Part shown: positions 1 to 30,531 of the stretch, piece after piece
Position numbering within the stretch: position 1 is the first letter of the stretch
How the letters are laid out: each line of letters begins with the position of its first letter
IMG/VR virus record: IMGVR_UViG_3300023109_000084
Location: 1-30,531 of that record
Reading direction: 5' to 3' (one strand)
Length of the DNA: 30,531 nt
Source: a virus
Translations under genes and position numbers: made by a program
The notes under the pieces: model-generated
The model's database searches: none
Told to the model about the DNA's origin: nothing
Seen by the model: the letters and a program-made list of their open reading frames with translations, nothing else

Positions 1-1597
1 TTTCCTCAGCAAAAGCACCATCCCAGTCTTGATAAGAAGTAGTAGTAGCACCGCTTGTAGTATTACGATTATAAGTAGCAACTCCATCACTCGTTTGCTC
101 TCTTGTAATATAGTTAGAAGGAACAGACACTTTTAAACCTCTAACATGGTAAGATCTTGTAGGCATTCCTGTAAACTTTTTTGTATCAAAAGTTACTTTA
201 CCGAGTGCAGTAAAAGGGTGTGTTAATATATCTTTGATAACACACGTTGTATTTATTAAAGAAGCCGAAGTAACTTGAGTCCATCCAGAACCTTTCTCAG
301 TTTGAGTTTTATATGCATCGCCTTGGTGGTCAGTTATTCTTTCAACTTTTATTTTAAAGTCAGAAAAAGGCCTAAACGCGGTTAAGTCTATTGTTTCAAC
401 AAAAGTAACCGCGTTTTTGTGTAGTCCCTGATGAACTAAAGGATGCTTTAAAACTTGGTAAGCTTCAAAAGAACTTTCTCCAGGTTTTTTAATTGCTATC
501 ATAGTTCTATATTGAGTAAAAGTACCTCTGTCACTTCCTTCACCGTTTACTGCGTAATGCCCTCCTGAATAAGCAATAGTAAAACGAGCTTCATCTACTT
601 CTTGCAATTGGCTAGCAGTTAGCTTGAAACCGGAGTTTGAGCTCCCTATTAAGACCTTAGGGGCGTCTCCGCTACCTGAATTGTAGGTACTACTTTGTAT
701 TAGTGCCCCTCCTGCACTCGGAGAGTTACTTATAGAAGTAGCTCCGTGCCCTCCTCGACCGCTAAAAGGAGTCTGTGCAAGAGTGCCTACCCTAAACTGA
801 GTGGTTACTCCTTCATGGTTAGTTGTTTGTGTTTGTGTTATAGGGTCGAGTTTCTTAACTATGGCTCCTGTAACGTCGAATCTAAGGCTTAATACAGGAG
901 ACGCAGCAGGGTTGCCTGACCATGCTGACTCCAAAATAACAGTAGTTCCTGAAATAGATGAAATTTTAGCTATTTTGTCTACTTCCAGCGAGTAAGTACC
1001 ATTAGGAATCCATATACCAGACGGGCCTGCGGCTCCTCCAGGAACAAACTCAGCCACAGAGCTACTAGTTCGTTTAGTTATCCAACCCTCTCCAAAAGCA
1101 CCATCGCCCACTCCTCCAGCTGCCATAAGCCCTAGTCTTGCGGGAACATGAGTGTCTACATCCTCAGGGGTAGAAATCATACTATCAGTAAAGAAAGCAG
1201 ACCCGTCAGAAGTAGTTAATGTAGCAGTAATAGCATAGTTATCAGTACCCGCAGATCCGTTTGAGGCGGTAACCTGTTTTGTTCCATGCGCTGCTCTTAC
1301 AATTAAATACTTATCGCCTGTTTCTGACTGTATAATTGGATGTGCTCCCGCTCCCGTAATAACAGCAGAGGTAGAGCCGTTTGTTAAAGTGACTCTGGCA
1401 GCGCTTTGACTATAGTAATTACCAGTCTCTGAGAGAGGAACAGCCCTATCGTCGTTTAGATAAACAGAAGCCGCCCCATCAACAAGTCCGTAAATAGGCC
1501 CTTCAGCTATAAGATCTGTTACTGATACTGTCTGTCTATCATTTTTTAAATGGCTAAAGTCGAGATCCATGCCGTTTAAGTCAATTCCTGAAATCAT
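1..1597 (-). CDS. Tail tip attachment protein, lambda J-like (partial)
   Basis: About 532 N-terminal residues are visible; the gene runs off the left edge, so the C-terminal receptor-binding part is missing. ATG at 1597 follows an AGGAG ribosome site seven bases upstream. The N-terminus (NGMDLDFSHLKND, then LIAEGPIYGLVDGAASVYLN) has the 'GPI.GLVDG..SVYLND' signature typical of J/TipJ central tail-tip hub proteins. It is the last gene of the M-L-K-I-J tail-tip series, directly after the I-like gene, as in lambda. In the family, J closes the tail tube at the tip and its C-terminus determines host receptor specificity. The frame is open throughout. Identity is confident from order plus motif; nothing can be said about receptor choice. 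Confidence 0.9.
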   Translation of the reverse strand, partial: MISGIDLNGMDLDFSHLKNDRQTVSVTDLIAEGPIYGLVDGAASVYLNDDRAVPLSETGNYYSQSAARVTLTNGSTSAVITGAGAHPIIQSETGDKYLIVRAAHGTKQVTASNGSAGTDNYAITATLTTSDGSAFFTDSMISTPEDVDTHVPARLGLMAAGGVGDGAFGEGWITKRTSSSVAEFVPGGAAGPSGIWIPNGTYSLEVDKIAKISSISGTTVILESAWSGNPAASPVLSLRFDVTGAIVKKLDPITQTQTTNHEGVTTQFRVGTLAQTPFSGRGGHGATSISNSPSAGGALIQSSTYNSGSGDAPKVLIGSSNSGFKLTASQLQEVDEARFTIAYSGGHYAVNGEGSDRGTFTQYRTMIAIKKPGESSFEAYQVLKHPLVHQGLHKNAVTFVETIDLTAFRPFSDFKIKVERITDHQGDAYKTQTEKGSGWTQVTSASLINTTCVIKDILTHPFTALGKVTFDTKKFTGMPTRSYHVRGLKVSVPSNYITREQTSDGVATYNRNTTSGATTTSYQDWDGAFAEE

Positions 1598-1610
1598 ATT
1601 GGGGCTCCTA

Positions 1611-2321
1611 TTAGGCCTGCTGTCTCTGTGAAACTATATTAGTATTATTTGCTGAGTCTGTTGCGGTATTGTTTATTATATCTTGATCAAACATACCACC
1701 ATTACTACCATTTCCACCTTGAAGTATGTCCACAGCTATAGGCCTGCCCGGGACTCTTAGTTCTCCATAAAGAATTGGTATAGGGTCTCCTTCTACAGCA
1801 TTGTTTGCTCCTCCACTAAAAAGATAATTAGTAGGGGCGTCTTGGTCTACTGCAGGATCTGGTGCCATTATTTGCTGTATGCCAGCAATAGCTAGGCTTG
1901 TTGCTAGCTGGACACTTCCCAGTACTGCTAAAGTTCCTGCTGTTCCAAAACTTCCAGCCGTAGCCGCAGTAATAAGATTACCTCCTCCTGCTAATGTTAG
2001 AGGGTTAAAAACTAAAAAAGCAATTATAGCTATCGCTGCTAATATTTTTCCAAGACCGCTTTTAGAACCTGCAGGTACCAAAGATATAGTTATGTCTCCT
2101 TTAGCTAAAGGAGTAAGTGCATCTGTATGGTCTATAGTACCATCTTCTGTTTCAACTATAAAATTTATATCTTGTTCGTGGCAATTTCTTACATAAGGTA
2201 AAAAATCGGGTCTGTTTGCGTTTATGCATTTAAAAACTTCCGCATAATTACAGGTATTGACAATAAACTTATTGCCAAATCTTTCTCCTAGCTCTCCTTG
2301 TAAATATACACTATGCTGCAT
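1611..2321 (-). CDS. Tail assembly protein I-like (TipI family)
   Basis: 236 aa. The N-terminal half has a ubiquitin-like beta-grasp look (VYLQGELGERFG, then FKCINANRPDF), as in lambda I. A central hydrophobic stretch (about 85-150, rich in A, I, L and G) follows the marker SLVPAGSKSGLGK, the counterpart of lambda 'PRVAGAKSGG'. The C-terminal marker PIPILYGELRVPGRPI corresponds to lambda 'LPVLYGEMRVGSRVV'. The length is close to lambda I (223 aa). It acts in tail-tip assembly with J. It overlaps the end of the K-like gene by 11 bases, which implies coupled translation. Assignment rests on motif resemblance and gene order. Confidence 0.88.
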   Translation of the reverse strand: MQHSVYLQGELGERFGNKFIVNTCNYAEVFKCINANRPDFLPYVRNCHEQDINFIVETEDGTIDHTDALTPLAKGDITISLVPAGSKSGLGKILAAIAIIAFLVFNPLTLAGGGNLITAATAGSFGTAGTLAVLGSVQLATSLAIAGIQQIMAPDPAVDQDAPTNYLFSGGANNAVEGDPIPILYGELRVPGRPIAVDILQGGNGSNGGMFDQDIINNTATDSANNTNIVSQRQQA

Positions 2322-3006
2322 AACGATAAACTCCGGTTATATACTTTTTCCAAAAGGGGTAAATATTTTCCCTACAGGATATTCTGTTTTCTGCATGATG
2401 ATAAAATATATCATCTCCTAAATAAACTCCGCAATGATTACCTACTAAAGCATTGATTGTAAAAATGACTAAGTCACCTTTTTGCATGCTGTCTTCTATT
2501 CTTTTAAACCCCCAAGTACCTATGTACTCGTCGGTAAAATAATCTAAATCTTTTTCCCACCAATCGTCTTCAAAAAGAGGGCGGTTAGGTATTTCCAAAC
2601 CTTTTGAAATATAATAATCTTTTGCCGCTTCAAAACAATCATTTACACCAAACTCATAGTCTCTTCCGTAAAGAGATTTACTCTCTCGTACAGGGTGCAA
2701 TATCTCCATATCCATTTCAGGATAACTAAATATATAATAAGGTATTCCCACCGCATTACAGTACTTAATATCATTTCCACTAGGCTCTGTGGTTCCATCG
2801 GGATGACTATGTACAATACCTACAATATCTGCTCGGTGTCCTATACTAATATACTGTTTTGAGTCTATAACGAAGTCATTCTCATCTTCTGCTACATTAT
2901 CACAAGGAAACCATTTTTTCTTTCCTTTAACTACTGCTAGTACGCCACAGCCTTCTTTAGGGTACCACTTTTCAAAATGTTCTCTAATTTCTTCTACTTG
3001 ATTCAT
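2311..3006 (-). CDS. Tail tip protein K-like: JAB/MPN metalloprotease plus NlpC/P60 peptidase
   Basis: 231 aa, two domains. The N-terminal JAMM motif is complete by eye: Glu18 (KEGCGVL), His66-Ser-His68-Pro, then SGND with Ser76 and Asp79. The C-terminal NlpC/P60-type domain begins near 115 (YEFGVNDCFEAA) with the probable nucleophile Cys124 and His191 (GNHCGVYL), followed by His203/204. Lambda K has the same JAB plus NlpC architecture; the family is thought to help tail-tip assembly and/or cut peptidoglycan during DNA entry. The gene sits between L- and I-like genes as in lambda. Catalytic residues look intact in both domains, so either could be active. Confidence 0.92.
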   Translation of the reverse strand: MNQVEEIREHFEKWYPKEGCGVLAVVKGKKKWFPCDNVAEDENDFVIDSKQYISIGHRADIVGIVHSHPDGTTEPSGNDIKYCNAVGIPYYIFSYPEMDMEILHPVRESKSLYGRDYEFGVNDCFEAAKDYYISKGLEIPNRPLFEDDWWEKDLDYFTDEYIGTWGFKRIEDSMQKGDLVIFTINALVGNHCGVYLGDDIFYHHAENRISCRENIYPFWKKYITGVYRYAA

Positions 3007-3008
3007 AA

Positions 3009-4106
3009 TTAATACTTTAAGGTTCCGGGGAATGATCCAAAAGGTAGACGAGCTGCTAAATTTGTTGATCCTTCTGGTTTTTGATTTGCACTTGTAAGCA
3101 CGGAAGGTTTAAAGCCGTATCGAGCTTTACAAGACTGTAATGTTTTACCACATATTTCTTCTCTAACCCAGTAAGGGCTTGTATCTGTAGGTATTTGTCC
3201 TGTTGAAATTATGCGGGCTTTCCATATTGTTACTGCATTATACCGAACAAGAGTGCCTATTTGATAAGTAGTTCCCGAAGCCCATTCAGTCCATTTACGA
3301 ACTTCTTTCCAATAAGCAGAAGTTGTAGAAGGAGCGTTGCCTGTTCCTGCAACTGTACGCACCCAAAACTTGCCTCCATGAGTAATGTAGTCACTAGTAG
3401 TGTATGCGGTACTTGCATTAAAAGTGGCAGTAATACTTTCTGAGGCTATGAGAGGTCGATCGTCAAAGTCAAAGTAGGCTTTATGAGCACGTATAGTTCC
3501 ATCTCCATTATAGTTAACTGCTCCATCTGTATTCCATGTACATCCGCCGCCTTCTCCAGAAGCATGTCCTTGGTACTTCCAGCTACAGTATTTACCTACT
3601 ACAATACGTCGCGGTATCTGTATATTCTGTAAATCAAAAGGAGTGGCTACTTCATAAGTAATAGAAAGTGCGTTCTCTTCTCGCACTCTATCAATTACAT
3701 ATTCTTGAGTAGAAAACTCTATTGGAGGAGAAGCATCATTATTTTCTCCAACCAGATACTTTCTTAAAGTTTGACGACGTTTAAGTCTTTGTCCTATTAA
3801 GTCATCATTTTTAAAGCCTCCTAGCTCTGACTGAAATAATGAACCTATATTTGCAACCGTAAAAGAAGGCCTATTGGATGCTCCATCGGCTTGTAGTTCG
3901 AGGCCATCGATCATAATAGGCATAGCAATATAATCGCGAATAGCGTAGGGACTAGTTTTATCTCGAAACTGTAAGTCTGTCGAATCAGAATCTAAACCAG
4001 GGTGAAAATACAAGGTTGTTCCGTTAGGCAAGGTTACTTCAAATAGTTCGATAAGTTCCGAATCAATTTCTTGCGTTTGTAAGTCTGTTGCTATTACGTT
4101 GCTCAT
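3009..4106 (-). CDS. Tail tip protein L-like with iron-sulfur cysteines and an inserted CBM5/12-like pair
   Basis: 365 aa, against about 232 aa for lambda L. The N-terminus (1-170) is the usual beta-rich minor tail domain (LFEVTLPNGTTLYFHPG). Four cysteines, C174, C189, C319 and C326, are arranged like the four that bind an iron-sulfur cluster in lambda L (CSWKYQG...GGGCTW and ICGKTLQSCKARYG). Between the second and third, where lambda has roughly 20 residues, lie about 125 residues. These contain two similar segments (about 233-270 and 279-316) with the pattern Y.....V...G..W........G..P......YW.EV, resembling carbohydrate-binding modules of the CBM5/12 (chitin-binding) type. The start overlaps the M-like stop as ATGA. 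The L assignment is firm; the CBM call is by pattern only. Confidence 0.88.
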   Translation of the reverse strand: MSNVIATDLQTQEIDSELIELFEVTLPNGTTLYFHPGLDSDSTDLQFRDKTSPYAIRDYIAMPIMIDGLELQADGASNRPSFTVANIGSLFQSELGGFKNDDLIGQRLKRRQTLRKYLVGENNDASPPIEFSTQEYVIDRVREENALSITYEVATPFDLQNIQIPRRIVVGKYCSWKYQGHASGEGGGCTWNTDGAVNYNGDGTIRAHKAYFDFDDRPLIASESITATFNASTAYTTSDYITHGGKFWVRTVAGTGNAPSTTSAYWKEVRKWTEWASGTTYQIGTLVRYNAVTIWKARIISTGQIPTDTSPYWVREEICGKTLQSCKARYGFKPSVLTSANQKPEGSTNLAARLPFGSFPGTLKY

Positions 4107-4504
4107 GCCTCAAAAACTCTCTTTAATGATAGTGAAAGACTATAAAAATTATCATAGTCATAGGTTACTGAGTAATTAGTTGTTACTACTTTTACTTCTC
4201 TTTCTCCAATACCTGCAGGTCCCGCAGGGTTTGAACTTACATTAGAATCAGGTAAAATTAAGGGAAACTTACTTACACCCTTTCTTGCGTCTAAAAAAGC
4301 TACTACATCATCGATATAAGCCTTAGGACGGGTTCTAAAAGTTAAAGAATAGGTTTCGTTTAAAGTATTAATTCCATCTGCAATTCGCTGCTCATACCCA
4401 TCTCCAAAACTAGCGACCAGTACTCGGGGAGTGCTCTGCTTTGCCATTGATTTATCGGGGGTAGCGTATGTGGTACCTCCATCATATATAAAACCTATTG
4501 TCAT
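4103..4504 (-). CDS. Minor tail protein M-like
   Basis: 133 aa, a typical length for the lambda M/TipM family (109 aa in lambda). The motif PRVLVASFGDGYEQRIADGIN near residues 26-46 is characteristic ('..fGdGY.qr...G.n'). Further on is FLDARKGVSKFPL, matching the family segment before the C-terminal strand. M joins the tip complex to the tail tube around the end of the tape measure. The stop of the tape-measure gene and this start overlap as TAATG, and its own stop overlaps the L start as ATGA. Nothing unusual. Confidence 0.9.
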   Translation of the reverse strand: MTIGFIYDGGTTYATPDKSMAKQSTPRVLVASFGDGYEQRIADGINTLNETYSLTFRTRPKAYIDDVVAFLDARKGVSKFPLILPDSNVSSNPAGPAGIGEREVKVVTTNYSVTYDYDNFYSLSLSLKRVFEA

Positions 4505-7500
4505 TATGCTACTCCATACGGATTAAGTATTCCGCCTGATCGTTTTTGGTTGTGTAGTTCCGTTTGAACTGCAGAGGCTACGGCGGCACCAAGCTTGTCC
4601 ATATCTGGTCCTGAACTGCCTTCTTTACTGCTTTGTCCGTCTGTAGATATATTAACTACAATATTATTGTTTGTTGCACCGCTGTCTTTCATATCTACAG
4701 GTATAGATCTTCCATTCGGCAAAGGAACTACTGCTTCTGTTCCGTGAAGAGTTGCTGGATATCCTGAAGTTGAGCCTCTTGCGACTCCTCCAGTTGCGTA
4801 TCCTTGCGTTTTTTTACCTTCTGAAAATACTCCTCCAGTTCTAGCAATAGCCGCTACATTATATCCTGAGGAAAAATCAGTCATTCCCGCATCAGTAGGT
4901 GCACCCATTCCAAAAGCACTCATAAGAACTCTCATAATCATCATTTGAGCAATCATTTGTGTGATTTGGGAAAGTATGCTTATTGCCATACTTTTGAAAG
5001 CCTCTTTTGCCGAAGCTGTTCCTGTAACAATTGAGGTAAAGGCGGCTGACATACTGCTTGCAATTCCATCAAAAAGTGCTTGTTTATTTTCTGCCAGTTT
5101 AGCAAGCATTGTTTGTGTTTTTATTTCCTCGTATAACAGGCCCTGCTCTGCAATTGTTAACTCTACTCCTTGACTTTTTAGTTCATTCATTTGAACATTG
5201 AAAGCCGTCATAGCAGGGTTCATAGATATAGATTGTACCTTTAGTTGCAGAGCTTCTGTCTCTCCCTTAGCGTTTAGTAGTACTAGCTCTTCTCTCTTTT
5301 TGTAAAGCTCTATCTCCTGGTTTAGAGAAGCTAAACGATTAGTAGCCCCTTGATTTGCTTTTTGAGCGTTAAAAGCGTTCATTGGATCATACCCTGGAGT
5401 TCCTTCTTTAGCCTTTTCAGCATCTACAATTTTTTGCGTATCTAATACATCTTGCTCTGCTTGTGAGCGCTTTGCATTTAGGTTAGTTTCAAAAGCTTTG
5501 TCTGCAGCCTGCCCTCGGGCTTGCCCAAATAAACCTGTCCCTCCTGCTTGAATATTTTTTAAAGCTAAAGAAGTACGAAAGATTGCGGTAGTTAAAGCCA
5601 GCCTTTTTCTTATTTGCTCATTTATAACTTTTTGCTGGTTCAGTTCAACAATCTTTATACTATTATTTTCTTCGCCTAATTCAATTTCTCTATTTGCTTG
5701 TTGTAACTTCTTTTCCCCTTCTATAATCTGTGCTCTTACTTGCTCGAGTGTAGTTATCTCTGTATCTAGTAAATTTTCTCGGGCTTTTCCGTTTTCATCT
5801 GTTAAAGAAACTTCTTGTGATCTTAAGAGTAAAAGTGCTTGCTGCTCGTCATTTGCAGATTTAGATAATATTAACCCCTGTGCTTGAACATTTTTTATCT
5901 TGTCCTCTATAGTTATTCCGTTTGTTCGCATTGCTGCGGCTTCTGTCTGTGCGGTTACTTGTTCATTACTTAGCCTTGTCATCTCGTCTTGATTTTCTTT
6001 TAGTGCTTCAGTAAAAAACTTATTAGTCTCTAACCTTTTACTTAAATCGCCCAGTGCGGAGTTTTGAAGATTTAGCTGCTCTACACTTCTAGCATGAATA
6101 TCTAGTATCTCTTGGGAGGGTTTGGCAAACACATCTACCATTTGAGGCTGGCCACTTAGGGTGGGTAGATCACTTTCTACTTGTCCAATTTTTAGACCTT
6201 TTCCATCTCTATCAATATTATGTTTCTTTTCGAACTCTTCTAACTGAGCGGCTTCTTTACCTAATTCAGTGCCCCTGGCTGCTAAAGCTACGGTTTGGGA
6301 ATCAATTACAGCAGTTAAAGAAGATTGAAGCTCTGAGGCAAAAGGTTTTTTGATGGTACCAGTAAGTTTAGTAAGCTGTGTATTCATTGCTGCAATTTTT
6401 GAAGGCAATCTATCAAGAGTTATTCCAACATTTTGTAAATCGTTTCCAAGATTTACCATGCTTAGTCGCTGCTCATCGGTTATCTTGGTTCCGCTATTTA
6501 AAGAAGCGGACAGAACTTTAAAGCCCTCATCTAATTCTCCGGCTGCATCTGCTGTTTTTATCATCCTTTCAAACATTTCATCGGGGATCATTCTATCGGG
6601 GTACATTTCAATAGCTTCATTTATTTCTTTAATCATAGAGGTCAAACCTAAACTACCCACAGCCTTTCCCCGTGTTTGTATCATGTCTGAGCCGTTAAGC
6701 ATGGTGTAGTCTTTCATAACATCTACAGTACGGCCGAGTTCCTCCCCTAAAGTTTTGTACTTACTAGTGAGTTCTTCTGTTCTTTTTTCTAATTTTTTTG
6801 TCTCCTCAGACATAGGATAGAAGTACTCTTTTATCATTTTCATGCCATCATAAGCTATTGAAAGCATAGATATCCAAAAGAAAGCCTTACCTATTACTGC
6901 TCCTGCTGTAGCTGCTGCTCCTGCTAACCCTGCGAAAGCAACCTTAGCTGTAGAAGCCATTGAGGTTAATTGTAGTTTAAAGCTTTTTATAGCTAAGCCT
7001 CCTTTTTTCAGTTGGAAGGCAAAGTCGGCCATGCCTTTTTTGTGTATGCCCGCCCTTATATTATAACTTTTTCGTAAATCGGCAACTTGTTGTGCATTCA
7101 TATTCTTTAAAAGACCTGTTCTCTTTTTTGCAGATTTTTTAAGTTGATTTTCAGCATTCAGAAGTGCTTTATCTGCCGCTCTCTGAGATCTTTTAGAGTC
7201 TGTGTTTCCCTTTAAAAAGTCTAATCCGCCCTGCCCTGACTTAGTACCTCCTGGCACCTCTGCGGCTATTTTTGCACCTGCTTTTTTAGCAATACTTGCA
7301 TCATTCATACGTGCAAGTTTTAATTTCTCATAACTTTTTTGTGTTCTTGCAAGTCTTAACTGAACAGCCTGCTGATCTCTTCCTACTTGTTTGGCAGTAG
7401 CTTGACTGGACTCTTTCCAGGCACTCATACTCGGAAGTACTTGCTTAAGTAAGCCGCCTGCAAATAAAGCTACTGCTCCCGTTAGTGCCATCATATTATT

Positions 7501-8343
7501 AGCTAGAAAACTTGCTAGGGGGCCTATAACGTCTGCAACGCCCGTTTTAATTTTATTTAGTAAGTCGTCAAAAGCTTTTGCAAACTGATTCAAAGAATGA
7601 GCCGTAGGATCCATCATTTTTTCCATGGCACCAAACTTACGCTCCGCTTGGGATAATACTTCATTTGCTACTGCTTGGCTCCTTTCAAATTCATTTAACT
7701 CATCTTTAGACTTACCAATTTCTTGACCATACTTGCGAGTAGCATTTTCCAAACGAAGTATAATACCTAATTCATCAAGTAGCTCAGGCTCTGCTTTTGT
7801 AACACCACGTATTAATCTATCGAAAGAATCGCCTAGATCTCTTCCTAAAGCGAGAGACGCATTCTTTGCCGCTGCACCTAATCTATTTAGCTGATCAGGA
7901 CTTATACCAGAAGCAGAGCCAATTGCGGCTGCTTTTGCTGCTTCTGCATATTTTAGCTGTCCATTAGTGGCCTCTACTACAGAATTAGTTATTGTCTTGT
8001 AGGCTACACCCGTTACTGCGCCTAAAGCTTTTTGACCCTCTAGTAGATTTTTGAAATCCATTGCACCTTTTAAGAAGTTAAAAGCTGCTGAAACGGCAAA
8101 AGCAGAAGCTGCCAGAGTTGCATAAACCCCTACTAATCCTCCTGCTCCTTGTGCCATTTTAGAGAAGTTTTTACCTGCCCCAGAAGAGGCCTGTGCGGCT
8201 CCTTTAATATTACGATCTGCGGTACGTGCAGAGGTGCCCATTTTGTCAAGGTTTTTAGCGGTTTTTTTCGACTCTACTCCGAGCTTTTTGGTACCACCCT
8301 TATCATCAACTTTTACATCAAGAATAATTTTATTTTTTGCCAT
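4504..8343 (-). CDS. Tail tape measure protein
   Basis: 1279 aa, the largest gene here, placed between tail chaperones and minor tail proteins. The N-terminus is Lys/Ala-rich and helical. Hydrophobic segments lie near 68-92 (GLVGVYATLAASAFAVSAAF), 270-295 and 470-495, followed by long coiled-coil stretches rich in E, K and Q. The C-terminus carries a lambda H-type block (SSMSAAFTSIVTGTASAKEA, then repeated M/I residues) and the common tail end ATLHGTEAVVPLPNGRSIP. It sets tail length and is thought to exit during DNA entry. At roughly 0.15 nm per residue it predicts a tail near 190 nm, which implies siphovirus morphology. Start and stop both sit in TAATG overlaps with neighbours. Confidence 0.95.
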   Translation of the reverse strand: MAKNKIILDVKVDDKGGTKKLGVESKKTAKNLDKMGTSARTADRNIKGAAQASSGAGKNFSKMAQGAGGLVGVYATLAASAFAVSAAFNFLKGAMDFKNLLEGQKALGAVTGVAYKTITNSVVEATNGQLKYAEAAKAAAIGSASGISPDQLNRLGAAAKNASLALGRDLGDSFDRLIRGVTKAEPELLDELGIILRLENATRKYGQEIGKSKDELNEFERSQAVANEVLSQAERKFGAMEKMMDPTAHSLNQFAKAFDDLLNKIKTGVADVIGPLASFLANNMMALTGAVALFAGGLLKQVLPSMSAWKESSQATAKQVGRDQQAVQLRLARTQKSYEKLKLARMNDASIAKKAGAKIAAEVPGGTKSGQGGLDFLKGNTDSKRSQRAADKALLNAENQLKKSAKKRTGLLKNMNAQQVADLRKSYNIRAGIHKKGMADFAFQLKKGGLAIKSFKLQLTSMASTAKVAFAGLAGAAATAGAVIGKAFFWISMLSIAYDGMKMIKEYFYPMSEETKKLEKRTEELTSKYKTLGEELGRTVDVMKDYTMLNGSDMIQTRGKAVGSLGLTSMIKEINEAIEMYPDRMIPDEMFERMIKTADAAGELDEGFKVLSASLNSGTKITDEQRLSMVNLGNDLQNVGITLDRLPSKIAAMNTQLTKLTGTIKKPFASELQSSLTAVIDSQTVALAARGTELGKEAAQLEEFEKKHNIDRDGKGLKIGQVESDLPTLSGQPQMVDVFAKPSQEILDIHARSVEQLNLQNSALGDLSKRLETNKFFTEALKENQDEMTRLSNEQVTAQTEAAAMRTNGITIEDKIKNVQAQGLILSKSANDEQQALLLLRSQEVSLTDENGKARENLLDTEITTLEQVRAQIIEGEKKLQQANREIELGEENNSIKIVELNQQKVINEQIRKRLALTTAIFRTSLALKNIQAGGTGLFGQARGQAADKAFETNLNAKRSQAEQDVLDTQKIVDAEKAKEGTPGYDPMNAFNAQKANQGATNRLASLNQEIELYKKREELVLLNAKGETEALQLKVQSISMNPAMTAFNVQMNELKSQGVELTIAEQGLLYEEIKTQTMLAKLAENKQALFDGIASSMSAAFTSIVTGTASAKEAFKSMAISILSQITQMIAQMMIMRVLMSAFGMGAPTDAGMTDFSSGYNVAAIARTGGVFSEGKKTQGYATGGVARGSTSGYPATLHGTEAVVPLPNGRSIPVDMKDSGATNNNIVVNISTDGQSSKEGSSGPDMDKLGAAVASAVQTELHNQKRSGGILNPYGVA

Positions 8344-9184
8344 TAGCCTTTCACATTATGGGTGAAATTCTTTCCACCGCCCGCAGAACGTCTTTGTTCT
8401 GCCTTTTTCTGCTTTTCTGCCTTATCTACTCTATGGGCTACTAGTATTCCTTCCCACATTTTCATTAGATAAAGCATGTGTCTAGGTTCTTCTATATTAT
8501 AAAGGTTGAATAGGTACTCTATATTGCCCCAGTTCTTACCCATGTAAGAGCCGGACATGCCATCCCAAATATCCTCAAGAAATCCAAATATAAAAAATGC
8601 CACTTGGACATCAGAAGGAAGATCTGAAGTCTCGAGCGGCATCTTATCGGGATCGGGCTCTTCACCCAATTGATCACAGATAAGCAAGTACTTATCTAAG
8701 TCAATCTGACCTGATTGCTTTACATATTTCTCAAGCAGAACCCGTATTGCGTCTACTTGTTCCCAGTAAAATTTTCAAGGGCACTCACGGTTTCAGTAAC
8801 CCAAGTATCAAAGTCACCTGCATTTCTCATAAGTAGCTCTGAGTTATCTTGTGTAAAAGGGAGTTCATCATCAGGGTCAAGAGCAGAAACATCTACCAAT
8901 AGAAGCTCTTCTAGGTACTTATATTTTAAGCCTGACCATCCTTTGATTACTGCTTTACAATACTCTACTAAGAATCTTTCTTCATCTAACTCTTCTTCTG
9001 GCTGACGAGTTTTTTTATTAAACTTTGTTGTAACACATCTTTTACGTAATTTTACTAGCTCTTCTCGGGCTAGATAGCAAAGATCTATTGTCATACCTAC
9101 ATGACCTGGAAAGTCAATTGTTACGGTTTTACTAGGAGTCATAAGACTCGCAAGTGATACTGCTGGTTTGGTTGTGTCGATCAT
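8343..9184 (-). CDS. Tail assembly chaperone GT, made by -1 ribosomal frameshift
   Basis: Joint product of the G-like frame (start 9184) and the downstream frame ending at 8343. Reading A AAT TTT at 8774-8768 and slipping back one base takes the ribosome into TAC TGG GAA CAA GTA..., which runs without a stop to 8343. This gives 139 residues from G plus 141 from the T frame, about 280 aa. Lambda G and GT are about 140 and 279 aa, so the geometry matches closely. The T part (FIFGFLEDIWDGMSG..., then a Lys-rich tail) would contact the tail tube protein while G contacts the tape measure. The T frame has no credible start of its own. The frameshift is inferred from sequence, not measured. Confidence 0.87.
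8753..9184 (-). CDS. Tail assembly chaperone G-like
   Basis: 143 aa, first gene after promoter P1. It is acidic and mostly helical (REELVKLRKRC, EELDEERFLVEYCKAVIKGW) and ends with the TETVSALENFTGNK segment where the slippery site lies. Position between the major tail protein and tape measure, length, and the overlapping -1 frame identify it as the short tail chaperone that coats the tape measure during tail assembly and is absent from mature virions. The mRNA leader is about 70 nt and carries a hairpin. Confidence 0.87.
   Translation of the reverse strand: MIDTTKPAVSLASLMTPSKTVTIDFPGHVGMTIDLCYLAREELVKLRKRCVTTKFNKKTRQPEEELDEERFLVEYCKAVIKGWSGLKYKYLEELLLVDVSALDPDDELPFTQDNSELLMRNAGDFDTWVTETVSALENFTGNK
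8768..8774 (-). promoter_or_regulatory. Programmed -1 frameshift slippery site A AAT TTT
   Basis: Perfect X XXY YYZ heptamer in the G zero frame (GAA AAT TTT ACT), four sense codons before the G stop TAG at 8755-8753. The -1 frame after it is open for 141 codons into the T-like region. In phages with this arrangement slippage yields a minor fraction of GT fusion. I did not find an obvious strong downstream pseudoknot by eye. Confidence 0.8.
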
Positions 9185-9220
9185 GTTATATCCTTAGTTA
9201 TCTTATTAATGGAAACGAAA

Positions 9221-9242
9221 CAAGGGTGAAAATCCACCCTTG
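9221..9242 (-). other. 8-bp stem-loop in the leader of the tail operon mRNA
   Basis: CAAGGGTG and CACCCTTG pair perfectly around a 6-nt loop. With transcription from P1 starting near 9255, the hairpin would form about 12 nt into the RNA and is followed by TTTCGTTTCC. It could be a stabilising 5' hairpin, a weak attenuator, or an end signal for readthrough from the major tail gene. The T-run is interrupted, so I do not call it a full terminator. Confidence 0.55.
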
Positions 9243-9261
9243 CTCCGATTTTCTATTACAT

Positions 9262-9301
9262 AGTATAGTCCAAAAGACCTCCCATGTCAAGAACTTTTTT
9301 T
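9262..9301 (-). promoter_or_regulatory. Promoter P1 (tail chaperone, tape measure and tail tip)
   Basis: On the minus strand: A-tract (comp. 9301-9295), -35 TTGACA (9290-9285), 17-bp spacer, -10 TATACT (9267-9262). It shares its whole architecture with five other promoters of the leftward block. The start site should lie near 9255, giving a leader of about 70 nt before the G-like gene. Confidence 0.88.
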
Positions 9302-9313
9302 ACGTTGTTCCTA

Positions 9314-10507
9314 CTATGCTACAGCCAGGCCTTTGTACTGTATAGTAGCTTCATCTGCAGAAGTAATATCTGTAGGTAGAGCACTAAAGGTAGTCTCAAT
9401 AGAAATAACATCATCAATACTATGCGAGGGAATCTCTAAGTGACAGGCCGGAAGGTTTATCGACAAGTGAGGGCCTGCTGTAGTACTTGCAGGAGTACCA
9501 CCAATATGGAATGTTAAGTCAAAATCATTCGTAGTAGTAGTAGTAGAAGTAACCAGATCTTCAAATAAGTCTGAACTTCCTGCTGATGAGTTAGACAAGT
9601 AACAAGTAAAGCTACCTCCAATAGTACGAGTACCTGTTACATGCCCGATAGGACTATTTACTTCACCAATCGTGTCTGGAGTTAGATAAGTAATATTATT
9701 TTCAAAACTAACACTACCACCTGTCAGAGTCAGAGTATACGAAGTTACAATGTTTTCCGCTGCAGTTGCTCCTACTACTAGAGTAGTTAATCTGTTACGA
9801 ATAAAGTTATTAGTGGCAGATAATCCTTCCTTAATAGTTACTGTAGGCTGTGAACCTTCATCCGTAATACTTGAAGCAAAACCTGACCAGTTAATAGTAG
9901 CAATACCATCAATATCAAAGTCTACTGTTGCGGAGTTAACTACTGCTTTAGCAAGTTTATATACTTGGTGCGTGCCTGCATCATAAGCTCCTGAGCCCAT
10001 AATAAAGTAAAGTTCAAGTTCTTTAACTGTGGACTTGTTAGATCCTAAAAAGTCGACTGTTAAACGTGGCTCCGTATTAGCATCCCAAGGCACAGAAGTT
10101 GTATTATTAGTAACATTATCAGCCCAAGAAGAATTAGAAGAGGCTGTTCCTTCTGTAAAGTCTGCTGTTCCTACTAGTGCTGCCCAGAGAACTTCTTCTA
10201 CTGCATGCACTTGTGCACTTGTACCGTCCCATCCAAGACCCGTAGGACTAGTTACAGCATCCACCGTAGATAGAAAAGGTCTTACATAAGTTGAAAAAGA
10301 CCATTCTGCAGGTGCCATAGAATCGTTAAACATCTTACGACCTCTTCGGCTAACTCCTGCTGATGACTCCATTTCGTTCAGAGTTACCTCTGATGCGTTT
10401 GTTGCTTGAGAGAACGAGAATCCGTCTAGTACTGGAATCTCAAAAAAGGTTGAGTCGCATTTCACAACCAGTTTTGTGTCTCTGCTAAAAAATAAATCAT
10501 TTGCCAT
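9314..10507 (-). CDS. Major tail tube protein
   Basis: 397 aa, Ser/Thr-rich, beta-type composition. The N-terminal marker FEIPVLDGFSFSQATNASEVTLNEM is typical of phage tail tube subunits of this class, followed by SRRGRKMFNDSMAPAEWSFSTYVRP, also common in them. It lies between the tail-terminator gene and the frameshifted chaperones, exactly where a lambda V counterpart belongs. At 397 aa it is longer than lambda V (246 aa), so it may carry an extra surface domain, but I see no clear boundary. A ribosome site (TAGGAGATTAACT) precedes the ATG. Confidence 0.88.
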   Translation of the reverse strand: MANDLFFSRDTKLVVKCDSTFFEIPVLDGFSFSQATNASEVTLNEMESSAGVSRRGRKMFNDSMAPAEWSFSTYVRPFLSTVDAVTSPTGLGWDGTSAQVHAVEEVLWAALVGTADFTEGTASSNSSWADNVTNNTTSVPWDANTEPRLTVDFLGSNKSTVKELELYFIMGSGAYDAGTHQVYKLAKAVVNSATVDFDIDGIATINWSGFASSITDEGSQPTVTIKEGLSATNNFIRNRLTTLVVGATAAENIVTSYTLTLTGGSVSFENNITYLTPDTIGEVNSPIGHVTGTRTIGGSFTCYLSNSSAGSSDLFEDLVTSTTTTTNDFDLTFHIGGTPASTTAGPHLSINLPACHLEIPSHSIDDVISIETTFSALPTDITSADEATIQYKGLAVA

Positions 10508-10570
10508 AGTTAATCTCCTATGTTATCCTGAAAAGACGTGGACGTGAACTTTTGTTCGTGCCAGTATTTT

Positions 10571-11026
10571 CTAATATCGAACCTCTAAGACTATTTCTCC
10601 TACGCCTAGAGGCTCAAGTACACCTTCGTCGGTATCAATACTAACGACAGTGATTTGTTGTGTATATTGATCAACATTGTTGCGATCTTTATACCTAATT
10701 CTTGAATTTTCTTCTATTACGGTCTCTACATCTTCTAATAGAGCATCCAGTGCCGCTACTGAATCTTCTTCTTTCACATAACACCGAATTGTTAAAGATA
10801 AAAATCTATCCTTATACCCTCCAGCTTGATACTCTCTAGTCTCTGACCCCGCATTTAAATGTAGGGCAGGAAACTCTTCTACTTCATCCCAAAACTTCAG
10901 GCGAGGAGATACGTTTTGGTCTAAGTTACTTAAGTAGTGCCCCGTACCATCAATATCTTTTAAGGCATCAACAAGAGCTTCTACTATGCCAAGACGTCGG
11001 GTTGTGTACTGTCTACTTTGTTCCAT
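10571..11026 (-). CDS. Tail terminator protein, lambda U-like
   Basis: 151 aa. The N-terminus RRLGIVEALVDALKDIDG resembles the first helix of tail-terminator proteins, and the segment KFWDEVEEFPALHLNAGSE has the 'w.ev..fPal.v..g.e' pattern common in the family. Length is as expected (131 aa in lambda). These proteins cap the tail tube after polymerisation and join it to the head. The start overlaps the neck gene stop as TAATG with AGGAGAG just upstream. Function is inferred from pattern plus its position before the tail tube gene. Confidence 0.78.
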   Translation of the reverse strand: MEQSRQYTTRRLGIVEALVDALKDIDGTGHYLSNLDQNVSPRLKFWDEVEEFPALHLNAGSETREYQAGGYKDRFLSLTIRCYVKEEDSVAALDALLEDVETVIEENSRIRYKDRNNVDQYTQQITVVSIDTDEGVLEPLGVGEIVLEVRY

Positions 11027-12321
11027 TAAACTCTCCTGGTATAGAATCTTCCAATTGCGAACTGTACTGCAAGCTCTCGAATAGATCTATCAATTACTTG
11101 TCGGGGGTCTCGTTGACCATTTGCCCAAGGTGCTGCACCTCCCCCATCTTCAAACACCTGATAAGGATCTCTTTGATATGTATAGCCAATACTTGGAAAT
11201 CCTTTTGCTGTTTGAACTATATCTGTTATTTCAACACTATTTGCAAACCTACCTGTTCTATTTTCTAAGCCAGGCTCTTGCATATTTTTTCTTACTGTTG
11301 AAGGTAACTCTTTATTTATTAAGCCTATTAAATGTAAAGGTCTTAAAGCAGGTTCTTTTCTTTTCTTCTTTATCCGCGTTTTCGGAGTTTTTAATACTTT
11401 ACGACGAACCTTTGAAGATTTATTACTTTTTGATTCATGATTTTTACTTGTACTAGTTCTTTTTGGCTTTTTTCTTTTTTTAGAAGGATCTAATTGCTCT
11501 ACAAGCTGCTTTTCGATATCTTGCACTATTGTAGGAGAGCCTTTTAAATTAAGTATATCTATCTCTCCTAAAGACTCGGTGAATGCTTTAGTGTTTCCTC
11601 TTATAATCTCTGCGTAAACTCCTCCAACCCAAGAAGACAGTCTACCTTTAAATTGATTTAATTTTCTATACTCTGCCTCTAAGTGTATAGTGCCTGAAAG
11701 ACCTTTCATAATATCTGCGTCTTTTTTCCAATCCATCGATACGTCAGGTCCTTCCGCCGCTGTATTAGCTAAATATTCTATTAGATCTATTTTATTTTCT
11801 TTTTCAGTACCATTTATAGAATCCATTGCGTCTATCTTCTGTACAACAAGAAATAAAGCTAATAGTTCTTTTCGTCTTGGGTCTTCCTTGGACATTTTTT
11901 GAAGTACGAGAGAAATATTACCTCTTAAAATACTTATATCTTTATGTCCTAAATCATAACCTTCTTTCAGCTCTGGTATCAGCTTATTTCGTAGTCGATT
12001 TATTTGCCTAAAATTTTGGTTTTTTTCTTTTACTTGTTTTCCTGTCTTGAGGGCAAATTTTCTTCCTTCATGTTCAAACATCTTACTGCCGCTGGACTCT
12101 AGCTCTTCTTCTGTCATGCTCATTACTGCTTTATCATAAGAGTCTACTAAACGGTTATATCTTTCTTCATATGCTTTATCTAATAAAAGGATTTGCTTTA
12201 CATCTGGATTTTTATCAACAAGTCTTCGTACATATTTCATGCGCACACTCTGTCCATCAACTTGCTGCTGTACTACTTTGTCTAAATTTGTACGTGCTTT
12301 TGACAGATTAATCTTAGCCAT
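11026..12321 (-). CDS. Neck/tail-completion protein with large N-terminal extension
   Basis: 431 aa. Three parts are visible: a long helical, charged region (1 to about 280), a very basic linker (about 280-330, KKRKKPKRTSTS and KTRIKKKRKEP), and a C-terminal domain of about 100 residues (NRTGRFANSVEITDI, GYTYQRDPYQVFE, PRQVIDRSIRELAVQFAIGRF). The last looks like an HK97 gp10/lambda Z-type neck component. Position between connector and tail terminator fits. The N-terminal 280 residues are unfamiliar to me. It is coupled to both neighbours by TAATG overlaps. Confidence 0.65.
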   Translation of the reverse strand: MAKINLSKARTNLDKVVQQQVDGQSVRMKYVRRLVDKNPDVKQILLLDKAYEERYNRLVDSYDKAVMSMTEEELESSGSKMFEHEGRKFALKTGKQVKEKNQNFRQINRLRNKLIPELKEGYDLGHKDISILRGNISLVLQKMSKEDPRRKELLALFLVVQKIDAMDSINGTEKENKIDLIEYLANTAAEGPDVSMDWKKDADIMKGLSGTIHLEAEYRKLNQFKGRLSSWVGGVYAEIIRGNTKAFTESLGEIDILNLKGSPTIVQDIEKQLVEQLDPSKKRKKPKRTSTSKNHESKSNKSSKVRRKVLKTPKTRIKKKRKEPALRPLHLIGLINKELPSTVRKNMQEPGLENRTGRFANSVEITDIVQTAKGFPSIGYTYQRDPYQVFEDGGGAAPWANGQRDPRQVIDRSIRELAVQFAIGRFYTRRV

Positions 12322-12908
12322 TAATAGTTTTTATACATATCCAGAACCCTTTTAATATGGTCTGGGAAGCCTACATTATCGTTTTGACTAGAAGTACTAT
12401 TATTAGCGGTACTTGAGCCTTGCATAGTTTGACGAGCCTTATGCTCATCCTTATGGTAGTAAGTAACTAAGTCAATTACTGCTAGCTGTAAGTCTGCAGG
12501 ACAGGAAGTGTATCCTGCCGTATATATCACTTCTACAGCACCTGGTCCCATAGGATAGGGAGTGTATCCATTTGAGCCATTAGATCTAAATACACTATCA
12601 GTTGCAAGATCTACATAGTAGTCTACATTTGCAACTAATGTTTTATATGTGGATGCTATGCCGCTGCGCTCTTTCACAGAGACTACGGTGAGTAGAGGGC
12701 TTTCTGACATTTGTATAGATGTAACGCTATAGTGGTTATTAAAATACTCTGTTTTATTTGTAGAGGTGTAGTCTACAAATGAGTTGTTACAATAAGTTTT
12801 TACTAATTGACTCACTGATGTTATAATAGTATTGAGACGAGAATCATCCTTCGTACTTTCGATCTTTCCCGAAGTCTTGTATTCGTCTAAAGTTATTAAA
12901 TTTGCCAT
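12321..12908 (-). CDS. Head-tail connector (HK97 gp6-like)
   Basis: 195 aa. The N-terminus (ITLDEYKTS..., DDSRLNTIITSVSQLVKTYC) and the C-terminal block (CPADLQLAVIDLVTYYHKDEHKA) are the two hallmark helices of the gp6-like head-tail connector family ('l..aie.as..ie.yc' and 'P.dl..A...l....y'). It docks under the portal to close the packaged head. It lies just downstream of the terminator that follows the capsid gene, with no promoter of its own visible, so it should depend on readthrough. The ribosome site is weak. Confidence 0.82.
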   Translation of the reverse strand: MANLITLDEYKTSGKIESTKDDSRLNTIITSVSQLVKTYCNNSFVDYTSTNKTEYFNNHYSVTSIQMSESPLLTVVSVKERSGIASTYKTLVANVDYYVDLATDSVFRSNGSNGYTPYPMGPGAVEVIYTAGYTSCPADLQLAVIDLVTYYHKDEHKARQTMQGSSTANNSTSSQNDNVGFPDHIKRVLDMYKNY

Positions 12909-12929
12909 AAGGTCATAAGTCCATTAGTA

Positions 12930-12957
12930 AAAACTCGGGGGCGAACCCCCAAGTTTT
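12930..12957 (-). terminator. Strong intrinsic terminator after the capsid gene
   Basis: On the minus strand a stem CTTGGGGG / CCCCCGAG (one mismatched position) closes a TTCG tetraloop and is followed by TTTTT, with A residues on the other side. It is near-symmetric, so it may work both ways. It would end most transcripts after the major capsid gene and lower expression of the connector and neck genes downstream. Confidence 0.88.
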
Positions 12958-12972
12958 ATTACTCTTCTACAA

Positions 12973-14343
12973 TTAAGATGCAGCGTATTCAATACGAACT
13001 GAAGGAAGATCAGCTCCGCCACCAGCATAAAGCTCGGTGAATCCAAGTGATTGAGCAGCTACAATAGCAGTACGCTGATTTGCAGTCTCATATTCACTTT
13101 CAATACCAACACCTTTCAAACGTGGCACAACGTAGTTGTGAACGTTAACAGCGATAGCAGCAGTCTTGTTAGCAGCACGTGCAAAGTGATCAGAGATAAC
13201 AACAGGAGAACCGTAAACAGATCCCATAGTACCAGTTACCTTAGCAGCAATATCAGAACCAACTTCACTGATATCAGAGAAAGCAGGATCATTTACTAGG
13301 TTGTAGTACTCTTCCATGTTGACGATGTAAGCAACATCAGCAGGATTAATACCATACTTACCCATTTCACCACGTGCAGACATAAGCATAGCAGCAGTAA
13401 GGTTCGCAGAACCGTTAACAGCTAAGTCAGTTACAGAAGCAGAATCTGCGGCTAAGAAAGAACCAGATCCGTCAGTACCGGCTCCACCACAAAGACCTAC
13501 GATTGAAGCATTACCAATAGTGAAAGCGCCATCAATTGCACGAGCGTGAGCACGAGCTAGAGCAGACAAGATCATTGGCAAGATAGTTACAACAACTTGC
13601 TCGTCAGTATCAGCACCGATATAAGTACCAGAGATAAGACGCTTAGCAAGTGCAGTTACTTCACGCAATTCAAACTCGTTAGCAGCTACTTGGGTACGGT
13701 TTTCTAAGATACCATTAGCGCCGATGCCGCCTGGAGAGAATGTTGCAAGGTTAGTGTCATCCATCAAAGGAAGTACAGTTGCGCCAGAGTTAACTTGCAT
13801 TTCTTTAAACAACTGAGCAACACGTTGGCTAAGACGAACTTCTTCTTCGAAAGTAGTTGAAACGATAGTATCTAAAGTAGCTGCGTTAGTGTCAAACTGA
13901 ACGCCTGCTTTTTGAGCTAGGTCTTGAGCATAGTTAGTATCCCAGCCTTTGCCAGTGATTTTACCAAGTACAGAAGCATGGAGGAATTCCTTGCCAAACT
14001 TAGTTAGATCGCCGCCACGGTTTTGGAAGCTTTTCTTGCTGTTTTGCATAGCTTCGATTTCGACAGATTTCTCGTCAAGGTCTGCTTTATGCTGTGCTAG
14101 AATAGCAGCAATGTCTGCGTCTTTAGCAGCCATTTTTGACTCCATATCAGCCATAAGAGCTTCAACTCCAGACTGAATACCAGTCTTAACTTTGATGTCC
14201 TGTGCTTCTACGAAAGATGCTTGCTTCTCAGCTTCAGCTTTATCAGCTGCTTTTTGCTCGGCTTGCTTCATTGCGATTTTAGCAGCTGTATCTTCAGCTA
14301 CCTTCTTTGCAAAAGCTTCCAAGTCGATGTTTTGATTGTCCAT
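12973..14343 (-). CDS. Major capsid protein, internal-start product
   Basis: 456 aa if translation begins at ATG 14343, which has a strong ribosome site (CAGGAGATCAAA just upstream), stronger than that of the long form. The first 140 residues are helical and charged (DLEAFAKKVAEDTAAK, repeated K/A/E), like the HK97 delta/scaffold domain that the protease removes. The remaining part, from about QNRGGDLTKFGKEF, is an HK97-fold shell protein (EVREVTALAKRL-like segment, AHARAIDGAFTIGN, SPVVISDHF). Both this and the full-length fusion are plausible; the shell needs many more capsid subunits than protease, which favours use of this start. Confidence 0.75.
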   Translation of the reverse strand: MDNQNIDLEAFAKKVAEDTAAKIAMKQAEQKAADKAEAEKQASFVEAQDIKVKTGIQSGVEALMADMESKMAAKDADIAAILAQHKADLDEKSVEIEAMQNSKKSFQNRGGDLTKFGKEFLHASVLGKITGKGWDTNYAQDLAQKAGVQFDTNAATLDTIVSTTFEEEVRLSQRVAQLFKEMQVNSGATVLPLMDDTNLATFSPGGIGANGILENRTQVAANEFELREVTALAKRLISGTYIGADTDEQVVVTILPMILSALARAHARAIDGAFTIGNASIVGLCGGAGTDGSGSFLAADSASVTDLAVNGSANLTAAMLMSARGEMGKYGINPADVAYIVNMEEYYNLVNDPAFSDISEVGSDIAAKVTGTMGSVYGSPVVISDHFARAANKTAAIAVNVHNYVVPRLKGVGIESEYETANQRTAIVAAQSLGFTELYAGGGADLPSVRIEYAAS

Positions 14344-14964
14344 TTTGATCTCCTGATCTGCGGAACTTATTTCCGCGCTTTTAGGTGTGTTGTCACTAGC
14401 TATATTTGAAGAAGTGTCTTCGTCCGTAGCCAGAGACTGACCTGCTAGATCTACACGATTAGTGAAAGTTTTTTTGAATTCTTCGTACTCTTCAGTAGAG
14501 TCGAAAGACTTCGCGAGCGAAAAAGTAGCTGCCTGATTGCATGGCACCGAAACAACCGATACCTCAAATAACTCAGCGTCCTTAATCATTAATCCGTCGG
14601 TTTCCTTAATATAATCAGCATCCTTGACTCTGAAACCAACAGAAAAGGCTCCAAGAACACCGTCTTTAACAAGCTCAGATACATTGCCGGGGGCATTTTT
14701 ACTGATCTTACATTCTAACTCTAGGCCATTAGGTCCTGCTTTCATACCTGTGGCTCTACCAATTGGTCTATCATAGTCATGATTGAATAGAATAATTGGA
14801 TTTTTTTCAAAATTCTGTAACCCACCTTTCTGCCAAGCTTCTGCTGAAATAGTATCACCCGCGCGATCGAAGTCAGCTGTACTTGCCATTCCACGAATCA
14901 TGACACTTCCATCATCCCCTTCATGTGCTTTAAAAGTAGATGTAAGATTAAAGATTTTATTCAT
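12973..14964 (-). CDS. Prohead protease - major capsid protein fusion
   Basis: 663 aa from ATG 14964 (GAGGG ribosome site; overlaps the preceding gene by 8 bases). Residues 1-150 form an HK97-type S78/U35 prohead protease with His62 (FNHDYDRPIG), Ser108 (GAFSVGFRV) and acidic candidates Glu131/Glu134 (AELFEVSVVSVP). Residues 150-207 are an acidic linker. From Met208 follow the scaffold-like coiled coil and HK97 capsid domain. There is no stop between protease and capsid. A longer reading from 15102 adds 46 Arg/Leu/Gln-rich residues that are shadow of the upstream gene. Fusions of this kind are known in other phages. Confidence 0.9.
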   Translation of the reverse strand: MNKIFNLTSTFKAHEGDDGSVMIRGMASTADFDRAGDTISAEAWQKGGLQNFEKNPIILFNHDYDRPIGRATGMKAGPNGLELECKISKNAPGNVSELVKDGVLGAFSVGFRVKDADYIKETDGLMIKDAELFEVSVVSVPCNQAATFSLAKSFDSTEEYEEFKKTFTNRVDLAGQSLATDEDTSSNIASDNTPKSAEISSADQEIKMDNQNIDLEAFAKKVAEDTAAKIAMKQAEQKAADKAEAEKQASFVEAQDIKVKTGIQSGVEALMADMESKMAAKDADIAAILAQHKADLDEKSVEIEAMQNSKKSFQNRGGDLTKFGKEFLHASVLGKITGKGWDTNYAQDLAQKAGVQFDTNAATLDTIVSTTFEEEVRLSQRVAQLFKEMQVNSGATVLPLMDDTNLATFSPGGIGANGILENRTQVAANEFELREVTALAKRLISGTYIGADTDEQVVVTILPMILSALARAHARAIDGAFTIGNASIVGLCGGAGTDGSGSFLAADSASVTDLAVNGSANLTAAMLMSARGEMGKYGINPADVAYIVNMEEYYNLVNDPAFSDISEVGSDIAAKVTGTMGSVYGSPVVISDHFARAANKTAAIAVNVHNYVVPRLKGVGIESEYETANQRTAIVAAQSLGFTELYAGGGADLPSVRIEYAAS

Positions 14965-15298
14965 TATCTTTACCCTCTTTAACTGCAACTTTAGGTGCAG
15001 GCTTGACCGCTGCCTTAGGTGCAGGCTTTGGTGCTTCAACCGTAGGCTTTGCAGCTTCTGGCTTCTTAATAGGCGCAACCTTAGTATATTGCTCAAGGTC
15101 ACTCCAAAATGCGCTTTGTTTAAGCATAGTCATTACACCGGGATATCCACCAAATATATACTTAATAGTAGCACCTGTAACAGGCTGGCGGTGGCCTAAA
15201 GCAATATACTCTACTTCGCTGTGTATTTTCTTTTCTTGTGCATAAAAAGCTGCTAACAGCTTGATTGCTTTAAATCTTTTTACTTTATTACTATTCAT
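14957..15298 (-). CDS. Small protein with Pro/Ala/Lys-rich tail, between portal and protease
   Basis: 113 aa from ATG 15298, chosen because it overlaps the portal stop (GATGAATAG) and removes a weak N-terminal extension. Residues 1-70 are globular and basic (VKRFKAIKLLAAFYAQEKKI, GHRQPVTGATIKYIFGGYPG). Residues 75-113 are low-complexity repeats of P, A, K and V (KPAPKAAVKPAPKVAVKEG). I do not recognise the family. The position suggests a capsid assembly or decoration role; a disordered basic tail may contact DNA or scaffold. That is inference only. Confidence 0.7.
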   Translation of the reverse strand: MNSNKVKRFKAIKLLAAFYAQEKKIHSEVEYIALGHRQPVTGATIKYIFGGYPGVMTMLKQSAFWSDLEQYTKVAPIKKPEAAKPTVEAPKPAPKAAVKPAPKVAVKEGKDNE

Positions 15299-16472
15299 CT
15301 TCAGTCTCCTCAACTGGTCTGCCACCCTCGTCGGGGTTAGCTGCGGAACCTGCTATGTTTGCAGGTACTCTAATTTCTTCTGTTCCATCTATCTTAGGAA
15401 ACCCTAAGCGATCTCTAGCTTCTGCAGCAGTAATAATTCCACCATTTACTAGTGAAGTATAATAAGCTGACGCATCTCGTAGTTCCGGTGCTAAAGCCGG
15501 AATATCTGTAATGTCTTCGATACACTCAAAACCATAAAATCTTGTCATTGCAAAATTTAATTTTCGAACGATAGGAAGTATAGTCTCCAAATAATAAAGT
15601 CGTAAATTTGGACGAAGGTTAGCATTGTTACCTGAGTCTAAAAGAATTGGAGGAATTCCAAGTGCCTTTAAAATAATCTTTTCGTTTTCTAAAATTGCAC
15701 TTTGAAAATCTAAATCTTTAAAACTTACGTTTGTAATAGAGTCTACTTCAATACCACCATCTAAGATGAGAGGTCGTCGACCACCTGCATCTGGTCTATA
15801 GCGTTGTTGCCAAGCTAAGATCATGCGGTCTTTAATTTTGTCAGAAAGGGTGTTAGGCGACTTGAGTACAAGTCCTGGAACTGCACCGTTCTTAAAGAAG
15901 TTATCCTGAAATTTACGCATAGATTGAATAAGATTCATAGTACGCGCTGCAGGACTTAAACGGGGAACACCACGGTAAATAGAGTGAAAAGAGTTCTCTT
16001 TAACATGAATAATCTCATCAACAGTATAGTCTATATCTAGCAAAGAGTAGTGAGAGATAAAGGTCTTTTCGTCTGCATGTACTGTTACTTTATCAGCAGG
16101 TAGATGGTACATATGAGCACCATCATAGTAAATAAAGATATTACCGTCAATAAGAAAGTCAGTAATTAAGTTTCTACGAAAAGAGTTAATATCTTGATAA
16201 GGGTTAGGCTCTCGATTAAGTAGAGTCTCTACTTTAGATCGTTTAATGCCTTTGATAACGCCTTTAGTATTTGTGTTAGGCTTAACAAGAGTAGGAATCT
16301 CAGCAACATCATCTACGATCATGTTTACACCGCGATTTACAATTTCCAGCTCTTCGTAAGCACGCTCATAGCTAAGAGTATTCTCTCGCGAGCTTTCCTT
16401 TATCGCAACGTCATGAAACTGCGCAGGATTTAGCTTTTCGGTTCTTCCTAGGATATTATTATACCAAGCCAT
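15291..16472 (-). CDS. Portal protein (HK97 family)
   Basis: 393 aa, the usual HK97-type portal length. Family features: N-terminal YERAYEELEIVNRGVNMIVDDVAEIPT, the central wing/stem segments (FQDNFFKNGAVPGLVL; LDFQSAILENEKIILKALGIPP) and the C-terminal clip region (NGGIITAAEARDRLGFPKIDG), all strongly typical. It forms the dodecameric DNA gate at one capsid vertex. The start overlaps the HNH gene by 14 bases; the 3' end is followed by the small Pro-rich gene and the protease-capsid fusion. Confidence 0.94.
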   Translation of the reverse strand: MAWYNNILGRTEKLNPAQFHDVAIKESSRENTLSYERAYEELEIVNRGVNMIVDDVAEIPTLVKPNTNTKGVIKGIKRSKVETLLNREPNPYQDINSFRRNLITDFLIDGNIFIYYDGAHMYHLPADKVTVHADEKTFISHYSLLDIDYTVDEIIHVKENSFHSIYRGVPRLSPAARTMNLIQSMRKFQDNFFKNGAVPGLVLKSPNTLSDKIKDRMILAWQQRYRPDAGGRRPLILDGGIEVDSITNVSFKDLDFQSAILENEKIILKALGIPPILLDSGNNANLRPNLRLYYLETILPIVRKLNFAMTRFYGFECIEDITDIPALAPELRDASAYYTSLVNGGIITAAEARDRLGFPKIDGTEEIRVPANIAGSAANPDEGGRPVEETEDE

Positions 16473-16824
16473 GTTTTTCTCTTTGAATCTGTACCCAACG
16501 CATTTGTTTTTTAGCAGTAACTAACGCAGGGTCTTTACCATAAATTGAGTGAAGCTTTAAATGGTGAGTATGACACAGTGTAGCCGTGTGGTCATATAGC
16601 TCAGCATAATGCTCTTCTATAAAATCATCCCGTAGTGCTTGTATATACTCAGGATCGTGTTTGTTTTTTGCTAACCACTGATTAAGTAAGGGGGTTAAAC
16701 TATAGTAGTGGTGAAAATCAAGCTGTTCAGTTTCACTACAAATCTCGCACGAGGAGCCTTTCTTATACCCAGACTTTGCCTTATCTCGTACATACTTTAC
16801 AACATCACGTTTTAGCTTAGGCAT
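16459..16824 (-). CDS. HNH endonuclease
   Basis: 121 aa. A zinc-binding CEIC pair (Cys26, Cys29), the catalytic LDFHHYYSL segment, and TLCHTHHLKLH near the end give the C..C/HH/C..H pattern of HNH nucleases. In HK97-type cos phages an HNH protein encoded beside the terminase is required with it for DNA cleavage during packaging. Its place directly between terminase large subunit and portal fits that role better than a homing role. It is the first gene after P2. ATG 16824 has only a weak ribosome site (AGGA about 11 bases upstream). Confidence 0.87.
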   Translation of the reverse strand: MPKLKRDVVKYVRDKAKSGYKKGSSCEICSETEQLDFHHYYSLTPLLNQWLAKNKHDPEYIQALRDDFIEEHYAELYDHTATLCHTHHLKLHSIYGKDPALVTAKKQMRWVQIQREKHGLV

Positions 16825-16857
16825 TTGCTTTTGGGTTCCTGATTTTTCATTAGAAGA

Positions 16858-16897
16858 ATTATAGCGGCTTTAGGGTCACTTGTCAATAACTATTTTT
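16858..16897 (-). promoter_or_regulatory. Promoter P2 (HNH, portal, capsid)
   Basis: A-rich upstream tract, TTGACA (16886-16881), 17-bp spacer, TATAAT (16863-16858): a full sigma70 consensus. An ATG lies seven bases after the -10 (16850), opening a 12-codon frame that ends inside the start of the HNH gene. Confidence 0.9.
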
Positions 16898-16909
16898 GAA
16901 CAGGTATCG

Positions 16910-18214
16910 CTAGAAGGATACGGATGCAGTTATAAATGAATATAGTGCGTATCTTAAACCGTCTGCCATGTGAGAAGCCATATTGTGCTTAGGTTTTTCA
17001 CGAGCTAAGTTTGGGTTAGGATCCCACTGATAAGAATCTAAACAAATGAGGGACTCTTTGCACTGTTGATCGACGTAAAGGTTGTCATTGTCAACGAGGC
17101 TTGATACATGACCAATTCCGTCCAATACAGACTTCTTAGCGTTAATGGTGGAGATGCCATAATTCTGCGCGAGATCGAACCTTGTTTGTTGAGCAGCTGA
17201 GTCAATATAAATAAAATCAATATCCCAACGATCAATAAGTTTCTGTATTTCAATAGCATGTTGTTCGGTTGTCCTTTCTGCGTTAAGGTACTCATCTACT
17301 AAGTAGTATTTTCCTGCGTCCCAATCGTATGCAATTACACACAATGCTGTGGGATCTTTGTATCCTACGTCTAAACCTGCGAACACGTCCATCTTTGAGG
17401 TGTCTAGCTGAGATAAGTCTTTCACCTGAGTCTCAAAGTTAAACTTCCATATCTGACCTTCATAAGTATTAAAGTCAGCTTCATACTCTTGCTTAAATTC
17501 TGCGTCTGACATAGACTTACGTGCTTCTGCTATATCAGATTCGGACATACGAGGGTTGTCTCTATAAGTTGCTCGTATGCTACACCATTCTGGGAAATCT
17601 TTTGAGAACCCACGATAGAAAAACTCAGAAAACCAGTTGTTCCGACCCCGTGGCGTGGAAATAAATATTGCTTTTGAGTTTTCTTTGTCGAGAGTGGGTC
17701 GAAGTGCAACGTTGAAGGCATCCTTGCCGTCAGCGAGTGCTGCCTCATCAAAGATGATAAGGTCATAAGATCTACCTACGCAAGAATCGACTTGGTTAAC
17801 CGAGCCCATTCTTACAGTAGATCCATTAGAGATTTCGATAACTTTGTCCTTTGCGTTATCTTTTGTAACCTCTAAGTCGAAGTGCTTAATTAGGTTTCTT
17901 TGCAGATCAAAAGAGATCTGAGACAAAGCATAGTTGGGTGACATAATTAAAATGTTAGAGCCAGGCACTAAAGACACGAGCTGTCCAATAATGTTGGCAA
18001 TGTATGTTTTGCCTTGCCGACGAGAGACGGCGGCAGAGACAAAACGGTACTTTGGATTGTTAATCGCGTTGATAATTGCTATCTGCGAAGGTAACGGTGT
18101 GACGTTCAATAGATCCAGATATGGGCCTATAGGAAGTTTCAAGAACTTTGCCTCAGATCCTAATTCAACTATTTCATCAGAGATAACATCTCTGCGACTT
18201 ACTTCAACTGCCAT
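16910..18214 (-). CDS. terL: Terminase large subunit
   Basis: 434 aa. The ATPase half has Walker A SRRQGKT (64-70) and Walker B LIIFDE (152-157), followed by the coupling motif FISTPRG (184-190). The nuclease half shows the RNase H-like acidic set: Asp282 (GLDVGYKDPTA), Asp338 (FIYIDSAAQQ) and Asp418 (HMADGLRYAL). It powers DNA translocation through the portal and cuts the concatemer. The terminase pair is split here: seven small genes lie between the small-subunit gene (20536) and this one, all in one P3-driven operon. Identity is secure. Confidence 0.96.
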   Translation of the reverse strand: MAVEVSRRDVISDEIVELGSEAKFLKLPIGPYLDLLNVTPLPSQIAIINAINNPKYRFVSAAVSRRQGKTYIANIIGQLVSLVPGSNILIMSPNYALSQISFDLQRNLIKHFDLEVTKDNAKDKVIEISNGSTVRMGSVNQVDSCVGRSYDLIIFDEAALADGKDAFNVALRPTLDKENSKAIFISTPRGRNNWFSEFFYRGFSKDFPEWCSIRATYRDNPRMSESDIAEARKSMSDAEFKQEYEADFNTYEGQIWKFNFETQVKDLSQLDTSKMDVFAGLDVGYKDPTALCVIAYDWDAGKYYLVDEYLNAERTTEQHAIEIQKLIDRWDIDFIYIDSAAQQTRFDLAQNYGISTINAKKSVLDGIGHVSSLVDNDNLYVDQQCKESLICLDSYQWDPNPNLAREKPKHNMASHMADGLRYALYSFITASVSF

Positions 18215-18217
18215 ACA

Positions 18218-18379
18218 TTAATCTTCTTTTTTCAGTAGTGTCCAGATTCCGTAGCCTAAACCAATCCAGGCCATTAGTTTTGCTAAGCCGCCGAACAGTA
18301 TTACTGAACCGCAGATTCCAATTAGCATAGCACCATCCCAAGATGTGCGTTCTTTTACTAGTACTTTAAGATATTTCAT
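18218..18379 (-). CDS. Small single-pass membrane protein
   Basis: 53 aa, ATG 18379, overlapping the DUF1353 stop by 14 bases and ending 3 bases before the terminase large-subunit ATG. A basic N-terminus (MKYLKVLVKERTSWDG) precedes a hydrophobic stretch (about 18-48, AMLIGICGSVILFGGL and WIGLGYGIW) and a KKED end. The hydrophobic part could span once or hairpin. I do not recognise a family. Its neighbours (EF-hand two-TM protein, DUF1353, XhlA-like) suggest a lysis or membrane module. Confidence 0.72.
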   Translation of the reverse strand: MKYLKVLVKERTSWDGAMLIGICGSVILFGGLAKLMAWIGLGYGIWTLLKKED

Positions 18380-18950
18380 GTTGTGTACCTCTCTTTTTAT
18401 GTCCGTTCCAAGCTACGAAACCTGCAAGACGCAGCGTCCAGTATGCAAGGTAGTTTAATACTTTAAAACCATTTACTTCAATACAAATATCACGGAATAG
18501 TCCGTCCATGTGTTTTTGGTCGCGGTATCCAATAGTAGTTCCATCTTTCTTCATAAGAGTAGCATACTTATAACCATAGTCATGTACCAAGCCACCCATT
18601 AACAGTACTCCAACAGGAGATAGGAATGTTGCGAGAAACTTAGGAACAGACGCTCCATCGAACTCAAACCCCGCAGGAACTTTATACTCTACACCACTAA
18701 TACTATAATGGAAATCTTCGCAGATAACCCACTTACGACTACCCATCAACCACATTAAGATACCTTTAAAAAAACCTTTATCTTTTGTTGCTATTGGTAA
18801 TGGTTGCATCTTTGGCATCTCAGGGTAGCTAAACTGAATTAAGTCTTCTACTTCTTTATCGCACTTATTTACTACAAATCCGACTAGTACTAATACTCCG
18901 AGTATTGTCCACTGCCAGAAGGTTATTGCTAAATCAAGTAACATTTCCAT
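18366..18950 (-). CDS. DUF1353-family protein with N-terminal membrane anchor
   Basis: 194 aa. The ATG at 18950 is chosen because it overlaps the EF-hand gene stop as TAATG with GGGAGGAAG upstream; the longer reading from 19124 is out-of-frame shadow. Residues 10-28 are a membrane segment (FWQWTILGVLVLVGFVV). The DUF1353 core runs from about 80 to 185: VPAGFEFDGASVPKF (91-105), LVHDYGY (121-127) with an invariant-looking HD, the later RDQKHMDGLFRDI (143-155), and the C-terminal YWTLRLAG. The family is common in phages and of unsettled function; the conserved His/Asp residues suggest a hydrolase or metal site. Context suggests an envelope or lysis role. Confidence 0.82.
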   Translation of the reverse strand: MEMLLDLAITFWQWTILGVLVLVGFVVNKCDKEVEDLIQFSYPEMPKMQPLPIATKDKGFFKGILMWLMGSRKWVICEDFHYSISGVEYKVPAGFEFDGASVPKFLATFLSPVGVLLMGGLVHDYGYKYATLMKKDGTTIGYRDQKHMDGLFRDICIEVNGFKVLNYLAYWTLRLAGFVAWNGHKKRGTQHEIS

Positions 18951-19264
18951 TATTTCTTCCCTCCTACTGCTTCCTTGGCATAAAATGCCGCTACAATTGC
19001 GGCTACCGATACAAAGTAAGTAGGTGCCATTGACCCTAAGGTTTTCTGCGCTTCGTCTAGACCTACAAGACTGGCTAATACTACTGCAAAAGGATAAAGT
19101 AACATTCCGGCTAAAGCGAACCATGCCATGTTACGTTGTGCATCTCGCATTGCATCTGCATCTTCTAGTTCCTTACGTTTTGCTTCAAGGTACATTGCTT
19201 CTTCTGCATCGGAGACTTTACCGTCTCCGTTAGTATCTGCTGGATGAAACTCTTTATCTACCAT
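18950..19264 (-). CDS. EF-hand protein with two membrane segments (holin-like)
   Basis: 104 aa. Residues 10-21 (DTNGDGKVSDAE) are a textbook EF-hand loop with calcium ligands D10, N12, D14, S18 and E21. A charged helix follows (22-45), then two hydrophobic segments, about 46-68 (MAWFALAGMLLYPFAVVLASL) and 81-97 (PTYFVSVAAIVAAFYA), and a GGKK end. Size and two-TM layout resemble class II holins; the calcium-binding loop is unusual for one. It overlaps the preceding gene by 7 bases and the DUF1353 gene by 1. The holin role is inferred from size, topology and neighbours only. Confidence 0.78.
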   Translation of the reverse strand: MVDKEFHPADTNGDGKVSDAEEAMYLEAKRKELEDADAMRDAQRNMAWFALAGMLLYPFAVVLASLVGLDEAQKTLGSMAPTYFVSVAAIVAAFYAKEAVGGKK

Positions 19265-19554
19265 TTGACTTTATTTGCCCAATATGCCGCAGACATTTTG
19301 CCTTTAGCTATATTCTTGGCGTGCCGTGCTTTGAAGCTTTTTCTTTTTGCCTTCATAGCTGCGGACTCACCGGCCTTCGGCTTCCCTGCCGTTTTAGCTC
19401 CCTGCTGGCCGAAGCGAATAGTCTTAATCTTATTACCTACTTTTGCCACAACAATATGTGACTTTTTTGCGTGTCCGGGGGTGCGTTTAGGCTTATTATA
19501 GCCCTTTACTTTTGCTCTCTTTAATCGAGAGTCTTTCTTTTTCTTTACGGCCAC
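19258..19554 (-). CDS. Small basic protein, conserved type in marine phages (unknown function)
   Basis: 98 aa, GTG start at 19554 with a strong GAGGAGGA site located inside the end of the Cys-rich gene. Very rich in Lys and Arg. The C-terminal half (RFGQQGAKTAGKP, then KARHAKNIAKGKMSAAYWAN) looks like a compact conserved domain I associate with uncharacterised marine phage proteins (a DUF6321-like type, recalled, not searched). The high charge suggests nucleic-acid or capsid-interior contact. No catalytic motif is visible. Confidence 0.75.
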   Translation of the reverse strand: MAVKKKKDSRLKRAKVKGYNKPKRTPGHAKKSHIVVAKVGNKIKTIRFGQQGAKTAGKPKAGESAAMKAKRKSFKARHAKNIAKGKMSAAYWANKVKW

Positions 19555-19557
19555 GGA

Positions 19558-19734
19558 CTAATCCTCCTCGCATTCACAAGGATCGCAATCACAGTCCTCG
19601 CATTCACAATACTCTTCTTCAGGTTCTTTATAGCCCAAAGATGCTTTTGCCTCGGCTTCGGTAGCAAACTTGTGTATCTTATCAAAAGCATCTTTAAAGC
19701 ACCACCGTCCTCTTTTTTCATAAATCTCAATCAT
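19558..19734 (-). CDS. Cys-rich acidic microprotein
   Basis: 58 aa, too short for ordinary ORF cut-offs. ATG 19734 overlaps the stop of the preceding basic peptide as ATGA. The N-terminal 40 residues are mixed-charge (MIEIYEKRGRWCFKDAFDKI). The last 18 are extraordinary: six Cys among Glu/Asp (YCECEDCDCDPCECEED), in CxC and CxxC spacing. This looks like a metal-binding or redox tail. I know no family for it. The frame is supported by tight coupling on both sides and by the ribosome site for the next gene lying within its end. Confidence 0.7.
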   Translation of the reverse strand: MIEIYEKRGRWCFKDAFDKIHKFATEAEAKASLGYKEPEEEYCECEDCDCDPCECEED

Positions 19735-19820
19735 TTCTTTCCCCGACGCCGCTTGTTACCTGCAGCTCTTTGCCCACGTTTTGGCAGCTTTCTTTTTGGC
19801 TTCTTTTTTCCATAAGGCAT
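19731..19820 (-). CDS. Very basic 29-aa peptide
   Basis: ATG 19820 follows an AGGAG site seven bases upstream; the TGA stop overlaps the next start as ATGA. Sixteen of 29 residues are Lys or Arg (GKKKPKRKLPKRGQR, KRRRGKK). It resembles other tiny arginine/lysine-rich peptides encoded near phage packaging genes; DNA or RNA contact is likely but unproven. The coupling and good ribosome site are the reasons to regard it as real. Confidence 0.6.
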   Translation of the reverse strand: MPYGKKKPKRKLPKRGQRAAGNKRRRGKK

Positions 19821-19821
19821 G

Positions 19822-20088
19822 TTAGACTCCTTGCATAGTTACCAGGGTTACAATTACACCCGCCAGGAACAATATAATGGTTCCGCCTAATGTTAACATT
19901 CTTTGATCCATTTTACTAAGTTGCTCATCTATACTTTCAAGTCTTTGAAAAGTAGTCTTCCAGCGCTCTTCACACTGAACCTCATGCATTCGGTGCTCCA
20001 TCTCAAGTTTATCTACTTGTCGAGTGGTTTCTAAAAACCTCTCTGTTGTACTTACCGTCCAGTTGACGTCATTAGGATTCGTTGCCAT
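19822..20088 (-). CDS. Coiled-coil protein with C-terminal membrane anchor (XhlA-like)
   Basis: 88 aa from ATG 20088, which overlaps the terminase small-subunit end by 17 bases; a start at 20115 is an alternative with a comparable ribosome site. Residues 14-64 are an amphipathic coiled coil (RFLETTRQVDKLEMEHRMHE, RLESIDEQLSKMDQRM), and 66-85 a single membrane span (LTLGGTIILFLAGVIVTLV). This layout is that of XhlA-type haemolysin/holin partners seen in phage lysis regions. Function is inferred from layout and context. Confidence 0.68.
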   Translation of the reverse strand: MATNPNDVNWTVSTTERFLETTRQVDKLEMEHRMHEVQCEERWKTTFQRLESIDEQLSKMDQRMLTLGGTIILFLAGVIVTLVTMQGV

Positions 20089-20536
20089 TGAGTAGTTTTT
20101 CCATGAGCTTGCCATAATTACCCTGACCGAAGGGTACAGACTCATTAATCTGTACATTGGTTTGGTTCTTTATGTTGCTTCCTTCGGCTTTAGCAAGATC
20201 TGCCTGCGCCTTGATCTCGTCAATACGCATTTTATGAGCCATTTGTAATAGATCAGCTAAGTCTTTACTAGAGTAGACGCCAGATTCCTGGGCTTCTTCG
20301 AGTTTAGATGCGATCATCTCGTCTAATAAGGAACCGATGTTGTTCTTGTTTCGGTATCCCATATCTAAATATACAGTATCAATGTATTTCTTTACTTCTC
20401 GCTTATTCAACACATCTACTACTTGTGATTCGGATACCTGAAGGTACTCGCATACACCGCGAATGTTGCCGTACTGTAGATAACTATTCGCTATCTCTAG
20501 TCCTTCAGGAGAAATTGTAGTTAGTTCTTTTGCCAT
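20072..20536 (-). CDS. terS: Terminase small subunit
   Basis: 154 aa. An N-terminal helix-turn-helix-like part (SPEGLEIANSYLQYGNIRGV, LQVSESQVVDVLNKREVKKY) is followed by a long oligomerisation helix (NIGSLLDEMIASKLEEAQES, LADLLQMAHKMRIDEIKAQA) and a polar C-terminus that would contact the large subunit. This is the layout of small terminases that bind the packaging site. The start ATG lies exactly seven bases after the -10 of P3, so its mRNA should be nearly or fully leaderless. The large subunit is seven genes further on. Confidence 0.8.
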   Translation of the reverse strand: MAKELTTISPEGLEIANSYLQYGNIRGVCEYLQVSESQVVDVLNKREVKKYIDTVYLDMGYRNKNNIGSLLDEMIASKLEEAQESGVYSSKDLADLLQMAHKMRIDEIKAQADLAKAEGSNIKNQTNVQINESVPFGQGNYGKLMEKLLNGNES

Positions 20537-20543
20537 GGTTCAA

Positions 20544-20583
20544 ATTATACTCAAATAGAGGTTGGTTGTCAAGAGATTTTTTT
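20544..20583 (-). promoter_or_regulatory. Promoter P3 (packaging and membrane-gene operon)
   Basis: A-tract (comp. 20583-20577), TTGACA (20572-20567), 17-bp spacer, TATAAT (20549-20544). The ATG of the terminase small subunit begins seven bases after the -10, at the expected transcription start. Confidence 0.9.
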
Positions 20584-20589
20584 CTCAGG

Positions 20590-21048
20590 TTAGTCTGCAA
20601 GGGGATTATCAAGTGCTCTTTGCAGTTTCTTGGTAAGACGGTCTTCTAGTTCTTTCATGTCTCTGTCCGTATCGGATTTTAAAGAGTCACGTTTAGTTTC
20701 GAATCTGTCATTTGCTTTATCGATCATTACTCGTACTTTCTCTTCTGAGTCACGAACTTGATCCTCTACTCTATCTGCTTGCTTTTCGATTGAAATAATA
20801 TCGTCTCTTAGTCCAGACTTAATATCACGGGTATACTCAATTGCTTCATCAAGCTTTAGTTCTATCTGATCATTACGTGCTTCGATTGCACCAGTATCTA
20901 TATTGGCAATAACTTCTTTCATATCCATATAGTCGTCATAAAACTGGAACCCGGCCCATGCCGCCCCACCTAGTGTTGATAATGCTGTAAGCAGTACAAC
21001 TGCTTTTCCACCTTTGAAGGTCATGCCTCCAAATTCAAATTCTGCCAT
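20590..21048 (-). CDS. Membrane-anchored coiled-coil protein, last gene of the exported-protein cassette
   Basis: 152 aa. A short N-terminus (EFEFGGMTFKGGK) leads into one membrane span (about 16-37, VVLLTALSTLGGAAWAGFQF), and then a long highly charged coiled coil (50-148) rich in E, D, K and R. The topology (short inside end, long rod outside or inside) is spanin-like, but there is no paired lipoprotein overlapping it, so I do not call it a spanin. It is coupled to the preceding gene by TAATG. I have an impression of similar proteins in marine phages; function unknown. Confidence 0.75.
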   Translation of the reverse strand: MAEFEFGGMTFKGGKAVVLLTALSTLGGAAWAGFQFYDDYMDMKEVIANIDTGAIEARNDQIELKLDEAIEYTRDIKSGLRDDIISIEKQADRVEDQVRDSEEKVRVMIDKANDRFETKRDSLKSDTDRDMKELEDRLTKKLQRALDNPLAD

Positions 21049-21509
21049 TATTTCACTACCTCAATTTCATCTACGAAACTTAAATTCCTGAGATTCTTGA
21101 TCTCTTGCTTTAGCTTTTCAACTTCCATCCTTTTAACTTGGAGTTCTAACTCATACAGTGAGTTACAGTTGATACGTTCTTTCGGTCCACCGATGGGAAT
21201 ATTTATCTTAGCGTATACTCCCACATCTGAGACTTGGTTTTGAGGAGCCATTATAAATTCGCTAGGATTATTATTGTATACGTCATTATAAGGATTACTA
21301 GTATTAGTATTATTGTTTAGAAAGCCAACCACTCCAAACTCAAAATTAGTTGCCGCTCCGATCGCATTCTGGCATTCAAAGTTTCCTGCACGAATCCTAT
21401 CAGAAGCATAAGTTTGAGGAGAGTTTGGCAAATTCAAATTTAAGGAACTCGACTCTCCCCAAGCCCTGAAGCCCACACACACTAGTACTACTATTAACAA
21501 ATTTTTCAT
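21048..21509 (-). CDS. Secreted protein with Asn-rich loop and C-terminal coiled coil
   Basis: 153 aa. Residues 1-18 are a Sec signal peptide (MKNLLIVVLVCVGFRAWGES). The mature part has FECQNAIGAATNFEFGVVGF, an Asn-rich loop (NNNTNTSNPYNDVYNNN), the beta-type DVGVYAKINIPIGGP, Cys115 (RINCNSLYELEL) likely paired with Cys46, and a final amphipathic helix (VKRMEVEKLKQEIKNLRNL). No lipobox. It would be periplasmic or exported. The 'DxGVYA.I.IPIG' strand is reminiscent of outer-membrane-facing beta proteins but no family is claimed. It lies in the P4 operon. Confidence 0.75.
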   Translation of the reverse strand: MKNLLIVVLVCVGFRAWGESSSLNLNLPNSPQTYASDRIRAGNFECQNAIGAATNFEFGVVGFLNNNTNTSNPYNDVYNNNPSEFIMAPQNQVSDVGVYAKINIPIGGPKERINCNSLYELELQVKRMEVEKLKQEIKNLRNLSFVDEIEVVK

Positions 21510-21513
21510 AATA

Positions 21514-21888
21514 TCACTTGATCTTTGAACAAATCCTCGATGCTATAATTGAAGGGTCTCGCACGCTACTTAATATCTTTGACTTGGAACAGATATAGTG
21601 CGCTCTCTTTGTATCTCTTTTATGTAAATAAATCTCTACAAGTTTCTTGTCGAGGTGTCGTACTTTTAGGAGAGAAGGTGTTGAAACAAAAGGTACCTTC
21701 TTCCAGTCTTTATCAAACACTCCAATGGAATAATAACTTATTTCTTTTCTAGCATTGAACAGTTCCATTTTGGTGGTATATATTCCAACAATGTGAGACG
21801 GCTTAAGCTTTGGATATGTTGGCGTCCATTGGTGGGCACTTGCGTACCCACCGGTAAAGACTAAAACCAATATAATAAGCATTCTCAT
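21514..21888 (-). CDS. Secreted PapD-like (Ig-fold) protein, possible pilus-type chaperone
   Basis: 124 aa from ATG 21888, chosen because it overlaps the pilin-like gene stop as TAATG; a GTG five codons upstream is possible. Signal peptide 1-18 (MRMLIILVLVFTGGYASAHQ). The mature part reads like the first domain of periplasmic pilus chaperones: a strand ending in NA (TTKMELFNARKEISYYSIGV), then KKVPFVSTPSLLKVRHLD and KKLVEIYLHKR. Two Cys near the end (YICSKSKI and RICSKIK) could form a disulfide. A single Ig domain is shorter than true PapD (two domains). The neighbouring pilin-like gene strengthens the idea, but it remains a by-eye call. Confidence 0.62.
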   Translation of the reverse strand: MRMLIILVLVFTGGYASAHQWTPTYPKLKPSHIVGIYTTKMELFNARKEISYYSIGVFDKDWKKVPFVSTPSLLKVRHLDKKLVEIYLHKRDTKRAHYICSKSKILSSVRDPSIIASRICSKIK

Positions 21889-22388
21889 TACTGGGCGATA
21901 CACTCCGCTGTTACAACTGCTGAGTATGATCCTGCAGGAAATGCTTTGTTATACCCGTAAGTTGCTTCAGAAGATATATCAAACCATACGCTTCCTGCAA
22001 TACTTAAAGGAAATTCAGTAGTATTATTATATACTACCTTATCTGTATTAAATACGGACATACCTGCATCTGACATTTGGTTGGCAACAGTAGAACCTGT
22101 CCAATTAACAACATCCCCGGCTAAAGAAGGGCTGGAAGTAAAACTAATTGGAGTTGAAATTCTTGCATTATAAGCATTCGCTGTAATAATATCATAGCGA
22201 ATGATAGGGAGTACTCCGCCGTCAGAGCTAGCAGTGGTTAGTTTAGTTGCGGAAGGGTTACCATAAACACCATCTGTGTCTGTTGTAACAATACATTTAG
22301 AGGCTACGGTACCTGAAATAGGCGTGGTTGCTGTCGCTAGTACGGGAGCGGCCATTATGGTGGCTAGTATAATTAGTTTATTTTTCAT
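21888..22388 (-). CDS. Secreted pilin-like / spore-coat-U-like beta protein
   Basis: 166 aa. Signal peptide 1-20 (MKNKLIILATIMAAPVLATA). The mature N-terminus (PISGTVASKCIVTTDTDGVY) and the last strand (AFPAGSYSAVVTAECIAQ) are those of Csu/SCPU-type fimbrial subunits: an early Cys (32), a late Cys (163), and a final 'aGsYsa.Vt' strand. The length is that of a single subunit. It is coupled by TAATG to the PapD-like gene, mimicking subunit/chaperone pairs in chaperone-usher operons, but no usher is present in the window. It could coat the infected cell or the virion; undetermined. Confidence 0.66.
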   Translation of the reverse strand: MKNKLIILATIMAAPVLATATTPISGTVASKCIVTTDTDGVYGNPSATKLTTASSDGGVLPIIRYDIITANAYNARISTPISFTSSPSLAGDVVNWTGSTVANQMSDAGMSVFNTDKVVYNNTTEFPLSIAGSVWFDISSEATYGYNKAFPAGSYSAVVTAECIAQ

Positions 22389-22430
22389 AGTTTAAATAGT
22401 TCCTAGTGCTGTTAAGCACCCTGTTGATAA

Positions 22431-23300
22431 TTATTTATCATATTGGAGATCTAGCATTTCTTCATGTTTGCGTTGTTGGGCTAAACCGAACCGCAAAGCT
22501 TTTTTATTATTGGGTATAAATCCATCTTTCAACATCGGTACATCTTCATACTGTCCGCCCTTGAGAGCAGACTTATAAGAAGCTGGTATAAAATTCATTG
22601 CAAATAAGGCTTGCTCTTGTAGACTAGCAGCCTCTGACATTGCTGAAGCGTTTAAGCCTCCTAACATCTTTTGGAGGTCTACTTTGACTTTCTTTTTTCT
22701 TTGTTTGCGATCGTACTCTTCTTGTTCTTTTTGTTGATCGAGCTTATATTGCTTTTCCATCTCCAAACGTAAGAACTCTTCTTGCTGCGGATCTACGTAC
22801 TCTTGGGGCAGTATATCTGCTAAAACGTAAGGTTCTTGATATCCTTCACAAGAAGGATCTGTCTGTGGGTCAAAGCATGTATCATACCTATAAGTATAAA
22901 CTACGGAGGGATCTAACACACTTCCTATACCTTCGATCTCGATAGAGCCGTTGCCCCAGTAGTCTATAGGAATATCTCCTACAGGTATTGCTTTATAGAT
23001 TGTGTTACCTTGAAGTCCAGACCAATCATCTGTTTCTCGAAATATGTAACCATCTCCTAAAGCATTCTCGTTCTGTACATGGACGAGCATTGGATCATCA
23101 ATATTTTTCACTGCCGTATAACGATAAATAACATTCCCCACAGTAAGACCAGCTTGCTGCGGAAGAATGTTTTGCATTACCCAGTTATAACCAAAGTTAG
23201 CAGCATTTGTAGTGCTGCCGTAAACTTCTTCAGAGTAGGAGTAAGAGGAGCAGACTAGCGACACCGCCAGTAGCCCAAAGTGTCTGTTTAGTAGTTTCAT
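22431..23300 (-). CDS. Secreted protein with Gln/Glu/Lys-rich helical region
   Basis: 289 aa. Signal peptide 1-23 (MKLLNRHFGLLAVSLVCSSY), with GAGGAG before the ATG. Residues 30-150 look like a beta-rich globular domain (TNAANFGYNWVMQNILP, YWGNGSIEIEGIGSV, VYTYRYDTCFDPQTDPSC) with a probable disulfide. Residues 170-215 form a charged helix (FLRLEMEKQYKLDQQKEQEE) and the rest is helical with hydrophobic patches. No lipobox, no C-terminal anchor. The start lies 71 bases inside the preceding gene in another frame. Unknown family; I associate similar proteins with marine phages. Confidence 0.74.
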   Translation of the reverse strand: MKLLNRHFGLLAVSLVCSSYSYSEEVYGSTTNAANFGYNWVMQNILPQQAGLTVGNVIYRYTAVKNIDDPMLVHVQNENALGDGYIFRETDDWSGLQGNTIYKAIPVGDIPIDYWGNGSIEIEGIGSVLDPSVVYTYRYDTCFDPQTDPSCEGYQEPYVLADILPQEYVDPQQEEFLRLEMEKQYKLDQQKEQEEYDRKQRKKKVKVDLQKMLGGLNASAMSEAASLQEQALFAMNFIPASYKSALKGGQYEDVPMLKDGFIPNNKKALRFGLAQQRKHEEMLDLQYDK

Positions 23301-23790
23301 CCATACTCTCCTCTTCTTTTTCTTCTACAGGCTGCTCTGCAGTATGAGTTTCCCAGCCAGCTTTTGCATCTTCGCCGATCATACCATCATAGGGGCAAGG
23401 TGTTCCTGCCATTAACATTGCATCAAATACACGCTTGTCCTGACACATTACTGATACTGCTGCGACTTTCATGCCCATATCGTAAAGAGTCTTTGCATTC
23501 TTCAGCTTTTCACAATTCATATCTCTCATAGTAGTACCCATGGAGATACCCAGTATCTGAGTCTGTACTGCACCCGCAACTCCTACCGTACATAAGTCCG
23601 AGTTTGATATATTCATCGTCGGTGTAATTGCCGAAGGTGGTGGAGACTTTAACGTAGTAGTTGATGTACTATTTACGTCACTTCTCGTTGTACTATCAGT
23701 AGTAATTACGTCTCCAGGTGTTACAGTAGTATCATCCTGTGCATACACTAACGAAGACGCTAAAAGTAATGGAAGTAATATCTTTTTCAT
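23230..23790 (-). CDS. Exported protein with C-terminal membrane anchor, first gene of the P4 cassette
   Basis: 186 aa. Signal peptide 1-17 (MKKILLPLLLASSLVYAQD), then a Thr/Ser-rich stretch (18-50), then a compact segment with four Cys (DLCTVGVAGA, MNCEKL, VMCQDKR, GTPCPYDG), an acidic tract (EEKEEESMDE) and a C-terminal span (WATGGVASLLLLLLL). It should sit in the inner membrane with its body in the periplasm. The last 71 bases also encode the signal peptide of the next gene in another frame. Function unknown; the four Cys suggest disulfide-stabilised folding. Confidence 0.75.
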   Translation of the reverse strand: MKKILLPLLLASSLVYAQDDTTVTPGDVITTDSTTRSDVNSTSTTTLKSPPPSAITPTMNISNSDLCTVGVAGAVQTQILGISMGTTMRDMNCEKLKNAKTLYDMGMKVAAVSVMCQDKRVFDAMLMAGTPCPYDGMIGEDAKAGWETHTAEQPVEEKEEESMDETTKQTLWATGGVASLLLLLLL

Positions 23791-23821
23791 GTGTTACCTA
23801 TATGTGGTTTTAATTTTTAGA

Positions 23822-23861
23822 AGTATACTACGAATAAAGCAAATTGTCAAGAACTTTTTTT
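23822..23861 (-). promoter_or_regulatory. Promoter P4 (exported-protein cassette)
   Basis: A-tract (comp. 23861-23855), TTGACA (23850-23845), 17-bp spacer, TATACT (23827-23822). The start site near 23815 gives a short leader before the ATG at 23790. Confidence 0.9.
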
Positions 23862-23867
23862 GAGTGC

Positions 23868-23939
23868 TCAGACTAAAATGTTGAGTAGGGTGCCTTTTTT
23901 ACTTTCTCTGGATCCGTACTTAGCGTATAGACGTTTCAT
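23868..23939 (-). CDS. Possible 23-codon mini-ORF between fibre operon and P4
   Basis: ATG 23939 opens a basic peptide (MKRLYAKYGSRESKKGTLL) ending at TGA 23868. A purine-rich AAGGAAG lies about 15 bases upstream, rather far. The KYG...KKG pattern faintly resembles the start of a longer class of small phage proteins, so it could be a remnant. Coding status is uncertain. Confidence 0.25.
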   Translation of the reverse strand: MKRLYAKYGSRESKKGTLLNILV

Positions 23940-23954
23940 GAGATTATTTCTTGC

Positions 23955-23988
23955 TTCCTTGTTAAGGAGGGCCTCCTTGTTAAGGAAG
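23955..23988. repeat. Two direct copies of TCCTTGTTAAGGA forming a large imperfect palindrome
   Basis: Copies at 23956-23968 and 23974-23986. Each is itself an interrupted inverted repeat (TCCTT gtt AAGGA), and the pair can fold into one longer stem (CTTCCTT...AAGGAAG outer, AAGGA...TCCTT inner) around GGGCC. It sits 5 bases after the last gene of the fibre operon, where an RNA 3'-end structure is expected, but no U-run follows on either strand. It may be a processing or Rho-related structure, or a protein-binding site. Confidence 0.7.
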
Positions 23989-23992
23989 GTCA

Positions 23993-24451
23993 CTAACTAG
24001 GTTGAGTAGGCCACACTATATTATCTAAATCTGTGACGCTTGAGTTGGCCGCAGGAACGTCTCTCAATGCTGTCCTGTAAGTTTGCCACTCTGCTTTCTT
24101 TGAATCAGTAAGGGGACTATCTGGTAGCACTGCCCAATCAGACCCAGATAGTTTTGTATCCCTAATTTGTCTGATGCTGTTCCAGAAACCTGTAGAATCC
24201 CACTCCCAGGCTTTAGTGGTCCAATTATACAAATGATTGTTAGAAGGTTTCTCTGCTTTCTCTACAAAAGCTTCTCCGTCAAAATAATGGGTGTGTTGTC
24301 CATATCCGGGATTGTCTCCGAAAACATTATGATGGTCCCATTTAACTCTGAGACCTCCTATGACTTGCCCGTCCCAGAGATCGGACTCTTCTGCAGGCAT
24401 TGTGAAAGATTCAATTCTTCCGGTATTTGGATCTATTAGTGCTGCTATCAT
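23993..24451 (-). CDS. Tail fibre assembly chaperone-like protein
   Basis: 152 aa from ATG 24451, which overlaps the fibre gene stop as ATGA with AGGAAAA upstream; the longer reading from 24496 is shadow. The C-terminal block IRQIRDTKLSGSDWAVLPDS, then TYRTALRDVPAA and the final VWPTQP are the hallmark of the phage tail fibre assembly chaperone families ('R..LL..tDW..lpD......W..YR.aLRdiP'). The N-terminal half (AALIDPNTGRIESFTMP, GEAFVEKAEKPS) is variable in such proteins. Members of this class bind the end of the adjacent fibre to help it fold; the partner would be one of the two upstream genes. Confidence 0.83.
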   Translation of the reverse strand: MIAALIDPNTGRIESFTMPAEESDLWDGQVIGGLRVKWDHHNVFGDNPGYGQHTHYFDGEAFVEKAEKPSNNHLYNWTTKAWEWDSTGFWNSIRQIRDTKLSGSDWAVLPDSPLTDSKKAEWQTYRTALRDVPAANSSVTDLDNIVWPTQPS

Positions 24452-25725
24452 ACGAATTTTCCTATAATTAATGTTCTTGTGGCTTCTATAGCCCACGTGT
24501 CTGATACGTAAGAACCGCCAGTAATTGCTGGAGCACTCCCGTAAAAACTTTGATAGATAGGGCTCATCGACATACCTGCCTCGGTACTACTTATTGAAAC
24601 AGTATCCACTTGATCTCCTCCTGCAGGTCCTGCCATGGTCGCATTATTAAAAAAGCGTTGTCCTACGGGGCAGAAGGCGTATCCTACTCCAAAAGAAATT
24701 CCATGAGGAGAATTCCCTACCCCGTTGTTGTTTGTACCTTTTACAAACCCTGACGTATTGCCTGAGCCCGTTACCATAATATAATAATCAGAAAAAGTTG
24801 AAGGGCTATCAACTGTAGTATGTATTACAGGACTTGAGACCCCTGACCCGTAAGCCCAGGATCCTAAGGCAGTGCCCGCTTCTATATCTGTAGGGCCTGT
24901 AACTGTTTTCTCTATCTGAAAATTTACCCTGTTTGAGCTCCAAGCCAATCTGCCTGCTGACGTAAATATCTCTAGGCCATATCCGGCAGACTCTTCTGCA
25001 TTATCACTAAGGGTTCCAAACTTGTAGTCTAATATCCATTCATTTTGCTGGGAGCTGCCATAGCTAAATGAAGATACAAAACCTCCATTATTTGGGGTGT
25101 AGAACCACACCACTTCTCTATCTAAAGTAAAAGAGTTAGTACCTGTGGGCTTACTAGCGCCCCAGGTCCCTGATATAGTTAGTTTATACACACCACTCGT
25201 TGCGGTAGTTTCAATGTTAAGGATACGGGTAGCGCCCGTGTTATTACCTAAACCGTTTGCTGCATACCCTATAACGCTGCCTAAGGTATCAACTGTAGGG
25301 CTATCGTTCACTACTGTTGAAGAATAATCATTGCCTATGTAGTTTAAGCTAAAGGGCATTAAAGCTGAAGAAGTTGCATAAGTTGCATACACGTAGTTAG
25401 TACCTATTATTGTTGCCTGTGTAGAGGTCCATACTATTGTCGTAGTACCATACTGTACTCCAACATGAAGAGCTGTGCTTGAACTTCCTGAAGTTCTTCG
25501 AGGTTTAATAAAGACCAAAGACTCCTGTCCAAGCCCGGGGACTAAAATAGGGCTGGATATAGGATTTGCACTGCCTCCAAATCGAAAAGGGTTTAATGAA
25601 GCGCTGTAAGCCCTACCTATGGGCTTAGGGACTATAGAGCCTGATTTAACTATTTGCACTTGTCTGGAAGACTCATCAATAAGAGTTCTGCCACTACTAT
25701 TTTCTGTCTCTAATCCATAACTCAT
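24448..25725 (-). CDS. Tail fibre / adhesin-like structural protein
   Basis: 425 aa, very rich in Ser, Thr, Gly and Asn, beta-type. It contains two copies of a 'YGLE....GR........' motif: MSYGLETENSSGRTLIDESS at the N-terminus and AGYGLEIFTSAGRLAWSSNR at about 247-266; the same motif ends the neighbouring fibre protein. A Gly-rich C-terminal part (MAGPAGGDQV) looks like a surface tip. Its place before a fibre chaperone and after another fibre gene marks it as a receptor-binding or fibre subunit. No enzyme motif seen. Receptor unknown. Confidence 0.72.
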   Translation of the reverse strand: MSYGLETENSSGRTLIDESSRQVQIVKSGSIVPKPIGRAYSASLNPFRFGGSANPISSPILVPGLGQESLVFIKPRRTSGSSSTALHVGVQYGTTTIVWTSTQATIIGTNYVYATYATSSALMPFSLNYIGNDYSSTVVNDSPTVDTLGSVIGYAANGLGNNTGATRILNIETTATSGVYKLTISGTWGASKPTGTNSFTLDREVVWFYTPNNGGFVSSFSYGSSQQNEWILDYKFGTLSDNAEESAGYGLEIFTSAGRLAWSSNRVNFQIEKTVTGPTDIEAGTALGSWAYGSGVSSPVIHTTVDSPSTFSDYYIMVTGSGNTSGFVKGTNNNGVGNSPHGISFGVGYAFCPVGQRFFNNATMAGPAGGDQVDTVSISSTEAGMSMSPIYQSFYGSAPAITGGSYVSDTWAIEATRTLIIGKFV

Positions 25726-25726
25726 T

Positions 25727-27361
25727 TTAATACCTCAATATTGCAAATCTGTAGTCTTCACTGCCTGATAAAACTTGGTTTGAACTATTACTTGTACGTA
25801 CATCGGCTCTTGTAGCCTGGAAACTGCCTGCAGTAGTCCCTTGAGTAGCATAGTAGTTAGAGTTACCTTCTAAAGATACTACAAGCCACTCTGCGGGGGA
25901 CGGAGTATTAAAATTCGTCCACGATTGACTGAAAGTACTGCCATTCCCCGTTCCACTTACATAGCCGACAAGTCTAGGTTGTCTCTTTGCTGTACTCATT
26001 CGTAGATTATTGCCTGCGTCATAAATCTCCAGGCCATAAGAGAGTGAAGAACTACCACCAGAAGAATTCTTTGAAATAGGACCTGATAATACAGCTCCAT
26101 CAGGTCCTGGGTTAGAGTCGGTCCAGCCCATTGCCCAGTAATAATAAGTTGTTGTTGTCGAGATACCTGTAAATGTAGGGCTTGTTTGCCAACCAGACGG
26201 AGGTGAGTCTGTCCCTTGGTCTCTCCATGCCGTATCAGAAGCCATTGCATTGCTACTTTGGCTTTGATAATAATATACAGTCGTAATCCCGTCACTAGAG
26301 GGATTGTTTGAGAGCACAACCGTATGTGACGTCGCAGTGTCTGTAACACTCGAGAGAACAGGCGTAGTTGGTACCTGTTCTCCTACAGGTGTAGGAGTGC
26401 CTACCGCGGTATTCCCTGTACTACTATCATATCTACGAGAGTAGTAGTACCTCGTAGTTCCTCTACTCTGGCTAAATACATAAGGAGCTTCCGATACAGT
26501 AGTCCAAGTTCCGGCAGGGGGTGGATTACTATGAACAGTAGACTGCATAACTTGAAAAACACCGCCTGAACCATAACTACTAAAGCCTAGAGTTACTGAT
26601 ATTGGGGAACTAGTAGAAGACTCTGTAGCTATAGCGCCATTTGACGTTGGGGCAACTAAAGCTGCAGCAGATTTCGTTATGCTAAAGTTCCAGGGCTGCT
26701 GGAGGTACCAAGCGGTTCCGTTGTATAGCCTTATAATATAATTTGAAGTACTTCCTGCAGGAGGCAGCATTGTAGATGGAAGTGTTAATGACTGTGTCGT
26801 AGAGGTTCCAAAGCCTACAGAGGGGTACCACCCTGTAAGTGTTGAAGTGTTATACATAAACATATTCGGGTTAGCAGCTTCAGGAGTCTGACTCTGTGTC
26901 AAAGTGACGCTAGCAGATGTAGCATTTGAGGCTATAGTTTGAGACGCAGGGCTTATTGAGGATGCAGAAAAGTCAGCATCATAAAGAGTAAAGTTAACTG
27001 ATCCTATCAACTGATACTGGCTAGAGTGAGAATAAATTGAAAGAGTAAAAGACTCTCCCTGCCTCGCAGTCTCATCTACGCCATCGTCATTAATTAGCAC
27101 ATCTACATCAAAAGTATAGTTGTTTGAAGTCCCGATTTGGGTTAGAGCTTCCCAACCGGAAGTATATCCAAGCTCTCCTGATCCTACACTTCCTGAATTT
27201 CGAGAAACCCTATACCAAACCTGTTTTGACGCATTAATAGTACTATTCTCGTGAACATTATTTATAATATTCGCCCAGCTGAAATAATGACTAGTGCTAC
27301 CGCTACCAGAAGGTTCGGTTGCAGCTGTTACACTTGAGTCAAAGGTTATAGTAGTTGCCAT
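25727..27361 (-). CDS. Large Ser/Thr-rich fibre protein
   Basis: 544 aa, first gene after P5 (strong CAGGAG site). Composition is that of beta-sandwich surface proteins. It contains several similar Ig/Fn3-like segments: about 1-135 (WYRVSRNSG..., FTLSIYSH), 135-230 (ASQTIASNATSASVTLTQ), 235-330 and 330-435 (VYYYQSQSS, FTGISTTTTYYYWAMGW). Near the C-terminus is the motif SLSYGLEIYDAGNNLRMST, shared with the next gene. Probably a tail fibre or virion surface adhesin. The domain borders are by eye. Confidence 0.72.
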   Translation of the reverse strand: MATTITFDSSVTAATEPSGSGSTSHYFSWANIINNVHENSTINASKQVWYRVSRNSGSVGSGELGYTSGWEALTQIGTSNNYTFDVDVLINDDGVDETARQGESFTLSIYSHSSQYQLIGSVNFTLYDADFSASSISPASQTIASNATSASVTLTQSQTPEAANPNMFMYNTSTLTGWYPSVGFGTSTTQSLTLPSTMLPPAGSTSNYIIRLYNGTAWYLQQPWNFSITKSAAALVAPTSNGAIATESSTSSPISVTLGFSSYGSGGVFQVMQSTVHSNPPPAGTWTTVSEAPYVFSQSRGTTRYYYSRRYDSSTGNTAVGTPTPVGEQVPTTPVLSSVTDTATSHTVVLSNNPSSDGITTVYYYQSQSSNAMASDTAWRDQGTDSPPSGWQTSPTFTGISTTTTYYYWAMGWTDSNPGPDGAVLSGPISKNSSGGSSSLSYGLEIYDAGNNLRMSTAKRQPRLVGYVSGTGNGSTFSQSWTNFNTPSPAEWLVVSLEGNSNYYATQGTTAGSFQATRADVRTSNSSNQVLSGSEDYRFAILRY

Positions 27362-27389
27362 GGGTTAGTATTCTCCTGTTATGCTGCCA

Positions 27390-27428
27390 ATTATATCTCA
27401 CTTTCCATAAATTGTCAACAATTTTTTT
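27390..27428 (-). promoter_or_regulatory. Promoter P5 (fibre operon)
   Basis: A-tract (comp. 27428-27422), TTGACA (27418-27413), 17-bp spacer, TATAAT (27395-27390). The leader of about 20 nt carries AACAGGAG before the fibre ATG at 27361. Confidence 0.9.
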
Positions 27429-27470
27429 CAAGTTGGTCATGGGGAAGAATGGTTTGGGCAAGTCTTTTTC

Positions 27471-27842
27471 TTAAAAGGATTTACTAAGTAATATTTGATT
27501 ATTAACAACTACTAAAGTAGCTCCAGTATTCATAATATTTAGAGCTAGGCCACGCTCTTTCTCACTGAGGTCGCGTCCTAACAGGTTGTATACTAATGCA
27601 TTAGTTGCGGCTTTAACCAGTAAGAGTTTTCCTACAGAAGGTTTTGAACCGAAAATAGGGTTGCCTTCTGCAAGACCGCACTCTGGAGTACATTTTATTA
27701 CTTTGTAAGTTTGTGCAGTATCTATCAACTGCATTGATAGATAGTACTTGTACTTATTCTGCTCGCTCTCAGTCCACGTGCCGTAGGTGTTAGTTGCACA
27801 CCCTGTCGATAATAATACTATAATTATAAATAATTTTTTCAA
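27471..27842 (-). CDS. Phage lipoprotein, single-gene transcription unit
   Basis: 123 aa. TTG start at 27842 with a strong AAAGGAGAG site. The N-terminus MKKLFIIIVLLSTGCATN has a clear lipobox (LSTGC, modified Cys15). The Ser/Ala-type neighbours after the Cys favour sorting to the outer membrane, but this is not certain. The body (LIDTAQTYKVIKCTPECGLAEG, NPIFGSKPSVGKLLLVKAAT, LALNIMNTGATLVVVNN) resembles small DUF5658-like proteins with two further hydrophobic helices and a Cys pair. It has its own promoter P6. A surface role such as superinfection exclusion is a reasonable inference from comparable phage lipoproteins. Confidence 0.8.
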   Translation of the reverse strand: MKKLFIIIVLLSTGCATNTYGTWTESEQNKYKYYLSMQLIDTAQTYKVIKCTPECGLAEGNPIFGSKPSVGKLLLVKAATNALVYNLLGRDLSEKERGLALNIMNTGATLVVVNNQILLSKSF

Positions 27843-27874
27843 GGTGCTCTCCTTTGCGCTGTGATTGTAGGTAC

Positions 27875-27914
27875 ATTTTACTCTGCTTTGAATAGCTTGT
27901 CAAGAATTTTTTTT
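27875..27914 (-). promoter_or_regulatory. Promoter P6 (lipoprotein gene)
   Basis: Eight-A tract (comp. 27914-27907), TTGACA (27903-27898), 17-bp spacer, TAAAAT (27880-27875). Leader of about 25 nt before the TTG start at 27842. Confidence 0.87.
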
Positions 27915-27957
27915 GTTACACCCTTTTGGTTTTCTCGTTTCTCTTAAAGTTGTACGT

Positions 27958-28009
27958 GGAGGGGAGCGCGGCCGCGCGGCTTATAACCAAGTCGTCTAAC
28001 CGCCCCTCC
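27958..28009. other. GC-rich palindromic island in the divergent intergenic region
   Basis: GGAGGGG (27958-27964) pairs with CCCCTCC (28003-28009); inside lies a perfect 12-bp palindrome GCGCGGCCGCGC (27966-27977). A T-run (TTTTTT at 28018-28023) follows on the plus strand, so it could be a rightward terminator. However, no rightward gene lies to its left, and it stands between divergent promoters P6 and the early promoter. Replication origin, packaging site or protein-binding site are alternatives. The rest of 27843-28122 holds only promoters. Confidence 0.6.
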
Positions 28010-28059
28010 CCTTATGCTTTTTTATTCTAAAAAACATGCAGAAAAATTTTATTATTTAC

Positions 28060-28087
28060 TTGACGGATTCGCTGGGCGTGCTATAAT
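28060..28087 (+). promoter_or_regulatory. Rightward early promoter
   Basis: TTGACG (28060-28065), 16-bp spacer, TATAAT (28082-28087), preceded by an A/T-rich tract. It heads the rightward genes; the 5' leader carries AGGGAAGGG before the ATG at 28123. Start site near 28094. Confidence 0.82.
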
Positions 28088-28122
28088 ATCACCTCATTAG
28101 ACAGATAGGGAAGGGCTTCACC

Positions 28123-28284
28123 ATGGCATTATTTACAATCGTTTTAAACGTTTTTTTGATCCTTTGCGCGGCTCTTGCGTTCGTTATCTCGTTTCTTGGT
28201 GGCGTGGGCTGGCTGGCTCTGGTTATGGTTCCAGTTATGGCCGCGCTAATTTTTTCTTTAAATTCTCTAATAAAGGCTTGCTAA
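28123..28284 (+). CDS. Small membrane protein, first rightward gene
   Basis: 53 aa, ATG 28123 with GGGAAGGG upstream. Almost wholly hydrophobic: MALFTIVLNVFLILCAALAF followed by GGVGWLALVMVPVMAALIF, consistent with two membrane spans. The stop region overlaps the next promoter. A longer frame beginning at 28164 overlaps it and is not preferred. No family recognised; tiny membrane proteins at the head of phage early operons often act on the host envelope, but there is no direct evidence here. Confidence 0.72.
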   Translation: MALFTIVLNVFLILCAALAFVISFLGGVGWLALVMVPVMAALIFSLNSLIKAC

Positions 28285-28306
28285 TGCTTGCACTCTATGA
28301 TAGAAT
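28278..28306 (+). promoter_or_regulatory. Second rightward promoter
   Basis: TTGCTA (28278-28283), 17-bp spacer, TAGAAT (28301-28306), overlapping the end of the first rightward gene and preceding the 100-aa gene at 28344. Matches are 4/6 and 5/6 to consensus, so moderate. Confidence 0.5.
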
Positions 28307-28343
28307 AGCATCTCTTTACAATTACTTACTAGGATATAAAATT

Positions 28344-28646
28344 ATGACTGATATTAACTACACTCCCGAAATGGTCGCGGTTCTTAAAGCGGCTCAACCT
28401 ATCAACTATGCTAAGGCTCAAGAATTAGCCAAGCAATTAGATCGAGGCGTTCGTTCTATCATCGCCAAGACTAAGCGCGAGGGCTTCGACTATATCAGCA
28501 AGCCAGCACCAGCCAAGAAAAAAGCGGCACCTAGCAAGGCCGATATGGTCGCGGCAATCTGCGCGGCAGTCGATACTGACTCGCTTGACGGGCTAGAAAA
28601 GGCTACTGGCTCGGCTCTAAATAAATTACTTTCATCGCTTGCATAA
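28344..28646 (+). CDS. Small probable DNA-binding protein
   Basis: 100 aa from ATG 28344 (the frame is open upstream to 28164, but that part overlaps the first membrane protein and lacks a ribosome site). The pattern DINYTPEMVAVLKAAQPINY, then AKAQELAKQLDRGVRSIIAK and TKREGFDYIS is a helix-turn-helix-like domain that I associate with early genes of marine and Vibrio phages ('nyt.emv..l......n...a..lA..lgk..rSviaK.krlg'). An Ala/Lys/Pro linker (PAPAKKKAAPSK) leads to a short helical C-terminus (residues 68-100). Likely regulates phage or host transcription; the target is unknown. Confidence 0.75.
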   Translation: MTDINYTPEMVAVLKAAQPINYAKAQELAKQLDRGVRSIIAKTKREGFDYISKPAPAKKKAAPSKADMVAAICAAVDTDSLDGLEKATGSALNKLLSSLA

Positions 28647-28667
28647 CTAGGGAAAGGCCTGTATAAT
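28639..28667 (+). promoter_or_regulatory. Third rightward promoter
   Basis: TTGCAT (28639-28644), 17-bp spacer, TATAAT (28662-28667). It begins inside the end of the DNA-binding protein gene and would serve the genes from 28695 on. Its -10 lies in the centre of a perfect palindrome (separate entry). Confidence 0.65.
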
Positions 28668-28675
28668 CAGGCCTT
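28654..28675. promoter_or_regulatory. Palindrome centred on the -10: probable operator
   Basis: AAGGCCTG (28654-28661), TATAAT, CAGGCCTT (28668-28675): a perfect 8-bp inverted repeat whose 6-base centre is the -10 hexamer. A dimeric regulator bound here would occlude RNA polymerase; the HTH-like protein just upstream is an obvious candidate (inference). As RNA it would form a hairpin without a U-run, so a terminator is less likely. Confidence 0.6.
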
Positions 28676-28694
28676 AACCACCGGAGATTTAATT

Positions 28695-28895
28695 ATGAAT
28701 AATACAACTGCTACTGCTATTGGATACGTTGGCGCAATCGTCATGGCTCTGTTCTCTTTTACTATGCTACCGGCCATTGCTATTCTCGGCCTTGCTTTGC
28801 TGACCGTCCAAATGACATACGCCAGAATCTGGAATCTGGTTGTTCTTAACTTGGTATCAATTGGCGGCTTTGCTGTTCAATTGATGGGAGCGTAA
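28695..28895 (+). CDS. Small membrane protein with three hydrophobic segments
   Basis: 66 aa, ATG 28695 after CCGGAGAT. Hydrophobic stretches at about 8-25 (AIGYVGAIVMALFSFTML), 27-41 (AIAILGLALLTVQM) and 47-64 (NLVVLNLVSIGGFAVQL), separated by short loops. I associate the layout and the 'TAIGYVG.' start with unannotated small proteins of marine phages. The function is unknown; no catalytic motif. Confidence 0.72.
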   Translation: MNNTTATAIGYVGAIVMALFSFTMLPAIAILGLALLTVQMTYARIWNLVVLNLVSIGGFAVQLMGA

Positions 28896-28898
28896 ATC

Positions 28899-29375
28899 AT
28901 GCAATATAAAATTTGGGACTTAGACGGAACCGTGATCGACTCAAGCCACCGATATTCGACCTTGCCAAATGGTGATATAGATCTGCCGAAATGGATCGCT
29001 GACAATACACGCGAGAACATTGAGCAAGATAAATTGCTACCATTGGCGCGGTTGATGCAATCCAATTATGCTAACGGTGATATTGTTATTATCTGTACTG
29101 CTCGCGTTCTGGGTGTTTGGGATCACGTTTTTTTAGCTGACCACGGTATCAAGGCGCAATTTATTCTCTCTCGCGCACTTGGTGATAATCGCGGTGACGC
29201 TGAAATGAAACGCGCTAAACTTATTGCGCTATTCGCTGATCTCAAAATACCTTTTGCAAGATGGACTCGTAACGCTACATTCTACGATGATAATCAAGGC
29301 GTGTTAGATATGGCAGAAAAAATTGGCATTCGCACAAGAAATGCTGTAAAATTAAATCTTCAATTAAGGGCTTAA
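28899..29375 (+). CDS. HAD-superfamily phosphatase
   Basis: 158 aa, ATG 28899 with GGGAG upstream, 3 bases after the preceding gene. All HAD motifs are visible: motif I WDLDGTVID (Asp7 nucleophile, Asp9 acid/base), motif II IICTAR (Thr67), a lysine around 104-107 (MKRAKL), and motif IV FYDDNQG (Asp130-Asp131). The body between I and II is short and typical of the phage polynucleotide-kinase-phosphatase-like HAD proteins (cf. T4 Pnkp phosphatase domain). No kinase P-loop is present. Likely removes phosphates from nucleotides or nucleic-acid ends; substrate not determinable. Confidence 0.85.
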   Translation: MQYKIWDLDGTVIDSSHRYSTLPNGDIDLPKWIADNTRENIEQDKLLPLARLMQSNYANGDIVIICTARVLGVWDHVFLADHGIKAQFILSRALGDNRGDAEMKRAKLIALFADLKIPFARWTRNATFYDDNQGVLDMAEKIGIRTRNAVKLNLQLRA

Positions 29376-29378
29376 ACC

Positions 29379-30029
29379 ATGAAACATTTTTATCTGATCG
29401 TAGACACTGAGACAACCAAAAAACAGACCGTTGCCGATTTTGGCGCGGTAATCGTAACCAAGCAAGGCGAGATTGTCGAACAGGTCGGCCACCTTGTAAA
29501 CGGACATTTTGGTAAATTCCCTTTATTCTCTGACCCACTAGCTGACCCTGACGCATTTTGGTCAGAGCAGAGCGCACACCGTAGGCTCAAGGATTATGAC
29601 CAAATGGTCGAAGATGGTCACCGTTCAATTGCCTCGGTTGGCTTAATCAATCAATGGTTGGTGCGCGTCAATGCTCAATATGCCCCTGTTTTGACCGCCT
29701 ACAATATATCTTTCGATCTTGGAAAATGCCGCAATACTCGCATTAATCTGGGCATTTTTGCAGAGCGTTTTTGTCTGATGAAAGCGGCCAAGCGTAAAAT
29801 TGGGGTTCTGGCAGAATATCAACAATTCTGCATAGATCGCGGCCTCTTGACTGCTAAGGGACGCAAGCCGCAAATGACAGCGGACGCAATGGCAAAATTT
29901 ATTCTAGGCGATTCGCTAGAAGATGAACCTCACACCGCGCTAGAAGATGCGCGAGATTATGAGGCCGCAATTTTAACTCACATTCTGCGCGATACAACCC
30001 GCGCTCAACTTCTGGAGCTAGGACGATGA
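29379..30029 (+). CDS. DnaQ-like (DEDDh) 3'-5' exonuclease
   Basis: 216 aa, ATG 29379, 3 bases after the HAD gene. Motif I FYLIVDTETT (Asp9, Glu11), motif II AYNISFDLGK (Asp113), and motif III PHTALEDARD (His185, Asp190) give the DEDDh set of DnaQ/RNase T exonucleases. The size fits a stand-alone enzyme. It may proofread, degrade RNA or DNA ends, or recycle host nucleic acid; the adjoining HAD phosphatase suggests an end-processing pair. A weak hydrophobic or DNA-contact feature is not visible. Its stop overlaps the next start as ATGA. Confidence 0.88.
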   Translation: MKHFYLIVDTETTKKQTVADFGAVIVTKQGEIVEQVGHLVNGHFGKFPLFSDPLADPDAFWSEQSAHRRLKDYDQMVEDGHRSIASVGLINQWLVRVNAQYAPVLTAYNISFDLGKCRNTRINLGIFAERFCLMKAAKRKIGVLAEYQQFCIDRGLLTAKGRKPQMTADAMAKFILGDSLEDEPHTALEDARDYEAAILTHILRDTTRAQLLELGR

Positions 30030-30151
30030 GCTTACTACCTAAAGATGAGGCGGAGCTACTCCGCCTTAAAATGCAAATGGAAATAATCAGAACCGTTTGC
30101 CCTTTAATGATGATTATGATACAGCTTTTTATTATCGTTAAAATTTACTAG
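30026..30151 (+). CDS. Small membrane-associated peptide
   Basis: 41 aa; ATG 30026 overlaps the exonuclease stop as ATGA, with GGAGCTAGGA upstream. A short charged N-terminus (SLLPKDEAELLRLKMQM) is followed by a hydrophobic C-terminal span (PLMMIMIQLFIIVKIY). It is the last rightward gene in the window. Coupling and ribosome site support it; no family recognised. Confidence 0.6.
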   Translation: MSLLPKDEAELLRLKMQMEIIRTVCPLMMIMIQLFIIVKIY

Positions 30152-30160
30152 GCAAGAATC

Positions 30161-30203
30161 ATGCCAACTATAAATGCGGATGAGAACCATTCGCATTTGG
30201 CAT
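30161..30203 (+). other. Stem-loop abutting the parS-like site
   Basis: AAATGCG (30172-30178) pairs with CGCATTT (30192-30198); an outer ATGCC (30161-30165) pairs with GGCAT (30199-30203) across a bulge. It lies 10 bases after the last rightward stop, where an RNA 3' structure is expected, but there is no U-run. It ends on the first base of the parS-like palindrome. Confidence 0.5.
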
Positions 30204-30218
30204 GTTCCACGTGGAACA
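30203..30218. promoter_or_regulatory. parS-like centromere palindrome
   Basis: TGTTCCACGTGGAACA is a perfect 16-bp palindrome matching the bacterial chromosomal ParB/Spo0J site consensus (TGTTNCACGTGNAACA) at every defined position. Chance occurrence in one 30-kb window is very unlikely (14 fixed positions). No ParA or ParB is encoded in the window, so it would bind the host ParB or one encoded elsewhere on the genome. Confidence 0.82.
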
Positions 30219-30228
30219 CTCCGCGCTG

Positions 30229-30266
30229 AAAAAATCTGAGAAAAAGCTTGACTTTCCCAGATTTTT
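30229..30266 (-). terminator. Intrinsic terminator of the leftward small RNA
   Basis: On the minus strand AAAAATCTG (30266-30258) pairs with CAGATTTTT (30238-30230), with partial inner pairing GGAAAG/CTTTTTC around a short loop, ending in a run of six T. The U-run is partly in the stem, as in symmetric phage terminators, so it may also end rightward transcripts. Confidence 0.6.
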
Positions 30267-30288
30267 GGCGCGGGGGCGCCAGTAGTAG
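30267..30288. repeat. 22-bp GC-rich direct repeat, copy 1
   Basis: GGCGCGGGGGCGCC followed by AGTAGTAG. The first 14 bases form a GGCGC/GCGCC hairpin with a four-base loop. Identical to copy 2 (113 bp away). Function unknown; both copies lie in the candidate RNA. Confidence 0.9.
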
Positions 30289-30379
30289 GTCAACGATTGT
30301 TTTAGCATGGGCCTCAAAAACGTGTGACCAACTTTCCACCAATTGGTCGAGTCTTTTTTGAGCATCGGGTTGACAAATC

Positions 30380-30401
30380 GGCGCGGGGGCGCCAGTAGTA
30401 G
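30380..30401. repeat. 22-bp GC-rich direct repeat, copy 2
   Basis: Identical to copy 1 at 30267-30288 over all 22 bases. On the minus strand this hairpin is additionally enclosed by CAAATCG and CGATTTG, giving a two-step stem. Confidence 0.9.
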
Positions 30402-30435
30402 TACGACGACGATTTGCGTCGGATGCTCCGCGCCG

Positions 30436-30471
30436 ATTATAGTACAGTTGCGATGCGATGTCAAGTCTTTT
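30436..30471 (-). promoter_or_regulatory. Promoter P7 (leftward, into the gene-free region)
   Basis: A-rich upstream tract, TTGACA (30464-30459), 17-bp spacer, TATAAT (30441-30436). Full consensus, same design as P1-P6, but no recognisable leftward gene lies before the terminator at 30229. Confidence 0.88.
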
Positions 30472-30531
30472 CTGTGACTTTGAGCATATTCGAGCAACTA
30501 TTTTCCGATTGCTCAAAAAGGCGCCGAAAAC

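Follow-up and report, generated by a model that had tools for sequence, protein, structure and literature searches.

A conserved chromosomal-type parS palindrome in an uncultured T5-like phage and its relatives

A 16-bp palindrome of the chromosomal parS type was found in the window, that is, the whole 30,531-bp stretch of DNA analysed here, an IMG/VR virus record classed as linear and a fragment of an uncultured T5-like phage. A chromosomal-type parS is kept in most relatives of this phage and ParB was undetected, which is most simply read as recruitment of host ParB. With a slight lean in its favour, we read the palindrome as a working parS for the host chromosomal ParB, through which ParB, and then ParA and SMC, would be loaded onto the phage genome. 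The phage would probably borrow a host protein for the handling of its own genome. If host ParB does load, phages would hijack the machinery of bacterial chromosome segregation by means of a DNA tag of 16 bp, while encoding no partition protein themselves. Phage genome handling would then be tied to ParABS-SMC by a signature searchable in any phage, and the old question of how phage genomes take up positions and stay separate in the cell would become testable.

The palindrome and its surroundings in the window

A perfect chromosomal-type parS palindrome had been reported at 30203-30218 in a preliminary description of this DNA, and our analysis confirmed it. TGTTCCACGTGGAACA (30203..30218, no strand assigned) is a perfect palindrome that agrees with TGTTNCACGTGNAACA at 14/14 fixed bases, with no mismatches. 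The full TGTTNCACGTGNAACA pattern occurs at a single position of the 30,531-bp record; being palindromic, the match is reported for either strand. The pattern read backwards gave no match there. A scan allowing up to 3 mismatches gave four matches, namely TGTTCCACGTGGAACA with none and three others with 3 mismatches each; the shuffled window gave a mean of 1.0 matches in all at the same threshold. The chance of a full match in 30.5 kb is about 1e-4 by an arithmetic estimate. Conservation in relatives is a stronger argument for the site than this within-window chance.

Homologues of the T5-type terminase, portal and terminal-region genes place the phage among the T5-like phages. The terminase large subunit (TerL; 16910..18214, minus strand) is 48.6% identical to that of T5 and the portal 38.9%. 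A match to T5 sciB lies at 20072-20536 (37.9% identity), and a homologue of the T5 deoxynucleoside monophosphatase gene dmp at 28899..29375 on the plus strand (E 6e-14, 30.3% identity). An exonuclease-like gene (29379..30029, plus strand; phrog_20187, phrog_192) adjoins the palindrome. Tail, head and packaging genes are on the minus strand of the window. DNA similarity between 28000-30531 and the named phage collection was not detected. The 82,805-bp record G027 of the relative L031 ends with an identical copy of its first 4,911 bp, so that the unit measures 77,894 bp. The relative G001 encodes both ribonucleotide reductase chains, DNA polymerase A, a DnaB-type helicase, parts of an NAD ligase and ThyX; a gene for a Radical SAM/SPASM protein lies amid its replication genes (L155 418-1332, minus strand). 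The relative L002 carries an IscU/NifU-like iron-sulphur scaffold gene (5828-6268, minus strand), which matches one in Phage C48C1 at 65% and contains a tandem duplication of 22 residues. This gene was tried as a pointer to the host and rejected, as its best match was 63% and matches came from many phyla, and short-peptide seeding may miss nearer ones. The hairpin motif of the clade, tried for the same purpose, had no match in genome_contigs.

Several elements lie beside the palindrome. Just upstream is a predicted repeat, TGAGAACCATTCGCA (30181..30195, no strand assigned), of the TGAGAANCATTCTCA type, which we take to be a putative Fur box. Such Fur-like boxes were located within 120 bp upstream of the site in 16/38 carrier loci, with a mean of 0.02 after letters were shuffled singly. 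The box near parS suggests a region that may dock more than one host protein. Directly after the palindrome comes an imperfect inverted repeat (30221..30275, no strand assigned; arms 30221-30243 and 30253-30275, 78% complementary). It was considered as a terminator and rejected, being absent from the list of the terminator scan. A conserved motif, GGCGCGGGGGCGCC followed by AGTAGTAG, begins 64 bp past the start of parS (copy 1, 30267..30296) and is repeated with 90% identity (copy 2, 30380..30409), neither copy having an assigned strand. A consensus sigma-70-type promoter (30436..30464, minus strand), matching 12 of 12 positions by pattern match only, points towards parS. The stretch 30267-30464, with its two motif copies and the promoter facing parS, may represent a small RNA or some other cis-acting element. 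Rfam at gathering thresholds gave nothing in the window, with one sub-threshold match in 29900-30531 at E values up to 1, and no tRNA was found. T5 has DnaA boxes, and GCGCGG presumably resembles the T5 nick sites.

Conservation of the site in the window clade

Relatives were gathered by two routes. By the first, the adjacent exonuclease gene served as query and gave 31 relatives, 23 of which (23/31) have parS at 0-1 mismatch downstream of that gene. Five of the eight without the site (L003, L011, L020, L026 and L028) have less than 30 bp of sequence there; the others have 486 bp (L018), 6,000 bp (L004) and 1,898 bp (L005). Four of the 31 relative contigs (L003, L011, L020 and L028) end inside the exonuclease gene, perhaps at assembly breaks. 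By the second route, the motif GGCGCGGGGGCGCCAGTAGTA, which in the window likewise begins 64 bp past the start of parS, was searched in viral loci and parS was sought 400 bp either side of it. Forty of the 50 motif loci carry parS at 0-1 mismatch, always upstream of the motif, at 38-210 bp. In L177 and L214, two of the ten loci without it, the upstream sequence is just 14 and 83 bp long; the remaining non-carriers are L179, L185, L191, L208, L210, L212, L223 and L224. No 0-1 mismatch parS was found elsewhere in the records of these ten, except one in the record of L214. Only matches at 0-1 mismatch were used throughout because the reversed pattern also matches at up to 2 mismatches, as it did in 6/28 records.

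The pooled set comprised 83 sequences, 77 with a relaxed form of the motif, and a requirement of at least 200 bp upstream left 45 distinct loci. The preliminary description had proposed comparison with relatives as a check on the palindrome, and the site withstood it: parS at 0-1 mismatch lies within 260 bp of the motif in 38 of the 45 distinct loci, 27 of the 38 being exact, and 7/45 lack it, their records being free of 0-1 mismatch sites in other places too. The furthest copy, that of L029, is 260 bp from the motif. Most records hold one parS; a second copy lies nearby in L017 and L203. After removal of the window and of L377, which was found by a parS scan, 36 of 43 distinct loci carry parS, for which the fair comparator is the chance of a 0-1 mismatch parS, about 4e-5 per locus.

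When 37 carrier loci were aligned at the site, the flanks showed identities of 0.268 and 0.302, and the best 16-bp flank window 0.339; the identity of 0.963 at the 14 fixed positions arises partly by construction, as the carriers were chosen at 0-1 mismatch. Since the flanks of different carriers are as unlike as random DNA, recent common descent is not the explanation for the parS of the clade. Among the 38 carriers the pairs at positions 5/12 were C/G in 24, T/A in 9, C/A in 4 and T/G in 1, and the 11 single-mismatch copies have their mismatch at position 1, 8, 9 or 16. The letters seen at the 5/12 pairs also appear in chromosomal parS consensi, that of P. aeruginosa being given as TGTTCCACGtGGAACa in PMC7022226. 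The palindrome is thus conserved under selection in the clade (38/45 distinct loci), with variation as in chromosomal parS sites.

Occurrence in other viral contigs

The exact 16-mer occurs in at least 120 loci of IMG/VR viral_contigs, and two permuted palindromes of the same letters occur in 2 and 5 loci of IMG/VR. The loci listed for the exact 16-mer were pooled with those of a consensus scan to give 214 carrier loci. The motif of the window clade was present in 3/214 of these, and either the motif or at least two clade proteins in 11/214.

Some of the wider carrier contigs may be host DNA, as several loci hold more than one site, up to five in L064. This is what could favour an origin of the site by chance or from host DNA misassembled into virus contigs, a reading to which we give almost no weight. 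The clade and podovirus sets were collected by phage genes or a phage motif, the chance per locus is as small as given above, and the site has a fixed place in the clade. For the window clade this reading is already refuted.

It is also improbable, in our judgement, that another phage or host protein reads the palindrome and that its likeness to parS is a resemblance only. ParB binding is predicted here from the sequence, and remote DNA-binding proteins may escape profile searches. Against such a reader, the letters tolerated are those of parS, and the site recurs in phages with few or no detected proteins common to the clade.

The 214 loci contain 252 sites, 98 outside and 154 inside naive ORFs, which cover 88% of bases; the 154 sites inside ORFs were counted against the reading as a working parS.

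The site in podoviruses and in named phages

The largest carrier cluster (19/214 loci) has a portal like that of DSL-LC04 and of Pelagibacter phages HTVC023P and HTVC027P, and a second cluster of five carriers has a terminase like that of the same group. Relatives were taken by the portal of one carrier (the best 80 of at least 600) and by the head protein of another (the best 80 of 597). Both sets include near-copies and consist of phages closely related to carriers rather than drawn at random; exclusion of the queries left 79 in each. In these best-80 sets parS at 0-1 mismatch was present in 29/79 portal relatives (25 exact) and 10/79 head-protein relatives (8 exact), and each of six permuted control palindromes was present in 0/79 of both.

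In the podoviruses the site follows the head-protein gene, precedes terL or falls within a gene of 43-55 aa behind the portal. Among the best-80 portal relatives, all 13 that code V-(S/P)-R-(E/G)-T in the small gene (13/13) use the codons GTT, CGT and ACA, and the same stretch of the gene differs in other subgroups. The residues vary only where parS tolerates change, and selection therefore appears to act on the DNA. This small gene, ending in YRKDAFK, contains parS in L421 (L089 contig), L422, L424-L428, L430-L432, L436, L438 and L365, and its coded residues change only at parS positions 5 and 12. Paired sites, one of the C/G form and one of the T/A form, 23-24 bp apart, were seen in L348 (3372-3411), L376 (14-52) and L386 (5089-5128); the pairs of L348 and L386 directly precede terL.

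One-mismatch sites were present in 3/12 named records, HTVC027P (CGTTTCACGTGAAACA), HTVC023P (TGTTACACATGTAACA) and CRP-810 (TGTTCCACGTGGAACC); the other nine of the 12 had no parS at 0-1 mismatch. The expected number of one-mismatch sites in the 804 kb of the 12 records is 0.13, and the probability of three or more about 3e-4. The sites of HTVC027P and HTVC023P are intergenic and that of CRP-810 is within a gene. Pelagibacter phage HTVC027P, with its site at 16412-16427 between two genes, offers a cultured entry point.

These positions bear on whether the role of the site is local. By such a reading, ParB at the site would control the neighbouring genes or the small-RNA-like region, or would act as a road-block or a pause in DNA entry like the T5 injection stop signal. 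In its favour, the clade keeps the site at a constant position, most motif loci having it 38-210 bp upstream of the motif, in the company of a consensus promoter, a Fur-like box and a dmp homologue, dmp being a T5 terminal-repeat gene; the varied places of the podovirus sites speak against it. No T5 A1 was detected in the window (best E 0.32), and A2 matched weakly and elsewhere. The injection-stop analogy was kept within this minor rival because dmp alone speaks for it, and a local role as a whole is rather unlikely. Silencing of flanking genes as a general role is less likely, since other phages carry the site beside other genes. As the genes beside parS differ between unrelated phages, whatever the phage gains most likely involves its DNA molecule as a whole and not a single neighbouring gene. 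The fixed position in the clade is not required by a whole-molecule role and counts against it.

Searches for partition and integrase genes

ParB_N (PF02195) was detected in 0/29 records (the window and 28 of the 31 relatives), with 10/14 control genomes positive. In the 7 larger records, HTH_ParB (PF17762; controls 9/14), ParA-type AAA_31 (PF13614; controls 14/14) and the tyrosine phage integrase (PF00589; controls 14/14) were each found in 0/7. The records searched for partition genes are fragments, except G027, which closes on itself. ParB_N was likewise detected in 0/44 wider carrier records; these were the records above 15 kb among 80 loci listed, and one of the 44, L061, belongs to the window clade.

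Neither ParB nor ParA of an own ParABS system was thus detected in the records searched, and the statement of the preliminary description that the window has no parA/parB agrees with the PF02195, PF17762 and PF13614 searches. That description had offered both recruitment of host ParB and, for a plasmid-like prophage state, a centromere of the phage itself. The kept site and undetected ParB point to the former; the latter found no support, as ParB_N, HTH_ParB, ParA and phage integrase were not found, the closed 82,805-bp relative included. Partition genes or a tyrosine integrase (PF00589) that would mark a plasmid-like or integrating prophage were not found, and with PF00589 as the lifestyle marker searched the window phage is read as a lytic-type T5-like phage.

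Proposed mechanism

According to a survey of the ParB fold (PMC12704722), ParB bound at parS closes into a CTP clamp that slides; ParB is also described as an adaptor to ParA and Smc (PMC8494293). After injection, host ParB would bind the phage parS, close as a clamp and slide outward over the phage genome. The clamped ParB would bring ParA and SMC, which may place, separate or condense the incoming and replicating phage genomes. The site may also bear on host range because it must suit the ParB of the host.

A broader proposal stands, in our estimation, at even chances. Centromere piracy would be widespread: several unrelated lytic-type aquatic phage lineages, with a host-type parS and no ParB, would exploit clamps of host ParB together with SMC, either for placing, separating or condensing their own genomes or for crippling segregation in the host, and the site of the T5-like clade would lie in a docking region often equipped with a Fur-type box.

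The main rival is titration, a possibility if an unlikely one, in which replicating phage genomes, each offering a parS, would tie up host ParB, and SMC, through clamp loading, thereby halting host chromosome segregation and division. The site data fit titration and use of ParB for the phage genome alike, as does independence from gene context, and the parS mimics of SGI1 also destabilise their helper plasmid (PMC10954446). The records mostly hold one site, whereas a decoy might have many, and a lytic phage has little obvious need to block segregation in a cell that is to be lysed.

Comparison with known systems

No publication on phages with a host-type parS and without ParB was found in open PMC, and one may exist; parS and ParB are not mentioned in the paper on HTVC023P-type phages (PMC9599517), and a text search of PMC7333895 gave no hits. 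T5-like phages (Demerecviridae) have TerL, portal, sciB and dmp homologues in common with the window phage. A parS at 0-1 mismatch is missing from T5 and seven other named T5-like records, of which four come from Vibrio and one from Aeromonas; these eight and the 7/45 non-carrier loci were counted against the reading as a working parS.

Phages with partition genes are described, among them extrachromosomal mycobacterial prophages with their own (PMC7157519) and the S. epidermidis phage Lacachita with a ParB-like gene (PMC10286716). These encode partition proteins, whereas only a site was found in the window phage. Phage lambda engineered to carry parS serves as a tracer (PMC13190303).

The 16-bp sequence is the same as the chromosomal parS of ParABS-SMC (Spo0J-type) and identical to the P. 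aeruginosa consensus as given in PMC7022226. Unlike chromosomal parS, it is phage-borne and not near a chromosomal origin, and no ParA or ParB was detected in the phage. The closest precedent for carrying a site alone is SGI1, whose parS mimics hijack the ParABS of IncC plasmids (PMC10954446). Like SGI1, which uses the ParB of another replicon, the window phage is a mobile element in which only the site was found. SGI1, for which alone stabilisation is shown, mimics the parS of a plasmid and parasitises a plasmid; the window phage appears to be a lytic-type phage, and its site is of the chromosomal type.

Follow-up and report, generated by a model that had tools for sequence, protein, structure and literature searches.

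The transcription unit at the end of the window

The window (the whole stretch of 30,531 nucleotides analysed here) ends in a gene-less unit that is read leftward. Its promoter, on the minus strand at 30464-30436, matches the sigma70 consensus TTGACA-17-TATAAT at 12 of 12 positions, is preceded by AAAAGAC, and occupies a position that is conserved in relatives. Four exact consensus promoters, this one included, were found in the window, all of them on the minus strand; the others lie in the late region, at 16858-16886, 20544-20572, and 27390-27418. The discriminator CGGCGC (30430-30435, minus strand) directly follows TATAAT, and transcription is predicted, from the position of the −10 hexamer, to start at about 30429. 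The sequence CTACTACTGGCGCCCCCGCGCC is then present twice on the minus strand, with hairpins at 30393-30380 and 30280-30267. Each hairpin is the end of a longer motif: copy 1 (30380-30412, minus strand) consists of TCGTCGTCGTACTACTACT followed by the dyad GGCGC-CCCC-GCGCC, and copy 2, which is of a second type (30267-30297, minus strand), of ATCGTTGACCTACTACT followed by the same dyad. The GGCGC of the promoter and that of the motif are 41 bp apart in the window. The linker between the two copies contains a GACC...GGTC hairpin (30326-30348, minus strand), which was listed as terminator-like; by eye, hairpins of this kind can be recognized in several relatives with two motif copies.

The unit closes with an AT-rich 14-bp hairpin, apparent in the predicted fold, which has TCAAG in its loop and is accompanied by a T tract (30229-30266, minus strand). 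This element is likely a bidirectional terminator; being palindromic, it would suit the convergent operon as well. It was not flagged by a simple terminator scan, and the number of terminator-like sites in the region did not exceed that in shuffled sequences. Of 64 loci, 43 have TCAAG no more than 45 nt beyond the dyad, compared with 6% of background windows.

The predicted transcript runs from about 30429 to 30229, i.e., about 200 nt, and is probably non-coding. The RNA from 30430 to 30226 folds at −68.3 kcal/mol, with a z of −4.06 relative to shuffled sequences; for the opposite strand z is −1.1. No match to the window was obtained in Rfam at the gathering threshold, sub-threshold matches being at chance level only, and a search of the window for tRNA and tmRNA returned none. 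Minus-strand open reading frames of 122 and 109 codons overlap the unit; the three frames are open in 28, 37, and 28 of 62 loci, respectively, and a coding gene was rejected because frame conservation is absent across these loci. The sequence-only reading had described a full-consensus leftward promoter followed by about 200 nt with two identical GC-rich hairpins, a terminator, and no credible coding frame. This description holds, and the codon-like frame conservation that had been named beforehand as evidence against it was not found. The position of the unit, convergent to the early operon and beside a parS-like site, is likewise as that reading had it.

The parS-like palindrome, TGTTCCACGTGGAACA (30203-30218), lies just beyond the terminator. 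In 47 of 60 loci, a site of this kind follows the last motif at a distance of at most about 330 nt; the locus thus seems to include, as a conserved component, a ParB site of the host type. A long palindrome with a Fur-box-like core spans 30160-30204 of the window (minus strand, AAATGCGAATGGTTCTCATCCGCATTT); Fur-like palindromes occur in 10 of 60 loci, including the subclade of the window, where the palindrome lies beside the array described below. Part of the relatives carry ATGAGAATGGTTCTCAT palindromes, which resemble repeats in the injection-stop signal of phage T5. An apparent excess of DnaA boxes was traced mostly to the repeat TTTTTGCACA, which flanks the −35 hexamer.

A tandem promoter array in related viral genomes

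The contig that makes up the window truncates the feature; in most of the 64 non-redundant relatives, it forms the end of an array that continues upstream. The exact 22-mer of the repeat is present in 40 IMG/VR stretches. If the four loop bases are left free, the number rises to 105, which includes chance matches in GC-rich genes; removal of redundancy left the 64 loci. Most loci were gathered by motif-based seeds and promoters were counted by consensus matching; as the loci share ancestry, the counts given here are not independent.

Comparison of these loci identifies the gene-less promoter of the window as the last unit, at the promoter-distal end, of a previously unnoticed tandem array. The 450 nt upstream of the last motif, 25.9 kb over all loci, contain 126 sense promoters matching at least 10 of 12 consensus positions, or 4.9 per kb, compared with 0.5 per kb elsewhere in the same loci and 1.4 per kb in the antisense direction. 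Where enough sequence is available, two to five tandem consensus promoters are found 75-105 bp apart, nearly all in one direction; a few loci have one array promoter or none. Most array promoters are followed by (C)GGCGC and some by ACCAGGGT. By comparison, GGCGC follows only 5 of the 58 consensus promoters counted in five records. In the same five records, a C directly precedes TTGACA in 45 of the 58.

A trace of the next unit is probably preserved at the very end of the window. The sequence CGGCGCC at 30526-30520 (minus strand) is probably a remaining piece of the discriminator belonging to the upstream neighbour of the visible promoter: the distance from its GGCGC (30525) to that of the visible promoter (30434) is 91 bp, which matches the spacing between the tandem promoters of relatives. 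We infer this assignment, since the −10 and −35 hexamers would lie beyond the contig end.

The exact 20-nt core is absent from the genomes of 84,980 prokaryote species, for which reason an element of host genomes was rejected as the source of the array; no DNA-level match was found in named phage or plasmid records, and no such promoter cluster is present in the T5 stretches or the VCPH end examined. Contig ends cluster at the array, which raised the possibility of a genome terminus; the positions are too scattered for this, and the repeats account for the clustering.

The conserved motif is a promoter copy that lacks the −10 hexamer

About 42 bp downstream of the promoter lies a promoter-like copy, consisting of spacer and discriminator, from which the −10 hexamer is missing; in the last copy, the discriminator is completed to the dyad GGCGC-N4-GCGCC. 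The spacing of these elements is fixed. The distance from the −35 hexamer to the motif is 64, 65, or 66 bp in all 45 near-promoter copies, and the leader between them is poorly conserved despite this fixed distance. The distance from GGCGC to GGCGC is 39-43 bp in 77 of 86 distinct sequences, with a mode of 42 bp, which corresponds to four turns of B-DNA. Within the dyad, the half-sites are kept and variation is confined to the central four bases.

The motif itself serves as the spacer of a live promoter in many arrays, where it lies upstream of that promoter's own start site. In locus L013, for example, CTTGACA-TCGTCGTCGTACTACTAC-TATAAT-CGGCGC is found beside ATCGTCGTCGCACTACTACT-GGCGC. The clearest lineage-specific case is L225, where the promoter has AATTTCAGTTTAGCACT and GGCGC is preceded by AAATTTCAGTTTGGCACTTT. 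Individual lineages have motifs of their own, such as TCGTCGTCGNACTACTACT, ACTTCACTTTCGCACT, and ATTTCAGTTTGGCACTTT, with architecture and spacing unchanged, and in the other lineages a differing motif tends to resemble the lineage's own spacer. Over 62 non-redundant loci, the likeness of motif and spacer is 8.94 of 12 within a locus versus 8.41 between loci; the within-locus value exceeds all of 5,000 permutations (maximum 8.85), by a modest margin. Repeated sites accordingly match within a genome and change together between lineages, as is expected of an operator array. The main alternative is that recombination could have homogenized motif and spacer in a manner similar to gene conversion; the sequences flanking the block vary between units, which counts against it.

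Carriers and genomic neighbourhood

The carriers examined in full are uncultivated phages distantly related to T5. Four large array-bearing records (G001, G002, G004, and G005) encode the replication and virion core of T5, their proteins being 20-50% identical to those of T5. This core comprises D3, ligases, a D5-type helicase, primase, DNA polymerase, D10-D15, TerL, portal, protease, capsid, and tail proteins. The window holds the virion part and a dmp homologue (28899-29375); the best matches of its terminase, at 50%, are to T5-like phages. Named phages reach at most 43% in the DNA polymerase, which places the group among uncultivated phages.

In its usual arrangement, the array lies on the strand opposite to the early operon with dmp and exonuclease and is directed towards it. 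A search for dmp yielded 80 loci; among the 64 with at least 1.5 kb of downstream sequence, the array is on the opposite strand in 54. The early operon has the reverse orientation in L005, L039, and their close copies, and the array is co-directional with it there. The more distant dmp-bearing loci L186 and L196 have opposite-strand consensus promoters with a different leader, which still contains TTTTGGCGC and a hairpin; at L196 6682-7382 and at L186 6491-7041 and 7391-7691, the −10 hexamer is followed by TAGTGGGG or GAAGTGCT, then by TTTTGGCGC and the hairpin. The facing operon of the window encodes a D5-like DNA-binding protein (28164-28646; PHROG 323, E 6.9e-6). Multiple copies of small ORFs for D5-like DNA-binding proteins (cluster C0) flank the array within a locus, on either side.

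One contig from a genome collection, L231, carries a variant array (5278-5549) together with dmp and a parS-like site and is part of a groundwater Proteobacteria MAG. It is the only contig of such a collection that does so, and it has its own dmp and regulator homologues. It is probably a phage contig binned with a host, which gives a weak hint at a proteobacterial host.

Conservation of DNA sequence or of RNA structure

The sequence-only reading had proposed a structured regulatory or decoy RNA, and this part of it did not stand up to comparison across the family; none of the results hints at the suggested action on RNA-binding proteins of the host or on a defence system. Folding around the last motif has a mean z of −1.56 in the sense and −1.87 in the antisense direction (62 loci), i.e., there is no strand bias. 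The GGCGC/GCGCC stem is never swapped for another paired sequence, and no compensatory change was seen in it; even in loci found by the promoter pattern alone, with no stem in the seed, it is at most shortened to GCGC. Because it is never replaced, this stem gives no covariation evidence. The arms of the AT-rich hairpin score 3.16 when paired as they occur, compared with 2.97 ± 0.08 for arms swapped between loci, a slight difference. The outer stems of the window fold (GGAGCATC/GATGCTC and AAATCG/CGATTT) were considered and dropped, as relatives do not keep them. What is conserved is primary sequence and fixed spacing, and the view that the conserved part is a structured RNA is not supported. 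The block is also kept in spacers that are not transcribed and in copies without a −10 hexamer, which points to its recognition as DNA.

These observations bear on three explanations in which the transcript itself matters. The tandem promoters might serve to produce an abundant short hairpin RNA that acts in trans, as a decoy or antisense, during infection. Strong promoters, a terminator in the window and many relatives, the want of a coding frame, the strong fold of the window RNA, and the constant distance from the start site of a conserved single-stranded stretch and the hairpin behind it all agree with this explanation; the family-wide folding and pairing results, the occurrence of the block in untranscribed promoter spacers, the lack of a T-tract terminator in several loci, and the absence of an Rfam family do not, and we regard a functional small RNA as possible though rather unlikely. 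Alternatively, the unit may work like pR'-tR' of phage lambda, making a short terminated RNA constitutively until an antiterminator acts at the promoter-proximal hairpin, whereupon read-through would silence the early operon by antisense transcription and reach late genes on the same strand. Like the lambda unit, which yields the 6S RNA, the array combines by its sequence a strong promoter, a fixed promoter-proximal element, a short non-coding RNA, and a terminator; in the window and in the large records, late genes of the same orientation lie beyond. Moreover, GGCGCNNNNGCGCC matches the elemental-pause consensus G−11 G−10 ... G−2 Y−1 G+1. It differs in having several tandem promoters, an intervening convergent early operon that would require about 2 kb of antisense transcription, and late genes with consensus promoters of their own (27903-27875 and 27418-27390); no antiterminator was identified, and the early operon is inverted in L005 and L039. 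A lambda-like late switch therefore seems very unlikely. Least probable, and likewise very unlikely, is priming of a replication origin by array transcripts. Tandem promoters and AT-rich stretches would be in keeping with an origin, and the cumulative GC-skew minimum lies 1.5 kb from the array in G005; in G002 and G004 the distance is about 6-7 kb and gene orientation accounts for the minimum, and no replication gene adjoins the array. An origin defined by GC skew was rejected owing to this inconsistency among the three records.

A proposed regulatory DNA block and its possible relation to DNA entry

The explanation that we favour, with a confidence somewhat short of even, is that the window contains the promoter-distal end of a strong sigma70 tandem array, a regulatory DNA block between two early operons in which the GGCGC blocks would be operators. 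According to this view, a single protein that binds DNA sequence-specifically would recognize each GGCGC-centred block as an operator; a phage D5-like or HTH protein (e.g., that encoded at 28164-28646), or another protein, is a candidate for it. Such a regulator would grip both the live promoters and the −10-less copies and thereby set the strength at which the array fires; acting on the array promoters, it would do so in cooperation with the −10-less site located four turns further on, and would have its strongest site in the final dyad. As its output, the array would yield a non-coding RNA that terminates early, after about 200 nt in the window. This RNA may be a by-product; alternatively, it may be the truncated form of a transcript that, upon read-through, would run antisense to the early operon. 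In our opinion, control at the DNA level is the probable role of the locus, with a short non-coding transcript made besides. Several observations temper the operator reading: the excess of motif-spacer likeness within loci is small, the fixed spacing would fit an RNA or pausing element too, and the conservation of terminator and leader, where present, fits a functional RNA.

The phage nature of the carriers, with T5-type core genes, and the proximity of the array to dmp, a pre-early gene of the terminal repeat in T5, suggest a comparison with the T5 injection-stop signal, the mechanism of which is poorly understood (PMC13250531). In T5, this signal occupies positions 9140-10144 of AY692264, at the inner end of the terminal repeat that includes dmp. 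The array may be its counterpart, with sites for host proteins (RNA polymerase, ParB, and in some loci a Fur-like protein) halting a two-step DNA entry. Both are non-coding, repeat-rich blocks associated with dmp and the pre-early region of a T5-type phage; T5 (AAATGAGAATCATT) and, beside the array, the window subclade have Fur-box-like palindromes, GCGC is found at the T5 nick (5'-GCGC) and in every array unit, and most array loci add the parS-like site. On the other hand, T5 itself has neither tandem consensus promoters nor GGCGC dyads there and carries instead perfect DnaA boxes and TGTGCAAATCCGACA repeats, whereas the DnaA-box-like matches of the arrays are mostly the promoter-flank repeat mentioned above, and Fur-like sites are restricted to the minority of loci given above. 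A tblastn search (E 1e-3) of the window and of four large records that may be incomplete gave no homologues of A1 and A2, which are needed for second-step transfer in T5; very divergent homologues could escape such a search. The T5 nick consensus was discarded as the source of GGCGC, as the two have no more than GCGC in common and one of four annotated T5 nicks lacks it; the stable RNAs of T5, compared by eye only, show no similarity to the array. Since T5 lacks the array and the array phages lack recognizable A1/A2, the array is at most a positional counterpart of the injection-stop signal and not a member of its class; that it works as an injection-stop element of the T5 type is, in our estimate, unlikely. 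We consider it quite unlikely, too, that the array is a DNA-entry or early-switch element built from docking sites for host proteins, in which host RNA polymerase, held at the tandem promoters with their GGCGC pause or operator blocks and next to a host-type ParB site, marks the boundary of the first-entering DNA in a T5-like group apparently without recognizable A1/A2.

A conserved non-coding control region marks a diverse group of uncultivated T5-like phages and was invisible to gene-based annotation and Rfam. For the timing of early transcription and the two-step DNA entry of T5-type phages, a compact, alignable element at the corresponding place provides sequences to test. If the operator reading is true, these loci constitute a natural series of co-varying operators together with a regulator whose specificity has changed repeatedly.

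The array has further partial parallels. The operators and stoperators of mycobacteriophage L5 and its relatives likewise serve one regulator through numerous asymmetric sites, of which some lie in promoters and others outside them, and the L5 site contains TGTCAAG, as does the stretch after the dyad here; those sites are spread over a temperate phage genome, whereas here they are confined to one array, and we know of no immunity repressor in the array phages. The P1 and P2 promoters of rrn operons share consensus-like hexamers, an upstream A tract, a GC-rich discriminator, and tandem arrangement; to our knowledge, the −10-less copies and the dyad have no counterpart there, and no stable RNA is known for the array. 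Finally, a sigma54 promoter-like sequence, TGGCATGATTCTTGC, is present on the minus strand of the window at 30166-30152 and is common to about 10 of 60 relatives.
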